From Afipia sp. (GTDB lineage Bacteria; Pseudomonadota; Alphaproteobacteria; Rhizobiales; Xanthobacteraceae): 64,000 nt of DNA. The number at the start of each line of letters is the position of its first letter. The first letter of the stretch is position 1. Of the stretch, positions 1-64,000 are shown piece by piece. The stretch spans positions 283,282 through 347,281 of the forward strand of contig JANINQ010000003.1 in NCBI GenBank assembly GCA_024508675.1, read 5' to 3'. The position numbers and the translations under genes are program-made. The notes beneath the pieces were generated by a model. The model worked only from the letters and a program-made list of their open reading frames with translations, was not told where the DNA came from and searched no databases.

Positions 1-860
1 AGCGCGATGCGTTTCGCTGCGAGAACGCCCGGATTCTCGATGGCCAATGGAAAGACATGGCGGCCGGGTGCAACCGTGAGTTTTCCAAGGATGGAATGCG
101 ACTGCTGCTCGGCGGCAAGAGCGAGAGCATTGTCATCGAGTTTCTGCAACCGATTGGCTTCGTCCGGCCTCAGCACCCAGACAATGCTGGACCGATTTCC
201 GGGCAGCGGGACGAACACGCAGGGGCCGGACTCGGTATGAAACTCTGTAGAGCAGTTTCCATGCGGGCGCGTGTGGTTCACGTTCAGCGTTAAAGCCGAC
301 TGGCCGAGGTCGCGGCGTTTGACGCCGATGCCGGCGGCTTCGCGGCATAGCGAATGCCGCCCGTCCGCACCGACGACAAGCGCGGCCGCCAGCGTCTGAC
401 CTTGCCTTGTCACGATGGTGACCGACGTGTCATCGGCGGTTACCGATTGCGCCTCGTCATCGATCCGCGTCAGATTTTGCAACTCTTCCGCGCGGGCTTC
501 CATCGCCATCATCAAAAGGCGGTTCTCGATGTTGTAGCCGAACGCCTCCATGCCGATTTCATCGGATGAAAATTTCACCTCGGGCGAGCGGATCAGCCGG
601 CGCGTGTCATCCACCAGCCGCATGGTGCTCAGAGCGGCGGCATCGGGGCTGCACCGCTGCCAGACATCGAGTGACTGGAGAAAGTCCACCGAGCCGCCGA
701 GCAGGGCCGTGGTGCGATTGTCGGCATAAGGTACGCGGCATGCGACAAGAGTGGTCGCAACGCCAGCCTGCGCCAGCGCGATAGCCGCGGCGAGGCCTGC
801 GGGACCACCGCCGACCACGGCGGCCTGATAGATCTGCGAGGTGGATGAAGGCTCGGTCAT
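1..860 (-). CDS. UbiH/VisC-family FAD-dependent hydroxylase (3' end outside window)
   Basis: Translating the minus strand from the ATG at 858-860 gives an open frame of about 286 residues that runs off the left edge, so the C-terminus is missing. The track lists no full-length ORF because no stop is reached. Seen: an N-terminal Rossmann GGGPAG motif (residues 17-22) for the FAD ADP moiety, and GADGRHS (164-170), the second FAD motif of the UbiH/UbiF/VisC aromatic hydroxylases. Family knowledge: these flavoprotein monooxygenases hydroxylate the ring of ubiquinone precursors in a membrane-associated complex. Which ring position this one modifies cannot be told from the fragment. It is divergent from pcs, and the 153-bp gap must hold both promoters. 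Confidence 0.88.
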   Translation of the reverse strand, partial: MTEPSSTSQIYQAAVVGGGPAGLAAAIALAQAGVATTLVACRVPYADNRTTALLGGSVDFLQSLDVWQRCSPDAAALSTMRLVDDTRRLIRSPEVKFSSDEIGMEAFGYNIENRLLMMAMEARAEELQNLTRIDDEAQSVTADDTSVTIVTRQGQTLAAALVVGADGRHSLCREAAGIGVKRRDLGQSALTLNVNHTRPHGNCSTEFHTESGPCVFVPLPGNRSSIVWVLRPDEANRLQKLDDNALALAAEQQSHSILGKLTVAPGRHVFPLAIENPGVLAAKRIA

Positions 861-1013
861 GGCTTTATCTATTGCCGGAATTTTCCCATGTCACAATGGA
901 TTTCCGGTTGTCATCCTGCGCGGCATTTAAGGCAAATCCGGCTCGGCATTGTCACATTCGGACGCAAGCCCGCATATACAAAATGCCGGGAATCCTGTTA
1001 GTGACGGCTGCAT

Positions 1014-1748
1014 ATGAGTGAGCCCGGCCCGCAGGACCAGCCCCCGTTTCCCGCCACCATGCGCATGCGCGCATTTGGCGTTCATATTTTCACGGCGCTG
1101 GGCGGTGCAATCGCGCTGATCGCGATGCTGGAGGCGGTGAGGGAACACTGGGCTGCCATGTTCGGCTGGCTCGGGGTTGCCCTTTTGGTGGACGGCCTTG
1201 ACGGACCGATCGCCCGGCGGCTCAAGGTCGGCGACGTGCTGCCGAACTGGTCCGGCGATACGCTCGATCTGGTGGTGGATTTTCTCACCTACGTTTTCGT
1301 GCCTGCCTACGCGATCACCGCGAGCGGTCTTTTGATTCCCTTGGCGACACCGCTGCTCGGCGCAGCCATCGTGATCTCGGGCGCGCTGTATTTTTCCGAC
1401 CGGCGAATGAAGACCGACGACAATCACTTTCGCGGTTTTCCGGCGCTGTGGAATGCGGCGGCATTCTATCTGTTCCTGCTCAAGCCTCCGGCGGCCATCG
1501 GCAGCATCGCACTCGCGATTTTGGTGGTGCTCACCTTCGTGCCGTTCCACGTCATGCATCCGCTGCGCACGACGCGCCTTCGCATGCTGAACATTGTGCT
1601 GCTGGTGATCTGGGGACTTCTCGCGATATTCGCGATTGTAACCAACTTCCAGACGCCGCCATGGGCGACCGCCGCGATCTGCATCATCGGGGCTTACATT
1701 CTTCTCAGTGACGTTCTGATACGGGTGACAGGCGGGAGCCGAACATGA
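1014..1748 (+). CDS. pcs: Phosphatidylcholine synthase (CDP-diacylglycerol-choline O-phosphatidyltransferase)
   Basis: A 244-residue integral membrane protein of the CDP-alcohol phosphatidyltransferase family. The Pcs-type signature D-G-x2-A-R-x12-G-x3-D-x3-D is intact: DGPIAR begins at residue 63, G is at 81, and D is at 85 and 89. The 12-residue spacer separates Pcs from the usual x8 spacing of PgsA/PssA enzymes. It condenses free choline with CDP-diacylglycerol in the inner membrane to make phosphatidylcholine, a route found in rhizobia and relatives. About seven hydrophobic segments fill the chain. The stop overlaps the start of the TerC gene by 4 bases (ATGA), so the two are probably co-transcribed and translationally coupled. 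Confidence 0.93.
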   Translation: MSEPGPQDQPPFPATMRMRAFGVHIFTALGGAIALIAMLEAVREHWAAMFGWLGVALLVDGLDGPIARRLKVGDVLPNWSGDTLDLVVDFLTYVFVPAYAITASGLLIPLATPLLGAAIVISGALYFSDRRMKTDDNHFRGFPALWNAAAFYLFLLKPPAAIGSIALAILVVLTFVPFHVMHPLRTTRLRMLNIVLLVIWGLLAIFAIVTNFQTPPWATAAICIIGAYILLSDVLIRVTGGSRT

Positions 1749-2479
1749 TCGAATTATTGACCAGCCCGGAAGCCTGGGCCGCGCTGCTGACGCTGACCGC
1801 GCTCGAAATCGTGCTCGGCATCGACAACGTGATCTTCCTGTCGGTCATCGTGTCGCGCATTCCGGCCGAACAGGCGGAGAGGGCGCGCAAGATCGGTCTC
1901 GTGCTGGCGCTGGTGTTCCGGATTGCGCTGCTCAGCATTCTGGTCTGGCTGATCGGCCTGACCCAGCCGGTGATTACGGTCGGCAAGTTCGCGCTGTCGT
2001 GGCGGGACATCATCCTGATCGTCGGCGGCTTTTTTCTGATCGCCAAGGCGACCCACGAAATTCACGCCGAAGTCGAGGCGCGGGAGACCGAGGAGAATGC
2101 CAAGGCGACGCCAAGCGCGTTCTTCTGGGTGATCATGCAGATCATCGTGATCGATCTCGTGTTCTCCATCGACTCCATCATCACCGCGATCGGCATGGTG
2201 CAGGAGCTGGAAATCATGATCGCCGCGGTCATCATCGCAGTCGGCGTGATGTATGTGTCGTCGGGGCCGGTCGCTGCCTTCGTGAAGGAACACCCGACCA
2301 CCAAGATGCTGGCACTGGCGTTCCTTGTGCTGATCGGCGTGGCGCTGGTCGCGGACGGATTCCATTTCCATATCCCGCGCGCCTTCATCTACGTGGCGAT
2401 CTGCTTCTCGGCGGCGGTAGAGTTCTTCAACATTCTGGCCCGGCGCAACCGCAAGAAGCGCCAGGTCGAGGAGGGGTGA
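1745..2479 (+). CDS. TerC-family integral membrane protein
   Basis: A 244-residue polytopic membrane protein. The first helix carries LEIVLGIDNVIF and a later helix carries IDLVFSIDSIITAIG; these acidic intramembrane motifs define the TerC/YgdQ/Alx family. Members have been linked to tellurite resistance and, more recently, to manganese export or metallation of exported proteins. The substrate of this one is unknown. The C-terminus ends in a basic tail (RRNRKKRQ). The ATGA overlap with pcs suggests one transcript for both envelope proteins. Confidence 0.88.
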   Translation: MIELLTSPEAWAALLTLTALEIVLGIDNVIFLSVIVSRIPAEQAERARKIGLVLALVFRIALLSILVWLIGLTQPVITVGKFALSWRDIILIVGGFFLIAKATHEIHAEVEARETEENAKATPSAFFWVIMQIIVIDLVFSIDSIITAIGMVQELEIMIAAVIIAVGVMYVSSGPVAAFVKEHPTTKMLALAFLVLIGVALVADGFHFHIPRAFIYVAICFSAAVEFFNILARRNRKKRQVEEG

Positions 2480-2566
2480 GACACGGCTTTGGTCCGCGTT
2501 GACAATTCGCGGCCAATGGATTTGGCTCCCGGCACAGGTCAGTAACGAAAAGGCTCGGGAGAAACC

Positions 2567-3541
2567 ATGACCAAGGCTGTGCGCGTCCACCAGGTGGGCG
2601 GTCCGGAAGTGATGATTTATGAGGATGTGGAATTGCCGCCGCCCGGCCAGGGCGAGGTCCGCATCCGCCAGCAGGCCATCGGCCTGAACTTCATCGACAC
2701 GTACTATCGCACCGGCCTTTACAAGGCTCCGGAGCTGCCGTTTGTCGTCGGCAACGAGGCTTCGGGTGAGGTGGTGTCAGTCGGACCGGGCGTCACCAAT
2801 TTCCACCCCGGCGACCGCGTGGCGTACTATTTCAACCTCGGCGGGTACGCGACCGAGCGCAACATTCCCGCCGACAAGCTGGTGAAGCTGCCGGATCACA
2901 TCTCGTACGAGCAGGCCGCCGTGCTGATGCTCAAGGGCCTGACGGTCTGGTATCTGCTGTTCAAGACGTTCAAGGTTGAGCCCGGCCATCGCGTGCTGAT
3001 CCACGCTGCGGCGGGCGGTATCGGCCTGCTCGCCTGCCAGTGGGCCAAGGCGCTGGGCGCCAACGTCATCGGCACTGTGGGCACGGAGGAAAAGGCGAAG
3101 CTCGCGCTGGCCAATGGCTGCGACCACGTCATTCTCTACAAGCAGGAAGATTTCGCCGAGCGTGTGAAGCAGATCAGCCGAGGCGAACTGTGTGACGTGG
3201 TCTATGACGGCGTCGGCAAGGACACATTCGCGGGATCGCTGAAGTCGCTCAGGAAGCGCGGTCTGTTCGTGTCGTTCGGTAATGCGTCGGGGCCAGTGCC
3301 TCCGTTCTCGATCGCGGAATTGAACAATCACGGTTCGCTGTTCGCGACGCGCCCGAAGCTCAACGATTATGTCGGCACGCGCAAGGAATTGATCGAGGGC
3401 GCGGACGCGCTGTTCGCCGCCGTGCTCAGCGGCACGCTGCATGTGCCGATCAATCACGCCTATGCACTGAAGGACGCGCAGAAGGCGCACCGCGATCTCG
3501 AAAGCCGCGTGACGACGGGTTCGGGGATCTTGAAGCCGTAG
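2567..3541 (+). CDS. NADPH:quinone oxidoreductase, zinc-independent MDR family
   Basis: A 324-residue medium-chain dehydrogenase/reductase. The N-terminal GroES-like domain contains GLNFIDTYYRTGLY and VGNEASGEV, typical of Qor proteins, and the usual zinc ligands are missing. The C-terminal Rossmann domain has the AAAGGIG nucleotide-binding motif near residues 148-154. It should reduce quinones or other alpha,beta-unsaturated carbonyls with NADPH in the cytosol. Upstream is CGGGAGAAACC, a good ribosome binding site 6-10 bases before ATG. It stands alone after terC and is followed by two palindromic repeat units. Confidence 0.9.
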   Translation: MTKAVRVHQVGGPEVMIYEDVELPPPGQGEVRIRQQAIGLNFIDTYYRTGLYKAPELPFVVGNEASGEVVSVGPGVTNFHPGDRVAYYFNLGGYATERNIPADKLVKLPDHISYEQAAVLMLKGLTVWYLLFKTFKVEPGHRVLIHAAAGGIGLLACQWAKALGANVIGTVGTEEKAKLALANGCDHVILYKQEDFAERVKQISRGELCDVVYDGVGKDTFAGSLKSLRKRGLFVSFGNASGPVPPFSIAELNNHGSLFATRPKLNDYVGTRKELIEGADALFAAVLSGTLHVPINHAYALKDAQKAHRDLESRVTTGSGILKP

Positions 3542-3547
3542 CCTCTC

Positions 3548-3621
3548 GTCATTGCGAGGAGCGTCAGCGACGAAGCAATCCAACTGTTAAGAATGGATTG
3601 CTTCGCTTCGCTCGCAATGAC
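3548..3621. repeat. Palindromic intergenic repeat, family A copy 1
   Basis: The left arm GTCATTGCGAGGAGCG...GACGAAGCAATCCA is mirrored by TGGATTGCTTCGC...CTCGCAATGAC, forming a long imperfect hairpin. A second copy with the same arms and a different centre lies at 15827-15914. Its position between the ends of qor and rimO (convergent) suits a transcript-end or REP-type element. Confidence 0.85.
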
Positions 3622-3641
3622 GAGCACGCATCGCATTCGAA

Positions 3642-3757
3642 GTCGTCCCGGCGAAGGCCGGGACCCATAACCCCTGGACCATCAGTTTGAAGTGATTTCG
3701 CCGCCTGCATGAAATGCAAAGGCAGGGAGTATGGGTCCCGGCCTTCGCCGGGACGAC
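3642..3757. repeat. Palindromic intergenic repeat, family B copy 1
   Basis: GTCGTCCCGGCGAAGGCCGGGACCCAT is mirrored by ATGGGTCCCGGCCTTCGCCGGGACGAC around a roughly 60-bp centre. Each arm is itself a hairpin (CCCGGCGAAGGCCGGG). A second copy lies at 18670-18791. Copies A1 and B1 sit side by side between the convergent qor and rimO genes. Confidence 0.85.
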
Positions 3758-3763
3758 CAAGTT

Positions 3764-5089
3764 TTAAAACCCCGCCACGGTGCCGTGCAGGTCGTACTGA
3801 TCCGCGCGGTCGATCTTCGCAGTGACGATCTCACCGACCTTCAGCGGACGGCGGCTGGAGACATAGACGCTGCCGTCGATCTGCGGCGCGTCGGCCTTCG
3901 AGCGGCCCTTGGATACGGTCGGGCCGACTTCATCAATGATGATCTGCTGGCGCGTGCCGACCTTGCGCTTGAGGCGCTGCGCGGAGATTTTCTGCTGACG
4001 CGCCATCAGTGCGTTCCAGCGCGCGGTCTTGATCTCTTCCGGCACCGGGTTCTCAAGAGTGTTCGAGGTCGCGCCCGCGACAGGCTCGTACTTGAAGCAG
4101 CCGAGACGATCAATCTGCGCTTCATCCAGCCAGTCGAGCAGATACTGGAAGTCGCTATCGGTCTCGCCGGGAAAGCCGACGATGAAGGTCGAGCGCAACG
4201 TGAGGTCCGGACATTCCTCGCGCCACTTCTTGATGCGGCTGAGCGTCTTGTCCTGCGACGCCGGGCGGCGCATCTGCTTGAGCACGTCGGGCGACGCGTG
4301 CTGGAACGGGATGTCGAGATAAGGCAGCACCTTGCCTTCGGTCATCAGGCCGATGACGTCGTCGACATGCGGGTAGGGGTAGACGTACTGCAGACGAACC
4401 CATGCGCCGAGTTCGCCGAGTTCTTTTGACAGATCGTAGAACTTCGCGCGAACCTCTCGATCCTTCCACATGCTCGTCGCATATTTAATGTCGATGCCGT
4501 AGGCCGAGGTGTCCTGCGAGACGACAAGCAATTCCTTGACGCCGGCGGCGACCAGTTTTTCGGCTTCGCGCAAAACGTCATTGGCCGGGCGTGACACCAG
4601 ATCGCCACGCAGCTTCGGAATGATGCAGAAGGTGCAGCGGTTGTTGCAGCCTTCGGAAATTTTCAGATAGGCGTAGTGGCGCGGCGTCAGCTTGATGCCC
4701 TGTGGCGGCACGAGGTCGATGTGCGGATTGTGCAGCGGCGGCAGAGCGCGATGGACCGCGTCGAGCACGCTCTCATATTGCTGCGGGCCGGTGATCGAGA
4801 GGACGTTCGGATAGGCCTTCTCGATCTGCTCGGGCTCCGCGCCCATGCAGCCGGTGACGATCACCTTGCCATTCTCCGCCATGGCTTCGCCGATGGCGCC
4901 CAGCGATTCCTGCTTGGCGCTGTCGAGGAAGCCGCAGGTGTTGACGATCACCAGATCCGCGCCGTCATGTTTGCGCGCCAGCTCATAGCCCTCGGCACGC
5001 AGGCGCGTGATGATCCGCTCGGAATCCACCAGCGCCTTGGGGCAGCCAAGTGACACAAAACTGACTTTTGGGGCGACGCCCTGTTCCAT
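3764..5089 (-). CDS. rimO: Ribosomal protein S12 (aspartate-C3)-methylthiotransferase RimO
   Basis: A 441-residue radical-SAM methylthiotransferase, close to the usual RimO length. The N-terminal MTTase domain has its three cluster cysteines in [15 protein letters not shown] and VTGCMGA. The radical-SAM CxxxCxxC motif follows in [14 protein letters not shown]. The C-terminus is a TRAM-type domain ending [10 protein letters not shown]. It modifies an aspartate of ribosomal protein S12 using two [4Fe-4S] clusters and SAM. The short gap to the divergent nasT (5090-5203) contains the promoters of both. Confidence 0.96.
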
Positions 5090-5203
5090 ACCATCAAACC
5101 TGTTGGGAATCCGCAGGAGGTATCCCCGATTACCCGCAATTACAAGGCTTTAAGCGCGGCTCACATGCATGCTAAGGATGTTTTGCCGGAATGTGAGCAT
5201 TGA

Positions 5204-5794
5204 ATGGCTGCGGATTCGTCGTTCAAGATTGTTATCGTCGACGAAAGCCCGATCAGAGCGGCCATCCTCAAGGAGGGGCTGCGCGACGCGGGCTTTACCA
5301 GTGTCGAGCACATCGCCGAGATGCAGAACCTGCTGGCGCGCATTTACCGCATCGATCCGGACGTGATCCTGATCGATCTGGAAAACCCCAGCCGCGACAT
5401 CCTCGAGCAGATGTTCCAGGTCAGCCGTGCCGTCCGTCGGCCGATTGCCATGTTTGTCGACCAGAGCGACGCCGCGTCGATCCAGCAATCGGTCGAGGCG
5501 GGCGTGTCGGCCTATATCGTCGACGGCCTGAAGAAGGAGCGGATCAAGCCGATCCTCGATCTGTGTATTTCGCGCTTCAACGCATTCTCGAAATTGCAGG
5601 ATGAACTGGACCGCACCAAGTCGGCGCTGGAGGATCGCAAGATACTGGATCGCGCCAAGGGGCTTCTGATGAAGGCGAAGGGGCTGACCGAGGAGGAGGC
5701 CTATGTGCTGATCCGGTCGACCGCCATGCGCGAGAAAAAGAAGATCGGCGACATCGCTCAATCGATCATCACCGCGGCGGAGCTGCTGAAATGA
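5204..5794 (+). CDS. nasT: NasT-like ANTAR-domain transcription antiterminator
   Basis: 196 residues in two parts: a receiver-like domain (about 1-125, VDESPIR acidic pair and ILIDLENPS at the phospho-acceptor position) and a C-terminal ANTAR three-helix RNA-binding domain (about 135-196, DRAKGLLMKAKGLTEEEAY). Family knowledge: NasT binds leader RNAs with two hexaloop hairpins and prevents termination; NasS holds it inactive until nitrate or nitrite is present. The stop overlaps the nasS start by 4 bases. A matching leader RNA lies just downstream at 7166-7241, ahead of nrtA, supporting the call. Confidence 0.93.
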   Translation: MAADSSFKIVIVDESPIRAAILKEGLRDAGFTSVEHIAEMQNLLARIYRIDPDVILIDLENPSRDILEQMFQVSRAVRRPIAMFVDQSDAASIQQSVEAGVSAYIVDGLKKERIKPILDLCISRFNAFSKLQDELDRTKSALEDRKILDRAKGLLMKAKGLTEEEAYVLIRSTAMREKKKIGDIAQSIITAAELLK

Positions 5795-6963
5795 CCGGGA
5801 CACCGCTTGCGATTGGATTCATTCCGCTGGTCGATGCATCCGCTCTGATCGTCGCCGTGGACAAGGGCTTCACCGCCGCCGAGGGCCTCGACGTGACGCT
5901 GGTGCGTGAAGTGTCGTGGTCAAATGTCCGCGACAAACTCAATATCGGCCTGTTCGACGCCGCCCATCTGCTTGCGCCCGTCGCCATTGCGTCGACCCTT
6001 GGTCTGTCGCAGGTCAAGGTGCCGATCGTTGCGCCATTCAATCTCGGCCTGAACGGCAACGCCATCACGGTGTCGCCCGCGCTGCATGCGGCGATCATGG
6101 GTGAGGCCGACGGCGATCCGGTCAATCCATTGGTGACGGCGAAGGCGCTGGCGCGGGTGGTCGCGGCACGGCGGAAGGCAGGCGATGATCCGCTGACCTT
6201 TGGTATGACGTTTCCGTTTTCCACGCACAACTATCAGCTCAGGTTCTGGATGGCTGCCGGCGGCGTTGATCCAGATGAAGATGTGCGTCTCGTGGTGCTG
6301 CCGCCGCCTTATATGGTCGACAGTCTCGCCAACGGTCACGTCGATGCGTTCTGCGTCGGCGCGCCGTGGAATTCCGTCGCGGTCGACCTTGGCGTCGGCC
6401 ACATCCTGCACTTCGTGTCGGACATTCTGGAGCGTGCAGCCGAGAAGGTGCTGGCGATCCGTGAGCCATGGGCGCAGAAGAACCCGGAGGTTTTGACCCG
6501 ACTTATCCGGGCCCACGGCAAGGCCGCGGATTTCATCGAAAATCCGGGCAACAGGGACGAGGTGAGCCGCATCCTCGGCGCGCCGGAACGCATCGGTGTC
6601 GATCCCGAAGTCATCCGGCGGACCCTGGATGGCCGTCTGAAAATCTCCCCCGACGGCACGTTCCGCGAGAGCGGGCGCTATCTGCTGGTCGGCCGCGAGG
6701 GAGCTGCCCGGCCTGACCCGGTGCAGGCGGCGTGGCTATATGCCCAGATGGTCCGCTGGGGGCAGGCGGCCTACTCGTCCGAGGCGCTGGAGACCGCCAA
6801 AAAGGTCTTCAGGTCCGATCTTTACGACGCAGCACTCGGCTCATCAGTGCCGCCTGCACATGCTGTAAAGGATGGCGTAGGAGCATTCGACGGCGCGCCG
6901 TTCGACCCGAACGATATCGCCGGCCACCTTGCGTCGGTGACCATCAAGCACCGGCCGGCGTAG
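5791..6963 (+). CDS. nasS: NasS-like cytoplasmic nitrate/nitrite sensor (NrtA-type solute-binding fold)
   Basis: 390 residues of the NrtA/CmpA periplasmic-binding fold, starting directly at the mature fold (IGFIPLVDASALIVAVDKGF) with no signal peptide. That distinguishes the sensor NasS from the transport receptor NrtA, which is encoded next and does have a Tat signal. NasS binds NasT without nitrate and releases it when the ligand is bound. It shares WSNVRDKL and the FGMTFPFSTHNYQLRFWMAAGG region with NrtA-type proteins. The 4-base overlap with nasT indicates coupled translation and near-stoichiometric synthesis. Confidence 0.92.
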   Translation: MTGTPLAIGFIPLVDASALIVAVDKGFTAAEGLDVTLVREVSWSNVRDKLNIGLFDAAHLLAPVAIASTLGLSQVKVPIVAPFNLGLNGNAITVSPALHAAIMGEADGDPVNPLVTAKALARVVAARRKAGDDPLTFGMTFPFSTHNYQLRFWMAAGGVDPDEDVRLVVLPPPYMVDSLANGHVDAFCVGAPWNSVAVDLGVGHILHFVSDILERAAEKVLAIREPWAQKNPEVLTRLIRAHGKAADFIENPGNRDEVSRILGAPERIGVDPEVIRRTLDGRLKISPDGTFRESGRYLLVGREGAARPDPVQAAWLYAQMVRWGQAAYSSEALETAKKVFRSDLYDAALGSSVPPAHAVKDGVGAFDGAPFDPNDIAGHLASVTIKHRPA

Positions 6964-7034
6964 CGGCGATTCTTCGTTCAATCCTATTTGCCTATTTATT
7001 GTGCGCCGCGCAAAAAGCGGGCATTTGCCAATGG

Positions 7035-7058
7035 GGCAGGCCGCAAAGGTGGCCTGCC
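7035..7058. promoter_or_regulatory. Perfect 8-bp inverted repeat after nasS
   Basis: GGCAGGCC-N8-GGCCTGCC is a perfect dyad about 75 bases after the nasS stop and about 60 bases before the sigma-54-like promoter. There is no T run, so an intrinsic terminator is unlikely. It may be an operator for a nitrogen regulator or a stabilising 3' hairpin of nasTS mRNA. Confidence 0.45.
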
Positions 7059-7118
7059 TGATCTCAAGGCATCTCCATAAATCCCTGAAAAACCTGAATT
7101 TGCTGCGCCGCACGCGGC

Positions 7119-7134
7119 TGGCACGATCCTTGAA
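7119..7134 (+). promoter_or_regulatory. Sigma-54-like promoter for the nrt/nas operon
   Basis: TGGCACG-ATCC-TTGAA matches the -24 block of the RpoN consensus (TGGCACG-N4-TTGCA) exactly, with correct spacing. It differs at the C of the -12 GC. Transcription from it would begin near 7145, immediately before the leader hairpins. The -12 mismatch is the main reason for caution. Confidence 0.45.
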
Positions 7135-7145
7135 TGGATACTCGC

Positions 7146-7200
7146 AGGCCGGGACGAAGGCCTACGGCTCCACCGATGGGCCACGCAGCAACGCCGCTGT
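7146..7200 (+). ncRNA. NasT-binding (ANTAR-type) leader RNA with two hexaloop hairpins
   Basis: Hairpin P1 spans 7166-7182: GGCTCC / GGGCC with one bulged T closes the hexaloop ACCGAT. Hairpin P2 spans 7185-7200: GCAGC / GCTGT closes the hexaloop AACGCC. Both loops have A at position 1 and G at position 4, the two conserved positions of ANTAR target RNAs, and they are separated by two bases. A further small hairpin AGGCC-N8-GGCCT precedes them (7146-7163). The 3' half of P2 overlaps the 5' arm of the terminator at 7193-7241, so the two structures are mutually exclusive. Confidence 0.85.
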
Positions 7201-7241
7201 CTCGAGGAGCACGCCTTCGTGCGCTTCGAGCGCGGCTTTTT
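7193..7241 (+). terminator. Regulated intrinsic terminator in the nrtA leader
   Basis: Three paired blocks stack into one long stem: GCCGC (7193-7197) with GCGGC (7232-7236), CTCGA (7201-7205) with TCGAG (7226-7230), and GCACG (7209-7213) with CGTGC (7218-7222). A CCTT loop closes it and TTTTT (7237-7241) follows. It lies 72 bases before the nrtA start. Formation of P2 removes its 5' arm, giving an antitermination switch. Confidence 0.87.
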
Positions 7242-7312
7242 GTTTGGCGGGTGGGGTGCAGGCGAGTGAACGGCAACAGGACAACGGCAACCGGACAAGG
7301 ACACGAGGCACA

Positions 7313-8641
7313 ATGACCAGGATTACGAAGGGCAAGGCAGGAGTGGCGACGGACGGCAAGATGAGCCGCCGCGCATTGCTCAAGGCTGGCGCGGGCACCG
7401 CTGCGCTGCTGGCTGCGGCGCGGCTGAACTTTCCCGGCGGCGCATTCGCACAGACTGCCGGACCTGAAGTGACCAAGGCGATCCTCGGCTATATCGCGCT
7501 GATGGATGCGTCGCCGCTGGTGATCGCCAAGGAAAAGGGCATCTTCGCCAAGCACGGCGTGGGCGATGTCGAAGTCAACAAGCAGGCCTCGTGGGGCGCG
7601 ACTCGCGACAACCTCGTACTTGGCGGCGAAAAGAACGGCATCGATGGCGCGCACATCCTGACGCCGATGCCGTACCTGATCTCTGCCGGCAAGGTGACGC
7701 AGAACAACGTGCCGACGCCGATGTATATCCTCGCGCGCCTCAACCTCGATGCGCAGGCGATCTCCGTTTCCAACGAATACAAGGATCTGAAAGTCACGGC
7801 GAATGCGTCGGCGCTGAAGGAAGCCTTCGCCAAGAAGAAGGCCGAAGGCAAGGAAGTGAAGGTTGCGATGACCTTCCCCGGCGGCACGCATGATCTGTGG
7901 ATTCGCTACTGGCTTGCAGCCGGCGGCATCGACCCCGACAAGGATGTTTCGACAATCGTTGTTCCGCCGCCGCAGATGGTCGCGAACATGAAGGTCGGCA
8001 ACATGGACGCGTTCTGCGTCGGCGAGCCTTGGGGCGAACAGCTCGTCAACCAGGGCATCGGCTACACCGCATGCTCCACCGGCGAAATCTGGTCGAAGCA
8101 TCCGGAAAAGGCGCTCGGCATCCGCGCCGAATATGCCGACAAGTATCCCAAGGCGACACAGGCCATCCTGATGGCGGTGATGGAAGCGCAGCAGTGGTGC
8201 GACAAGCCCGAGAACCGCGCCGAGATGTCCGAGATCGTCGGCAAGCGGCAGTGGTTCAACGTGCCGGTCGCCGACATCATCGGCCGCGCCAATGGCGACA
8301 TCAACTACGGCAACGGACGCCTCGAGAAGGGCACGCCGCAGTTCATGAAGTTCTGGCGCGATCAGGCATCGTATCCGTTCAAGAGCCATGACGCCTGGTT
8401 CGTTACCGAAGACATCCGCTGGGGCAAGTTTGAGCCGACAACGGACGTCAAGGCACTCGTCGACAAGGTCAACCGCGAGGACATCTGGAAGTCGGCGGCG
8501 AAGGCGCTCGGTGTTGCTGCAGCCGACATTCCGGCAAGCACGTCGCGCGGCAAGGAGACCTTCTTCGACGGCAAGGTGTTCGATCCGGAAAATCCGTCCG
8601 CGTATCTGAAGAGTCTGTCGATCAAGCGTATTGAAGCCTGA
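7313..8641 (+). CDS. nrtA: Nitrate ABC transporter, periplasmic nitrate-binding protein (Tat-exported)
   Basis: The track ORF starts at 7001 inside the leader. The supported start is ATG 7313, preceded by ACACGAGGCACA, giving 442 residues. MSRRALLKAGAGTAALLAAA followed by AFAQ is a twin-arginine signal with an Ala-x-Ala cleavage site, as in other NrtA proteins. The mature part has the NrtA/CmpA/SsuA-like binding fold (YIALMDASPLVIAKEKGIFAK, WGATRDNLVLGG). It captures nitrate, and probably nitrite, in the periplasm for NrtBC. It is the first gene of the operon controlled by the NasT leader. An internal ATG at 7361 would also retain the RR motif. Confidence 0.94.
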   Translation: MTRITKGKAGVATDGKMSRRALLKAGAGTAALLAAARLNFPGGAFAQTAGPEVTKAILGYIALMDASPLVIAKEKGIFAKHGVGDVEVNKQASWGATRDNLVLGGEKNGIDGAHILTPMPYLISAGKVTQNNVPTPMYILARLNLDAQAISVSNEYKDLKVTANASALKEAFAKKKAEGKEVKVAMTFPGGTHDLWIRYWLAAGGIDPDKDVSTIVVPPPQMVANMKVGNMDAFCVGEPWGEQLVNQGIGYTACSTGEIWSKHPEKALGIRAEYADKYPKATQAILMAVMEAQQWCDKPENRAEMSEIVGKRQWFNVPVADIIGRANGDINYGNGRLEKGTPQFMKFWRDQASYPFKSHDAWFVTEDIRWGKFEPTTDVKALVDKVNREDIWKSAAKALGVAAADIPASTSRGKETFFDGKVFDPENPSAYLKSLSIKRIEA

Positions 8642-8700
8642 TGCATGGCGGGCCGCCCCGTGCAGCGGCGGCCCGTATCCAACTCAACCGAGGCACTCTC

Positions 8701-9606
8701 ATGAACATGCCACTCGCCAAGACAACCACCAGCGCGCTTGCGGCGCCGTCGCCGGCGTCGCCCGCTGCGGTGGTATCGCTGCCGAAGTCGTCGCGCAGCT
8801 TTGTGTCAGATACGCTTCTTCCCAATTTGCGGGCGCTTGCGGTGCGCGTCATTCCGCCGATCATCATGGTCGCGCTGATCTTCGCCGTCTGGCAGATCCT
8901 CTGCATGAAGCCCGGCGCGACGTTGCCGTCGCCGTCGCGGATTTGGGCCGACGCGAAAGACCTGATCGTCGATCCGTTCTTTGTCACCGGTCCGCAGGAC
9001 ATCGGCCTCGGCTGGCGCGTGTTGACCTCGCTGCAGCGCGTTGCTGTCGGCTTCGGCCTTGCAAGCGTTGTCGGCATCGTGGTCGGCGCGATCATCGGCC
9101 AGTCGGTCTGGGCGATGCGGGGCCTCGATCCGATCTTCCAGGTGATGCGCACGGTGCCGCCGCTGGCCTGGCTGCCGATCTCGCTGGCCGCGTTCCGCGA
9201 CAGCAACCCGTCGGCGATCTTCGTGATTTTTATCACCTCGATCTGGCCGATCATCATCAACACCGCGGTCGGCATCCGCAACATTCCGCAGGACTACCGC
9301 AACGTCGCTGCCGTGGTCCGGCTCAATCCGCTGGAGTTTTTCTGGAAGATCATGATCCCGTCGGCGGCGCCGTACATCTTCACGGGCCTGCGCATCGGCA
9401 TCGGCCTGTCATGGCTCGCCATCGTCGCAGCAGAAATGCTCACCGGCGGCGTCGGCATCGGCTTCTTCATCTGGGATGCGTGGAATTCGTCCCGGCTGTC
9501 CGACATTTTCGTGGCGCTCGCCTACATCGGCATCGTCGGTTTCGTGCTCGATCGCATCGTGGCCTTCATCGGCAACATCGCAACGCGCGGCGCGCAGGCG
9601 AACTAA
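8701..9606 (+). CDS. nrtB: Nitrate ABC transporter permease
   Basis: The track start (8641) overlaps the nrtA stop. ATG 8701, after AACCGAGGCACTC, is the better start (301 residues). It is a binding-protein-dependent transport permease with about six membrane spans and a cytoplasmic EAA-type loop (VRLNPLEFFWKIMIPSAAP) that contacts the ATPase. A Pro/Ala/Ser-rich N-terminal tail precedes the first span, as is common in NrtB. Together with NrtA and NrtC it imports nitrate across the inner membrane. Confidence 0.93.
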   Translation: MNMPLAKTTTSALAAPSPASPAAVVSLPKSSRSFVSDTLLPNLRALAVRVIPPIIMVALIFAVWQILCMKPGATLPSPSRIWADAKDLIVDPFFVTGPQDIGLGWRVLTSLQRVAVGFGLASVVGIVVGAIIGQSVWAMRGLDPIFQVMRTVPPLAWLPISLAAFRDSNPSAIFVIFITSIWPIIINTAVGIRNIPQDYRNVAAVVRLNPLEFFWKIMIPSAAPYIFTGLRIGIGLSWLAIVAAEMLTGGVGIGFFIWDAWNSSRLSDIFVALAYIGIVGFVLDRIVAFIGNIATRGAQAN

Positions 9607-9618
9607 GGGAGACACATA

Positions 9619-10410
9619 ATGGCTTATCTCAAGCTCGATCACGTCGATAAGGTCTTCACCCGCGGTTCGACCCAGAGCGAGGTGCTGAAGGACATCAACC
9701 TTACGGTGGAGAAGGGCGATTACGTCTCCATCATTGGCCACTCCGGCTGCGGCAAGTCCACGCTGCTCAACATCGTGGCTGGCCTGACCGACGCGACCCA
9801 GGGCGGTGTGCTGCTCGAAGGCCGCGAGGTGAATTCGCCGGGGCCGGATCGCGCGGTCGTGTTCCAGAACCATAGCCTGCTGCCGTGGCTCACCGTCTAC
9901 GACAACGTCAGGCTCGGCGTCGACAAGGTGTTCGGATCGACCAAGAGCCGCGCCGAGCGCGACGAATGGGTGCTGCACAATCTCAACCTCGTGCAGATGA
10001 CCCATGCCAAGGACAAGCGCCCGTCGGAAATCTCCGGCGGCATGAAGCAGCGCGTCGGCATCGCCCGCGCGCTGGCGATGGAGCCGAAGGTGCTGCTGCT
10101 CGACGAGCCGTTTGGCGCACTCGACGCGCTGACCCGCGCGCATCTGCAGGACTCGGTGATGGCCCTGCATCAGAAGCTCAACAATACGGTGATGATGATC
10201 ACCCACGACGTCGACGAGGCTGTGCTGCTCTCCAATCGCATCGTGATGATGACCAACGGCCCGAGTGCGCGGATCGGCGAAGTGCTTGAGGTTCCGCTGC
10301 CGCATCCGCGCAAGCGCCTCGAACTGGCGTCCAACCCGATCTACCTCAAGTGCCGCCAGCGCGTGCTCGAATTCCTCTACGAGCGGCATCGTTTTGTGGA
10401 GGCAGCATAA
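9619..10410 (+). CDS. nrtC: Nitrate ABC transporter ATP-binding protein (single domain, NrtD-type)
   Basis: A 263-residue ABC ATPase with Walker A GHSGCGKST, signature ISGGMKQRVGIARAL and Walker B VLLLDEPFGALD. It lacks the C-terminal NrtA-like domain of cyanobacterial NrtC, so it is structurally NrtD-like; the name nrtC follows alphaproteobacterial usage. GGGAGACACATA precedes the ATG, and only 12 bases separate it from nrtB. It powers nitrate uptake by the NrtAB(C) complex. Confidence 0.93.
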   Translation: MAYLKLDHVDKVFTRGSTQSEVLKDINLTVEKGDYVSIIGHSGCGKSTLLNIVAGLTDATQGGVLLEGREVNSPGPDRAVVFQNHSLLPWLTVYDNVRLGVDKVFGSTKSRAERDEWVLHNLNLVQMTHAKDKRPSEISGGMKQRVGIARALAMEPKVLLLDEPFGALDALTRAHLQDSVMALHQKLNNTVMMITHDVDEAVLLSNRIVMMTNGPSARIGEVLEVPLPHPRKRLELASNPIYLKCRQRVLEFLYERHRFVEAA

Positions 10411-10440
10411 GGCCAACTTTGCAGCGAAGGAGCAGGCAGG

Positions 10441-10866
10441 ATGACTCCCACCCAGGTTTCACTCGTTCAGGACAGTTTTGCGAAGGTCGTTCCGATCGCC
10501 GATCAGGCAGCCGTGATTTTCTACGACCGCCTTTTTGAGATCGCGCCGCAGGTCAAGCCGTTGTTCAAGGGCGACATGGCCAAGCAGCGCCGTGCCCTGA
10601 TGGGGACGCTCGGTGTGGTTGTCAATGGATTGTCGAACCTGCCGACGGTTCTTCCGGCGGCGAGCGCGTTGGCCAAGAAGCATGTCGGCTATGGAGTTGA
10701 AGCCTCGCACTACTCAGCGGTCGGCGCCGCTCTGCTCTGGACGCTGGAGAAGGGCCTCGGCGAAGCGTGGACTCCCGAAGTCGCCAGCGCCTGGACGGAT
10801 GCCTACGGCACGCTTTCAAACTTCATGATCGGTGAAGCCTACGGTCAGCAGGCGGCGGCGGAATAG
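10441..10866 (+). CDS. Single-domain haemoglobin (flavohaemoglobin-type globin) of the nitrate operon
   Basis: 141 residues: only the globin domain of the flavohaemoglobin family, with no reductase domain. By alignment to Hmp-type globins the B10 Tyr is residue 28 (IFYDRLF), the E7 Gln residue 49 and the proximal F8 His residue 81 (KKHVGYGV). Family knowledge: the equivalent Bjgb of Bradyrhizobium sits in its nitrate assimilation cluster and detoxifies NO produced during nitrate assimilation. The FAD-dependent oxidoreductase encoded next could supply electrons. AAGGAGCAGGCAGG lies just upstream of the ATG. Confidence 0.92.
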   Translation: MTPTQVSLVQDSFAKVVPIADQAAVIFYDRLFEIAPQVKPLFKGDMAKQRRALMGTLGVVVNGLSNLPTVLPAASALAKKHVGYGVEASHYSAVGAALLWTLEKGLGEAWTPEVASAWTDAYGTLSNFMIGEAYGQQAAAE

Positions 10867-10876
10867 GGACTGTAAC

Positions 10877-12091
10877 GTGAGCGAACCTCTCGTCATCATT
10901 GGCAATGGAATGGCCGCCGCTCGCTTCGTCGATGAGATGGCGAAGCGCGCGCTCGGCCGCTATGCGATTGCCGTGATCGGTGACGAACCACGGCTTGCCT
11001 ATAACCGCGTGCTGTTGTCATCCGTGCTGGCGGGCGAGGCAACCTCGGAAGAGATCGAACTGAAGCCGTCGGCCTGGTGGCGCGACCGCGGTGTAACGCT
11101 GACCTATGGCTGCGCGGCAAACTCCATCGATCTGGGCGAACGCACCATCCATCTCGCCAATGGCGGCGCTGTGCCATTCTCGAAGGTTGTGATCGCCACC
11201 GGATCGTCTGCGATCCGGCTGAACGTGCCGGGCGCGGATCTGCCGGGTGTCCACACCTTCCGCGACAGCCGCGACGTCGACATGCTGCTCAAGCTGGCAC
11301 GCGAGAAAGCGCGCGTTGTCGTGGTCGGCGGCGGATTGCTGGGTCTGGAGGCAGCTTACGGCCTCGCCAAGGCCGGTTCGAAAGTCACGCTGTTGCATCT
11401 GATGGACCGGCTGATGGAGCGGCAGCTCGATGCACCGGCGGCGGCGCTGCTGAAGCGGCTGGTGGAAGCAAAGGGCATCGAGGTTCTGCTCGGTGCGAAC
11501 ACCAAGCAGATTGCCGGTGAGGGCGTCGTACAGGCTGTTGAACTCTCGGACGGTCGGGTGATTGCCGCCGAAGCTGTGGTCTTTGCTGCAGGCATTCGTC
11601 CGAATATCGCGCTGGCGAAAGATGCGGGCGTGCCGGTCAATCGCGGCATTGTGGTCGATGACCAGTTGCGGACCGGCCATGGTGATGTGTTCGCGCTAGG
11701 CGAATGCGCCGAGCATCGTGGCACCTGTTACGGGCTGGTCGAACCGGCCTACGAGCAGGCGCGTGTGCTGGCGGATCATCTCGCGGGCCGCGACGCGCTC
11801 TACAGCGGCAGCGTCGTTTCGACAAATCTCAAGGTTTCCGGCGTCAGCGTTTTTTCTGCTGGCGATTTCCTCGGCGAGTCCGGCGCCGACACGCTTGTGT
11901 TCAACGATGAACGGCGTGGCACGTACAAGAAGCTTGTGGTGGCCGACGGTCGCCTCAAGGGAGCGGTCCTGGTCGGCGATACGCAGGATGCGCTCTGGTA
12001 CCTTGAACTGATCAGGACAACGGCGTCCATCGAAGCGATCCGCGGCGACATGATGTTTGGCCGCGCCCTCGCACAACCGAAGGCCGCATGA
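10877..12091 (+). CDS. FAD/NAD(P)H-dependent oxidoreductase (NirB N-terminal-like, Flp/NasB type)
   Basis: The ORF opens at 10832 inside the globin gene. The likely start is GTG 10877 (VSEPLVIIGNGMAAARF), giving 404 residues. It has two Rossmann motifs: GNGMAAARF near the N-terminus for FAD and VVGGGLLGLEAAYGLAKAG around residue 148 for NAD(P)H. It aligns with the flavin half of NirB but lacks the BFD [2Fe-2S], sirohaem and Rieske parts. Likely role: electron transfer from NAD(P)H to NasA, NirA or the adjacent globin, as proposed for Flp in Bradyrhizobium. Ten bases after the globin stop and 3 bases before nirA. Confidence 0.88.
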   Translation: MSEPLVIIGNGMAAARFVDEMAKRALGRYAIAVIGDEPRLAYNRVLLSSVLAGEATSEEIELKPSAWWRDRGVTLTYGCAANSIDLGERTIHLANGGAVPFSKVVIATGSSAIRLNVPGADLPGVHTFRDSRDVDMLLKLAREKARVVVVGGGLLGLEAAYGLAKAGSKVTLLHLMDRLMERQLDAPAAALLKRLVEAKGIEVLLGANTKQIAGEGVVQAVELSDGRVIAAEAVVFAAGIRPNIALAKDAGVPVNRGIVVDDQLRTGHGDVFALGECAEHRGTCYGLVEPAYEQARVLADHLAGRDALYSGSVVSTNLKVSGVSVFSAGDFLGESGADTLVFNDERRGTYKKLVVADGRLKGAVLVGDTQDALWYLELIRTTASIEAIRGDMMFGRALAQPKAA

Positions 12092-12094
12092 GAG

Positions 12095-13848
<1,754 letters not shown>

Positions 13849-13849
<1 letters not shown>

Positions 13850-15468
13850 TGAACCAGATGTCTCCTCCAGCCCAGCTTCAGATCATCCCGGACACCGCGC
13901 CGTTCTCGCAGGAACAGCGCTCGTGGCTGAACGGATTCTTTGCGGGTCTTGTCTCGCTCGATAACGCGGTCACGCCGCTCTCGCCGGAGCAGGGCGAAGC
14001 CGTGATGAAGGGTGCCGCCGGCGATGGCGACGACGGCGAAGCGCCGTGGCATGACCAGACCATGCCGATTGCCGAGCGCATGAAGCTGGCGGAAGGCCGC
14101 CCGATCCGCCGCCGGATGATGGCGGCGATGGCGCAGCAGGACTGCGGCCAGTGCGGCTACAACTGCAATGACTATTCCGAGGTGATTGCCAACAAGAGCG
14201 AGGCGCGGCTGAACCTTTGCGTTCCGGGCGGCAAGGAAACCGCGCGGATGCTCAAGTCCCTTTACGAAGAACTCGAGAAGGCGCCCGCGTCGGTGTCTGC
14301 TCCGGTAGTCGCCGCTGCGACAGTCGCGCCGGTTGCTGCCGCTCCGGCCGGAGAGCCCGGCCGGTCGCGCGACAACCCCGTGATGGCGTCTTTTCTGTCG
14401 CGGCGCCCGGTCAACAAGCCCGGCTCGGAAAAGGAAACCTGGCATATCGAGTTCGATCTGGCGCAGGCAGGTCTCGATTATGTCGTCGGCGATTCCTTCG
14501 GTGTGTTCGCCTCCAACGATCTCGGTCTCGTCGACCAGATCATCGCGATGCTCGGCGCGTCGCATATGACGGAGGTGAATGGCAAGCCGCTTCGCGAAGT
14601 GCTGCTGAAGGATGTATCGCTGTCGCCCGCACCTGACACGCTGTTCGAACTGATTTCGTTCGTCACCGGCGGCGTGCAGCGCGAGAAGGCGCGGGCGCTG
14701 GCCTCCGGCGACGATCCGGACGGCGATGCTACGAATCTTGACGTGCTGGCAGCGCTGCAGAAATTTGCCGGCGTGCGCCCACATCCGGAAGCCTTTATCG
14801 AAGCGCTTGAGCCGCTGCAGCCGCGTCTCTATTCGATCTCGTCGTCGCACAATGCAACGCCGGGCCGCCTGTCGCTGACGGTCGATGCGGTGCGTTATGT
14901 GATCGGCAAGCGCAAGCGCCTCGGGCTCGCGTCCACGTTTCTCGCGGAGCGGATCAATCCGGGCGACAGGCTCGGCGTCTATGTGCAGAAGGCGCACGGC
15001 TTCGGCCTGCCGCAGGACCCGAACACACCGATCATCATGATTGGCCCGGGCACCGGCATCGCCCCGTTCCGTGCGTTTCTGCATGATCGCCAGGCAACGA
15101 AAGCGCCGGGCCGCAACTGGCTGTTCTTTGGCCATCAGCGCAGCGAATACGACTTCTTCTATTCGGATGAACTGAATGCGATGAAGGCGTCCGGTCTGCT
15201 GACGCGGCTGTCGCTGGCATGGTCGCGCGACGGCGCCGAAAAGTTCTACGTGCAGGACCGCATGCGCGAAGTCGGCCGCGAGTTGTGGAACTGGCTGGCG
15301 GACGGCGCGCATGTCTATGTCTGCGGCGATGCCAAGCGGATGGCGAAGGATGTCGAGCGCGCGCTGGTCGACATCACCGCGCAGTTCGGCGCGCGATCGA
15401 CCGATGAAGCCATCGCGTTTGTGGCGGACCTGAAGAAGAAGGGCCGCTACCAGCAGGATGTTTACTGA
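13849..15468 (+). CDS. CysJ-like FAD reductase with an N-terminal [4Fe-4S] domain and no flavodoxin domain
   Basis: The track starts at GTG 13846; ATG 13849 (539 residues) overlaps the nirA stop and is preferred. Order of parts: FSQEQRSWLNGFFAGL helix; a four-cysteine domain C99-x2-C102-x3-C106-x17-C124 (DCGQCGYNCNDY ... LCVPGG), resembling the PF04060 Fe-S domain; an Ala/Pro-rich linker (about 140-180); then CysJ-type FAD-binding (RLYSISSS) and NAD(P)-binding (GPGTGIAPFRAF) domains to the C-terminal YQQDVY. The FMN/flavodoxin domain of CysJ is absent, so electrons would pass FAD to Fe-S to partner. It is the likely NADPH-dependent electron donor of NirA. Confidence 0.88.
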
Positions 15469-15651
15469 TGGCAGGCAGCGCCAAATCGCCGGTTCCACCG
15501 GAGACAGTTCGTTCCTCATCGGCCTTTGAAGGAGGAATTTCCTCTCTCCGGAAGAGCCAGGGTGCAAGTTTATCGTCTTTTTCCGGTCTGTCTTGTAAGT
15601 GGCTGATAAAGCAACTCAATATCCCGTCACGTGATCGATTGGAGATCGGCG

Positions 15652-15792
15652 ATGCGCGATATTGTGTCAGAAGCTCAGGCTCAGGCGTCTTCTGCCCAGA
15701 CGGAAGATCGCATGCACATGCTCGCGGTCTATGGCGCGTTCGTGCTGATCGCCACCATCGTGTTCGGCACGCTGTCCTATCATCCGTTTTAA
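15652..15792 (+). CDS. Small 46-residue single-span membrane protein in the nas operon
   Basis: Below the track cut-off. ATG 15652 follows TTGGAGATCGGCG, a good ribosome binding site. The product begins MRDIVSEAQAQASSAQTEDR, then a hydrophobic helix (LAVYGAFVLIATIVFGTL), then SYHPF and a stop. A soluble N-terminus of about 20 residues and one membrane span are clear. Function unknown. It lies between the flavoprotein and nasA on the same strand, so it may anchor or regulate the reductase complex. No homologue is named here. Confidence 0.62.
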   Translation: MRDIVSEAQAQASSAQTEDRMHMLAVYGAFVLIATIVFGTLSYHPF

Positions 15793-15826
15793 GAGATTTT
15801 CAGTCTGGCTTTGGTCGGCTCCTTGC

Positions 15827-15914
15827 GTCATTGCGAGGAGCGATAGCGACGAAGCAATCCACTCTTTTGCGTGTTAGCGTTCCGGTTGGATTGCTTCGCT
15901 TCGCTCGCAATGAC
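15827..15914. repeat. Palindromic intergenic repeat, family A copy 2
   Basis: It has the same arms as 3548-3621 (GTCATTGCGAGGAGCG ... GACGAAGCAATCCA / TGGATTGCTTCGC ... CTCGCAATGAC), with a longer centre. It lies inside the nas operon, between the small membrane protein and nasA, and ends 29 bases before the nasA start. Confidence 0.85.
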
Positions 15915-15943
15915 GGAGTGGAGTTTCGCATGCGGAGTGCCGC

Positions 15944-18649
15944 ATGACGAACCCTGATCCATCACTTGCTCCCGTCAAGACCACCTGTCCTTATTGCGGC
16001 GTAGGCTGCGGCGTTGTCGCGACGCCGGACGGCAAGGGCGGCGCGGCCATCGCGGGCGATCCGGACCATCCCGCCAATTTCGGCCGGTTGTGCTCCAAGG
16101 GCTCGGCGCTTGGCGAGACGCTGGGGCTGCACGAACGCCTGCTGCATCCGATGATCCGGTGCTCCAAGGGCAAGTTCGAACAGGTGGCGTGGACGGATGC
16201 GCTGGATCACGTCGCACACAGACTGCAGCACATCATCGCCAAACACGGTCCGGGTTCGGTCGCGTTCTATCTGTCGGGTCAGTTGCTGACCGAGGACTAT
16301 TACGTCGCCAACAAGCTGATGAAAGGATTCATCGGCACGGCGAACGTCGATACCAACTCGCGGCTCTGCATGTCGTCGTCGGTCGCGGGGCATCGCCGCG
16401 CCTTCGGCGCAGACACCGTGCCGGGATGTTATGAAGACCTTGATCAGGCGGATCTGCTGGTGCTGGTCGGATCGAACGCCGCCTGGTGTCATCCGATCCT
16501 GTTCCAGCGCATGATCGCCAACAAGCAGAAGCGCGGCGCGCGCATCGTCGTGATCGACCCGCGGCAGACCGAAACCTCGGGCGATGCCGACCTGTTTCTC
16601 GGTCTCAAGCCCGGCACCGACACGGCGCTGTTCAGCGGTCTGTTGACCTATCTTGCCGACAATGGCGCGCTGGATCGTCCCTACATCGACGAACATACGG
16701 CGGGTTTCGAAGAAGGGCTTGCGAAAGCGCGCGCCATCGCAGGCAGCGTCACGGCGACCGCGCTGGCGACCGGCCTTGCAGAAGGAGATGTTGCGGCGTT
16801 CTTCCAGATGTTCGCCAAGACGCAGCGCGTGGTGACGCTCTATTCGCAGGGCGTCAACCAGTCGGCGCAGGGCACCGACAAGGTCAACGCGATCATCAAC
16901 TGTCATCTCGCGACCGGGCGCATCGGCAAGCCGGGCGCTTCGCCGTTCTCGCTGACCGGCCAGCCGAATGCGATGGGCGGCCGCGAAGTCGGCGGCCTCG
17001 CCAATCAGCTCGCTGCCCATATGGGCTTCACGCCGCCGGACATCGACCGCGTGCGCCGGTTCTGGAAGGCGCCGCGCATCGCCACCCACGAAGGTCTCAA
17101 GGCTGTGCAGATGTTCCAGGCGATCGGGCGCGGCGAGATCAAGGCGCTGTGGGTGATGGGCACCAATCCGGCGGTGTCGCTGCCGAACGCGGATGCCGTT
17201 CGCGCTGCGATGAAGAAGCTCGACCTGCTGGTGATCTCGGAGAACGTGAAGTCCAACGACAGCATCAATTCCGGTGCGCATGTGCTGCTGCCCGCTCACG
17301 CATGGGGCGAGAAGTCCGGCACCGTCACCAACTCCGAGCGGCGGATTTCGCGCCAGCGCGGATTTTTGCCGCCGCCCGGCGAGGCGAAGGCGGACTGGTG
17401 GATCATGAGCGAGGTGGCGAAGCGCCTCGGCTACAGTGCGGCATTCGCCTACAAGTCCGCCGCCGATATTTTCCGCGAGCATGCCGAACTCTCGGCATTC
17501 GAGAATGGCGGCAGCCGTGACTTCGACATCGGTGCGATGGCGTCCGTGGCGGATGACGAATTCGATACGATGCCGCCGTTCATGTGGCCGATGCCGAAAG
17601 ACGCGGCTGACCCGCTGCCGCGTTTCTTTGCGGAGGGCGGATACTACACATCCGACCGCAAGGGGCATTTCATCGCGCCGGACATTCCGATGCTACGGGG
17701 CGCTACCTCGGAAGCGCGGCCGCTGCGCCTGAACACCGGGCGCATCCGCGACCAGTGGCACACCATGACACGCACCGGGCTCAGCCCGCGTCTCGGTCAG
17801 CACCTGCCTGAGCCTTATGTGGAGATTCATCCGGCCGACGCCATGCAGGCCGATATTATCGACGGCGGCTACGCGCGTCTGGCAACCGATCTCGGCCAGT
17901 GTGTTCTGAAAGTCGTCGTTAGTGAGCGTCAGCAGCGCGGCATGCTGTTTGCGCCGATCCACTGGAGCGAGGAGAATTCCTCCTCCGCGCGGGTCGGCGG
18001 ACTGGTTGCGCCGTTCACCGATCCGTTCTCGGGTCAGCCGGAAAACAAGGCGACACCGGTTGCCATCGAAGCCGTCGCGTTCGCGCAGCGCGGCTTTGTG
18101 CTGTCGCGCAAGGCAATGTCATTCCCGGACGGCGTGTGGTGGTCGCGCGTGGCGGTAACCGGGGGATATGGCTATCTGCTTGCCAGCAATCTGGAGATGG
18201 CGAACTGGAAAACGCAGCTCTTGCCGCAAGGCGAGGCGGGTCATGTTGCCGAATACGAAGACACGGCGCATGGCGTTTATCGCGGAGCGCAGTTCGAGGA
18301 CGACCGGCTCGAAGCCGTGCTGTTTGTCTGCTCCGAGGACAATCCGCCCAACTGGGATGCGGTCAAGGCTGCGTTTGCAACGGAGACGATCAGCGACGAC
18401 CAGAGACGGCTTCTGCTGTCAGGCAAATCTGCCGATGGCGTGGCGGGCGACGGTCCTGTTGTCTGCGCCTGCTTCGGTGTCGGACGCAATACCATCTGCG
18501 GTGCAATCGCGGAGGGCGTACGCACGGCTGCCGAGATCGGGGCGAAGCTGAAAGCCGGCACCAATTGCGGTTCTTGCATTCCTGAACTGAAGCGGCTGAT
18601 TGCGCAGACGGAAGTCGCGCAGCCGATGGAGGCTAGTGCCGCGAGTTAG
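15944..18649 (+). CDS. nasA: Assimilatory nitrate reductase, Mo-bis-MGD catalytic subunit with C-terminal BFD [2Fe-2S] domain
   Basis: 901 residues. The N-terminal [4Fe-4S] cysteines are C15, C18, C22 and C50 (CPYCGVGC ... RLCSKG). A molybdopterin oxidoreductase core follows (YLSGQLLTEDYYVANKLMKG; GVNQSAQGTDKVNAI). The C-terminal molybdopterin dinucleotide-binding domain (LNTGRIRDQWHTMTRTG) is intact. The extreme C-terminus adds a BFD-type [2Fe-2S] domain (C841, C843, C875, C878), as in Klebsiella NasA. It reduces nitrate to nitrite in the cytoplasm. It is the last gene of the operon; repeat copy A2 separates it from upstream genes, so a local promoter is possible. Confidence 0.95.
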   Translation: MTNPDPSLAPVKTTCPYCGVGCGVVATPDGKGGAAIAGDPDHPANFGRLCSKGSALGETLGLHERLLHPMIRCSKGKFEQVAWTDALDHVAHRLQHIIAKHGPGSVAFYLSGQLLTEDYYVANKLMKGFIGTANVDTNSRLCMSSSVAGHRRAFGADTVPGCYEDLDQADLLVLVGSNAAWCHPILFQRMIANKQKRGARIVVIDPRQTETSGDADLFLGLKPGTDTALFSGLLTYLADNGALDRPYIDEHTAGFEEGLAKARAIAGSVTATALATGLAEGDVAAFFQMFAKTQRVVTLYSQGVNQSAQGTDKVNAIINCHLATGRIGKPGASPFSLTGQPNAMGGREVGGLANQLAAHMGFTPPDIDRVRRFWKAPRIATHEGLKAVQMFQAIGRGEIKALWVMGTNPAVSLPNADAVRAAMKKLDLLVISENVKSNDSINSGAHVLLPAHAWGEKSGTVTNSERRISRQRGFLPPPGEAKADWWIMSEVAKRLGYSAAFAYKSAADIFREHAELSAFENGGSRDFDIGAMASVADDEFDTMPPFMWPMPKDAADPLPRFFAEGGYYTSDRKGHFIAPDIPMLRGATSEARPLRLNTGRIRDQWHTMTRTGLSPRLGQHLPEPYVEIHPADAMQADIIDGGYARLATDLGQCVLKVVVSERQQRGMLFAPIHWSEENSSSARVGGLVAPFTDPFSGQPENKATPVAIEAVAFAQRGFVLSRKAMSFPDGVWWSRVAVTGGYGYLLASNLEMANWKTQLLPQGEAGHVAEYEDTAHGVYRGAQFEDDRLEAVLFVCSEDNPPNWDAVKAAFATETISDDQRRLLLSGKSADGVAGDGPVVCACFGVGRNTICGAIAEGVRTAAEIGAKLKAGTNCGSCIPELKRLIAQTEVAQPMEASAAS

Positions 18650-18669
18650 TCTACGATCAATCATGGGAT

Positions 18670-18791
18670 GTCGTCCCGGCGAAAGCCGGGACCCATAACC
18701 ACTGAACTTTCGATTCGTGCGATGCGCATCGCAAGCATCCCTGCGAAACTTATCGACAGGGATGATGGGTCCCGGCTTTCGCCGGGACGAC
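18670..18791. repeat. Palindromic intergenic repeat, family B copy 2
   Basis: GTCGTCCCGGCGAAAGCCGGGACCCAT is mirrored by ATGGGTCCCGGCTTTCGCCGGGACGAC, matching the copy at 3642-3757 except for compensated G/A changes in both hairpin loops. It lies between the convergent ends of nasA and pxpA. Confidence 0.85.
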
Positions 18792-18795
18792 CAGG

Positions 18796-19560
18796 TCATC
18801 GTCTGCTGAACGGCGCAACCGCGATGCCGCTGCGCTCCAGTTCCGAGCGCACCTTGCGTGCGATTTCCACCGCGCCGGGCGTATCGCCGTGAATGCAGAC
18901 GGTGTCGATCTTCACCGGAATGACCTTGCCCGAGGCAGCGGTGATGGCATTGTCATGAACCATGCGGACCACGCGCTGCGCGATCTGGTCGGCATCGTGC
19001 AGCACCGAACCCGGCTTGCTGCGCGCCATCAGTTGCGCGTCATCTTCATAGGCGCGGTCGGCGAAGACCTCGTAAATCAGTTTCAGTCCGGCGGCTTCGC
19101 CGGCGCGGACCAGCGCGGTGTTTGGCAGCACGACGAAATAGAGGTTCGGATCGACGGCCTTGATAGCCGCGGCAATGGCGCGCGCCGTCATGTCGTCCAC
19201 GCATCCGACGTTCGACAATGCGCCGTGCGCCTTGACATGAGTGACCTTGTATCCCGCCAGCGCGGCGACCGCCTGCAATGCTCCGATCTGGTAGGCCACC
19301 ATGGTTTCGACTTCGGACGATTTCAATCCGGGCACCGGTCGCCGCCCGAATCCATGAAGATCGCGATAGCCGGGATGCGCGCCGATGCTGACGCCGCGTT
19401 CCTTCGCGAGCTTGGCGGTCTTGAGCATGATGTCGGAATCGCCGGCATGAAAGCCGCAGGCCACATTGACGCTGCTGGCGAGGCCGAGCATCGCGTCGTC
19501 GTTGCCCATATCCCATGCGCCAAAGCCTTCGCCGAGATCGCTGTTGAGATCGATGGTCAT
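18796..19560 (-). CDS. pxpA: 5-oxoprolinase subunit A (LamB/YcsF family)
   Basis: 254 residues, the family's usual length. It starts [19 protein letters not shown] and has the conserved [12 protein letters not shown] and [16 protein letters not shown] blocks of LamB/YcsF proteins. With PxpB and PxpC it forms the ATP-dependent bacterial 5-oxoprolinase, converting 5-oxoproline (pyroglutamate) to glutamate. It is the last gene of a three-gene minus-strand operon in the order pxpB-pxpC-pxpA, 15 bases after pxpC. Confidence 0.93.
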
Positions 19561-19575
19561 GGCTGAAGTCCTTCG

Positions 19576-20622
19576 TTACTGCGGCTCATTCGCGTTTCTG
19601 GTCTGCCATGTTGTCGTATCGACCGCATTCACGGCGACACCGGCCACATTGGCTTTCTGCAGCTCGACGAGATTGAGGCTCGATCCGCCGGCGGCGTGAA
19701 TGCGGCCGGGCAACTCCCGGATGAATTCCGCGAGCTTGCGCGCCTCGGCCTGGGCACTTTCGACACTTACAGCCTTGAAGCGGATGGTTGCGCCGGCTTG
19801 CATTTGCGCGAAGCGGCCAAGATCGGCGCTGATCACCGTGGCGATCTTGGGATAGCCGCCGGTCGTGCCGTGGTCGGCCATCAGCACGATGGGCTGGCCG
19901 TTCCCGGGCACCTGGATGCTGCCGTGGACCGCGCCGTCGGAGACGATGTTGTGCCCGCCGGGATGGACCACTTTCGGGCCTTCGAGCCGGTAGCCCATGC
20001 GATCACTGGTCGCGGAGATGCGCCACTCGCTGTTGAGGAACACATCACATGCCGCGCCGAATTCGTCGTCCTGCGGCCCCATGACAACACGGATGGGGGC
20101 TTGCGGCATGTCGAACGTATCGAGCGCCCGTTCGTGAGGCGCGACCTGCGCGGTGCCGACGCCCAGCACGTCGCCGTCCTGCAGCGGCCGCGGGAAGGGG
20201 CTGCCGAGATCGGCGCGTGCGTTGACGGAGAGGCTGCCGAAGACGGGTTCGCCTTCAATGCCGCCTTCGATCGCGAGGTAGCTGAACATGCCGTTGCGCG
20301 CCGCGCCGAGCTTCAGCGTTTCCCCTTCCGCGATCAGTCCGGTCTCGTTCAGCAGCAATGGAGTTCCCGCGATGTCCGCGGCGCGTGCTGCGCCCGACAG
20401 CGCGATACGGACCGCGCCATGGCGCGCGGTGAACGAAGCGCCGAACGGGCCGATCTCGATGGCGGCGGCGAACGGCGCATTGCCAGCGAGGCTGTTGGCC
20501 ATCGCCAGTGAAACCCGATCCATCGCGCCGCTGGTCGTGAGGCCATAGCGCTGCGCGCCGAATCGTCCGGCGTCCTGAACCGATGTTGCAGGCCCGGTTG
20601 TGACGACGACAAGCCTGCTCAT
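19576..20622 (-). CDS. pxpC: 5-oxoprolinase subunit C (biotin-dependent carboxyltransferase-like)
   Basis: 348 residues of the AHS2/KipA family: N-terminal GPATSVQDAGRFGAQRYGLTTSGAMD and internal GGYPKIATVISADLGRFAQMQAG are characteristic. It probably carries the catalytic cyclophilin-like half together with PxpB. Its start overlaps the pxpB stop by 4 bases, as expected for partners of one complex. The C-terminus adds about 25 residues beyond the core. Older annotations call it an allophanate hydrolase or urea amidolyase-like protein. Confidence 0.92.
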   Translation of the reverse strand: MSRLVVVTTGPATSVQDAGRFGAQRYGLTTSGAMDRVSLAMANSLAGNAPFAAAIEIGPFGASFTARHGAVRIALSGAARAADIAGTPLLLNETGLIAEGETLKLGAARNGMFSYLAIEGGIEGEPVFGSLSVNARADLGSPFPRPLQDGDVLGVGTAQVAPHERALDTFDMPQAPIRVVMGPQDDEFGAACDVFLNSEWRISATSDRMGYRLEGPKVVHPGGHNIVSDGAVHGSIQVPGNGQPIVLMADHGTTGGYPKIATVISADLGRFAQMQAGATIRFKAVSVESAQAEARKLAEFIRELPGRIHAAGGSSLNLVELQKANVAGVAVNAVDTTTWQTRNANEPQ

Positions 20623-21341
20623 GACGAGATCAACTCGGCAACGGTCTCGCCGCGCTCGGCGGCGCGGTCGAGGGCGGCAAACTCATTGGCCGCGATGGCA
20701 TGAAAGATAACGGCGTCGCCGGGCTCCATCAGGAACACCGGATCGCGATGTGGATGGAAGGTCCGCACCGGCGTGCGTCCGAGCAGATGCCAGCCGCTCG
20801 GCGCGGCGAGGCATTGCACGCAGCCCTGCACGCCGCCGATGGAGATGGTGCCCGGCGGTGTATATGTCCGCGGACTTTCACGGCGCGGTGTTGCGATCGA
20901 GGGATCGAGCCCGCTCAGATAGGCAAAGCCGGGCGTAAAGCCGATCATCGCCACGCGATACTCGCTGCCGGTGTGTTTCGCGATCACTTCCGACGTGGAG
21001 ATGTTGTGGGCGCGTGCCACATCATCGAGGTCGATCCCGTCATCGCCGCCATAGACCACCGGCACGCGCCAGCGCCGGATGCTGGTTTCGGGAGGAACAG
21101 GCAGCTGCGCGAGGGCGAGAAGCTTGTCGGACAGTTCGGCGTAGCCGATCTGCAGCGGGTCGTAATGGACGAGGAGAGAGCGATAGGTCGGAACGGTTTC
21201 CGTGACGCCGGTTACGGCCTCGCTTGCGACGTTGCGGTCGAGCGCCAGGACGCGCCGGTTGATGTCGGGATCGATGCTGCTGCCGAACTCGACCGTCAGG
21301 GCGGTGTCTCCGGACGGAAGGATGCGGGGCGAAGCGGTCAT
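20619..21341 (-). CDS. pxpB: 5-oxoprolinase subunit B (KipI/AHS1 family)
   Basis: The track ORF begins at 21395 with a weakly conserved-looking MDESVGQMVLRPEL stretch. Family proteins begin near PRILPSGDTALTVEFG, so the ATG at 21341 (MTASPRILPSG) is preferred; neither start has a strong ribosome binding site. The motifs HNISTSEVIAKHTGSEYRVAMIGFTPGFAYLSGLD and PAGTISIGG-like PPGTISIGGVQGCVQ are typical of KipI/PxpB. It is the first gene of the pxpBCA operon and is divergent from the RraA-like gene. Confidence 0.9.
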   Translation of the reverse strand: MTASPRILPSGDTALTVEFGSSIDPDINRRVLALDRNVASEAVTGVTETVPTYRSLLVHYDPLQIGYAELSDKLLALAQLPVPPETSIRRWRVPVVYGGDDGIDLDDVARAHNISTSEVIAKHTGSEYRVAMIGFTPGFAYLSGLDPSIATPRRESPRTYTPPGTISIGGVQGCVQCLAAPSGWHLLGRTPVRTFHPHRDPVFLMEPGDAVIFHAIAANEFAALDRAAERGETVAELISS

Positions 21342-21516
21342 CGACGGGCCGGAGAGTTCGGGACGGAGCACCATTTGTCCGACACTCTCATCCAAATGGC
21401 AAATAAGTTGGTGTTATCGCAATGCATAAACGTGCGTTACCGTCTGCGCGTTTGCCGCCTTGACGCGATGCCCCGGTTTCGCAACAAGGCGTGGCACACC
21501 ACACTCGGAGTCCCCC

Positions 21517-22221
21517 ATGCCGCTCGCGCCCGAAGCCATCGCAACGCTCAAGAAGATCACCACCGCGACCATCACCACCATCCTTCTCAAGAAGGGGCTT
21601 CGGAATGTCTGGCTGCGCGGCGCCCGTCCGCTGCGTCCGGGGCAGGAACGGCTGGTCGGGCCGGCCTTCACGCTGCGCTTCGTTCCAGCGCGCGAGGATC
21701 TCGCCACACCGGAATCCTGGTCGAAGCCGATCTCGACCCGTACCGCCATCGAGGCAATGCCCGAGGGCTGCATCGCCGTGGTCGATGCCATGGGCATCAC
21801 CGATGCCGGTATCTTTGGCGACATTCTCTGCGCGCGCATGGCCAAGCGCGGTGTGACGGCGCTGGTGACCGACGGCGTGGTTCGCGATGTCGAAGGTGTG
21901 CTCGGCACCGGCCTGCCGGTCTGGTGCGATGGCGCTTCCGCGCCTCCGTCCGTGGCGGGTCTCACCTTCGTGAACTGGGGCGAGCCGATCGGATGCGGCG
22001 GCGTTGCCGTATTTCCCGATGACATCATCGTTGCCGATCAGGACGGTGCGGTGCTGATCCCGCAGGCATTCCTCGAACTGATCCTGACCGAAGGTCCGGA
22101 GCAGGAGGCGATGGAAGGCTGGATCGTCAACGAGGTCAACAACGGCGCCGCACTGCCGGGCCTTTATCCGATGAATGCCGAAACCAAGGCGCGCTATGCC
22201 GAATGGAAGGCGAAGAAGTAA
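21517..22221 (+). CDS. RraA-like / HMG-CHA aldolase family protein
   Basis: The ORF opens at 21460, but the ATG at 21517 after CTCGGAGTCCCCC fits the family start (MPLAPEAIATLKKITTATI), giving 234 residues. The RraA fold is seen in GITDAGIFGDILCARMAKRGVTALVTDGVVRD, whose GD...L and ...R-D residues form the metal/substrate site of related class II aldolases. Family members are annotated either as regulators of RNase E activity or as 4-hydroxy-4-methyl-2-oxoglutarate/4-carboxy-4-hydroxy-2-oxoadipate aldolases. Sequence alone does not decide; the retained acidic and basic site residues allow an aldolase or decarboxylase. Confidence 0.82.
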   Translation: MPLAPEAIATLKKITTATITTILLKKGLRNVWLRGARPLRPGQERLVGPAFTLRFVPAREDLATPESWSKPISTRTAIEAMPEGCIAVVDAMGITDAGIFGDILCARMAKRGVTALVTDGVVRDVEGVLGTGLPVWCDGASAPPSVAGLTFVNWGEPIGCGGVAVFPDDIIVADQDGAVLIPQAFLELILTEGPEQEAMEGWIVNEVNNGAALPGLYPMNAETKARYAEWKAKK

Positions 22222-22238
22222 GAGTTGGTCTCCAGGGT

Positions 22239-22257
22239 ATGATCCGGACCGGATCAT
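22239..22257. repeat. Near-perfect 19-bp palindrome between convergent genes
   Basis: ATGATCCGG-A-CCGGATCAT has 9-bp perfect arms. It lies between the stop of the RraA-like gene and the stop of the 68-residue minus-strand gene. It resembles the ends of the common rhizobial ATGATCCGGAAAA...CCGGATCATG repeat with the centre deleted; that origin is inference. Confidence 0.5.
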
Positions 22258-22263
22258 GCCCGA

Positions 22264-22470
22264 TCATGTTCGGGGCCGCCGCCACCCCACGACCATTGCT
22301 TCCACGAGATTTCCGGATTCGTTGTTTCGCCATTCGCCGTTGATTCTGCGGCACGCGAATGGCAACTCGTATGTCCCGCTCTTGTCTTCACATAAGACCT
22401 GAACCACTTCATCGGGCGATGGTTCGCCATTGCCGTCAAATTCCGCCAGCCGTTGTAATCGTGTGGCCAT
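22264..22470 (-). CDS. Small conserved-looking hypothetical protein (68 residues)
   Basis: The track ORF begins at 22611, but a good site (GAAAGGGATTTGCCG) precedes the ATG at 22470. The product is MATRLQRLAEFDGNGEPSPDEVVQVLCED and ends EAMVVGWRRPRT. It is a compact soluble protein with alternating hydrophobic beta-like segments and two cysteines. I have the impression of similar short proteins in Bradyrhizobium genomes but cannot name a family. It is convergent with the RraA-like gene. Confidence 0.6.
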   Translation of the reverse strand: MATRLQRLAEFDGNGEPSPDEVVQVLCEDKSGTYELPFACRRINGEWRNNESGNLVEAMVVGWRRPRT

Positions 22471-22669
22471 CGGCAAATCCCTTTCGTGATAAATGCGCCG
22501 GGTTCCCACGGCGCAGGGACGTAAAGCCGAAGTAAGGCGCGCGTGCGTGTCCATTTTAAGACGCTTCCGCGGGTCTTGTGAGTTAGCGCCATTGTGCTGG
22601 CACTCGCTCACCCGATCGTGAGATGATGATGCCCAACACGATCAACATTAAAAGACTGCAGGGGGAGAC

Positions 22670-23509
22670 ATGCAGGAATTGGCCGGCAAGACAGTCTTCG
22701 TAACGGGCGGCGCAAGCGGAATTGGTTTCGCGCTCGGGCGCGCATTCGCGGAGGCGGGCATGAAGGTCATGCTCGCTGACGTTGAGGCTGACGCATTGAA
22801 TGCCGCGGTGAAGAGCCTCCACAATATCGGACCGGACGTGCGCGGAATCGACTGCGACGTTGCGGATGCGGCCAGCGTTGAACGAGCGGCCAGGGCGACG
22901 TTTGAGGCCTTTGGAAAAGTTCATGTCGTTTGCAACAACGCCGGCGTTGCCGCCGGCGGCGGAGTTGATGACATCGCGCTCGATAGCTGGCGCTGGGTGC
23001 TCGATGTGAACCTGATGGGGGTCGTTCACGGCATTCGTGCTTTCCTGCCGCATATGCGCGCGCACGGCGAGGGCGGGCACATCGTCAACACGGCGTCGAT
23101 GGCCGGAATGCAGAGTGGTCTTGGATTCAGTCCATACACCGCGAGCAAGTTCGCCGTGGTCGGCATGTCGGAAGGGTTGGCGCCGCAACTGGCGCCGTTC
23201 GGGATCGGCGTCAGCGTTCTTTGTCCGGGATTTGTCCGCACCCGTATCGGTGAGAGCGGCCGCAACCGGCCGGAGCAATACGGCGCCACGCAGGTGCCGG
23301 ACCCCGGCAGTCCAACGGCCGTACTGGTGGCCATGGTGGACGAACTGATCCGCAACGGGATCGATCCGGCGGACGTTGCCGCTCGTGTTCTGGCCGCGAT
23401 CCGCTCCAACGAGCTTTATGTCTTTACGCATCCGGAGATGCGCACCGAGGTCGAAGGCCGGTTCGCGGCCATCAAGACGGCTTTCGACAAGGCGGCGGTT
23501 CCGGGGTGA
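22670..23509 (+). CDS. Short-chain dehydrogenase/reductase
   Basis: 279 residues of the classical SDR fold: TGGASGIG nucleotide-binding motif (about 12-19), NNAG (about 86-89), catalytic Ser in NTASMAGM and YTASK (Y-x3-K) near residue 157. An acidic residue after beta-2 (ADVEADAL) suggests NAD(H) over NADP(H). The C-terminal extension (THPEMRTEVEGRFAAIKTAF) is typical of a group often annotated as SDR family or cyclopentanol-dehydrogenase-like. Substrate unknown. The start follows GCAGGGGGAGAC, a strong ribosome binding site. Confidence 0.88.
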   Translation: MQELAGKTVFVTGGASGIGFALGRAFAEAGMKVMLADVEADALNAAVKSLHNIGPDVRGIDCDVADAASVERAARATFEAFGKVHVVCNNAGVAAGGGVDDIALDSWRWVLDVNLMGVVHGIRAFLPHMRAHGEGGHIVNTASMAGMQSGLGFSPYTASKFAVVGMSEGLAPQLAPFGIGVSVLCPGFVRTRIGESGRNRPEQYGATQVPDPGSPTAVLVAMVDELIRNGIDPADVAARVLAAIRSNELYVFTHPEMRTEVEGRFAAIKTAFDKAAVPG

Positions 23510-23601
23510 TTTTTCGCTATTAGCCCCGGAGTTTCATCGATCGGGACAAGCATTGATTCACGTCTTCCCGCCGAACATGGGTGGCGGAAAGGAGTGCATC
23601 C

Positions 23602-23799
23602 ATGCGTCAGCTCATTCTCGCAATCACCGGCGCGGGCGGTGTCTTCCTGCTCGCCGGTGCCCTCCGGAACCGCGGCTGGTCACTGGCCGATGAGGTCTGT
23701 GTCCGGGGCGCGGTTTTGTGTGACAACCCGGGCTGGATACTCGCCATCGTTGCGCTGCTGCTATTCGTGGCGACGATTCAAAGTATCGCCAAGACCTGA
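23602..23799 (+). CDS. Small two-span membrane protein (65 residues)
   Basis: ATG 23602 follows GGAAAGGAGTGCATCC, better than the upstream GTG at 23581. Two hydrophobic helices (LILAITGAGGVFLLAGAL and WILAIVALLLFVATIQSIA) flank a short loop with two cysteines (VCVRGAVLCDNPG), which would face the periplasm if the N-terminus is inside. Function unknown. It stands between the SDR and the convergent LapG-like protease. Confidence 0.6.
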   Translation: MRQLILAITGAGGVFLLAGALRNRGWSLADEVCVRGAVLCDNPGWILAIVALLLFVATIQSIAKT

Positions 23800-23833
23800 A
23801 ATCGGTCAGTCAACCTGACCTGATCGGAACCGC

Positions 23834-24688
23834 TTACATCGCAAGCGTCATCCAGAACTCGTCGGCTACGAGTGCCGTTGTGTTCGAGCCGACGGCGGTT
23901 GACCCGGCGTCCATGACCGGATCGGATTTGGCGATCTCGGCAGGGCGAGGCTGTAAAAAGGGTGCGGCATTCGCAAGCATCGGTTGTTCGAAACGCTTTG
24001 CGCCTTCGGCGTCCATCGCAAACAAAGGGCGATATTTGGCAAATCCGGTATCCTCGACCATGAGGAATGTACGGTTGTCGAGCACGCGCCAATGTTCGCC
24101 CCAGCGCGCAGCGACCACAGCGTGGTCGTCTCCGGTCGCGGTCTCGCGAATGATCACGAGACGGAGATCTTTTTCCGGCACGCCAGCGGCGCGCAGCGCC
24201 ACCAGCTTTGCAATCGCATAGTCCTCGCAGTCGCCTGCGCCTGAAGCCAGCGTGGCCAGCGGCGAAGACCAGTGATCTTCCAGGCCATACTGTGCGCGGT
24301 CACTGATCGGACGGATCGCGAGATTGATTGCGCGGTTGATTTCGCCGAGACGCGCGAGGCCATCACGGGTCGTGGCGGCATTGACGATATCCAGAAACCG
24401 GAGCGCGGGCTGCGACGTGCAGTGGCTACGATCGGCGGCGCAGGCCGCAATGACATCCGCCTCTGCTGCAATCGCGCGCTCAACCGCGAGCCATTTGTCG
24501 CGCAGCGGACCATCGGTCAGGGCCGATGTTGAAAGGCCGAAAGGCTCGTCCCGGGAAGGTGCGGCTGACTCGATGGCGACGGGATTTTCACGCAGGGCAT
24601 AGGCTGCCGCATGCGCCTCAGCGCCCGACAGAAGCGTGAAAAATGCAGTGGCCAGTGCGCCTGCACGCGCTGCGATGAAAGCCGACAT
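23834..24688 (-). CDS. Periplasmic transglutaminase-like cysteine protease (BTLCP, LapG-like), copy 1
   Basis: 284 residues with a signal peptide ending near AEAHA. The BTLCP catalytic triad is visible: Cys in GDCEDYAIAK, His in GDDHAVVA and Asp in WRVLDNR. Family knowledge: LapG-type BTLCPs cut giant type I-secreted adhesins at a TAAG-like site near their N-terminus and are controlled by the receptor LapD. It is divergent from the 1619-residue secreted protein (568-bp gap), its likely substrate. A second copy lies at 59997-61085; both share WSSPLA-x-L-x-SG-x-GDCEDYAIAK. Confidence 0.88.
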   Translation of the reverse strand: MSAFIAARAGALATAFFTLLSGAEAHAAAYALRENPVAIESAAPSRDEPFGLSTSALTDGPLRDKWLAVERAIAAEADVIAACAADRSHCTSQPALRFLDIVNAATTRDGLARLGEINRAINLAIRPISDRAQYGLEDHWSSPLATLASGAGDCEDYAIAKLVALRAAGVPEKDLRLVIIRETATGDDHAVVAARWGEHWRVLDNRTFLMVEDTGFAKYRPLFAMDAEGAKRFEQPMLANAAPFLQPRPAEIAKSDPVMDAGSTAVGSNTTALVADEFWMTLAM

Positions 24689-25256
24689 GTGACGTCCCTT
24701 GTCCGGACATCGGCTTGCAAGGTATGCGCGCTCGTGACCGGATCATTTCGTCACAAGGAGTAGGCGGGGTAGCCCTTTCGGAGACTTAATCCGGGCCATA
24801 TCGCGGTCATTTCGTTTCAAATATGCGGAACTGATGCTGACCAGATTGTCTAAAATTGTAAGATAGGGCTAACGCGCGCGCCCGCACGTGCAAAAGACGC
24901 GATTTTTGAAGTAATAGAAGTATAAATCTCGATTTTCACAGTTTTATCTGTGGAAGCTGCAATACACGCTAGATTTCTGATTCTCTATTTTCATGCGAGA
25001 TAGCGCTGTTAAGGGCTATTTGCTTGTGACGAGAGAAGTTTTGGCTTATGCGGAACTATGAGAAATATGGATTTTATTTCATCGATTTAGGGGATTTGGC
25101 TTAAACGCCCCAGATTTTGCGCTGTCATATTACTTAACAGAGGCATGTAAAACCGAGCCCTTTAGTTCATTCCACTAGGGGGTTGGATGGTTTGATGCTA
25201 TGAATTCGGCATTCTCAATTTCTTAACAATAACTTTTTGATACGGGCGGGCAGGGT
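24689..25256. promoter_or_regulatory. AT-rich 568-bp gap between the protease and adhesin genes
   Basis: I find no plausible coding frame here. The stretch 24830-25240 is visibly richer in A and T than its surroundings (for example TTTCTTAACAATAACTTTTTGATA just before the adhesin). It contains a small dyad ACAG-N6-CTGT at 24938-24951. It presumably holds divergent promoters and a long adhesin 5' leader. Confidence 0.5.
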
Positions 25257-28200
25257 TTGAATTTCGCCGGACCATTTGACTCCGAGCTGTCGCACGTCTC
25301 CCCGGTTTCACTGGGGGGAGATGGTTTTACGTTCGGCAAGCCCAGCTTCATCCAGCATCATCCGTCCGACAGCCACGTGGTCATTCCCGATGCCCACCTG
25401 ATGTTCTCGGGCGACTACACGCGGATCGGCAGCGACCTGATCATTTCCGGAAACGGTCAGAAGATTGTCGTCGGAAATTACTTCAAGGGCGAGACGCGGC
25501 CTGCGCTGACCTCGAAGGACGGCGCGACGCTCGCAGGTCATATCGTCGATGCGTTGACCGGTCACGTTCACTACGCGCAGGCCAATACCGCAGCGCCCGC
25601 TGCAGGCCAGGTCATCGGCAATGTGCTGAAACTGTCCGGCAGCGCGACCGCCATCCGGAATGGCGTGTCCATCGAATTGCACATTGGCGACGCTATCCAG
25701 AAAGGCGATGTGATCCAGACCGGATCGGACTCGTCGATCGGCATGACCTTCGTCGACGGCAGCGCGTTCGGCATGACGTCGAATGCACGCATGGTGATGA
25801 ACGAGATGATCTACGATCCGAACGGGTCGTCGAACTCATCGCTCATCAGCCTCGTGCAAGGCACGATCACATTTGTGGCCGGGCAGACCGCGAAGAACGG
25901 CAACATGCGCGTCGAGACGCCGGTTGCCACGATGGGCATTCGCGGCACCGCCGTGCTGGTCGAGATCGGCGCGAACGATGGCCCTACAAAGTTCTCGGTT
26001 CTTGTCGAGCCGGATGGGCACACGGGCTCCTATAACCTTTACGACAAGGCCACCGGCCAGCTGATTGGCACGGTGTCTCAGGCCGGGCAGGTCACTTACG
26101 TGACAAGCCTCGGTCTCGGCCAGCCTCCGTCCGCCATCGAGCAATTGAAGACCCTGCAGGATCAGCAGAACGAGAAGTCGATCATCCAGCAGGTCTTCCA
26201 GCTTTTCTTCCCGAACTACAATCCGGACGACTCCAATCCGAAGTCGCCGAAGTTCGGGCATAACACGAGCGGCAATAATCTTGCCGAGATCATCTTCACG
26301 ACGAATTCCAACAAGCAGCAGACGTTTCTGACGCAGATCGAACTGCGCTTTGCCGTGACCGATCCGCTCACCGGCATCACGACGTACCAGAACAAGATCT
26401 TCTACAACAGCAAGGCTTCGTTCTCGGCGGATTCGGTCTTCGGAAATCAGGCCTTCGTCTCGACCACCGAGACCTTCAAGTTTGCCGATGTCGTCAAGAT
26501 TGACGACCCTGATATTGGCAACGCGCCGTTTTACGATATTGGCGTTCCTTTCGTTGCGGGCAGCGCGATCATCAAGAGCGCGGTCAGCACGATTCCGCAA
26601 ATGAGCGAAACTTTCCTGAAGTCGCTCCTCAGCATCAATCAGACCACGGGCGTCGTCTCGTTCGATCGTCAGCAGTTCAACTTTCTGGATGACGGCCAGA
26701 CGGTCACCTTCAAGATTCAGGTCACCGCCACATCCGGCCCTGACACAGGCGTTGTCGAAATTCCGGTCACGATTACGGGCGAGAACGATGCGCCGACAAT
26801 TGTTGTCGGGACCGCAACGACAATTGCCGGCGGTGTGAAGGAAGACACCGGCATCACCACTTCAGGCGACATTGCCACTCACGGCACAATCACGTTTCAG
26901 GATTTCGACCTCACGGACGCTCATAGCGCAACCGTGGTGCTGAACTCGACGGCGTCGGGACTGCCGCATTTCGTTGCCGGCACCGAGATCGGGCACTTCA
27001 CTATTGATCCGGTCGCGGAGACCCTGACCGACACGAACAATCAGGGGACGGTCGGCTGGCACTTCACGCTGGACGATGACGATCCGACACTGCAGTCGCT
27101 GGCCGAAGGCCAGACGATCACGCAGACCTATACGATCACGATCAAGGATAATAACGGCGTTCCGGTGACGCAGACCGTCACGATCACGATTACCGGAACC
27201 AACGATGCTCCGGTGCTTTCCGCCGATACGGCCGCGTCCCATCATGCGGAGGAAGTCCTCAATACGACCAACTCATCTGTCGAGGATGTCGTCACCGGAT
27301 CATTGTCGTTCAGCGACGTCGATCTGTCGGATACGCACTCCGCAACCGCCGCACTTCATCCGGGCGCAGTCGTTTGGTCCGGCGGCTTATACAGCGGCAT
27401 TCCGTCAGCCACACTGACGGCGCTCGCCACGGCGATGAACACCTCCGTCACCGACAGCACCGGTACAGGCGCGGGCTCCGTCGGCTGGGAATTCAAAGTT
27501 CCCGACCATCTTTTCGACTTCCTCGCCGATGGCGAGACGCTGACCATCACCTATGACGTCACCATCACCGACAACAACGGTGTGTCGTCAACGCAGCAGG
27601 TCGTCGTCCAGATCGGCGCGGCAAACGATGAACCCGTCATTTCGGTGATTGATGCGGGCGCGGCTGTGCAGGAAGATGCGAGCGTCCAGCCAGGAAACCT
27701 CCTGACCGATACGGGGCCGGTGACCTTCACCGATACCGATCTGACGGATACGCACACGGCGCATGTTGCCTTCAACAATGCTGTCGGAGGTGGCGGCGGT
27801 TCTGTAAATACCGCGTTGCTCACGGCGCTCGGAACAGCCTTGAGCGTTCCGTCATCAACGCTTGCTGCCGGCGTTCATACGTTCAACTGGGACTTCGCCC
27901 TGGATAATAACCTCGTCCAGTACCTTGGTGCAGGGGAGACGGTCACCGCGACCTACACCATCACCGTCAAGGACAACAGCGGCGACCTCAACGCGATCTC
28001 CGCCGGGCAGACGGTTACTGTTGTTATCACCGGCACCAACGACACGCCGATGATCACCGCGGTCGATGTGGCGGGCGCAGTCAAGGAAGACGACGCTCTC
28101 GTCGCTGTGAACACGCTCCACGATACGGGGTCGGTGACGTTTGCGGACCTTGATGCGACGGATCACGAGACCGCGACGGTTGCGTTTGTCGGCGATGCGA

Positions 28201-30116
28201 CCAGCTCGGCGGCGGCGATTCCCGGATCGCTGCACACAGCGCTGCAAAGTGCGCTGACGCTGCAGAACAGCTCTTTCACGTCGAACACCGGCACGATCAA
28301 CTGGGATTTCAATCTCGACAACAGCCTGGTCCAGTATCTGGCCGATGGCGAGACGATCACCGTGACCTATACGATCACGGTAAAGGACGACAGCGGGACG
28401 GGGACCGATACGTCAACGGCCCAGACGGTTACAGTTGTCATTACCGGCACCAATGACGCACCAGTCGTCAGCGGCGCGGTCACTGACGTCAATGCAATCG
28501 AAGATGGCAGCGCGAGCACGCTGGACGCGCTGGCCAATGCTTCGGATGTCGATAACGGGGCTATCCTGTCGGTCGTCGATGTGCCGGGCACGCTTCCGGC
28601 GGGCGTGACCTATGATGCCGTTCATCACACCTTTACGCTCGATCCGTCCCATGCGGCCTATCAGTATCTCGCGGCGGGGCAGACTACCGTCGTGACCGTG
28701 AATTATGGCGTGACTGACGGTATCGTCACAACGCCAACAGCAGCCTCGGTGTCATGGACGATCACGGGCACCAATGATGATCCTGTCGTTGCCGGGCCTC
28801 TCACGCTCTCGACGACGGAAGGCGACGCGCCGGTCGTGCGCGACCTTCTTGCCGGTGCTTTCGACGTCGATACCGGCGATACACTGTCCGTCGTCACCGA
28901 CAGCATTCAGTATTCGATCAATGGCGGTACGCCGACAACCACGACGCCAGCCGGGATCACCTTCCCGGATGAGCATACGTTAAACATCGATGCGGCAGGG
29001 CTCCATCATCTGCCGGCGGGTGTGACAGAAACCATCGTTGTCAGTTACGACATTGCAGACAATCACGGTGGCCTTGTCTCGCAGACAGAGACGATCACGG
29101 TCACCGGCGTCAATGATCGGCCGGTCCTGGCCGCGGGCGCCGATCTCGCAACGATTACCGAAAATGAAACGGCAAATACCGGACAACTGGTCAGTTCGTT
29201 TGCAACCGGCATTTCCGATCCTGACGATGGCGCGCTGAAGGGCGTGGCGATCACCGGATACACCAGCCAGAACGGCCATTGGGAATACTCGATCGATGGC
29301 GGAGGTAGCTGGACGACCTTCGGAACCTATTCGTCAACCGGCGGATTGCTGCTGGCCAGCGATGACAAGGTGCGCTTCGTTCCTAATGGTGAAAATGGCG
29401 GCACTGATACGCTGACCTATGTCGCGTGGGACCAGACGTCGGGCACGCACGGACAGGTGACGAATACCGTGTATCCCCAATTCTGGGCCGCGTTCTCCGA
29501 AGGGAGCCAGGCGCAGACCACCACACTGACGGTGACAAGCCTGAACGACGCACCGCATATCGATGTTACAGATGCGCAGCTTTCCACGAGCGGCGGCAGC
29601 ACGATCATTTCAGGCGCGGCCATTGTTGACCCGGATGCGGCAGACGGCTTCATGGTCAATCTGGTGCCGGATTCAGGCACGGTGACCGGCACACTGGACT
29701 CAATCACCTATACGCCGCCCGGCGTTCCGCCCCAGCTCGGCCAGATCACGGCAACGGTCACCGATATTGCCGGCGCGAGCGATACGGTGAATTTCATCTT
29801 CAACGTGTCCGGAACGGGGCCGGTGACGATGCAGAGCACATCGGAAAAGGACGTGTTCTTCGCCACAGCCTATCAGGATACGTTCGTTTTCACGTCGGGT
29901 TCGAACCAGGACACGATTTCGGGATTCACCACTGGAACCGACAAGATCGATCTGCAGGCCTTCTCGTCCATCGATGCGGCGGCGTTGACGACCCTGCTGG
30001 CCAATGCCGATCACATCGGCAGCGATACGCTGCTGCATCTGAATGGCACCACCGATACGGTGCTGGTGAAGGGCGTGGCGGCACTGAACGCCAGCGATTT
30101 CATCCTCCACGCCTGA
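25257..30116 (+). CDS. Giant type I-secreted FecR/VCBS repeat protein (adhesin-like, retention-module N-terminus)
   Basis: 1619 residues from a TTG start (25257, preceded by GGGCAGGG); the next in-frame ATG would remove conserved N-terminal residues. Parts: an N-terminal domain (about 45-105, LIISGNGQKIVVGNYF); a TAAPAAG motif at 111-117; a FecR-like domain (about 125-240, DVIQTGSDSSIGMTFVDGSAFGM, MGIRGTAVLVEI); then eight VCBS/cadherin-like junctions of the form G-x-ND-x-P from about 506 to 1427 (TGTNDAPV, TGTNDTPM, TGVNDRPV); and a C-terminal secretion domain (about 1535-1619, DTFVFTSGSNQDTISGF ... LVKGVAALNASDFILHA). The exporter genes follow directly. Likely a surface adhesin or biofilm protein. 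Confidence 0.9.
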   Translation: MNFAGPFDSELSHVSPVSLGGDGFTFGKPSFIQHHPSDSHVVIPDAHLMFSGDYTRIGSDLIISGNGQKIVVGNYFKGETRPALTSKDGATLAGHIVDALTGHVHYAQANTAAPAAGQVIGNVLKLSGSATAIRNGVSIELHIGDAIQKGDVIQTGSDSSIGMTFVDGSAFGMTSNARMVMNEMIYDPNGSSNSSLISLVQGTITFVAGQTAKNGNMRVETPVATMGIRGTAVLVEIGANDGPTKFSVLVEPDGHTGSYNLYDKATGQLIGTVSQAGQVTYVTSLGLGQPPSAIEQLKTLQDQQNEKSIIQQVFQLFFPNYNPDDSNPKSPKFGHNTSGNNLAEIIFTTNSNKQQTFLTQIELRFAVTDPLTGITTYQNKIFYNSKASFSADSVFGNQAFVSTTETFKFADVVKIDDPDIGNAPFYDIGVPFVAGSAIIKSAVSTIPQMSETFLKSLLSINQTTGVVSFDRQQFNFLDDGQTVTFKIQVTATSGPDTGVVEIPVTITGENDAPTIVVGTATTIAGGVKEDTGITTSGDIATHGTITFQDFDLTDAHSATVVLNSTASGLPHFVAGTEIGHFTIDPVAETLTDTNNQGTVGWHFTLDDDDPTLQSLAEGQTITQTYTITIKDNNGVPVTQTVTITITGTNDAPVLSADTAASHHAEEVLNTTNSSVEDVVTGSLSFSDVDLSDTHSATAALHPGAVVWSGGLYSGIPSATLTALATAMNTSVTDSTGTGAGSVGWEFKVPDHLFDFLADGETLTITYDVTITDNNGVSSTQQVVVQIGAANDEPVISVIDAGAAVQEDASVQPGNLLTDTGPVTFTDTDLTDTHTAHVAFNNAVGGGGGSVNTALLTALGTALSVPSSTLAAGVHTFNWDFALDNNLVQYLGAGETVTATYTITVKDNSGDLNAISAGQTVTVVITGTNDTPMITAVDVAGAVKEDDALVAVNTLHDTGSVTFADLDATDHETATVAFVGDATSSAAAIPGSLHTALQSALTLQNSSFTSNTGTINWDFNLDNSLVQYLADGETITVTYTITVKDDSGTGTDTSTAQTVTVVITGTNDAPVVSGAVTDVNAIEDGSASTLDALANASDVDNGAILSVVDVPGTLPAGVTYDAVHHTFTLDPSHAAYQYLAAGQTTVVTVNYGVTDGIVTTPTAASVSWTITGTNDDPVVAGPLTLSTTEGDAPVVRDLLAGAFDVDTGDTLSVVTDSIQYSINGGTPTTTTPAGITFPDEHTLNIDAAGLHHLPAGVTETIVVSYDIADNHGGLVSQTETITVTGVNDRPVLAAGADLATITENETANTGQLVSSFATGISDPDDGALKGVAITGYTSQNGHWEYSIDGGGSWTTFGTYSSTGGLLLASDDKVRFVPNGENGGTDTLTYVAWDQTSGTHGQVTNTVYPQFWAAFSEGSQAQTTTLTVTSLNDAPHIDVTDAQLSTSGGSTIISGAAIVDPDAADGFMVNLVPDSGTVTGTLDSITYTPPGVPPQLGQITATVTDIAGASDTVNFIFNVSGTGPVTMQSTSEKDVFFATAYQDTFVFTSGSNQDTISGFTTGTDKIDLQAFSSIDAAALTTLLANADHIGSDTLLHLNGTTDTVLVKGVAALNASDFILHA

Positions 30117-30126
30117 GGGGTGGAGG

Positions 30127-30159
30127 GCCGGAAACATTAACTTCGATCACGTTTCCGGC
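30127..30159 (+). terminator. Hairpin between the adhesin and its exporter (attenuator-like)
   Basis: GCCGGAAAC-N15-GTTTCCGGC is a perfect 9-bp inverted repeat, 11 bases after the adhesin stop and 101 bases before the ABC exporter start. There is no T run, so full intrinsic termination is unlikely. It may stabilise the abundant adhesin mRNA or attenuate exporter expression. Confidence 0.5.
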
Positions 30160-30259
30160 TGCAACGGCAGCCCGCCTCATGGCATGATGGGACCTGCCGG
30201 ACCGGTCGTTCATGATCTGCAAATTGTTGCCCTGACGGACGCCGGCAAGCCAGGTATCG

Positions 30260-32023
30260 ATGCAGCCCGCTAAGACAGCCAGCCACGCTTCCTCGCCCCG
30301 TTCCGAACTGGGCACCGCCTTGCGCGCCTGCCGCAGCGCCTTTGTCGGCGTCGGCGTGATGAGCTGTGTGATCAATATTCTCTACCTGACCGGCTCGTTC
30401 TTCATGCTCGAGATCTACGACCGGGTGCTGCCCAGCCGCAGCATTCCGACGCTTGTAGGTCTGATCGTGCTGGCGGGCGGCCTCTACATGGTTCAGGGCA
30501 TTCTCGACCTGATCCGCGGACGCATCCTGATCCGGATCGGATCGACGCTGGATGAAATGCTCAGCCGCCGGGTCTACGACGTTGTGGTCCGGATGCCGCT
30601 GTTCGTGGGAAACCGCAGCGAAGGCCTTCAGCCGCTGCGCGATCTCGACAATGTCCGGTCGTTTCTTTCGGGGATGGGGCCGGGCGCATTGTTCGACCTG
30701 CCATGGCTGCCGCTGTATCTCGCGATCTGCTTCGCCTTCCATCCGCTGATCGGCGTGACTGCACTGGCAGGCGCCGCGCTTCTGATCGCCCTGACCATCC
30801 TGACCGAATACCTGACCCATGATCCGATGAAGCGCTCCACGGCACTGGCAATGCGCCGTCAGGATCTGGCGCTGGCCAGCCGCCGCAATGCCGAAGTGCT
30901 GGCCGCCATGGGCATGGCGGGCCGCGTCGGCAAGCGATGGGAAGACTCGAACCGCGATTACCTCGCCACCAACCAGAGGGCGAGCGATGTTGCGGGTGGT
31001 CTCGGCGCCATCGCCAAGGTGATGCGGATGATGCTGCAGTCCGCCGTCCTCGGCGTCGGCGCGTATCTCGTCATTAATCAGCAGGCGACCGCGGGCATCA
31101 TCATTGCCGGTTCGATCCTGAGTGCGCGGGCGCTGGCGCCCGTCGATCTGGCCATCGCGCACTGGAAAGGTTTTGTGGCCGCCCGGCAGAGCTGGCACCG
31201 CCTCAACCGGCTGCTTGGCATGTTGCCGGAGCAGGACGCGCCGACGCTGCTCGAGCCTCCGGTTAGCAAGCTGTCCGTTGAGACGCTCGCTATCAGCCCG
31301 CCGGGTGAACAGAAGGTCGTGGCGCAGGACGTCACGTTTGCACTGGAGGCGGGACAGGCGGTCGGCGTGATCGGTCCCAGCGGATCGGGGAAATCCTCGC
31401 TGGTGCGCGCGCTGGTTGGTGTCTGGAAGCCCATCCGCGGCAATGTCCGCCTCGATGGCGCGGCGCTCGACCAATGGTCGCCGGAAGTGCTGGGACGCCA
31501 CATCGGCTATCTGCCGCAGGATGTGGAGCTGTTTGCCGGTACCATTGCCCAGAACATTTCGCGCTTCGAGGAAAATGCCTCGCCGGACAGCATCATCGCG
31601 GCCGCGCGCGAAGCCCGTGTCCACGACATGATCATTGGTATGAAGGACGGCTACGATACCCAGATCGGCGATCAGGGCAGCGTGCTCTCCGCCGGTCAGG
31701 CGCAGCGCATTGCGCTGGCGCGGGCGCTCTACGGCAATCCGTTCCTTGTGGTGCTGGACGAGCCCAACTCCAATCTCGACAGCGAGGGCGACGCGGCCCT
31801 GAACAAGGCCATCCTCGCTGTCCGCGCGCGTGGCGGCGTGGTCGTCGTCGTGGCGCATCGTCCGATCGGTATCGAGAGTGTCGACCTCATTCTGGTGATG
31901 AAGGATGGCCGTGTGCAGGCCTTCGGACCGAAGGAAGCCGTGCTCGGCCAGGTGCTGCAGCGCCCGGTCGCCGCGCCGCCTGCCATCAAGATTGTCTCGG
32001 ACAAGGGAGGAGCGCCGTCATGA
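30260..32023 (+). CDS. Type I secretion ABC transporter (PrtD-type permease/ATPase)
   Basis: 587 residues, PrtD-like: five to six transmembrane helices in residues 30-310, then a nucleotide-binding domain with Walker A GPSGSGKSSL, signature LSAGQAQRIALARAL and Walker B FLVVLDEPNSNLD. There is no N-terminal C39 or C39-like domain, unlike the second exporter at 56312. With the HlyD protein encoded next and a TolC-type channel it should export the upstream FecR/VCBS protein directly from cytoplasm to outside. The stop overlaps the adaptor start by 4 bases. Confidence 0.94.
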   Translation: MQPAKTASHASSPRSELGTALRACRSAFVGVGVMSCVINILYLTGSFFMLEIYDRVLPSRSIPTLVGLIVLAGGLYMVQGILDLIRGRILIRIGSTLDEMLSRRVYDVVVRMPLFVGNRSEGLQPLRDLDNVRSFLSGMGPGALFDLPWLPLYLAICFAFHPLIGVTALAGAALLIALTILTEYLTHDPMKRSTALAMRRQDLALASRRNAEVLAAMGMAGRVGKRWEDSNRDYLATNQRASDVAGGLGAIAKVMRMMLQSAVLGVGAYLVINQQATAGIIIAGSILSARALAPVDLAIAHWKGFVAARQSWHRLNRLLGMLPEQDAPTLLEPPVSKLSVETLAISPPGEQKVVAQDVTFALEAGQAVGVIGPSGSGKSSLVRALVGVWKPIRGNVRLDGAALDQWSPEVLGRHIGYLPQDVELFAGTIAQNISRFEENASPDSIIAAAREARVHDMIIGMKDGYDTQIGDQGSVLSAGQAQRIALARALYGNPFLVVLDEPNSNLDSEGDAALNKAILAVRARGGVVVVVAHRPIGIESVDLILVMKDGRVQAFGPKEAVLGQVLQRPVAAPPAIKIVSDKGGAPS

Positions 32024-33417
32024 AAAAGCCGACGCTCGCCGGAACCGAAGGCACCATTCGCGGCATTCTGAATGCGCTGTTTTCGCCGCTGGAGCGTATC
32101 TCGATCTTCAAGAGTCTCGACAAGCCGGGTTCCCGTGGCTCGATCCGCTTTCATCTGATTGTGGGATTGGTTGTCGTGACGCTGCTGACCTGCGGCATCG
32201 GAGGCTGGGCCTCGACGGCGCAAATCTCGGGCGCGCTGATTGCGCCGGGCTCCATCGTGGTCGATTCCAACGTCAAGAAGGTGCAGCATCCGACCGGCGG
32301 CGTGGTCGGTGAGGTGAGGGCGCGCGATGGCGATCGCGTCAGGGCCGGTGACATCGTGGTGCGGCTCGACGACACGGTGACCAAGGCTAGCCTCGCCATT
32401 GTGACCAAGGGACTGAATGGCCTGCTGGCGCGCCGTGCGCGGCTGCTCGCCGAGCAGGAAGGTCTGGACCGGATCACATTCCCGCCAGAACTGATGGATT
32501 ATTTCTCCGATCCGGAAGTGCGATCGTTGATCGGAAGCGAGATCAAGCTGTTCCAGGTGCGCTCATCCGGCCGGGTCAATCAGAAAGCCCAGCTCAAGGA
32601 ACGCATCGCGCAGCTCAAGGAAGAAATCGGCGGCCTTGAAGCGCAGGAAAACGCCAAGTCTCGCGAGATCGAGCTGATCCAGAAAGAGCTTGTCGGCGTG
32701 CGCGATCTCTACGCTAAGAACCTCGTCCAGATTTCGCGCCTGACTGTGCTTGAGCGCGACGCTGCGCGGCTCGATGGCGACCGTGCGCAGTTCGTCGCGC
32801 AGAAGGCGCAGGCTAAGGGGAAGATCACGGAAATCGAATTGCAGATCATCCAGATCGACAAGGACCTCTCCAGCGAAGTCTCCAAGGAGATGCGCGAGAT
32901 CAACGACAAGATCGGCGAGTTCGTCGAGCGCAAGGTGACGGCTGAAGACCAGCTCCGCCGCATCGACATTCGCGCGCCGCAGGACGGCATGGTGCTGCAG
33001 TCGACGGTTCATACCGTCGGCGGCGTCATCACCGCAGGCGACGCGATCATGCTGATCGTGCCGGAGTCCGACAACCTGTCGGTCGAGGCGAAGGTGAACC
33101 CGCAGGACATCGACCAGTTACGGATCGGGCAGAAGACGCTGCTGCGGCTTTCCGCCTTCAACCAGCGCACCACGCCGGAACTGAACGGCGCGGTCAGCCG
33201 CATCTCGCCCGATACCACCGTCGATCAGCGGACAGGCCAGAGCTATTACACCATCCGCGTTTCGCTGCCGCCGGAAGAGGTGGCGCGGCTGGGCGATGTC
33301 AAACTGATCCCGGGCATGCCTGTCGAGGCTTTTGTGCAAACCGGCGAGCGCACCATGATATCCTATCTGGCGAAGCCGCTGAGCGATCAGCTCATGCGCG
33401 CGTTCCGCGAGAAGTGA
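32020..33417 (+). CDS. Type I secretion membrane-fusion protein (HlyD/PrtE family)
   Basis: The track ORF (31474) runs through the exporter gene in another frame. The real start is ATG 32020, after AAGGGAGGAGCGCCGTC, giving 465 residues. One N-terminal membrane span (FHLIVGLVVVTLLTCGIGGWAS, about 43-65), a lipoyl-type half-motif (VQHPTGGVVGEVRARDGDRVRAGDIVVRLDD), a long coiled-coil region (about 150-300, QLKERIAQLKEEIGGLEAQEN), and a beta-barrel C-terminus. It bridges the inner-membrane ABC exporter and an outer-membrane TolC channel. No TolC gene is adjacent; one lies at 54596. Confidence 0.93.
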   Translation: MKKPTLAGTEGTIRGILNALFSPLERISIFKSLDKPGSRGSIRFHLIVGLVVVTLLTCGIGGWASTAQISGALIAPGSIVVDSNVKKVQHPTGGVVGEVRARDGDRVRAGDIVVRLDDTVTKASLAIVTKGLNGLLARRARLLAEQEGLDRITFPPELMDYFSDPEVRSLIGSEIKLFQVRSSGRVNQKAQLKERIAQLKEEIGGLEAQENAKSREIELIQKELVGVRDLYAKNLVQISRLTVLERDAARLDGDRAQFVAQKAQAKGKITEIELQIIQIDKDLSSEVSKEMREINDKIGEFVERKVTAEDQLRRIDIRAPQDGMVLQSTVHTVGGVITAGDAIMLIVPESDNLSVEAKVNPQDIDQLRIGQKTLLRLSAFNQRTTPELNGAVSRISPDTTVDQRTGQSYYTIRVSLPPEEVARLGDVKLIPGMPVEAFVQTGERTMISYLAKPLSDQLMRAFREK

Positions 33418-33435
33418 TGGGTACCGGTTAGCGGC

Positions 33436-35688
33436 ATGGTGCATGCAATCCTGAAATGGATAGTCCGCTTTTTCGCGCGCCTCCGGCGTTATGCGCGGAT
33501 GTTCGGCTACGCGCGGCTGCTGTGTTTGCTGCTGCTCGTCGGTATGATCGGGCTTCGGGTCGCAGATCCGTTTCCGCTCGAGGAATTGCGGGTCAGGACT
33601 TTTGATGCCTATCAGGTTCTCCAGCCGCGCAAGATTACGCAGCGCCCGGTCGTCATCATCGACATTGACGAAAAAAGCCTCGCCAGGTTCGGCCAATGGC
33701 CGTGGCCGCGTACGCGTGTCGCCGATCTTGTTCAGCGTCTGACCGATCTTGGCGCTGCTGCGATCGCCTTCGATATTGTTTTTGCGGAAGAGGACCGGCT
33801 GTCGCCCGCTATCGCAGCCGATACATTCCGCGACCTCGATCAGGTCAGCAGGGACAGGTTGCGATCCTTACCCAGCAACGATCAGGTGTTCGCGGAGGTG
33901 TTGCGGAAATCGCCGGCGGTGCTTGGCGAGTCCGGCCTGCCGAAATTCGTGAAACAGCCTGAGCTCAAACTGCCGCTCACCGGACTTGCCACACTGGGAG
34001 ACGATCCGAGGCCGTTCCTGCTGCAGTTTCCCGGTCTGCTACGGAATATTCCGATTCTTGAAGAGGCGGCGCCCGGGCGCGGGTTGTTCACCATCCGGAC
34101 TGAACGCGACGGCATCGTCCGCCGCGTTCCGATGATCATGCAGGCGCAGGGCGACCTGATGCCGTCGCTGACGTTCGAGATGCTGCGCATCGTCACCAAA
34201 TCCGACACGATCCTGATAAAATCGGATGAGGCCGGTGTGAAGAGCGTCGCCGTGCCGGGTTTCGAGATTCCGACCGACCGGAACGGTCAGCTATGGGTGC
34301 ATTTCGCCAAGCACGATGCCGCACGTTACGTCTCTGCCGCGGACATACTGGAAGGCAAGGTCGGTCCTGACCAGATATCGCGCAAACTGATGCTGATCGG
34401 CACGTCCGCAGTCGGACTGCTGGACGTCAAAACCACGCCGCTCGATCCCGTGATGCCGGGTGTCGAAGTCCATGCGCAGGTGCTGGAAGCCGCGTTGACC
34501 CGGTCGGTGCTGTCACAGCCGAACTATGCGGTCGGCGCGGAGATCCTCACCGCGATCCTGTTCGGGATCGCCATCATCTGGCTTGCGCCGATCCTGAGCG
34601 CGATCATGCTGCTGCTGTTCGGCGGCGTCATCGTTGCGATCATGGTGGCGGCATCCTGGTACTTCTTTATCGAGCATCGGCTGCTGATCGATTTCACGTT
34701 CCCGCTGATCGCGAGCACGTCGATCTATCTGGTTCTGGTGTTCAGCAGCTATTTCCGAGAGCAGGCGCAGCGCCGCCGCATCCGTTCGGCATTCGGTCAG
34801 TACCTGTCGCCGGCGCTGGTCGAGCAATTGGCGCAGTCGCCTGAAAAGCTGGTGCTGGGCGGCGAGGAGCGGAACATGACCATCATGTTCAGCGACGTGC
34901 GCGGCTTCACGACAATTTCGGAATCGTTCAAGAGCGATCCGCAGGGCCTGACATCGCTGATGAACCGGTTCCTGACGCCGCTGACCAATGCGATTCTGGA
35001 TCGGAAAGGGACGATCGACAAGTATATGGGCGACGCCATCATGGCGTTCTGGAATGCACCGATCAATGACGAGGTGCACCAGATCAACGCCTGCAATGCG
35101 GCGCTCGACATGATCGATCGCATCGAGGCCTTGAATGTCGAGCGCGAGCGCGAGGCGAATGAGGCTGGCAAGCCGTTCATTCCGATGAAAGTCGGAATTG
35201 GCCTGAACACCGGTACCTGTGTTGTCGGCAACATGGGATCGAACCTGCGGTTCGATTATTCGGTGCTGGGTGACGCCGTGAACCTTGCTTCGCGCCTCGA
35301 AGGACAATCGAAATCCTATGGCGTTCCCATCATTGCCGGATCGGCCACGGCGCTCGCGGCCAAGGACAAGTTCGCCATCCTTGAAATCGATTTCATCACC
35401 GTGAAGGGCAAGAAGGAGCCCGAGGTGATCTATGCCGTTGTGGGCCGGGAGGATGTCGCCCAGTCCGGCCGCTTCCAGCGCATCCGAAATCTCTGCATCG
35501 AAATGCTGGCCTGTTATCGCGGCCGCGATTGGGACGGCGCTCTCGCTGCAATTGCGAAAAGCCGTGTTGCCGATGAGGCCAAGGACTTCGGCGCGCTTTA
35601 CGATCTTTATGCCGAGAGAATCGAGGCATTCCGCAAGACGCCGCCGCCCGATGACTGGGATGGCGTGGTCGCCCTGACAACCAAATAA
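33436..35688 (+). CDS. CHASE2-domain class III adenylate cyclase
   Basis: 750 residues: an N-terminal membrane helix (about 28-42), an extracytoplasmic CHASE2 sensor (about 60-355, VVIIDIDEKSLARFGQWPWPR), three membrane helices (about 363-440), then a class III cyclase domain (about 475-650). Catalytic residues seen: metal Asp in FSDVRGFT, the Lys and second metal Asp in DKYMGDAIMAF, and the Asp, Asn and Arg in VLGDAVNLASRLEG. The Lys/Asp pair points to ATP rather than GTP. It starts 18 bases after the HlyD stop, so it probably shares the secretion operon and makes cAMP in response to an envelope signal. Confidence 0.92.
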   Translation: MVHAILKWIVRFFARLRRYARMFGYARLLCLLLLVGMIGLRVADPFPLEELRVRTFDAYQVLQPRKITQRPVVIIDIDEKSLARFGQWPWPRTRVADLVQRLTDLGAAAIAFDIVFAEEDRLSPAIAADTFRDLDQVSRDRLRSLPSNDQVFAEVLRKSPAVLGESGLPKFVKQPELKLPLTGLATLGDDPRPFLLQFPGLLRNIPILEEAAPGRGLFTIRTERDGIVRRVPMIMQAQGDLMPSLTFEMLRIVTKSDTILIKSDEAGVKSVAVPGFEIPTDRNGQLWVHFAKHDAARYVSAADILEGKVGPDQISRKLMLIGTSAVGLLDVKTTPLDPVMPGVEVHAQVLEAALTRSVLSQPNYAVGAEILTAILFGIAIIWLAPILSAIMLLLFGGVIVAIMVAASWYFFIEHRLLIDFTFPLIASTSIYLVLVFSSYFREQAQRRRIRSAFGQYLSPALVEQLAQSPEKLVLGGEERNMTIMFSDVRGFTTISESFKSDPQGLTSLMNRFLTPLTNAILDRKGTIDKYMGDAIMAFWNAPINDEVHQINACNAALDMIDRIEALNVEREREANEAGKPFIPMKVGIGLNTGTCVVGNMGSNLRFDYSVLGDAVNLASRLEGQSKSYGVPIIAGSATALAAKDKFAILEIDFITVKGKKEPEVIYAVVGREDVAQSGRFQRIRNLCIEMLACYRGRDWDGALAAIAKSRVADEAKDFGALYDLYAERIEAFRKTPPPDDWDGVVALTTK

Positions 35689-35822
35689 GGCAGGGAGTGT
35701 GTCCGCGCTATCGTCCACATGATCGTCTGGCAAGCCATTTTTTTGAACGCGATCAGACGCTATGCTGTTGGTGGGGATGACCGGCGCATGCCATCCTTGT
35801 GAAAGATTCATTGAGTTTTTTC

Positions 35823-36653
35823 ATGCCGGCCACAATGTCTGTGCGGTTCTGGGGTGTTCGTGGGAGCATTCCGTGCCCGGGTCCGAATACCGTGCGCTAC
35901 GGCGGCAATACGTCATGCGTCGAAGTGAGATGCGGTGACCATCGGCTCGTGTTCGATGCCGGATCTGGGCTGCGTGTGCTCGGCCTTGCGCTGGCGGATG
36001 AACCCGGCCCCGCCGACATCGATTTGTTTTTGAGCCACTGCCACATCGATCATGTGATCGGTCTGCCGTTCTTCGTGCCTGCCTTTGTGAAGGGAAATCG
36101 CCTTCGGCTGTGGGCCGGCAATCTCAAGGCCGCAGGCGGGGTGCAGGAAACCGTCCGGAAGCTGATGAGCTATCCGCTGTTTCCGATCGAGATCGAAGCC
36201 GCGCAGGGCAAGATCGAATTCAACGACTTTGAGCCCGGCGTCACTCTAACGCCCCGGCCCGGGGTCAAGGTCATGACCACGCCGCTCAACCATCCGGGCG
36301 GCGCCACGGGATACCGCGTGGAATATGGCGGTCGCGCCATGGCCTATATTACCGATACCGAACTCAATGCGGACGAGATGGACCCGGCGCTGCTTGAACT
36401 CGCCCGCGATGCGTCAATCGTCATCATCGATACGACATATACCGACGAAGAATTGCCGGAGCATGTCGGTTGGGGGCACTCAAGCTGGCAGCAGGCCGTC
36501 CGTCTGGCCAATGAGGCAGGGGTCGGGAAGCTTTTTCTGTTTCATCACGATCCCGAACACGACGACGACGAAATGGATCGCATCGCGGCGGCAGCAGCCA
36601 AGGCGCGCCCCGGAACTGTGGTCGCCAGGGAAGGGTTTTCGATCGATATCTGA
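35823..36653 (+). CDS. Metallo-beta-lactamase-fold hydrolase (possible cyclic-nucleotide phosphodiesterase)
   Basis: The track start is GTG 35799. ATG 35823 (MPATMSVRFWGVRGSIPCPGP, 276 residues) or ATG 35835 (MSVRFWGVRG) fits the family better; none has a strong ribosome binding site. The metal-binding HxHxDH motif is present as SHCHIDHVIG, with downstream HPGG, an Asp in ITDTE and a late HHDPEHDDDE. This branch of the MBL fold includes PhnP-like phosphodiesterases. Its place between an adenylate cyclase and a cyclic-nucleotide-binding protein suggests, but does not show, cAMP hydrolysis. Confidence 0.85.
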   Translation: MPATMSVRFWGVRGSIPCPGPNTVRYGGNTSCVEVRCGDHRLVFDAGSGLRVLGLALADEPGPADIDLFLSHCHIDHVIGLPFFVPAFVKGNRLRLWAGNLKAAGGVQETVRKLMSYPLFPIEIEAAQGKIEFNDFEPGVTLTPRPGVKVMTTPLNHPGGATGYRVEYGGRAMAYITDTELNADEMDPALLELARDASIVIIDTTYTDEELPEHVGWGHSSWQQAVRLANEAGVGKLFLFHHDPEHDDDEMDRIAAAAAKARPGTVVAREGFSIDI

Positions 36654-36817
36654 ATTGAGAACTGCGCACATTTTCGGCAGGGCGTCGCACGGCCTTCATG
36701 AAATGTCGCACGCGGATTTGACGACCGATTAACGCACCCGCAGTGAGAACCGTTGTTGCGGTGCGCGCCGGGCGGCATAATACATACCAGCTTTCCTTTA
36801 GCCTCAGGTTGATTCCG

Positions 36818-37462
36818 ATGGATATGTCAGGTCTCGTTTCCGGAGCCGGCGGGTTTATCGCGTCTGCATTCGTGGTGGCGGGCTACACGATGCGGACGAT
36901 GATCCCGCTCCGTATTTTCGGAATTCTCACCAACGTCGTGCTGATCGTTTTCTCGGTGATGCACCATCACTACCCGGTGATGGTGCTGCACATGATCCTG
37001 CTGCCGCTCAATGTCTATCGCCTGCGCGAAATGCTGCAGCTCGTGGCGGAGGTCAAGCGTTCGGTCAACAGCGACCTCTCGATGGCGTGGCTGAAGCCTT
37101 TCATGACGGAACGGAAGTGCGCCACAGGTGAGGTCCTCTTCTACAAGCACGAAAAGGCCGAGGAGATGTATTACATAGTCAGCGGCCGCTATCGGCTTGT
37201 GGAGTCCGGCATCGAACTTCCGGTTGGTGCGCTTGTCGGCGAACTCGGCATGCTGTCCCCGTCGAACAAGCGGACCCAGACGCTGGAATGTCTGGAGGGC
37301 GGGCTGGTGCTGAGCGTGACCTACGCAAAGGTGCAGGAACTGTATGTCCAGAATCCCGAATTCGGATTCTACTTCCTGCGTCTGGTCAGCGCGCGGCTGT
37401 TTCAGAATCTCGGGCGGCTTGAAGAGCAATTGGCCGCGACCGCCGCTCAGGCTTCGTCATGA
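36818..37462 (+). CDS. Membrane cyclic-nucleotide-binding protein (Popeye-like architecture)
   Basis: The ORF opens at 36743; ATG 36818 (MDMSGLVSGAGG) gives 214 residues. Three hydrophobic helices (about 5-75) are followed by a cNMP-binding domain (about 95-195): GEVLFYKHEKAEEMYYIVSGRYRL, then a phosphate-binding cassette GALVGELGMLSPSNKRTQT with the Glu and Arg needed to bind cAMP. There is no helix-turn-helix, so it is not a CRP-type regulator. Three spans plus a CNBD is the layout of Popeye-domain proteins. It is a plausible membrane receptor for the cAMP made by the cyclase upstream. The stop overlaps the next gene by 4 bases. Confidence 0.83.
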   Translation: MDMSGLVSGAGGFIASAFVVAGYTMRTMIPLRIFGILTNVVLIVFSVMHHHYPVMVLHMILLPLNVYRLREMLQLVAEVKRSVNSDLSMAWLKPFMTERKCATGEVLFYKHEKAEEMYYIVSGRYRLVESGIELPVGALVGELGMLSPSNKRTQTLECLEGGLVLSVTYAKVQELYVQNPEFGFYFLRLVSARLFQNLGRLEEQLAATAAQASS

Positions 37463-38361
37463 AAATACGGGTCAAGGTCCCGCCATCGCCTTACCGGTTG
37501 CTCAAGGAGCGTTACTTCGGCGAGGAGACGCGAAACCCGCGCGAGGCCCGCGCGGCGCTCGTCCGGCTGTCGGCGCGCCTTCCGGTGGATGTCGTGCCGA
37601 TCGTCAGCGAAGCGGTGCATTCGCTGATCGACTATCAGGACCCGGATTATGCACTGGCCTATCTCGACAGGATCGGACGTTATGTCGGGCCGGTCGGGGT
37701 CACCGTTCCCAACCTTCCGGAACTGGCGCAGCTTCTGTCGGACCGGATGCATTTCGAGGACCCGATTCGCATCGCGCAACTCAAGCTGACGGATGTGGGT
37801 GGCGTGAACGCCGAAGCCGATGGGCAGTCCATCGATAGGGTAGAGCGGTTTCGCTGGGATGAAGTCATTGCGATGCTTCCCCCGAAAGCTGCTGCTCCGG
37901 CACTGGATATTTTCAAACGGCTGCGACTGGCCCGGCTGACACGCCGATCTGTCACCCTGCGGTTCAGCGCAAGAAGCCGGTTCTCGCTTCGCAAGCTGAA
38001 GTGGCTGGCCGCGGCGCGGATCACGCGGCCATTTTCCGAGCGATTCAAGAAAGAGCGGGTTTGGGTGGAGCGGTGGCTTCATATGGTGGACCGCAGCCTG
38101 GTGAAGCAGCCGGAGGCAACCGTGGCCATTATCCGGACCGCAAATCTCATCAAGGGGCACGGCGATGCCTATCAGAACGGTCTTGCGGAATGGAATGTCA
38201 TCATCGATCGTCTGGTGAAGCCGACATGCGATGGCGATCTGCCGCTGCCGAAGCTGGGAGAGGCCATCAGTGAAGCACGCGAGGCAGCCGGTGGCGGGCA
38301 GGATCAGGCCCGTCTTCTGGATGCTGTGGAGCAGTTGCGGGCGCAAGCCCTTGCGCATTGA
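37459..38361 (+). CDS. Hypothetical protein resembling DUF6537 of indolepyruvate oxidoreductase
   Basis: 300 residues, start ATGA-overlapping the CNBD gene, so co-expressed. HSLIDYQDPDYALAYLDRIGRYVG resembles the L-x-x-YQ-D-x-x-YA-x-x-Y stretch of the DUF6537 region in alphaproteobacterial indolepyruvate:ferredoxin oxidoreductases. The rest is basic and helical, with no thiamine or Fe-S motif. No membrane span or signal peptide is seen. A stand-alone DUF6537 coupled to a cAMP receptor is unusual. The resemblance is by eye and needs a profile search; function unknown. Confidence 0.7.
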   Translation: MKIRVKVPPSPYRLLKERYFGEETRNPREARAALVRLSARLPVDVVPIVSEAVHSLIDYQDPDYALAYLDRIGRYVGPVGVTVPNLPELAQLLSDRMHFEDPIRIAQLKLTDVGGVNAEADGQSIDRVERFRWDEVIAMLPPKAAAPALDIFKRLRLARLTRRSVTLRFSARSRFSLRKLKWLAAARITRPFSERFKKERVWVERWLHMVDRSLVKQPEATVAIIRTANLIKGHGDAYQNGLAEWNVIIDRLVKPTCDGDLPLPKLGEAISEAREAAGGGQDQARLLDAVEQLRAQALAH

Positions 38362-38468
38362 CCCAACCCGCTGCCGATAGCCTATAGATCGAAACTACAC
38401 TAATGTCCGGGCCGAACAGTGCCCGGCGGAATTCTGCCGCAAGCGGCATGTGCAATAGGGGGAATTCG

Positions 38469-38969
38469 ATGATCAAGTTTCGCGGTTTCTTGTCGGCGCT
38501 CGTGCCGGTTCTGGCGCTGACCGCATTCGCCGGCGTCCCGGACGCCAGAGCGGCCGATGACATCATCAAGCTCAGCAACAACCAGCGGATCGCCTGCGGC
38601 CGCGGCCTTAACGCCGGCAAGCTGCAGAACATCACCTGCAAGTCCTACGCGTACATTTTCAATACAAAGACGTCGGAATTCTATCGCTGCCAGGTCAACG
38701 TCGGCGTCACACGTGACAACAAGGAAATTCTCAAGGTCGATACCGACGGCTCCTGCAAATTGAAGGGGCGCATCTTCCCGTCTGACTCCAACTACGCCTT
38801 CGATGCGACGGAAACCGAGCCACCGAATACAAACTCCTTCTTCGGTTCGGGCGGCACCGCGATCTGGGTCAGCGACAGCACAAAGCTGAACGCGAAGGGA
38901 TGCATCATTCTCGGCGTCGGCGTGGGACCGGATGTCATGAAATGCGTCGACATGACGTTCGACAAATAG
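38469..38969 (+). CDS. Secreted hypothetical protein with six cysteines
   Basis: ATG 38469 follows TAGGGGGAATTCG, a strong ribosome binding site, giving 166 residues; the track start (38403) has none. The signal peptide is LVPVLALTAFAGVPDARA, cut before ADDIIKLS. The mature part has six cysteines (IACGRG, NITCKS, YRCQVN, GSCKLK, KGCIIL, MKCVDM), enough for three disulfides, and no known motif. Likely a small periplasmic or secreted folded domain. Function unknown. Confidence 0.72.
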   Translation: MIKFRGFLSALVPVLALTAFAGVPDARAADDIIKLSNNQRIACGRGLNAGKLQNITCKSYAYIFNTKTSEFYRCQVNVGVTRDNKEILKVDTDGSCKLKGRIFPSDSNYAFDATETEPPNTNSFFGSGGTAIWVSDSTKLNAKGCIILGVGVGPDVMKCVDMTFDK

Positions 38970-39036
38970 GGCTCCAGCGCCAGCCATGATTTGGGATTCG
39001 GCCTGCTTCGCGGATGACGTGGCGCAGGCCGAACCT

Positions 39037-39195
39037 TTATCGTTTCAGAAAGATCGCGAGAACCACCAGCGCGACGACGATTGTGATGCCGACCGCCCAA
39101 GTCGTCAGTCGGACGTCGCTCTTGCGTTCGCGGGCCGCTTCGTTCTCGGCAATTTTGAGGTTGCGATGCCTGTTGTCCTGTTGAGGCTGGCTCAC
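39037..39195 (-). CDS. Small tail-anchored membrane protein (52 residues)
   Basis: Below the track cut-off. The minus-strand GTG at 39195 follows CAGGAGACGTC, an ideal ribosome binding site. The product begins MSQPQQDNRHRNLKIAENEA, has a charged helix (ERKSDVRLTT), then one membrane span (WAVGITIVVALVVLAIFL) and ends KR. An N-in, C-terminal anchor layout is clear. Function unknown. Confidence 0.62.
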   Translation of the reverse strand: MSQPQQDNRHRNLKIAENEAARERKSDVRLTTWAVGITIVVALVVLAIFLKR

Positions 39196-39408
39196 GACGT
39201 CTCCTGACTGCGGCAAGGTCTGAACAACATCGGTCTATCCGGTGCTGCGATCAATCAGCAAAGAACAATCGCGGGGGCATACCGTTCCAGGGGGCAATCC
39301 CGGGATCGGGGCGCCGGTTCTCTCAACCGTGATCGGCCCGGGACATTTCCGGCTTGAGAGGCGGGTTTCCTTGGTGTCACATCCCGTCCAGCACGAATCG
39401 AGGATTTC

Positions 39409-39681
39409 ATGACCTTTTCCCAGCGCGCCTTGCTGACGTTTGCCGGCCTTGTCCTGTCTGGGCTAACTCCAGCTCAGGCAACGGAATATCCGTACTGCAT
39501 GACCTATGTTGAAGGGTGGTCCGGGGCGATCGAACGGTGTGATTACGCCACAATGGCGCAGTGTCAGGCATCCGCCGGGGGGCTGGGTGGATCGTGCACT
39601 CCGAACTGGAGACTGGCTTATAGCCGCGGTGGTGTCCCGGCGGAGCCGGTGGTGCCAAAGCGCAAGGCCAACCGGCACTAA
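39409..39681 (+). CDS. Small secreted cysteine-containing protein (DUF3551-like)
   Basis: 90 residues. The signal peptide MTFSQRALLTFAGLVLSGLTPAQA is followed by TEYPYCMTY...ERCDYATMAQCQASAGGLGGSCTPN. The spacing of aromatic YPYC, C-x-Y-x-x-x-x-QC-x-A-SA-G and a final C matches the DUF3551 pattern common in Bradyrhizobium and relatives. Function unknown; members are exported and often strain-variable. It ends in a basic Pro-rich tail (PKRKANRH). Confidence 0.75.
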   Translation: MTFSQRALLTFAGLVLSGLTPAQATEYPYCMTYVEGWSGAIERCDYATMAQCQASAGGLGGSCTPNWRLAYSRGGVPAEPVVPKRKANRH

Positions 39682-39721
39682 TCTGCAGATGAGATGTGCC
39701 GCAAGCAGCGGCATGCAAGTG

Positions 39722-39805
39722 TGGCGGAGAGGGGAAGGATTCGAACCTCCGACACGGTTTCCCGTGTACCGCGTGCGGTGCCTTAAGCCACTCAGCCACC
39801 TCTCC
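39722..39805 (-). pseudogene. tRNA-Ser-like gene lacking its anticodon loop (probably former tRNA-Ser(CGA))
   Basis: The minus strand folds as a class II tRNA: acceptor GGAGAGG/CCTCTCC, D-arm GCTGAGTGGCTTAAGGC, a 6-bp variable arm (ACACGG-GAAA-CCGTGT), T-arm GGAGG-TTCGAAT-CCTTC and encoded CCA. Between D-arm and variable arm only CCGCACGCGG (10 bases) is present instead of a 17-base stem-loop. The T-stem is followed by one extra C. The 7-base shortfall equals an anticodon loop; a parent such as CCGCACTCGAAATGCGG is inferred. Confidence 0.7.
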
Positions 39806-39838
39806 ATAGATCAAATTGGTCGCTTGTGACGCCGTGCG

Positions 39839-40105
39839 TCAGGTGCGTCCGGTAAATTCCACGCCGATGATGGTGTCCTTGCGCCAGATCAGCCGGCAAT
39901 GGGTCACCTTGCGCACGTCACCGGTCAGGACCAGGCGAAGTCTGCTCCCGGCGGGAATGGTGTCAGCGAGTTTGATCCGGGCTCCACCGGATGACAGATC
40001 GAGGACAGTGCAACCGCGCTTGGCAAATCCTCCGTCGAGCAGCATCCACGCATCGTGTCGCGTGTTGTGACGTGGCTTGCGGGACTCTCTCTTGAAAACG
40101 GCCAT
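39839..40105 (-). CDS. PilZ-domain protein (88 residues)
   Basis: The ATG at 40105 after CAGGGAGTTCAAGCG is preferred over the track start at 40186. MAVFKRESRKPRHNTRHDAWM contains the R-x-x-x-R arginines, and TVLDLSSGGARIKL gives the D-x-S-x-x-G motif of PilZ domains, so c-di-GMP binding is possible. The domain fills the whole chain, with no other output domain. It belongs to the small stand-alone PilZ group common in Bradyrhizobium. The tRNA-Ser-like gene lies immediately downstream. Confidence 0.83.
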   Translation of the reverse strand: MAVFKRESRKPRHNTRHDAWMLLDGGFAKRGCTVLDLSSGGARIKLADTIPAGSRLRLVLTGDVRKVTHCRLIWRKDTIIGVEFTGRT

Positions 40106-40305
40106 CGCTTGAACTCCCTGACTGGGCGTATTCATAGCGCGTGGAAGTTTCGGAAAATTTGAATCAAAGCCTGAATGGACGATCATGTCCGCAAGATTTC
40201 GTTAACTACATTGCTGGAGGCTTGAAGGAGCAAGGCGGGTTCGCCGTGTCCTTGATGGGCCAAAGCTCCACACGGGAACGGATTCCTGCGTGTTGGATTG
40301 TTTTT

Positions 40306-40321
40306 CCGGAGGAGCCTCCGG
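40306..40321 (+). promoter_or_regulatory. Perfect hairpin burying the ribosome binding site of the next gene
   Basis: CCGGAGG-AG-CCTCCGG pairs over 7 bp, contains the whole GGAGGAG Shine-Dalgarno sequence and ends on the G of the GTG start at 40321. With only two unpaired bases it would open partly at the tip, but the site would be largely closed when folded. Confidence 0.6.
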
Positions 40322-40617
40322 TGACTGAAAGCCATCTTGACAGCACTGCAAGGGCTGAACGCCACGAACGGTCCCGGATGATCCGGGACGTGGTGATTTT
40401 CATGTCGGTGGCGGTCTGTCTGCTGATCGCCGTGTTCGCCGTGATACAGTCGCTGAAAGGCGACGAGCAGCCTCTGGTTTCGATGGCTTGCGCAGGCAAG
40501 CTCTACAGCTCTTACGATCCGAAGAATTTCGATCAGTGCGTTGGCGTCTGCATGGCCTGCAACGCAGGAGTGAGAACGACCTGCTCGACGTCATGCAGGC
40601 TTCGTGGCGCCCGTTAG
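40321..40617 (+). CDS. Small membrane protein with cysteine-rich C-terminus (98 residues)
   Basis: The track starts at 40141 without any ribosome binding site. GTG 40321 (VTESHLDSTARAERHERS) directly follows GGAGGAGCCTCC. A charged N-terminus, one membrane span (DVVIFMSVAVCLLIAVFAVIQ), then a C-terminal part with seven cysteines (MACAGK, DQCVGVCMACNAGVRTTCSTSC). The cysteine-rich tail would face the periplasm and probably forms disulfides. Function unknown. Confidence 0.6.
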   Translation: MTESHLDSTARAERHERSRMIRDVVIFMSVAVCLLIAVFAVIQSLKGDEQPLVSMACAGKLYSSYDPKNFDQCVGVCMACNAGVRTTCSTSCRLRGAR

Positions 40618-40669
40618 CTGATCCTGGTATTCGCGCAAAGCAGAGCAAAAGGCATCGCCGTCTCCGATG

Positions 40670-40710
40670 AAAAGCCCCGCTCTGTGCCGAGGCACCGGGC
40701 GGGGCTTTTC
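40670..40710. terminator. Intrinsic terminator (bidirectional)
   Basis: GAAAAGCCCCGC-N17-GCGGGGCTTTTC: a strong stem flanked by A and T runs, about 50 bases after the cysteine-rich membrane protein gene and before the DUF5413-like gene. Confidence 0.85.
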
Positions 40711-40890
40711 ACGAGTCCAAGCCTTTGGGTCATATTGTCCGATAACGCCCCGACCGGCGCTGCGTTCCACCGGAGAAGCGGTTTTTGTCGCCGCTGCCGA
40801 GCCGGAACCTAACCGCTTGCGCTGGAGCGGTTCTCGCATTCTTATGTGCGGGAGGAACAGCGCGCCGCGCAGGGAAACGGGCAGGGAGCA

Positions 40891-41313
40891 ATGAAGCGCT
40901 ACATCATCTTCGCAGCCATAGGGCCGCTTGTTGCCGGGTTCTTCCTGCTCATTCTGGGCGCCCCGGCCGGATACTGGGATGGCGCTAATGTCTTCCGGAA
41001 GTTGTTCAAGGTGATGGTGGTCACCGTACCGTACAACTATCTTTTCGGCTTCATTCCCGCGCTGATGATTGGTGCGGTGGATGACATTCTGTTCCATGTC
41101 AGGAAAATCAGTCCCGGCCTGCGTATGGTGCTGACGGGACTCGTGGCCTTCGTCGCAACGGCCATTCTCTATGGGACGCTGGGCACCGAGACTGGCCTCA
41201 AGCACTATCTGCTTTATGGGCTGGTCGGGTTTGTGCCGGCGACACTTTCATCGTGGCTGGCGCACAAGTTCGACAAGCCCGCGGCGACGCCTCAAGCGCC
41301 GTTGCACGCCTGA
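40891..41313 (+). CDS. Four-span membrane protein (DUF5413-like)
   Basis: ATG 40891 after GGGCAGGGAGCA gives 140 residues; the track start at 40846 lacks a ribosome binding site. Four hydrophobic helices are seen: IIFAAIGPLVAGFFLLIL, YNYLFGFIPALMIGAVDDI, MVLTGLVAFVATAILYGTL and YLLYGLVGFVPATLSSWLAH. The pattern resembles small DUF5413 membrane proteins of Bradyrhizobium, by memory and with moderate confidence. Function unknown. Confidence 0.7.
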   Translation: MKRYIIFAAIGPLVAGFFLLILGAPAGYWDGANVFRKLFKVMVVTVPYNYLFGFIPALMIGAVDDILFHVRKISPGLRMVLTGLVAFVATAILYGTLGTETGLKHYLLYGLVGFVPATLSSWLAHKFDKPAATPQAPLHA

Positions 41314-41402
41314 TACTTCCCGTCGCGCCGCACAACAGTTTGCGGCGAATCAGCACCTGGCCGTCAGGACCTCCAATCTTGACCGAATCGTAACAAACGG
41401 CT

Positions 41403-41426
41403 GCTCTCCTGAGGTGCAAGGAGAGC
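41403..41426 (+). promoter_or_regulatory. Perfect hairpin burying the ribosome binding site of the next gene
   Basis: GCTCTCCT-N8-AGGAGAGC: an 8-bp perfect stem whose 3' arm is the Shine-Dalgarno AAGGAGAG of the GTG at 41431, four bases downstream. Folding would block translation. This is the second such arrangement within 1.1 kb (see 40306). Confidence 0.6.
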
Positions 41427-41430
41427 GTGC

Positions 41431-41652
41431 GTGCTCAAGTACTTCGAGAATGTTCGACTGGTGCGAATGGCTGACGGCAAGACCTACAAGCTCATTCGCG
41501 ATCTCGGCCTGGTCAAGGGCGGCAAGGGACTCCGGTGCCACGAGCCGATTGCGACCTTTCAGCTTCGCCTGAAGCCGATCACGATCCACGTGCCGTTCTC
41601 GGAAATTCTCTCGATGCTGACACTGGGACCCGCACGCGGGTCGGCGGCTTAG
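41431..41652 (+). CDS. Small basic hypothetical protein (73 residues)
   Basis: GTG 41431 is preceded by AAGGAGAG at good spacing. MLKYFENVRLVRMADGKTYKLIRDLGLVKGGKGLRCHEP is basic and soluble, with one cysteine and no signal peptide. The C-terminus is hydrophobic and proline-containing (ITIHVPFSEILSMLTLGP). It lies just before tRNA-Ser(UGA) on the opposite strand. Function unknown. Confidence 0.55.
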   Translation: MLKYFENVRLVRMADGKTYKLIRDLGLVKGGKGLRCHEPIATFQLRLKPITIHVPFSEILSMLTLGPARGSAA

Positions 41653-41670
41653 TTTCGATTCGGAAACTGT

Positions 41671-41760
41671 TGGCGGAAGGGGTGGGATTCGAACCCACGG
41701 TGCCCTTGCAGGCACGCCGGTTTTCAAGACCGGTGCCTTAAACCACTCGGCCACCCTTCC
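41671..41760 (-). tRNA. tRNA-Ser (anticodon UGA)
   Basis: The minus strand gives a 90-nt class II tRNA: acceptor GGAAGGG/CCCTTCC, D-arm GCCGAGTGGTTTAAGGC, anticodon arm CCGGT-CTTGAAA-ACCGG with TGA at 34-36, a long variable arm (GTGCC...GGCAC), T-arm GTGGG-TTCGAAT-CCCAC, discriminator G and encoded CCA. All stems are intact, unlike the tRNA-Ser-like gene at 39722. Confidence 0.96.
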
Positions 41761-41960
41761 TGCGCGTCGGAAGCCAGCACTTAGCAAAGCAGGCAGGGCG
41801 GCGAAAGGGGCGCGCCATCAATCTCTGGTTTACCACCTCATACAGCGAGCCGTTCCGGGCTCGGAAGCAATAGGTTAAGGTAATCGCCGTATGAGTTGCA
41901 GGGGCGTCCCGCCATGGTGCCGGTAGGCAAGGTGGCGGCAAAAGTGCTATTTGGGGTTCT

Positions 41961-42893
41961 ATGGGGATTTGCGTCAGGGAATCGGGCAAGGCGGCCGCGC
42001 GTCTGGCGGCAGCAGGCGCTGTTTGCCTTCTGGTTGCCAATTGCGGATCGGCCAACAAGCTGTCCAGCCGCGTGGACCCGAAGTACGGCGTGTCCAGCAG
42101 CCCCCGGGTGGTCGAATTCGGTGATCCGGTTCCCAAGGGCGGCGGCACCTACCGGGTCGGTAAGCCCTATGTCGTCGCAGGCAAGACCTACGTTCCGGAA
42201 GAAGATCCGAACTACCGCGCCGAGGGTGTTGCTTCGTGGTACGGCGACGCCTTCCATGGCCGGCTGACGGCCAATGGCGAGGTATTCGACATGACCTCGC
42301 TCACCGCGGCCCATCCGACCCTTCCGCTGCCCAGCTACGCCCGCGTGACCAATCTGGCCAATGGCAAGTCGGTCATCGTCCGGGTCAACGATCGCGGCCC
42401 GTATCATGGTGGTCGCTTGATCGATGTCTCAAATACTGCCGCCAAACTATTGGAATTCCGTGACAATGGTATCGGCCGCGTGCGCGTCGAGTATGTCGGG
42501 CGTGCGCCGCTCGAGGGTTCGGACGATCGCCAGTTGATTGCGACACTGAGGACCGGGCAACCGGCCCCGGCACCGTCTTCGGTCCGAGTTGCATCCGCAA
42601 ACGCTTTCATTCCTGAGATGCCTACGACCCGTGGCGTCGTTCGTGGAGACGTCCCGCTGCCGGCTGGGCGTCCGTATACCCTCGGTCACACGAGGGAAGA
42701 CGTCGCGGCGGCTGGTGCCTCCGAAGTGTCCGCGTCCCGCGCGCAGCGCGGCCGGCGCATCGAACGGACCGTCCAGACCGAAATCGAGGAAGCGGCGGAC
42801 GAGGCACCGGCCACGACCAGGCCGGTCGCTTCATATGTTTCCGTTCCCCGGAGCGGCAGTGCGAACCTGATGTCGGGACGTGGCCTCTACTGA
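41961..42893 (+). CDS. rlpA: RlpA-family septal lipoprotein / lytic transglycosylase
   Basis: 310 residues. The lipoprotein signal ends LLVANC-GS, so it is lipidated and probably outer-membrane anchored. The double-psi beta-barrel domain (about 90-185) has GVASWYGDAFHGRLTANGE, MTSLTAAHPTLPLPS and VIVRVNDRGPYHGGRLIDVS, with the conserved catalytic-type Asp. In Pseudomonas, RlpA cleaves denuded peptidoglycan at the septum. The C-terminal 120 residues are Pro/Ala/Arg-rich, with no visible SPOR domain. The start has no clear Shine-Dalgarno. Confidence 0.87.
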   Translation: MGICVRESGKAAARLAAAGAVCLLVANCGSANKLSSRVDPKYGVSSSPRVVEFGDPVPKGGGTYRVGKPYVVAGKTYVPEEDPNYRAEGVASWYGDAFHGRLTANGEVFDMTSLTAAHPTLPLPSYARVTNLANGKSVIVRVNDRGPYHGGRLIDVSNTAAKLLEFRDNGIGRVRVEYVGRAPLEGSDDRQLIATLRTGQPAPAPSSVRVASANAFIPEMPTTRGVVRGDVPLPAGRPYTLGHTREDVAAAGASEVSASRAQRGRRIERTVQTEIEEAADEAPATTRPVASYVSVPRSGSANLMSGRGLY

Positions 42894-42921
42894 GCCGACG
42901 TAACCTTTATCGATCAGCCTC

Positions 42922-43872
42922 TTATCGTAATCCATTCAGGAACTCGATCAGCGCGGTATTCACCTCATCCGGGCGCTCCTGTTGAATCCAGTGACCCGCG
43001 CCCTCGATCAGCAGCTTGCGCCGCAGGTTGGGCAGCACCTTGTCCATTTCGGTGACGCGCTTGCCGCCAAGAATTCCGGTCACCACCGCGTCGTCGGCAC
43101 CGGCAATGAAGATGGACGGCTGATGGATTTGCGCGCCTTGCCACGGCGCGGTCAGCTCCCAGTTCCGGTCGATATTGCGATACCAGTTCAGGCCGCCGCG
43201 GAAGCCGGTGCGTTTGTAGGTGGCGACAACATGCGCGAGATCGTCCTCGCTGACCCAGGCAGGGCGGGCGCGCTCTTTGGTCCGGTCTCCAAGAAATCCC
43301 TGTCCTTCCTTCAGGAAGAGCGATGCTTCGACGCCGAAGGTGACCGCGCGCATGGTGAGATTCACGTCGCGCTCGAACTCGGCTTCGGCGACGCCCGGCT
43401 TCTGGAAGTATTGCCAGTAGAAATTGGTCACGCCGCTTTTTGCCAGCGCATCCAGCGGGCGTTCACGTCCGCGGAAAGGCGGCGGCACACTCAACCCGCC
43501 GACGGCCGTGAACATGTCCGGCCGGAACAGGGCAGCGTGCCAGGCAACCGGCGCGCCCCAGTCATGACCGATGATGACAGCCTTGGTCTCGCCAAGTGCG
43601 GTCACCAGCGCCACCATGTCCCCGACCAGATCGAAGATCGAATAGGCCGAGATGTCCTGAGGCGCAGAGGTGCGTCCGTAGCCACGCATGTCGGGCGCTA
43701 CAACGTGGTAACCGGCTGCGGCGAGGGCGGGAAGCTGGTGCCGCCACGAATGCGACAGTTCAGGCCAGCCGTGGCAGAGCAGGACCAGCGGCCCGGAGCC
43801 TTGTTCGGTCACAAAAATCTCAATGCCGTTGGCTGAGATCATTCGCGATGACGACATCGATTTTCTGCCCAT
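42922..43872 (-). CDS. Alpha/beta hydrolase, epoxide-hydrolase-like
   Basis: The track ORF extends to 44601 through the antisense of dacA; the true protein begins MGRKSMSSSRMISANGIEIFV (ATG 43872, 316 residues) or at the ATG at 43857. Seen: the HGWPELSHSW oxyanion motif, nucleophile Asp in GHDWGAPVAW, a lid with NFYWQYFQKPG, and a catalytic His in GAGHWIQQERPDEV. This matches soluble epoxide hydrolases; haloalkane dehalogenases are the nearest alternative. No signal peptide, so cytosolic. It is convergent with rlpA and divergent from dacA. Confidence 0.87.
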   Translation of the reverse strand: MGRKSMSSSRMISANGIEIFVTEQGSGPLVLLCHGWPELSHSWRHQLPALAAAGYHVVAPDMRGYGRTSAPQDISAYSIFDLVGDMVALVTALGETKAVIIGHDWGAPVAWHAALFRPDMFTAVGGLSVPPPFRGRERPLDALAKSGVTNFYWQYFQKPGVAEAEFERDVNLTMRAVTFGVEASLFLKEGQGFLGDRTKERARPAWVSEDDLAHVVATYKRTGFRGGLNWYRNIDRNWELTAPWQGAQIHQPSIFIAGADDAVVTGILGGKRVTEMDKVLPNLRRKLLIEGAGHWIQQERPDEVNTALIEFLNGLR

Positions 43873-43928
43873 TTTTTGAGGATTTTCAAGGCCGCCAGTA
43901 TGCCGCAAGGCAACCCGCACGTTGTTTG

Positions 43929-43947
43929 GTACCAGCCCAACTGGTAC
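43929..43947. promoter_or_regulatory. 7-bp inverted repeat upstream of dacA
   Basis: GTACCAG-N5-CTGGTAC is a perfect dyad 23 bases before the dacA start and 57 bases before the divergent hydrolase start. It is a candidate operator for a dimeric regulator. Confidence 0.4.
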
Positions 43948-43969
43948 AAGGCGATCCAGGAATCTCGAC

Positions 43970-45220
43970 ATGACAGCCATTCTTACAGCATCCCGGATTC
44001 GCGGACGTCGGACTGGGCGGTTCTGGCCGCTTGTCGCGGCTGTGCTTGTGACGGGGCTGGCTGTCGGTGGCGTTGTCCACGCTGCCAACAACAGTGTGCA
44101 GGGCGCCAAGAAGGAAGATGGATACGAGGTCGATGCACCGACCGCGATCCTGATCGAGGCCAAGTCCGGTAGCATCCTGTTTGAGAAGAACGCCGACGAG
44201 TTACGGGCGCCGTCCAGCATGATGAAGCTGATGACCGCCGAAGTGGTATTCGACGCGCTCAAGAAGGGTGACATCAAGCTCACCGACGAATTCAGGATCA
44301 GCGAGAACACATGGCGCAAGGGCGGCGCACCATCCGGCGGCTCGACCATGTTCGCGGCTATCAACAGCCGCGTCAGTGTTGATGATCTTCTGCACGGTGC
44401 CATCATCCAGAGCGGCAATGATGCCTGCATGGCGCTGGCGGAAGGCTTGTCGAATACCGAGGCAGCCTTCGCCGAGCGGATGACCAAACGTGCGCGGGAA
44501 CTTGGCCTCGCGAAATCGACCTTCGCGAACTCCAACGGTCTGCCGGACCCCGGCAACAAGATGACGGTCCGCGAGTTGGCGGCTCTCGCGCGCCACCTCA
44601 TCCTGACCTATCCGGAGCATTACAAGCTGTTCGGCGAGCGTGAGTTCACCTGGAACAAGATCCGCCAGCAGAACCGCAATCCGCTGCTCACCATGCTCGA
44701 GGGCGCAGACGGACTGAAGACCGGCTTCACCAAGGAAGGCGGCTACGGGATGGTCGGCTCCGCAGTGCAGAACGGCATGCGGCTGATCGTCGTCGTCAAT
44801 GGTCTGGAAGATCCCGACGACCGCGCGTCGGAAGCGAAGAAGCTGCTCGAATGGGGTTTCCGAAACTTCGAAGCGCGGGCGCTGTTCGCAGCAGATCAGA
44901 CCGTCGGCTACGCCAAGGTCTTCGGGGGCGAAAACCGCTCTGTGAAGCTGGCCAGTCCCGAACCGATCAGGGTCATGGTGAACCGCAACGGCAGCGACAA
45001 GCTGGTGGCGCGCATCGTCTATACCGGCCCGGTGCGCGCGCCGGTGCAGCAGGGGCAGCGGATCGGCGTGCTGAAGGTCTGGCGCGGCAACAACATCGCG
45101 ATGGAGGCGCCGCTGGTGTCTGGCGAAGCCGTCGCGACAGGTTCGACAACTCGCCGGGCGATCGATGGCGCCAGCGAGCTTGTCATCGGCCTGTTCCGCG
45201 CCGGCGCGGAGAAGCTGTGA
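43970..45220 (+). CDS. dacA: D-alanyl-D-alanine carboxypeptidase (penicillin-binding protein 5/6 family)
   Basis: ATG 43970 after CCAGGAATCTCGAC gives 416 residues; the track start at 43922 is upstream of the ribosome binding site. The N-terminal span WPLVAAVLVTGLAVGGVVHAA acts as signal or anchor. Active-site motifs: SxxK in APSSMMKLMTAE, SxN in QSGNDACM, and KTG in LKTGFTKEGGYG. The C-terminal beta-domain carries DacA/PBP5-like sequence (VRAPVQQGQRIGVLKVW). It trims the terminal D-Ala of peptidoglycan pentapeptides. It is the first gene of a co-directional dacA-tmk-holB run. Confidence 0.93.
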   Translation: MTAILTASRIRGRRTGRFWPLVAAVLVTGLAVGGVVHAANNSVQGAKKEDGYEVDAPTAILIEAKSGSILFEKNADELRAPSSMMKLMTAEVVFDALKKGDIKLTDEFRISENTWRKGGAPSGGSTMFAAINSRVSVDDLLHGAIIQSGNDACMALAEGLSNTEAAFAERMTKRARELGLAKSTFANSNGLPDPGNKMTVRELAALARHLILTYPEHYKLFGEREFTWNKIRQQNRNPLLTMLEGADGLKTGFTKEGGYGMVGSAVQNGMRLIVVVNGLEDPDDRASEAKKLLEWGFRNFEARALFAADQTVGYAKVFGGENRSVKLASPEPIRVMVNRNGSDKLVARIVYTGPVRAPVQQGQRIGVLKVWRGNNIAMEAPLVSGEAVATGSTTRRAIDGASELVIGLFRAGAEKL

Positions 45221-45221
45221 C

Positions 45222-45917
45222 ATGAGCGAAGGCGCGAAACCTAAATCACCGCAGCCGCGCGGCCGCTTCATCACATTCGAGGGCGGCGAGGGCTCAGGCA
45301 AGTCCACGCAAATCCAGTTGCTCGCGGATCGGCTCAACGCGGCGAAGCTGCGAACCATCACCACGCGGGAGCCCGGCGGATCGGCAGGCGCGGAGATCGT
45401 CCGGCATCTCTTGTTGTCGGGCATGGCGAAAGCGTTCGGTCCGGAAACCGAGTCGCTGCTGTTTGCCGCGGCCCGCGACGATCATGTCAGTCAGGTGATT
45501 GAACCGGCGCTCGCACAGGGAACCTGGGTACTGTGCGACCGTTTTACGGATTCGACGCGCGTTTATCAGGGCGAACTCGGAAAGGTCGATCCGAAACTGA
45601 TCCGGGCGATGGAGCGCGTCACCATCGGCAATCTCAAACCGGACCTCACCATCATTCTGGATGTGCCGGTGGCGGTGGGCATGGAGCGCGCGCTCAAGCG
45701 GCGCGGGACAGCAGCTCCGGATCGATTTGAAGGCGAGGGCGTCAGCTTCCATGAAAAACTGCGCGATGCTTACCGCAAGATCGCGGAGAGCGACCCGGAG
45801 CGCTGCGCACTGGTCGATGCCGATGCGGACGCCAAGACCGTCGCGGAAAGGGTCTGGAAGGCGCTGCGCGATCATCTGTTCGCTGTCGCCACCGTTCGCG
45901 AGACATCTCAGGCATGA
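45222..45917 (+). CDS. tmk: Thymidylate kinase
   Basis: 231 residues from ATG 45222, one base after the dacA stop; the track ORF starts earlier inside dacA. P-loop GGEGSGKST, TREPGGSAGAE (dTMP-binding loop), CDRFTDSTRVYQG (DRY/DRF motif) and the LID ERALKRRGTAAPDRFE are all present. It phosphorylates dTMP to dTDP in the cytosol. A lysine-rich N-terminal addition (MSEGAKPKSPQPR) precedes the core. The stop overlaps holB by 4 bases, a common alphaproteobacterial pairing. Confidence 0.95.
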   Translation: MSEGAKPKSPQPRGRFITFEGGEGSGKSTQIQLLADRLNAAKLRTITTREPGGSAGAEIVRHLLLSGMAKAFGPETESLLFAAARDDHVSQVIEPALAQGTWVLCDRFTDSTRVYQGELGKVDPKLIRAMERVTIGNLKPDLTIILDVPVAVGMERALKRRGTAAPDRFEGEGVSFHEKLRDAYRKIAESDPERCALVDADADAKTVAERVWKALRDHLFAVATVRETSQA

Positions 45918-46963
45918 GCGCGAAGTCCTCCGAGCCGGAGATTACGGTTCGCGCGCCGCGCGAAACCACCGCGCTGTTTGGTCACCATGAAGCCGAGCGG
46001 ACCCTGCTGACGGCCTATCGCAGCGGACGCATTCCGCATGCCTGGCTGATCGGCGGTGCGCAGGGGATCGGTAAGGCAACGCTGGCTTATCGTCTGGCGC
46101 GGTTCGTGCTGGCCCACCCCGATCCGGCGGCGCAGTCGGTGCAGACAGCCGACAGTCTCTATGTCGATCAGGATCATCCGGTTGCACGTCAGGTTGCGAA
46201 CAGCAGTCATGGCGGCCTGCTGACGCTGGAGCGCACGGCGAACGAGAAGGGCACAATGCGGACCGTTATCACCGTGGACGAGTCGCGCGAAACCATCGGT
46301 TTCTTTGGCTCGACCGCGGCCTCGGTTGGTGGATGGCGCGTCTGCGTTGTCGATACGGTGGACGAACTCAACGCCAACGCCTCGAATGCATTGCTCAAAA
46401 TTCTGGAGGAGCCGCCGGCGCGCTCGCTGTTCCTGCTCATCAGTCACGCGCCGGCGCGCGTGCTCGCCACAATCCAGTCACGTTGCCGGAAGCTGCCATT
46501 GCGGCCGCTGGAAACAGACGATGTGATACAGGCTGCCGCGGAAGCAGCAGGGCTGACGCGCCGCGATCCGGCACTGGTCGAGGCTGCCGCTGCTGCGGAG
46601 GGAAGTGTGTCGCGTGCGCTGACGCTGCTCGGCGGGCAATCGCTGGGGCTTCAGCAGCGCACGTTAGAGCTTCTCAACCGCCTGCCGCAGATCGATCAGC
46701 GTGCCCTTCATGCTCTCGGCGATGCGCTTCCCCTCAACGATAGGGCTGGATTGCGGGCCTTTATCGACACCATCGATCGTTGGCTGACGGGACATCTGCA
46801 TGCGCCGGATGTCGGCGCAAACCTGCCTCGCCTTGCACGGCTTGCCGAGGTATGGGAAAAGATCAACAACGCCGCGCGCGATACGGAAAGCTTCAATCTG
46901 GAACGGAAGCCGCTGGTTTTCTCGGTGTTCGGTATGCTCGCAGAAGCCACCGCAGCTCGCTGA
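45914..46963 (+). CDS. holB: DNA polymerase III subunit delta-prime
   Basis: 349 residues. AAA+ clamp-loader fold: GHHEAERTLLTAYRSGRIPHAWLIGGAQGIGKATLA with a P-loop-like segment, the DE-x-x VDTVDELNANASNALLKILEEPP block, and SRC-type sensor (ATIQSRCRKLPLRPL). It is part of the gamma-complex that loads the beta clamp. Usual delta-prime Zn cysteines are not obvious, as in other alphaproteobacterial HolB proteins. The gap to metG is 84 bp. Confidence 0.93.
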   Translation: MSAKSSEPEITVRAPRETTALFGHHEAERTLLTAYRSGRIPHAWLIGGAQGIGKATLAYRLARFVLAHPDPAAQSVQTADSLYVDQDHPVARQVANSSHGGLLTLERTANEKGTMRTVITVDESRETIGFFGSTAASVGGWRVCVVDTVDELNANASNALLKILEEPPARSLFLLISHAPARVLATIQSRCRKLPLRPLETDDVIQAAAEAAGLTRRDPALVEAAAAAEGSVSRALTLLGGQSLGLQQRTLELLNRLPQIDQRALHALGDALPLNDRAGLRAFIDTIDRWLTGHLHAPDVGANLPRLARLAEVWEKINNAARDTESFNLERKPLVFSVFGMLAEATAAR

Positions 46964-47047
46964 CCGGACAGTCCCAGCGGTTTTGCAACATCACATCACG
47001 AATGCGTGCGCAGAACCCGGCGCCGTTTTGAATTTCAAGGAAGTGTA

Positions 47048-49006
47048 ATGGCCAAAGCCAAAAAGACCGCAGCGAAGAAAAAAACAGCCAGGAAAGCCGC
47101 CAAGTCGGCGCGCAAGGCTGCGAGCAAGCGCGCATCGGTCGCGGCGAAGAAAAAAGGACGCAAGGCGGCGGCCAAAAAGGCCGTGAAGAAGGCTGCCAAG
47201 AAAGTCGTCAAGAAAGCCGCCAAGAAAACGGCGAACAAGGCCGTGAAGAAAACAGCGCCCAAGCGTGCAGGAAAGAAGGCGACTGCTAAAGGCGGCGCGA
47301 AGAAAAAAAGTGCGGTGAACAAGTCCGCTGCGAAACAACTTGCTGCGAAAGCTCCCGCTGCGAAGACGGAGCACGCCGCAAAGCCGGTGACGCAGAAGGC
47401 GCCGAAGCCGGCCAAGGCCAAGGTCGCCGCTGCGCCACAAAGCGTTTCACCCGCGCGTGCAAAGAACTCATTCTACATCACGACCGCCATCGCTTATCCG
47501 AACGGCGCGCCGCATATCGGCCACGCCTATGAAGCGATTGCGACCGACGCGCTCGCGCGCTTCCAGCGCCTCGACGGCAAGGATGTGTTCTTCCTGACCG
47601 GCACCGACGAGCACGGCCAGAAGATGATCCAGACGGCGCAGAAGGAAAACATGACGCCGCTGGATCTGGCGACACGTAATGCCGCGCGGTTCAAGGAGAT
47701 GGACCAGCGTCTGAACATCTCGTTCGATCGTTTTATCCGCACGTCGGAAAAGCAGCATCACGAGTCGACGCAGGAAATCTGGAAACGGATGGCCGCGAAC
47801 GGGGACATCTATCTCGACAGCTACGCCGGATGGTACTCCGTCCGCGACGAAGCCTATTACGCCGAAGACGAAACCGTTGTCGGCGAGGACAATGTGCGAC
47901 GTGGTCCTCAGGGAACGCCGGTCGAGTGGGTGGAGGAGAAGAGCTATTTCTTCAAGCTCTCCGCCTATCAGGACAAGCTGCTCGCGTTGTACGAGAACCA
48001 GCCGGATTTCATCGGCCCGGACTCGCGCAAGAACGAGGTCGTCAGCTTTGTCAGAAGCGGCCTGAAGGACCTGTCGATCTCGCGCACCACGTTTGACTGG
48101 GGCGTAAAGGTGCCCGGCGACGAAGAACACGTGATGTATGTGTGGGTCGATGCACTGACCAACTACATCACCGGTGTCGGATTCCCCGATGAAGGTGACA
48201 AGGACTGGCACTACTGGCCGGCGGACATTCACATTATCGGCAAGGACATCATCCGCTTTCATGCGGTGTATTGGCCGGCCTTCCTGATGTCGGCGGGCAT
48301 TCCGGTGCAGAAGCGCGTCTTCGCGCACGGGTTCCTGTTCAACCGCGGCGAGAAGATGTCGAAGTCGGTCGGTAATGTGGTCGATCCGTTCAGCCTCGCG
48401 GATGCTTACGGCGTCGATCAGCTGCGCTATTTCTTCCTGCGCGAAGTGCCGTTCGGGCAGGACGGCAATTACAACCACGAAGCCATTGTCGCGCGCACCA
48501 ATGCGGACCTTGCCAATGACTTCGGCAATCTGGCGCAGCGTTCGCTGTCCATGATCGCCAAGCAATATCAGGGCGTGCTGCCGCAGCCGGGCGAGTTCAG
48601 CGACAACGACAAGGCCATTCTGGCCATGGCCGACGGGATGCTGGAACAGGCGCGCACCGCCATGGCGACGCAGCAGATCCATCAGGCGCTGAACACAATC
48701 TGGGCCGTGGTCGCCGAAGCCAACCGTTACTTCGCGGGCGAGGCGCCTTGGGCGCTGGCGAAGACCGATCCTGCGCGTCAGCAGACCGTGCTCTATGTGA
48801 CTGCGGAAGTGGTGCGCCAGATCGCGATCCTGGCACAGCCCGCGATGCCGGAGGCCTGCGCCAAGCTGCTCGACATCTTGGGCATCGCGTCGGACGCGCG
48901 CGACTTCGCGGCGCTTGCCACCCGGATCAAGGCCGGTTCGCAATTGCCGCCGCCTGCGCCGGTGTTTCCGCGCTATGTCGAGCCAAAAGACGACGCGGCG
49001 GGTTAA
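47048..49006 (+). CDS. metG: Methionyl-tRNA synthetase with histone-H1-like N-terminal extension
   Basis: ATG 47048 after AAGGAAGTGTA gives 652 residues. Residues 1-140 are almost only Lys, Ala, Arg, Thr and Val ([38 protein letters not shown]), like histone H1 or AlgP-type tails. The synthetase core then begins [22 protein letters not shown] (HIGH at 156-159) and has [27 protein letters not shown], and KMSKS in [10 protein letters not shown] (about 438). The core is normal, about 510 residues, without a C-terminal EMAP-like domain. The tail is in frame and without a stop, and could bind tRNA or DNA. The gap to tatD is 5 bases. Confidence 0.94.
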
Positions 49007-49011
49007 GTCAG

Positions 49012-49806
49012 ATGCTGGTCGACAGTCACTGCCATCTCGACTTTCCCGATTTTGCGGACGATCTCGACGCCATCGTGAAGCGTGCCGAGATGGCGGGCGT
49101 CGGCCGCATCGTCACGATCTCGACCCGCGTGCGGAAGCTCGATGGTCTGCTCGCGATCACGGACCGGTTTCCGAATGTCTATTGTTCGGTCGGCACGCAC
49201 CCGCATAACGCCGATGAGGAAGATGGCATCACGGCGGACGAATTGATCGCGCTGGCGAAGCACCCGAAAGTGGTGGCGCTGGGCGAAGCGGGGCTAGACA
49301 ACCATTACACCGACGGTTCGCCTGCGGCGCAGGAGCGGGGATTTCGCGCGCATATCACGGCAGCCCGCGCAACGGGCCTGCCGCTGGTGATTCACACGCG
49401 CGAAGCGGATGAGCGTTGCGGCGAAATCCTCGATGAGGAGATTGCCAAGGGGCCGTTCAAGGCGGTGTTGCATTGCTACACCGGCGGCCGGAACCTTGCG
49501 ATGAAAGCCGTCGCGCTCGGTTTGTCGATTTCCTTCACTGGCATTCTGACCTTCAAGAATTCGCAGGCGATCCGCGATATTGCGGCAGAACTGCCTGCGG
49601 ACCGCATCATGGTGGAGACAGACGCGCCGTATCTCGCGCCGGGGAAATATCGCGGCAAGCGCAACGAGCCATCCTTTGTCACCGAGACTGCGCGCGTGCT
49701 GGCGGAAACGCGCGGCGTGTCGGTTGACGAAATTGCGCGGCAGACCACGGAGAACTTCTTCCGGCTGTTTGACAAGGTGCCGCGCCCGGACGCGAAAGCC
49801 GCATGA
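49012..49806 (+). CDS. tatD: TatD-family metal-dependent deoxyribonuclease
   Basis: 264 residues from ATG 49012, five bases after metG; the track start (48748) lies inside metG in another frame. The metal ligands are visible: DSHCHLDFPDF (HxH), GEAGLDNHY (Glu), VIHTREAD (His), LHCYTGG (His) and ETDAPYLAP (Asp). TatD enzymes are 3'-5' exonucleases / D-amino-acyl-type amidohydrolases. The metG-tatD-MBL order is common in this group. The stop overlaps the next start by 4 bases. Confidence 0.93.
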   Translation: MLVDSHCHLDFPDFADDLDAIVKRAEMAGVGRIVTISTRVRKLDGLLAITDRFPNVYCSVGTHPHNADEEDGITADELIALAKHPKVVALGEAGLDNHYTDGSPAAQERGFRAHITAARATGLPLVIHTREADERCGEILDEEIAKGPFKAVLHCYTGGRNLAMKAVALGLSISFTGILTFKNSQAIRDIAAELPADRIMVETDAPYLAPGKYRGKRNEPSFVTETARVLAETRGVSVDEIARQTTENFFRLFDKVPRPDAKAA

Positions 49807-50603
49807 CCGTCACGCTGACAATCCTCGGCTCCGGATCATCTGCCGGCGTGCCGCGGCCCGCGCTGGGTTGGGGTGCGTGCGATCCGAACAATCCGAAGAA
49901 CCGCCGCCGGCGCTGCTCGATGCTGGCGGAGAAGGCCGGTCCGAACGGCATCACGCGAGTGCTGATCGATACATCGCCGGACCTGCGTGAGCAGTTGATC
50001 GACGCGAACGTGGATCATCTCGACGCGGTGTTTCTCACTCATGAGCACGCCGATCAAACCCACGGCATTGATGACCTGCGCTCCGTGGTCCTGCATCAGC
50101 GCAGGCGCATTCCGGTCTATCTCAACAAGTCGACCGGCAAGGATATCCTCACGCGCTTTGCCTATTGCTTCGAGCAGGCGCCGGGCAGCGACTATCCCGC
50201 AATTCTTGAAAAGCGGTCGATCGAAGCGGGCGAAACGCAGAGCGTGGAGGGGAAGGGCGGTGCCCTCGCCCTGACCGCATTCATTCTTCAGCATGGCAAC
50301 ATTCCGGCGCTCGGCTATCGCATCGGCAACGCGGCCTATACGCCGGACCTCAACGACATTCCGCCCGAAAGTTTTCATGCGCTGGAAGGTCTCGATCTGT
50401 GGATCATCGACGCGTTGCGCTACGCGCAGCATCCGAGCCATTTCAGCCTCGACGACGCGCTGTCATGGATCGCGAAGTTCAGGCCGCGCAGGGCGGTCCT
50501 GACCAACCTGCATTCCGATCTCGATTACGACGTGCTGCAGGCGAAGCTGCCGCCGGGCGTTGAGGCTGGCTATGACGGCATGCGGCTGACGATCGAAGCC
50601 TGA
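49803..50603 (+). CDS. PhnP-like metallo-beta-lactamase-fold hydrolase
   Basis: 266 residues. The start MTVTLTILGSGSSAGVPRPALGWGACDPNNPKNRRRRCSML is typical of the family. The metal motif is LTHEHADQTHGIDDLR (HxHxDxTHG), with later HGNIPALGYRIG and TNLHSDLDY. It is close in type to PhnP cyclic phosphodiesterase and to a conserved family encoded after tatD. No phn genes are nearby, so a general phosphodiesterase role is more likely. Convergent with the acyl-CoA synthetase. Confidence 0.87.
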   Translation: MTVTLTILGSGSSAGVPRPALGWGACDPNNPKNRRRRCSMLAEKAGPNGITRVLIDTSPDLREQLIDANVDHLDAVFLTHEHADQTHGIDDLRSVVLHQRRRIPVYLNKSTGKDILTRFAYCFEQAPGSDYPAILEKRSIEAGETQSVEGKGGALALTAFILQHGNIPALGYRIGNAAYTPDLNDIPPESFHALEGLDLWIIDALRYAQHPSHFSLDDALSWIAKFRPRRAVLTNLHSDLDYDVLQAKLPPGVEAGYDGMRLTIEA

Positions 50604-50607
50604 CGCT

Positions 50608-52254
50608 TCAGGCCGAGATCGCTTTCGCCGAATTGACCTGATCGCGTAGGGCGAACTTCTGGATCTTGCCGGTGGATGTCTTCGGGATTGAGCCGAACAC
50701 GACTGCCTTTGGCGACTTGAATCCCGGCAGGACGCTTTTGCAGTAGGCCAGGATTTCGGCTTCCGTCGCGCTGGCGCCATCCTTCAGTTCGACAAACGCG
50801 CAGGGCACCTCGCCCCATTTCGGGTCCGGCTTGGCAACCACGGCCGCAAACAGAATGGCTGGATGCTTGTAAAGCACGTCTTCAACTTCCACGGACGAGA
50901 TGTTTTCGCCGCCCGAGATGATGATGTCCTTCGAGCGGTCCTTGATGATGACGTAGCCATCCTTGTCGAGCACGCCGAGATCGCCGGTGTGAAACCATCC
51001 ACCTTCGAAGGCTTCCTTGGTGGCCTTTTCGTTCTTCAGATAGCCCTTCATCACGATGTTGCCGCGGAACATGACCTCGCCGATGGTTTCGCCATCGCGC
51101 GGCACTTGGCGCATCGTCTCCGGATCGAGCACGGTGACGGCTTCCTGGAGCGGATAGGGCACGCCCTGCCTGCGCTTGAGCTGCGCCCGCTCCTCGGCCG
51201 ACAGATCGTCCCAGCCGGGCTGCTCGGCGCAGACCGAGGCGGGGCCATAAACTTCGGTCAACCCATAGACATGGGTCAGCTTGATCCCGATGCTTTCGGC
51301 GCCCTCGAGCACGGCCACTGGCGGCGCTGCGCCGGCGATCAGTCCGACCACGGGCTTTGCTGATTTGCTCTTTGGCGCACTAGGTGCGTTGATCAGCGTG
51401 TTGTAGACGATCGGCGCGCCGCACATGTGGGTCACGCCGTGCTTGGGGATCAGCTCGAAGATCTTCGCCGGATCGACCTTGCGCAGGCAGACGTTGACGC
51501 CTGCGGAAGCCGCAATGGTCCATGGGAAGCACCAGCCGTTGCAATGGAACATCGGCAGGGTCCAGAGATAGATCGGATGGGTGCCGAGGCCGCCTGCAAG
51601 GATATTGCTGACCGCGTTCAGATACGCGCCGCGATAGTGCGTGACGACGCCTTTCGGATTGCCGGTCGTGCCGGAGGTGTAACCCAGAGCAATGGCGTCC
51701 CATTCGTCTTCGGGCTTGAGCCACACGAACTCCGGGTCGCCCGAGGTGACCGCTGCCTCGTACTCGATTTCACCGATGCGCTTGCCGCCATCGAAGGCGG
51801 CGTCATCCACATCGATCACAATCGGTTTCGGACCTTTGATCAGGCTCAGCGCATCGGAAATCACGCCGCTGAATTCCGGGTCGACCAGAATGATTTTGGC
51901 GCCGCCATGGTCGAGCTGGAATGCAATGGACGCTGCGTCGAGCCGGATGTTCAGCGCGTTCAGAACCGCGCCGGCCATAGGCACGGCAAAATGAAGCTCG
52001 TTCATCGCCGGAATGTTCGGCAGCATCGCTGCGACTGTGTCACCGCGCTGGATGCCGCGCGTCGCCAGAAACGATGCAAAGCGCTTGCAGCGTTCAAAGG
52101 TCTGGGCCCATGTGAACGTGCGGCTTTCGTAGACGGCACTGGTATGGTTTGGATAAACGCTGGCGCTGCGAACGAGGAAGCTCAGCGGCGACAGGGGCAC
52201 GTAGTTGGCCGCGTTCTTGTCGAGACCGATGCTGTAGTGGCCCTGGCTGGTCAT
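50608..52254 (-). CDS. Acyl-CoA synthetase (AMP-forming)
   Basis: 548 residues of the ANL superfamily. The adenylation P-loop is YTSGTTGNPKGVV; LPMFHCNGWCFPW, GLTEVYGPASV and TGDLGVLDKDGYVIIKDRSKD follow in order; the catalytic Lys lies in KTSTGKIQKFALR near the C-terminus. The sequence falls with medium-chain / methylthiopropionyl-type CoA ligases (HCNGW motif) rather than FadD. It activates a carboxylate via acyl-AMP. Substrate not determinable. Its promoter must lie in the gap 52255-52557. Confidence 0.92.
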   Translation of the reverse strand: MTSQGHYSIGLDKNAANYVPLSPLSFLVRSASVYPNHTSAVYESRTFTWAQTFERCKRFASFLATRGIQRGDTVAAMLPNIPAMNELHFAVPMAGAVLNALNIRLDAASIAFQLDHGGAKIILVDPEFSGVISDALSLIKGPKPIVIDVDDAAFDGGKRIGEIEYEAAVTSGDPEFVWLKPEDEWDAIALGYTSGTTGNPKGVVTHYRGAYLNAVSNILAGGLGTHPIYLWTLPMFHCNGWCFPWTIAASAGVNVCLRKVDPAKIFELIPKHGVTHMCGAPIVYNTLINAPSAPKSKSAKPVVGLIAGAAPPVAVLEGAESIGIKLTHVYGLTEVYGPASVCAEQPGWDDLSAEERAQLKRRQGVPYPLQEAVTVLDPETMRQVPRDGETIGEVMFRGNIVMKGYLKNEKATKEAFEGGWFHTGDLGVLDKDGYVIIKDRSKDIIISGGENISSVEVEDVLYKHPAILFAAVVAKPDPKWGEVPCAFVELKDGASATEAEILAYCKSVLPGFKSPKAVVFGSIPKTSTGKIQKFALRDQVNSAKAISA

Positions 52255-52557
52255 CGCGCAAACTCCCGGATTGTCAGATCGTCTTTCAATCAGGTTCTAC
52301 AGCCCGAACCCATGAGGTCAATTGCAGCGGCAAAGGACGGCAAATCATTCTCCGCGAAGAGCCATTTGGAGCATGAGACCGGACTGCAAATCCATGCGCT
52401 GAAATCCAGATAAAACCCGTGATATTTCGATCATTTTATCGGAAATTTGATCGATCATATTGAAAAGACTTCTGTATATTACATTCCATAATATACCTTA
52501 TGCGAATATTGGATATGGGTGACGCACCTTAGGCGAGCGCCGCCCTGACGCTCCCAG
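52255..52557. other. 303-bp gap, AT-rich around 52410-52520
   Basis: No coding frame is supported. The part CGATCATTTTATCGGAAATT and onward is clearly AT-rich and contains GATCGATCAT-type short palindromes. It lies upstream of the acyl-CoA synthetase (minus strand) and downstream of the GH13 gene, so it holds the synthetase promoter. Confidence 0.5.
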
Positions 52558-54153
52558 TCAGGCGCCTTGCAGCCTTACAATGACGCCCTCGGAGCCTCGC
52601 AGCGCCACCGTGCTGTCGGTGAGTTCGCCTTCACGATCCATGAAGGTCGACAACAGAATGCGCCCCGGCCAGCGTGATGCATCGAACGAGTCCGGCGCAC
52701 ATCCCACGTTCAGGATGATCAGTACGCGCTGGCCTCGATATTCCCGCACGTAAGCCAGCAGATCGCCTGTTGCTTCGACCGGCTTGTAATCACCAAGCGC
52801 AAGCTCCGGCATTGCCCGCCGCAGCGCAGTCAGCGCGCAGTACAGGCTCAGCATGGATGCAGGATTGTCAGCTTGGGCCGTCGCATTACACAAGGTCAAA
52901 TTCGGTCCCAGCGGTAGCCATGGCTCGCCGGTACTAAAGCCACCGTGGCGTGTCGAATCCCATCGCATCGGTGTGCGGCAGCCATCGCGGCCAAGGCCGA
53001 GGCCGGGCAGATTTCTCTCCCACGGGTCCCTCACCTGATCCGGCGCGATTTCGGCCTGCGGCATGCCGATCTCATCGCCATAGTAAAGCGTCGGCGTGCC
53101 GCGAAGCGTCAGCAGCAGCATCGCCGCGACTCGCGCCTGATCGTCGCCAATGCGGCTGGCGATCCGTGGGCGGTCGTGATTGCCCAACACCCAATTCGGC
53201 CACGCACCCCGAGGCAGCGCGGCCTCGTAGTCATTGATCAGACGGGCGATGCCCTGCGCGTTCCATGGCGCGGAGATCAGAGAAAAGTTGAATGGTAAAT
53301 GCGCGCCGGCGAGATTCTGTCCGTAGTAAGCCACGAGCTTCTCGGGCGGCAGATAGATCTCGCCTATCAGCACACGATCGTTGAACTCCTCGACCACGCG
53401 CCGCAACTCAGCGACGACATCATGAACTTCAGGCCGGTCCGTCGAATAGATCGGGAGCAACTGCTGATATGGTTGCTGGCCCGGCACATAATCCGGGTTC
53501 GCCGGATTATCGCGTAGCTGTTCGTCCTTGATGAGATGCCACATCACGTCGACACGAAAGCCATCCACGCCGCGCCGCAGCCAGAACCGCATCACGTCAT
53601 GGATAGCCTTCCTCACCTGTGGATTGCGCCAGTTGAGATCGGGCTGCGAACGGAGAAATGCGTGATAGTAGAATTGGCCCGTTGCCTGATCGAACTCCCA
53701 TGAACTGCCGCCGAATTCGGAGAGCCAGTTGTTGGGAGGCACGCCCTCGCCGCGTTCATCGCGCCAGATGTACCAGTCACGCTTGGGATTCTCGCGCGAG
53801 CTGCGGCTCTCGATGAACCACGGGTGCTGGTCGGAGGTATGATTGGGCACGAGGTCGAGAATGACTTTCAGTCCCTGCCCGTGAGCCGCCTTCACCAGCG
53901 CATCGAAATCCTCAAGCGTTCCGAACAGCGGGTCGATCCCGGTATAGTCGGAGATGTCGTATCCGAAGTCTTCCATGGGCGACGGGAAGATTGGCGACAG
54001 CCAGAGGGCATCGGCTCCAAGGTCCGCGAGGTAAGGCAGGCGTTCGATGATGCCGGGCAAGTCCCCTATGCCATCGCCGTTCGCATCCTGAAACGACCGC
54101 GGATAGACTTGATACAGGATGCCGGATTTCCACCAGGGCGTGTTTTCGTACAT
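52558..54153 (-). CDS. GH13 alpha-glucosidase / alpha-amylase-family glycosidase
   Basis: The track starts at 54300; MYENTPWWKSGILYQVYPRSF at 54153 is where family proteins begin, giving 531 residues. The (beta/alpha)8 motifs are present: DLVPNHTSDQHPW (region I), GFRVDVMWHL with nucleophile Asp (II), VLIGEIYLPPE with acid/base Glu (III), and VLGNHDRPR with the third Asp (IV). The QDANGDGIGDLPGI calcium/oligo-1,6-glucosidase signature points to alpha-1,4 or alpha-1,6-glucosidase activity on short maltooligosaccharides or sucrose-like substrates. There is no signal peptide, so cytosolic. Confidence 0.9.
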   Translation of the reverse strand: MYENTPWWKSGILYQVYPRSFQDANGDGIGDLPGIIERLPYLADLGADALWLSPIFPSPMEDFGYDISDYTGIDPLFGTLEDFDALVKAAHGQGLKVILDLVPNHTSDQHPWFIESRSSRENPKRDWYIWRDERGEGVPPNNWLSEFGGSSWEFDQATGQFYYHAFLRSQPDLNWRNPQVRKAIHDVMRFWLRRGVDGFRVDVMWHLIKDEQLRDNPANPDYVPGQQPYQQLLPIYSTDRPEVHDVVAELRRVVEEFNDRVLIGEIYLPPEKLVAYYGQNLAGAHLPFNFSLISAPWNAQGIARLINDYEAALPRGAWPNWVLGNHDRPRIASRIGDDQARVAAMLLLTLRGTPTLYYGDEIGMPQAEIAPDQVRDPWERNLPGLGLGRDGCRTPMRWDSTRHGGFSTGEPWLPLGPNLTLCNATAQADNPASMLSLYCALTALRRAMPELALGDYKPVEATGDLLAYVREYRGQRVLIILNVGCAPDSFDASRWPGRILLSTFMDREGELTDSTVALRGSEGVIVRLQGA

Positions 54154-54595
54154 GCAGCTCGGGCACCGGATGCGGCAAGGGTGATTACCGCCCGGAACCA
54201 TATCACCGGGGTCATGACAGTTTGTCTCAGCCGGATGTTGCGGCGCGGTCAACAAGCGACTGTTTTGATATACCGCTAAGTGTATCCATCTGCTGGACAA
54301 TCACGGACCCGTGATTCGCAGGAAGCCGTTTAGTCACCCGGCAAAGGTCGTCCAAGGGCCCCAACCTTGCTTCAATGCTGGCGATTGTGGGAAATAAAAC
54401 CTAGCTTTCTAGCCGCAATTACGTGATTGCAGAGGCAGAAACCGGCATTTACATACCTCTGTGACGCCCAGGCGTTGCCCTACAGCCACAGTTTCCAAGA
54501 CTCGAATTGACCGTAGTTTTAATGCCTTAGGCGGCATGCTAGGGTTTTGTGTTTTTACAATTTGTTAAACTTTGGGCGGCTGGGGGATTTTTATA
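54154..54595. promoter_or_regulatory. 442-bp divergent gap between the GH13 and TolC genes
   Basis: I see no gene. It becomes AT-rich towards tolC (GTTTTTACAATTTGTTAAAC) and ends in GGCTGGGGGATTTTTATA, a strong tolC ribosome binding site. It presumably contains both promoters; no clear operator is visible. Confidence 0.5.
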
Positions 54596-56143
54596 ATGCG
54601 TTCATTAGCGTTTGCTGCTTCGACGCTTGTGCTCAGTTGTTCCCTTGCACATGGCCAGTCAGCGTTTTTCATCAACGACGCTCTCAAGCAAGCGATGGCG
54701 ACCAACCCCGGTGTTGGCGAAGCTGCGGCCAACCGCCGCGCAACTGAGTCCGAATTGAGGCAGCAGCAATCGACTCTACTTCCGCAGGTTCGTGTTGAAG
54801 CGCGCGTTGGACCGGAAAAATTCAATCAGCAGATTGTTCCGGCCCCGCTGGGCAATGATACCTGGAGAAACGGCCGGGACGTATCGGTGGTCGGTCGTCA
54901 GCTGGTTTTCGACGGATTCACCTCGCTGAACGAGATCTGGCGTCAGTCTGCGCGCGTCAGCGCGGCTGCCGCTCGTGTTCATGAACGAACCGAGCTTTTG
55001 GCTCTCGACGCGGCGGAAGCCTATATCGACATCATTCGGTATCAGCGGCTGATTTCCATCGCGGAAGACAACGTCAGGGTTCACCGGTCGTTGTTTGGCA
55101 ACGTGCAGGCCCGCTTCAAGGGCGGCCGCGCGGGCGAAGGCGATCTTGAGCAGACCCGTGAGCGTGTTGAAAACGCAGTGGCCGCTCTCGCCGGCTTCCG
55201 CCAGAACCTCGATGAGGCGCGCGCGAAATATCGGAAGACTGTTGGTCTGGAACCCTACAACTTGCGGAACCCGACCCGCCTTCCCGGCCTTCCCGCCACG
55301 AAGGATGAATCGCTCGCGGTCGCGATCAAGTTCAATCCTACCATCAAGGCTGCCGAAGCAGATGCGCGCGCGGCCAAATATGCCTTCCGGAGCACCTCCG
55401 GTGCTTTCGTGCCGAACGTCTATCTTGAAGGCCGTGCCTCGACTGGCACCGACGCGAATGGCTATGTCGGCAAGCGCGACGACATCAGCGGCAAGGTTGT
55501 CGTGAGCTGGGACGTGTTCCGCGGTGGCCAGGATACGTGGCGCCGCAACGAAATGGCGGAGCGCTATGTCGAGGGAACGATGCGTCACGCGCGCCTGCAG
55601 CGCGACGCCGTGGAGTCGATCGACAAGGCCTGGGCTGCCCGGACACTGACCGCAGATCGAATTGCTGCGCTCAATCGCCAGATCGCTTCTGATCGCAAGG
55701 TGATCACCTCGTACCAGAAAGAGTATGAACTGGGACAGCGCTCGCTGGTCGACCTGCTGAACGGCCAGAACCAGCTCTTCAACGGGTTCATCTCCCTGAT
55801 TTCCGCTCAGAGCGTCGCCATTTTCGCCGACTATCAGCTCCTTGCTGCGATGGGCAACCTTATCGAGTACGTGAAGGCGCCGCCGCCGGCCGATGCGATC
55901 CCACTGGAAGCTGAGCCGTTTGGCCTTTTCCCGACCAAACTGCCTCCGATCATCCTGCACGATCCTGTTACCGGACCTGAGCCCCTGCCCGTCAAGCGCG
56001 CCGCACCTGTTCCGGCCCTGAATTATGCCTCGGCTGGCCGCGATGGTTTCGCGACGCAGAGCGATACTTTTGCCAGCCGTTGGCAGGGATCAAATCCCGC
56101 GCAGGAGTTGATCGACGCGGCGTCAAAGTGGCCGGTTAGGTAA
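54596..56143 (+). CDS. TolC-family outer-membrane channel of type I secretion
   Basis: ATG 54596 gives 515 residues; the track start (54572) precedes the ribosome binding site. The signal peptide MRSLAFAASTLVLSCSLAHGQ is followed by two OEP halves with long helices (LKQAMATNPGVGEAAANRRATESELRQQ; SIDKAWAARTLTADRIAALNRQIASDRKV) and a typical YELGQRSLVDLLNGQNQLFNG repeat end. The C-terminal 90 residues are Pro-rich and variable. It provides the outer-membrane exit for the LapBC-like exporter genes that follow, and perhaps also for the TolC-less exporter at 30260. Confidence 0.92.
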   Translation: MRSLAFAASTLVLSCSLAHGQSAFFINDALKQAMATNPGVGEAAANRRATESELRQQQSTLLPQVRVEARVGPEKFNQQIVPAPLGNDTWRNGRDVSVVGRQLVFDGFTSLNEIWRQSARVSAAAARVHERTELLALDAAEAYIDIIRYQRLISIAEDNVRVHRSLFGNVQARFKGGRAGEGDLEQTRERVENAVAALAGFRQNLDEARAKYRKTVGLEPYNLRNPTRLPGLPATKDESLAVAIKFNPTIKAAEADARAAKYAFRSTSGAFVPNVYLEGRASTGTDANGYVGKRDDISGKVVVSWDVFRGGQDTWRRNEMAERYVEGTMRHARLQRDAVESIDKAWAARTLTADRIAALNRQIASDRKVITSYQKEYELGQRSLVDLLNGQNQLFNGFISLISAQSVAIFADYQLLAAMGNLIEYVKAPPPADAIPLEAEPFGLFPTKLPPIILHDPVTGPEPLPVKRAAPVPALNYASAGRDGFATQSDTFASRWQGSNPAQELIDAASKWPVR

Positions 56144-56176
56144 ATATACCTCGACTGCCGCATCTTGGTGTTTTGA

Positions 56177-56220
56177 CAGGACAACGCACCAGCCAAGGTG
56201 GCGGCGTTAATGTTGTCCTG
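56177..56220 (+). terminator. Structured hairpin between tolC and the ABC exporter
   Basis: CAGGACAAC (56177-56185) pairs perfectly with GTTGTCCTG (56212-56220), enclosing a smaller CACC-N6-GGTG hairpin. There is no T run. It may attenuate or process the tolC-exporter transcript. Confidence 0.45.
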
Positions 56221-56311
56221 CCGTATTAGCCTTAATCCTAAGGTTTTTACGTATTGACCCGCGCACGATTTATGATGGCCGTACGATCCCATAATCAGAG
56301 CCGCGATCAAC

Positions 56312-58531
56312 ATGGACACCGTTGCCAGTCGAAATTCGGCGGAGGCCAATAGCGCCGCCGATGTAAGGTCCATGAAGGATCCGCTCGCGGACGCTCTCAT
56401 CTGTCTTGCAGCTTTTCATGGACGCGCCATCAGCCGCGATGCGCTGATCGCCGGCCTGCCTATCGTCAACGGCCGGCTGACCGCAGCTCTGATGGAGCGC
56501 GCCGGAACAAGAGCCGGACTTGAGGTCGAACCGGTCAGACGTGCGCTCGCAGACATTCCGGCCCTGGTCTTGCCGGCTATCCTTGTGACCAAGGACGGCA
56601 TCCCTCTTATTTTAAGCTCTCTCGATGATGTGGGGCAGATCGCCCGTATCATCGATCCCGCGAAGCCTGGAAGTACGAAAACTGTTCAGCTTGCGGAACT
56701 CGCGGCCCGTTATTCAGGCTATGCCTTCTTTGCCAAACCGGCGGCCACGGCGGATGCGCGAACGGTCGCTGCAGGCGATCTCCCGCAAAGTCACTGGTTC
56801 TGGTCGGTTGTCCGCAGGTTCGGCTCCAACTACGGGCATGTGGCCCTCGCCGCATTGCTGGTGAACATGCTCGCGCTCGCAGCGCCCCTGTTCACGATGA
56901 ATGTGTATGACCGCGTGGTTCCGAACGGCGCGGTCCCCTCGTTGATCGCCCTAAGTGTCGGCCTTGGCCTCGCGATCGTTTTTGATTTTGTCATCCGCAT
57001 TGTTCGCAGCCGGATTGTGGATCTGACCGGCAAGAAGATCGACGTTGTCCTCGCGGCCAACATCTTCGAGCACATGCTTTCGGTGAAGATGGCGAACAGG
57101 CCCACCTCGGTTGGCATTCTCGCCAACCAGATGAGGGATTTCGACTCGGTCCGCGAATTTTTCACGTCGGGAACTGTGGTTGCAGCGACCGACTTGTTCT
57201 TCGCCATCATCTTTATCGGCATCCTGTTCATCATCGCAGGCCCCCTCGCCTGGATTCCGCTGTTGATGCTGCCGATTGTGATCGGAACCGGATTCATTCT
57301 GCAGCGGCCGCTCGATCGCGCGATGAAACGGTTGCAGGCTGAATCGTCAGCACGGCACGGCGTGCTGATTGAGTCGTTGTCAGGCATCGAGACTATTCGC
57401 GCTGCAGGTGCGGAATCCCGCATGCAGACGGCGTGGGAGCGATCGGTTGCCGCCACGGCACGTTCCGGTGAAGACGTTCACTTCTGGTCGTCGCTGGCGC
57501 TCACGATCTCCAGCTCGGCCCAGCAGATCACCAGCATGCTGCTCGTGGTGATCGGTGTCTTCCTGATCCTCGACGGCAAGATCACGATGGGTGCGCTGGT
57601 GGCCGCGAATATGCTCTCCGGCCGTGTTCTGGCGCCGATATCCAGTCTTGCGGCGGTCATTACCCGCGCGACGCAGACCATGAGCGCGTTGCGTTCGATC
57701 GATCGCCTGATGTCGCTCGAGCGGGAGCGCCCGCCGGGACGTGCCTATGTTTCGCGCAAGATCGAAAAAGGCGCGGTCAGCTTTGAAAATGTCAGCTTCC
57801 GCTATCCGGGGTCCAAGGAAAGCGCGCTTGAGAATATCTCCTTCAAGATTGCACCGGGAGAGCGGGTTGCCATCATTGGCCGGGTAGGTTCGGGAAAAAC
57901 CACGGTCGGGCGCCTTCTCTCTGGTTTCTATGAGCCGCTCGAAGGCAGCATTGCGATCGACGGCATCGACTCGCGGCAATACGATCCAGCGGATTTGCGG
58001 TCGGGCATCGGCTTTGTGATGCAGGACACGGATCTGTTCTTCGGCAAGCTCCGCGACAACATCACGCTCGGACGACCCTCTGCCACCGACGAAGAAGTGA
58101 TCGAAGTCGCCCGTCTGTCGGGGGTCGAGCAATTCATCGCGGGGCATCCGCTCGGCTATGACATGCCCGTCGCCGAAGGTGGACGAAGCCTCTCCGGCGG
58201 TCAGAAGCAGGCAATCGGTCTGGCGCGCGCCATGATCCGCAAGCCCAAGATCATGTTCATGGATGAGCCGACCGCGCATTTCGACGTGCGAAGCGAGACC
58301 GAGTTTCTCGAACGCCTGAAATCAATCGCGAAGTCGGAGATGACCGTCATCGTCTCGACCCATCGGCCGTCCCTCCTCTCTCTTGTCAATCGTATCCTTG
58401 TGTTCGAACGCGGCAGGCTTGTCGCAGATGGGCCGCGCGAGGCGATCATCGCAAGTCTCCAGGCCGGCGCGAAACGCACAGAGCCAACGAAGTTTGAGCA
58501 TCCAGCCGTGAAGTCCAATGCAGCAATCTGA
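56312..58531 (+). CDS. Type I secretion ABC exporter with C39-like domain (LapB-type)
   Basis: 739 residues. Residues 20-150 resemble a C39 peptidase-like domain but lack the catalytic Cys/His arrangement (DALICLAAFHGRAISRDALIAGLPI), as in LapB-type exporters of large RTX adhesins. Then six membrane helices (about 170-430, DRVVPNGAVPSLIALS), and the ATPase with Walker A GRVGSGKTTVGRL, signature LSGGQKQAIGLARAM and Walker B IMFMDEPTAHFD. It exports unprocessed large substrates through the TolC protein encoded upstream. The start of the adaptor gene overlaps its end by 14 bases. Confidence 0.93.
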   Translation: MDTVASRNSAEANSAADVRSMKDPLADALICLAAFHGRAISRDALIAGLPIVNGRLTAALMERAGTRAGLEVEPVRRALADIPALVLPAILVTKDGIPLILSSLDDVGQIARIIDPAKPGSTKTVQLAELAARYSGYAFFAKPAATADARTVAAGDLPQSHWFWSVVRRFGSNYGHVALAALLVNMLALAAPLFTMNVYDRVVPNGAVPSLIALSVGLGLAIVFDFVIRIVRSRIVDLTGKKIDVVLAANIFEHMLSVKMANRPTSVGILANQMRDFDSVREFFTSGTVVAATDLFFAIIFIGILFIIAGPLAWIPLLMLPIVIGTGFILQRPLDRAMKRLQAESSARHGVLIESLSGIETIRAAGAESRMQTAWERSVAATARSGEDVHFWSSLALTISSSAQQITSMLLVVIGVFLILDGKITMGALVAANMLSGRVLAPISSLAAVITRATQTMSALRSIDRLMSLERERPPGRAYVSRKIEKGAVSFENVSFRYPGSKESALENISFKIAPGERVAIIGRVGSGKTTVGRLLSGFYEPLEGSIAIDGIDSRQYDPADLRSGIGFVMQDTDLFFGKLRDNITLGRPSATDEEVIEVARLSGVEQFIAGHPLGYDMPVAEGGRSLSGGQKQAIGLARAMIRKPKIMFMDEPTAHFDVRSETEFLERLKSIAKSEMTVIVSTHRPSLLSLVNRILVFERGRLVADGPREAIIASLQAGAKRTEPTKFEHPAVKSNAAI

Positions 58532-59768
58532 TTTCGCCTTTGCAAACGATATTCGCTCGGCAGTCGAGCTGCGCACGCCACGAACATCCCGCCTCGTTCT
58601 GCTGTGCACACTTGCGCTGCTGGTCGTCGGAGTTGTCTGGGCGCACTTTGCCGTGCTCGACGAAGTGAAGCGCGGCAACGGCAAGGTGATTTCGTCGCGT
58701 CAAACCCAGGTTCTTCAAAGTCTCGAAGGCGGCCTCGTCCTGGATATCCTGATCCGGGAAGGCGACATCGTGAAGCAAGGCCAGGTGTTGATGAGAATTG
58801 ACGACACAAAATTCTCGGCGGATCTGGGTGAGGTTCGCGAGCGGCGCGCGTCGAATGCGGCTCGTGTCGCGCGTCTTGAGGCTGAAGTCAGCGGCGCCGA
58901 AACGCCGAAATTCTCCGATGAGCTTGTAAAAAGCTCACCTCAGGTCGTTGAGACCGAGCGAAACCTGTTTCTTGCTCGCGTCAAGAAACTGTCTCAGGAC
59001 ATTGATGTGCTGACTCAGCAGGAAACGCGGCTCTCGGGTTCTCTCAAGCTGCTCAGCCGCGAGGTGGAAATCACCCGCAATCTTTATGCGCAAAAGGTCG
59101 TCCCCGAGATCGAGATGTTGCGGCTTGAGCGTCAGGCCACAGAAATCCGCGGACAGCTCGCCGAAACGCAGTCGCGTATCGCCAATATCAAAACGGCTTT
59201 CAAATCTCAGGCTGAAGAAGACCTGGCGAAGTCTCGCGGAGACCTCGCTGTACTGGAGGAAAACATCAAGTCGGCTCAGGACCGCGTGCGCCGCGCCGAC
59301 CTCAAGTCCCCCGTTAACGGCATCGTCAACAAGCTGAACGTGACAACCGTCGGCGCCGTGGTTCAGCCGGGCGCCAATCTGATGGACATCGTTCCGCTGG
59401 ATGATTCCTTGCTGGTTGAGGGACGCATACGTCCGCAGGACATTGCGTTTATACGGCCGCACCAGGAGGCTATCGTCAAGATTACAGCCTATGACTCGTC
59501 CGTCTACGGGTCTTTGAAGGGCAAGGTGGAGCGTATCAGCGCCGATACCATCGCGGACGACAAGCCTGAGCGCGGCGAGAAGGGAGAAACCTTTTACCGC
59601 GTGATGGTTCGCACGGATAAGAACCACCTTGGGACGGCTGAGAACCCCCTTCCCATTATTCCGGGCATGGTCACCACGGTTGAAATCCTCACAGGCGCCA
59701 AGTCGGTCCTTGATTACATCATCAAACCGGCACGGATGCTTCGTGACGAAGCTCTCCGGGAACGCTAA
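58518..59768 (+). CDS. Type I secretion membrane-fusion protein (HlyD/LapC type)
   Basis: 416 residues, one membrane span (LVLLCTLALLVVGVVWAHFAVL, about 28-50), biotinyl-lipoyl half-motif VLQSLEGGLVLDILIREGDIVKQGQVLMRIDD, coiled coils (about 130-260), and the family C-terminal RxSADTIADDKPERGEKGETFYRV and IIPGMVTTVEILTG. It links the LapB-like exporter to TolC. It is encoded between the exporter and a LapG-like protease, the order seen in lap-type loci. Confidence 0.93.
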   Translation: MQQSDFAFANDIRSAVELRTPRTSRLVLLCTLALLVVGVVWAHFAVLDEVKRGNGKVISSRQTQVLQSLEGGLVLDILIREGDIVKQGQVLMRIDDTKFSADLGEVRERRASNAARVARLEAEVSGAETPKFSDELVKSSPQVVETERNLFLARVKKLSQDIDVLTQQETRLSGSLKLLSREVEITRNLYAQKVVPEIEMLRLERQATEIRGQLAETQSRIANIKTAFKSQAEEDLAKSRGDLAVLEENIKSAQDRVRRADLKSPVNGIVNKLNVTTVGAVVQPGANLMDIVPLDDSLLVEGRIRPQDIAFIRPHQEAIVKITAYDSSVYGSLKGKVERISADTIADDKPERGEKGETFYRVMVRTDKNHLGTAENPLPIIPGMVTTVEILTGAKSVLDYIIKPARMLRDEALRER

Positions 59769-59996
59769 GCGGCGTTCGCGGCCACCCGGTCCATCAGCGT
59801 TAACGCTGCGTTACCCGGAATTATTTCAAATTCTAAGGGCTTTGTTTTAGCCCTTTCTACCCTGCCCCCCAAAATGCCCGATCGTATACAGCTCATTTAA
59901 CGCTGCACTAGCGGCTCCCGTCCATTGTCGCTCCATCACATGGGAGCGGGATCAGTTCAATGCTGGCCGACGCCCCCGGGATACAGGGGCGTTATC

Positions 59997-61085
59997 ATGT
60001 CGACCTTTTCAGCGGCTCGCGCCGTCATTGGAACTGCTGTTTGCGTTGCCGCTTTGAGTTTGAGCATTTTTCCGGCTGACGCAGCCTCCAAAGCGAAGCC
60101 CAGGAAGTATATTTTTGACGATCTGGTCACTCCGTCGATGATGGAGCCGCCGGCACCGGCCGTTCGCACGCAGGGCGCGACAGGCGCCCGCTTCTTCTCG
60201 ATCAACAGTGTTTTGGCGAAACTTGACGGCAAGTCCGCACCGAATGAGCCGGTGCGCCTCGCTTCCGTGACAAGCGACACCATCATCTCTGATGCGCCAA
60301 GCGAATTCACGCGCGCCGATCAGGCTCAACCATCAACCAATGAGCCGTTTGGTCTCTTCACCTTCCGGGCGCCTGAAGGCATCCTTTGGCGCAAGTGGCG
60401 CACCGTAAAGGGCCAGATCGACAAGGAGCTGGCCGAGATTGCGAACTGCAAGGCTGATTCCTCGACCTGCAGCAGCGCTGCGAGGCGGTTTGCGCTGATG
60501 ACTGATGATGTTCGGGAACGTGATGGCGCGGCACGGCTCGAAACCGTCAATCGTCTTGTCAACACCGCGATCCGCTACACCAGCGATCTCATTCAACACG
60601 GCGAGGTTGATTTGTGGTCCTCGCCGCTGGCCTCGCTTCGCAGCGGCCGTGGCGATTGCGAAGACTATGCGATCGCCAAGTATATGGTGCTGCGCGAAGC
60701 CGGAATCCCGGAGCAGGATCTACGCATTCTTCTGGTACGTGATCGTGCCGTCCGCGAGGATCATGCTGTGCTTGCCGTGCGGAAGGATGGCGGCTGGACC
60801 ATTCTCGACAATCGGCGCGCGACGCTGTTCGCCGATAGCGATCTGCCGCAGTTCTCACCGCTTGTGGCGCTGGATTCCAGCGGTGTCAGCTTGTTTGCTT
60901 CGCCCTATTTGAGCCAGCGCATGAACAGCGACGCGAAGGCCGTTGCTCCGGCTGCCGCAGATCCCTGGGGTATGGCCCTTCCGGGCGAAGCAGTTGTCGA
61001 GGACACCACGGTGAGCCTTGATCTTGGCGATATTCCCTCGTCTGCCGGGATTTCCGGCGCGGCCAATCTGCCGCTCCTGCTCTGA
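59997..61085 (+). CDS. Periplasmic transglutaminase-like cysteine protease (BTLCP, LapG-like), copy 2
   Basis: ATG 59997 after ATACAGGGGCGTTATC gives 362 residues; the track start is upstream. The signal peptide ends LSLSIFPADAA. A 130-residue linker rich in Ser, Pro and Thr precedes the protease domain: triad Cys in GDCEDYAIAKYM, His in REDHAVLAV and Asp in WTILDNRR. It is larger than copy 1 at 23834 because of this linker. Likely to cut the N-terminus of a type I-secreted adhesin, most plausibly the product of the convergent gene 61798-64000. Confidence 0.88.
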   Translation: MSTFSAARAVIGTAVCVAALSLSIFPADAASKAKPRKYIFDDLVTPSMMEPPAPAVRTQGATGARFFSINSVLAKLDGKSAPNEPVRLASVTSDTIISDAPSEFTRADQAQPSTNEPFGLFTFRAPEGILWRKWRTVKGQIDKELAEIANCKADSSTCSSAARRFALMTDDVRERDGAARLETVNRLVNTAIRYTSDLIQHGEVDLWSSPLASLRSGRGDCEDYAIAKYMVLREAGIPEQDLRILLVRDRAVREDHAVLAVRKDGGWTILDNRRATLFADSDLPQFSPLVALDSSGVSLFASPYLSQRMNSDAKAVAPAAADPWGMALPGEAVVEDTTVSLDLGDIPSSAGISGAANLPLLL

Positions 61086-61209
61086 TCATCCCGCCCCACA
61101 TAACTGTGGGGTGATGTCCAGAAAATATCCAATCTCCACCTCCCTCCCGGCGGTGCGTCCGTAGTGATCGCGTGATAGACTTCGGCGGGACACGAGCCCT
61201 CCGGACGCG

Positions 61210-61680
61210 ATGACTGGGACGATGGTGAACAACGATATCCGATATTTCCGGTTCCGGCGCCGAACCGGAATGGCCTTCGCAATGGCTGTATTGCTGTTGT
61301 CGGGTATGGGCACGCCCACTCGCGCTCAGGACGTGCAAACAGTGGAGCGCACGGCCAAGGGACTTTCCGCAAAGCCGATCCGAGTTGGCGTGTACCTCAA
61401 TGTTCAACCCGATTGCAGTTCCGGCACCCTTCCCACCATTCGGCTCCTGAGCCCGCCAGCCAACGGCACGGTCGATGTCAAACGCGGCAAGGTCACAGCG
61501 ACCAATTACAAGCAGTGTCTGGCGCTTGAGGTGCCCGGCTATGTTGCCTTCTACAAATCCAAGCCCGATTTCATCGGCGTGGATGTCGTCACGCTCGAGG
61601 TCAAGTACCCGAACGGCCGCACAGAAGTGCAGAAAATCAGCGTGACGGTCGGCGATGGCAAAGGTGGACGGAACATCTGA
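61210..61680 (+). CDS. Small secreted protein of the second secretion locus
   Basis: 156 residues, start ATG 61210 (or 61222, MVNNDIRYF). Signal helix MAFAMAVLLLSGMGTPTRAQ. The mature part has two cysteines (PDCSSG, KQCLAL) and alternating beta-strand-like segments ending VVTLEVKYPNGRTEVQKISVTVG, which suggests a single Ig-like beta-sandwich. Function unknown. It lies between the LapG-like protease and the second adhesin, so it may belong to the same surface system. Confidence 0.68.
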   Translation: MTGTMVNNDIRYFRFRRRTGMAFAMAVLLLSGMGTPTRAQDVQTVERTAKGLSAKPIRVGVYLNVQPDCSSGTLPTIRLLSPPANGTVDVKRGKVTATNYKQCLALEVPGYVAFYKSKPDFIGVDVVTLEVKYPNGRTEVQKISVTVGDGKGGRNI

Positions 61681-61744
61681 GCTGATCGTGCTTATGATTA
61701 GAACGCCCTTCTATCAGCGCATCGCGAATGTCATGCAGCCAAGG

Positions 61745-61780
61745 AAAAACCCGCCGGATTGCTCCGGCGGGTTTTCTGTT
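61745..61780. terminator. Bidirectional intrinsic terminator between convergent genes
   Basis: AAAAACCCGCCGGA-TTGC-TCCGGCGGGTTTTCTGTTTT: a perfect 9-bp GC stem with a 4-base loop, A-rich before and T-rich after. It ends both the small secreted protein gene and the convergent adhesin gene. Confidence 0.93.
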
Positions 61781-61797
61781 TTCGGCAAACTACAGCA

Positions 61798-64000
61798 TCA
61801 AACCTTGTGAATATCCGTCGCGGTGAGAGTCGCATGGTTATCAAGGATGGCAAGCAATATGCGATTGGCATCAGCCGTGCCGCCATTGGCGTCGTAATAC
61901 AGGTTGCCGCTGCTGGAGTCGTAGGCGAAGTGCTGAGACGCACCGAGAGTTTTGCTCGCTGCATCGCTACCCTGATAGATCGTTTCGTTCAGCACATTAT
62001 CGCCAGTCCAGGACGCAGCACTAAAGATTGAGCCCAAAAGCTCGATGACGTCATTCTGGTGATTTACACCAGTGCTGCCGCTGAAGTCTGTAATGTGGGT
62101 TCCTGTCGCCGATGCGCTGGTAAATAGGAAGTGGTCCGCGCTGTCACCCCCAGTCAGCGAAGTATTCAAGCCTGCAGCCAAGACATCGGCATCCGCAGTG
62201 CCCTGCAAAACGCTGTTTCCAGCCACGTGAATAGTGATCTGTCCAGTCGCAGGGTCGCCATCGCCGTCCGTCGCTGTGACATTGAACGACAGGTCTTGCG
62301 ACACACCGTAAACCTGATCGACATGAACCAGATCGAGTTTTCCCAAGCCGTCGTTAGCCGTAAAGTCGATGTAGCTAATGACTTTCCCGGTAACGCCGAG
62401 ATGCAGGGAACCAGTTTCATTTACGGTCGTATTTCCCGTCATACTGCCGTCCGTGTAATGAACGTTGTATGTCACCGAACCATTCTTTGAGAATGTGAAA
62501 TCTGCAAATACCGGTGACGCGGCATGGAAAGTGGAATCCGGCGTCGGCGAATTCACGGCTCCATCAGTGAAGTCGAACCGCAAGAATTCATTCTTGTCGA
62601 AATTTGCGTTATCGACACCCCATCCGCCGGTGGCGCCATTCACTTGATGGCTGGCCGTAGTGGACACGATGGCGATTTGTGTAGTTACGCTATTCACCGT
62701 CATCGTAAGAGGATCTTGCTGGGCCGGACCGCTTCCGTACGCGGTACCCGTTCCCCCGATTTGCGTCGATTGAGTGAACGGCGCGTTCAGTGTGAACGTA
62801 TACTCATCCGTGACCGGATTCAGCGACAGCGTGAATACGGTGACGTCACCGGTGTTCTGCGTCCCGCTGTTGTCCATATCCGCATAACCAGTCAAGGTCG
62901 TGCCGCTGATGGAATACAGAACTTTGTGCGAACCATCATAGAGAAGGTTCGATGGTGCAACATTGTTGGCTAGGCTCAATGCACCAGACGAAGCGGGTCC
63001 GTCGGCTCCAAAGAGCACATTTAAATCGCCGATCAGTTTGGATGCGGGTTGATCCGCTATCACCCCATGGACAGGAGTATGGCCGGCAACACCGAAAAGC
63101 GGCGCATCGTCGCTGACCGTCAGATTGGCCGATCCATAGACCTTGTCACCAGACGTATCTGTCGCAGCGATCTGGATATTGCTGATCGAAACGCTTGTTC
63201 CGCTATGGTTCAAGTTATCGACCAGTGTGGCCGTTACCGTCGGCGTTACCGTACCCCCCGCCGACGCATTCAAGGTGCCAGACAGGCTGAGATAAACGAA
63301 TGCGCCGAGGTCAACGCTGGTTGGGCTGATCAAATGGCCGACAAGTTCGGCACCGACAAGCGACCAGGAAAGCGTGTAGCCGCTCTGCAGACCCGTGAAG
63401 CTCGGCGCAACCCAGCCGGATGCGGACGGATTCACGAACGCAACGCTGATGTTCTCGCCTGTCGCCGTGAAGGTGATTCCGGACGTTGCCTGTGCTGTTT
63501 CCGTCCGGAGGCTCGGGTTGGTGCCCGTGACCACACCCGCATGAAGATCAGTCGCAGGCGCTGTCGTGTCAACGATCGTGTCGAGCGCAGCCTCGTTCAG
63601 CGTCAGCGAAACACTGCCGCCGCCGGACGGTGTTGTATTCGCATTGGTGGATGGCTCACCTGCCGTGACAAGCTTTTCGTATTCGCCGTCGCCTGACTTC
63701 CCGGTGATCGAGTTGGTGATCGTCGAGCCGAATGTGCCGTAAGCGTATGTCACATCGACCGTGGCACTGCTTGCGCCCTGTGCGAAATGGACAGTTTGGC
63801 CAGACTGCAGCGTAAACGCGAGCTGGGTGTCTGTCGGGCCGACCGGGCTCAGCCCTCCACTATTCGCCAACGTCACTGTGTACGTAATCGTCACGCCATT
63901 GGCGCCGTAGGTCGGATTTCCAGCTGTCAGGGTTGCAGTTACGATATCGGTGTCGTCGGTGATGGTGGTGGTGGCCGGTGTGGCGTCGTAGCCGAGGTTC
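61798..64000 (-). CDS. Large type I-secreted RTX/VCBS-like surface protein (N-terminus outside window)
   Basis: The track stops at 63894 because it needs a start codon; the same frame stays open to the window edge (upstream residues GYDATPATTTITDDTDIV), so about 734 C-terminal residues are visible. Seen: an Ig-like/Bap-type repeat (GNPTYGANGVTITYTVTL), a Gly/Thr-rich domain region, VTATDGDGDPATGQITI before the C-terminus, and a secretion tail with one RTX-like GGDSADHFLF repeat, FSGSTG and ...DANRILLAILDNH, ending HKV. It is exported by a type I system, very probably the TolC-LapB-LapC set convergent with it. Confidence 0.88.
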   Translation of the reverse strand, partial: NLGYDATPATTTITDDTDIVTATLTAGNPTYGANGVTITYTVTLANSGGLSPVGPTDTQLAFTLQSGQTVHFAQGASSATVDVTYAYGTFGSTITNSITGKSGDGEYEKLVTAGEPSTNANTTPSGGGSVSLTLNEAALDTIVDTTAPATDLHAGVVTGTNPSLRTETAQATSGITFTATGENISVAFVNPSASGWVAPSFTGLQSGYTLSWSLVGAELVGHLISPTSVDLGAFVYLSLSGTLNASAGGTVTPTVTATLVDNLNHSGTSVSISNIQIAATDTSGDKVYGSANLTVSDDAPLFGVAGHTPVHGVIADQPASKLIGDLNVLFGADGPASSGALSLANNVAPSNLLYDGSHKVLYSISGTTLTGYADMDNSGTQNTGDVTVFTLSLNPVTDEYTFTLNAPFTQSTQIGGTGTAYGSGPAQQDPLTMTVNSVTTQIAIVSTTASHQVNGATGGWGVDNANFDKNEFLRFDFTDGAVNSPTPDSTFHAASPVFADFTFSKNGSVTYNVHYTDGSMTGNTTVNETGSLHLGVTGKVISYIDFTANDGLGKLDLVHVDQVYGVSQDLSFNVTATDGDGDPATGQITIHVAGNSVLQGTADADVLAAGLNTSLTGGDSADHFLFTSASATGTHITDFSGSTGVNHQNDVIELLGSIFSAASWTGDNVLNETIYQGSDAASKTLGASQHFAYDSSSGNLYYDANGGTADANRILLAILDNHATLTATDIHKV

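Follow-up and report, generated by a model that had tools for sequence, protein, structure and literature searches.

A predicted NasT-dependent transcription attenuator between nasS and a nitrate-uptake operon in Afipia

The leader separating nasS from nrtA in the window (the whole 64,000-nucleotide stretch of Afipia sp. DNA analyzed here) is predicted with high confidence to be a transcription attenuator that responds to the ANTAR protein NasT and precedes a nitrate-uptake operon. It is very probably switched on by NasT that nitrate has released from its partner. This reading, put forward in the original prediction, is supported by the adjoining nasT and nasS genes, covariation in hairpin P1, the overlap of hairpin P2 with the terminator in relatives, the presence of a single such RNA and a single ANTAR protein, and the association of the element with nrtA or nirA. 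The anatomy of the leader, its conservation, covariation and genomic co-occurrence are direct observations of the present analysis. The mechanism is already known: it has been established in Paracoccus and has also been proposed to operate in Bradyrhizobium, and nothing here goes beyond it.

The leader had originally been described as two adjacent hairpins with hexaloops ACCGAT and AACGCC, spaced by two bases, with a GCCGC common to the second hairpin and to a long terminator ending in TTTTT. This description is accurate almost to the base (Table 1). The spacing and the P2 loop, with A1 and G4, are read directly from the sequence, as is the sharing of GCCGC, which comprises G4, C5 and C6 of the P2 loop and the two bases that follow, at the start of the 3′ arm. 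The same strand pairs with GCGGC at 7232–7236, the 3′ base of the terminator, which is followed directly by the U tract. The hexaloop of P1 holds only if U7169 is bulged; without the bulge, an unbroken five-base-pair stem (GGCUC/GGGCC) closes the heptaloop CACCGAU. The hexaloop reading is favored because a genome of the same genus (L103) carries ACCGAU on an unbroken stem, GGUCC-ACCGAU-GGACC. Both loops are closed by a C-G pair, C7171-G7178 in P1 (in the bulged register) and C7189-G7196 in P2. The leader therefore shows the features of the ANTAR dual-hairpin class: two adjacent hairpins of at least 3 bp each, A1/G4 hexaloops (in P1 with one bulged U), C-G loop closure, a short linker, a terminator whose overlap excludes P2 and, in the genome, an ANTAR protein and a NasS-type sensor. 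NasT and NasS are indeed encoded upstream, but the nasS stop codon at 6963 lies 0.18 kb from the leader, not 0.3 kb as first stated.

Table 1. Positions of the leader elements and neighboring genes within the window
Feature	Position	Strand	Description
nasT	5204-5794	+	196 aa; receiver-like and C-terminal ANTAR domains; Pfam ANTAR 6e-19, Response_reg 2e-9
nasS, nitrate/nitrite sensor	5791-6963	+	NMT1_2/NrtA-like binding protein; Pfam NMT1_2 2e-70; starts MTGTPLAIGFIPLVD
Sigma-54-type -24/-12 element	7119-7134	+	TGGCACGATCCTTGAA; puts +1 at about 7145
P0 hairpin	7146-7163	+	AGGCC-GGGACGAA-GGCCU; predicted RNA 5′ end; kept in 15/17 aligned leaders
P1, first ANTAR-type hairpin	7166-7182	+	GGCUCC-ACCGAU-GGGCC; loop A1, G4 with U7169 bulged
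P1-P2 linker	7183-7184	+	AC, 2 nt
P2, second ANTAR-type hairpin	7185-7200	+	GCAGC-AACGCC-GCUGU; loop A1, G4, C-G closed
GCCGC switch strand	7193-7197	+	P2 loop/3′ arm or terminator 5′ base
Intrinsic terminator	7193-7241	+	U5 tract 7237-7241; terminator scan match 7217-7235 plus tail
nrtA, nitrate-binding protein	7313-8641	+	Twin-arginine-like signal SRRALLKAG; first gene of predicted controlled operon
nrtB, nrtC/D, globin, NirB-like FAD oxidoreductase, nirA, flavoprotein	8641-15468	+	Closely spaced nitrate/nitrite assimilation genes
Assimilatory nitrate reductase (NasC/NasA-like)	15944-18649	+	

NasT is a predicted RNA-binding antiterminator and the only ANTAR protein encoded in the genome, and NasS has no evident signal peptide. 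A gap of 0.48 kb separates nasA from the genes that precede it; nasA may belong to the same operon and transcript. Between the flavoprotein gene and nasA lies a 46-aa ORF (15652–15792, MRDIVSEAQ...IVFGTLSYHPF) with one likely membrane helix and no match in Pfam; a similar ORF (MRELSAEARLH...GTLSVHPF) is found 3′ of nasS in many Bradyrhizobium loci. The inverted repeat GTCATTGCGAGGAGC...GCTCGCAATGAC (15825–15917), also upstream of nasA, resembles short palindromic intergenic repeats.

Two further elements of the leader region, a sigma-54-type promoter and P0, were absent from the original prediction. The element TGGCACGATCCTTGAA fits the sigma-54 -24/-12 layout except that the GC of the -12 element is GA. 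In most relatives P2 is preceded by the pattern TGGCA[CT]-N5-TTG[AT]; every match has TGGCA[CT], and the -12 element reads either TTGA or TTGT and in no case the usual TTGC. Both rpoN and ntrC are encoded in the genome, and the promoter is probably activated by NtrC under nitrogen limitation. The predicted start of transcription coincides with the left edge of P0, whose conserved loop has the consensus N-A/G-GACGAA; the plainest guess is that P0 is a protective 5′ hairpin.

When conformers of the 96-nt RNA were forced, the terminator form had an energy of -45.9 kcal/mol and the P2 form -47.2 kcal/mol. A gap of 1.3 kcal/mol indicates a balanced switch that a protein could tip. In folds of growing transcripts P0, P1 and P2 form first, and the minimum-energy fold of the 96-nt RNA lacks the full terminator, the 3′ base of which is paired with the 5′ arm of P0, so termination would depend on kinetics. 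We infer the following course of events, in which the release of NasT from NasS, its binding to the RNA and the readthrough are taken over from published homologues. The sigma-54 promoter, probably activated by NtrC in nitrogen limitation, would start the RNA at about 7145, and P0, P1 and P2 would fold as RNA polymerase advances. As long as nitrate is lacking, NasT would be held by NasS, P2 would open, GCCGC would pair with the emerging GCGGC, and transcription would stop at 7237–7241. With nitrate or nitrite, NasT would be released from NasS and two ANTAR domains would grip the loops of P1 and P2; with P2 held closed, the base of the terminator beside the U tract would be blocked, allowing readthrough into nrtABC and the assimilation genes.

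To what extent such an element arises by chance was assessed in shuffled sequence. Two C-G-closed A1/G4 hexaloops 14–26 nt apart occur 0.42 times per shuffled 64-kb strand, and 46 of 20,000 shuffled versions of the 349-nt intergenic region contained the same pair. As such pairs are not rare, paired hexaloops by themselves are weak evidence. The hexaloop pair together with a P2-overlapping terminator was found in none of 60 shuffled 64-kb strands (3.8 Mb) and in none of the 20,000 intergenic shuffles; the real window contains this full combination once. No relevant family of Rfam 15 matched in the leader region at gathering or relaxed thresholds. A covariance search for the two-hairpin element, suggested at the outset as a check, returned the leader as the sole credible site in the source genome (model R1, E = 3.3e-9; next best E = 1.5). 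A pattern for P2 alone gave six matches in the genome, no excess over the reversed control, and a convincing adjacent P1 was seen at none of the other five.

Conservation was followed in 80 nasS-anchored loci, mostly from Afipia, Bradyrhizobium and Tardiphaga; the closest NasS relatives, from Afipia, share 87–90% identity, which points to an Afipia-like source for the window. The leader is kept in 16 Afipia-type relatives, including one (L011) that lacks P0. Because the loop lengths differ, RNAalifold on a sequence-only alignment missed P1, and the P1 arms were aligned by hand. At the third stem pair of P1, four leaders have C-G, five have G-C and six have U-A; the fourth varies between C-G, U-A and U-G. 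The covariation test for P1 gave 8 double-change cells against 3.4 when shuffled, with low values in the slid controls; from these alignments the covariation of the third and fourth stem pairs is judged to be real. P2 hardly varies, its loop being AANGCC in 17/17 close leaders, and therefore provides conservation and no covariation. The five-base-pair foot of the terminator forms in the folds of all 17, with changes on both sides of the middle stem. The loop of P1 spans 4 to 7 nt among these 17 leaders and often has C or G at position 1, G at position 4 being the constant feature of its hexaloops. Loops that deviate from A1 in the Afipia relatives include CACGAC, CGCGAU and GCUGAC, and two relatives have loops of 4 or 5 nt. 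P1 may thus be weaker than the consensus suggests, because A1 is not kept in all Afipia relatives. One of the loci (L015), in a record titled Streptomyces sp. AcH 505, is a Bradyrhizobium/Afipia-type nasS-nrtA locus with 79% NasS identity, probably a contaminating contig.

A wider sample of the family was obtained by scanning 101 genomes with model R1, from which 29 leaders were extracted; some of these genomes share a species or genus with the nasS loci, so that independence between the two samples is incomplete. A1 and G4 of P2 were found in 29/29, as read by a script that demanded GCA..GCCGC at P2 (present in all 29), and A1 and G4 of P1 in at least 25. The 3′ base of the terminator and the U tract were matched in at least 28 of the 29. 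Of the 31 genomes in which the RNA was detected (E <= 1e-3), 30 encode an ANTAR protein, compared with 36 of the 70 others (Fisher p = 3e-6); the lone RNA-bearing genome without one (G048) has a completeness of 79%, and a nasT-like fragment is visible at the edge of its locus (L119). Of the 80 nasS loci, 55 carry the motif and all of these have nrtA or nirA next; the 25 that lack it have neither gene next. The element therefore goes with its target genes and does not belong to nasS. In one Afipia MAG (L011:4310-4430) the leader lies directly before nirA, not nrtA, which would fit a loss or relocation of nrtABC.

This distribution bears on another explanation, that the terminator is a plain nasS terminator, the paired hexaloops are incidental and nrtA has its own promoter further downstream. 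The terminator does sit in the nasS-nrtA gap, and the frequency of chance hexaloop pairs noted above is in line with such a view. However, the leader is preceded by the conserved promoter-type element, a search of 6900–19000 gave no sigma-70-like site, and P1 and P2 are conserved, with covariation, in a motif that accompanies nrtA or nirA and not nasS, making this explanation very improbable. Slightly less so, yet still improbable, is that the leader is an attenuator in which the main competition comes from P0: the 5′ arm of P0, GGCCG, would capture the 3′ arm of the terminator, and NasT would act mainly through P0 and P1, not by locking P2. This is suggested by the minimum-energy fold, in which 7147–7151 are paired with the 3′ base of the terminator, and by the conservation of P0 among the aligned leaders. 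Against it, pairing with the 3′ base of the terminator is not restored in relatives with altered P0 arms (L013, L015, L019 and L028), the switch is present in L011 without any P0, and the published mechanism places the terminator overlap at P2. The relatives do not support P0 as a competitor that covaries with the terminator.

Least probable of all is that the leader answers another RNA-binding factor, or a small molecule directly as a riboswitch. The lack of an Rfam match argues against it, and A1/G4 hexaloops are the published ANTAR signature, with the sole ANTAR protein encoded next to them. Attenuation by NasT through P1 and P2 is therefore preferred.

The Bradyrhizobium-type leaders, about 40 in number, have nirA downstream and a P2 of the form CAGCAACGA[A/G/C]GCUG. 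Position 3 of the P2 loop is always C in this type and variable in the terminator type; positions 5–6 change from CC in the terminator type to A[A/G/C]. No U5 tract was found between P2 and the start codon in the 30 Bradyrhizobium-type nirA leaders examined (e.g., L024:1840, L036:4385 and L050:4369). A nearly invariant GCAGGAGCUUCGU just before the nirA start codon could base-pair with the loop and 3′ arm of P2; the conserved ribosome-site segment GGAGCUUCGU is complementary to the same part of P2 (ACGA[A/G]GC). Perhaps, though this is rather unlikely, one P1-P2 element has two outputs within the family, a terminator before nrtA and ribosome-site pairing before Bradyrhizobium nirA, where NasT would be a translational activator. 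The general possibility of such control was raised earlier for ANTAR RNAs that lack a terminator (PMC3369931). It stays a suggestion here because strong pairing of P2 with the Shine-Dalgarno region appeared on folding in a minority of the leaders, about 8/30.

The output end of the switch thus seems changed in Bradyrhizobium, a genus in which NasT influences nitrous oxide reduction. In Afipia, the predicted NasT switch is resolved to the base, and one ANTAR protein with one RNA target makes it well suited to clean tests on a single target. The roughly 45 related leaders could seed an RNA family model, as none of the Rfam 15 models matched here.

The closest parallel is the NasS-NasT system of Paracoccus denitrificans, in which nitrate frees NasT from NasS and NasT binds the nasA leader (PMC3795266); mutants of the leader hairpins have been published (PMC5424462). 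As in Afipia, nasT-nasS lie directly upstream of a gap of ~200 bp that contains the hairpins (PMC3795266; PMC5424462). The predicted operon described here begins with nrtABC and not with nasA, and the P2/terminator overlap and the sigma-54-type promoter are resolved from the sequence. Bradyrhizobium diazoefficiens, a related bacterium with the same NasST, uses NasT at nosR and has predicted NasT hairpins at nirA (bll4571), downstream of nasST (PMC6759348); the P2-overlapping U-tract terminator of Afipia is missing from the Bradyrhizobium nirA leaders. The dual-hairpin motif and the P2/terminator overlap mechanism have been published for NasR and EutV (PMC3369931; PMC7496416; PMC8934654). Analogous to the present leader, the nasF leader of Klebsiella oxytoca responds to nitrate and has two A1/G4 hexaloop hairpins, the second overlapping an intrinsic terminator (PMC7496416). 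NasR, however, is a one-component NIT-ANTAR protein, whereas the sensor NasS and the RNA binder NasT are separate here. The eut leaders of Enterococcus faecalis, the targets of EutV, likewise have a dual hexaloop antiterminator with a short linker (PMC3369931; PMC8934654), but there the signal is ethanolamine and dimerization is driven by histidine-kinase phosphorylation.
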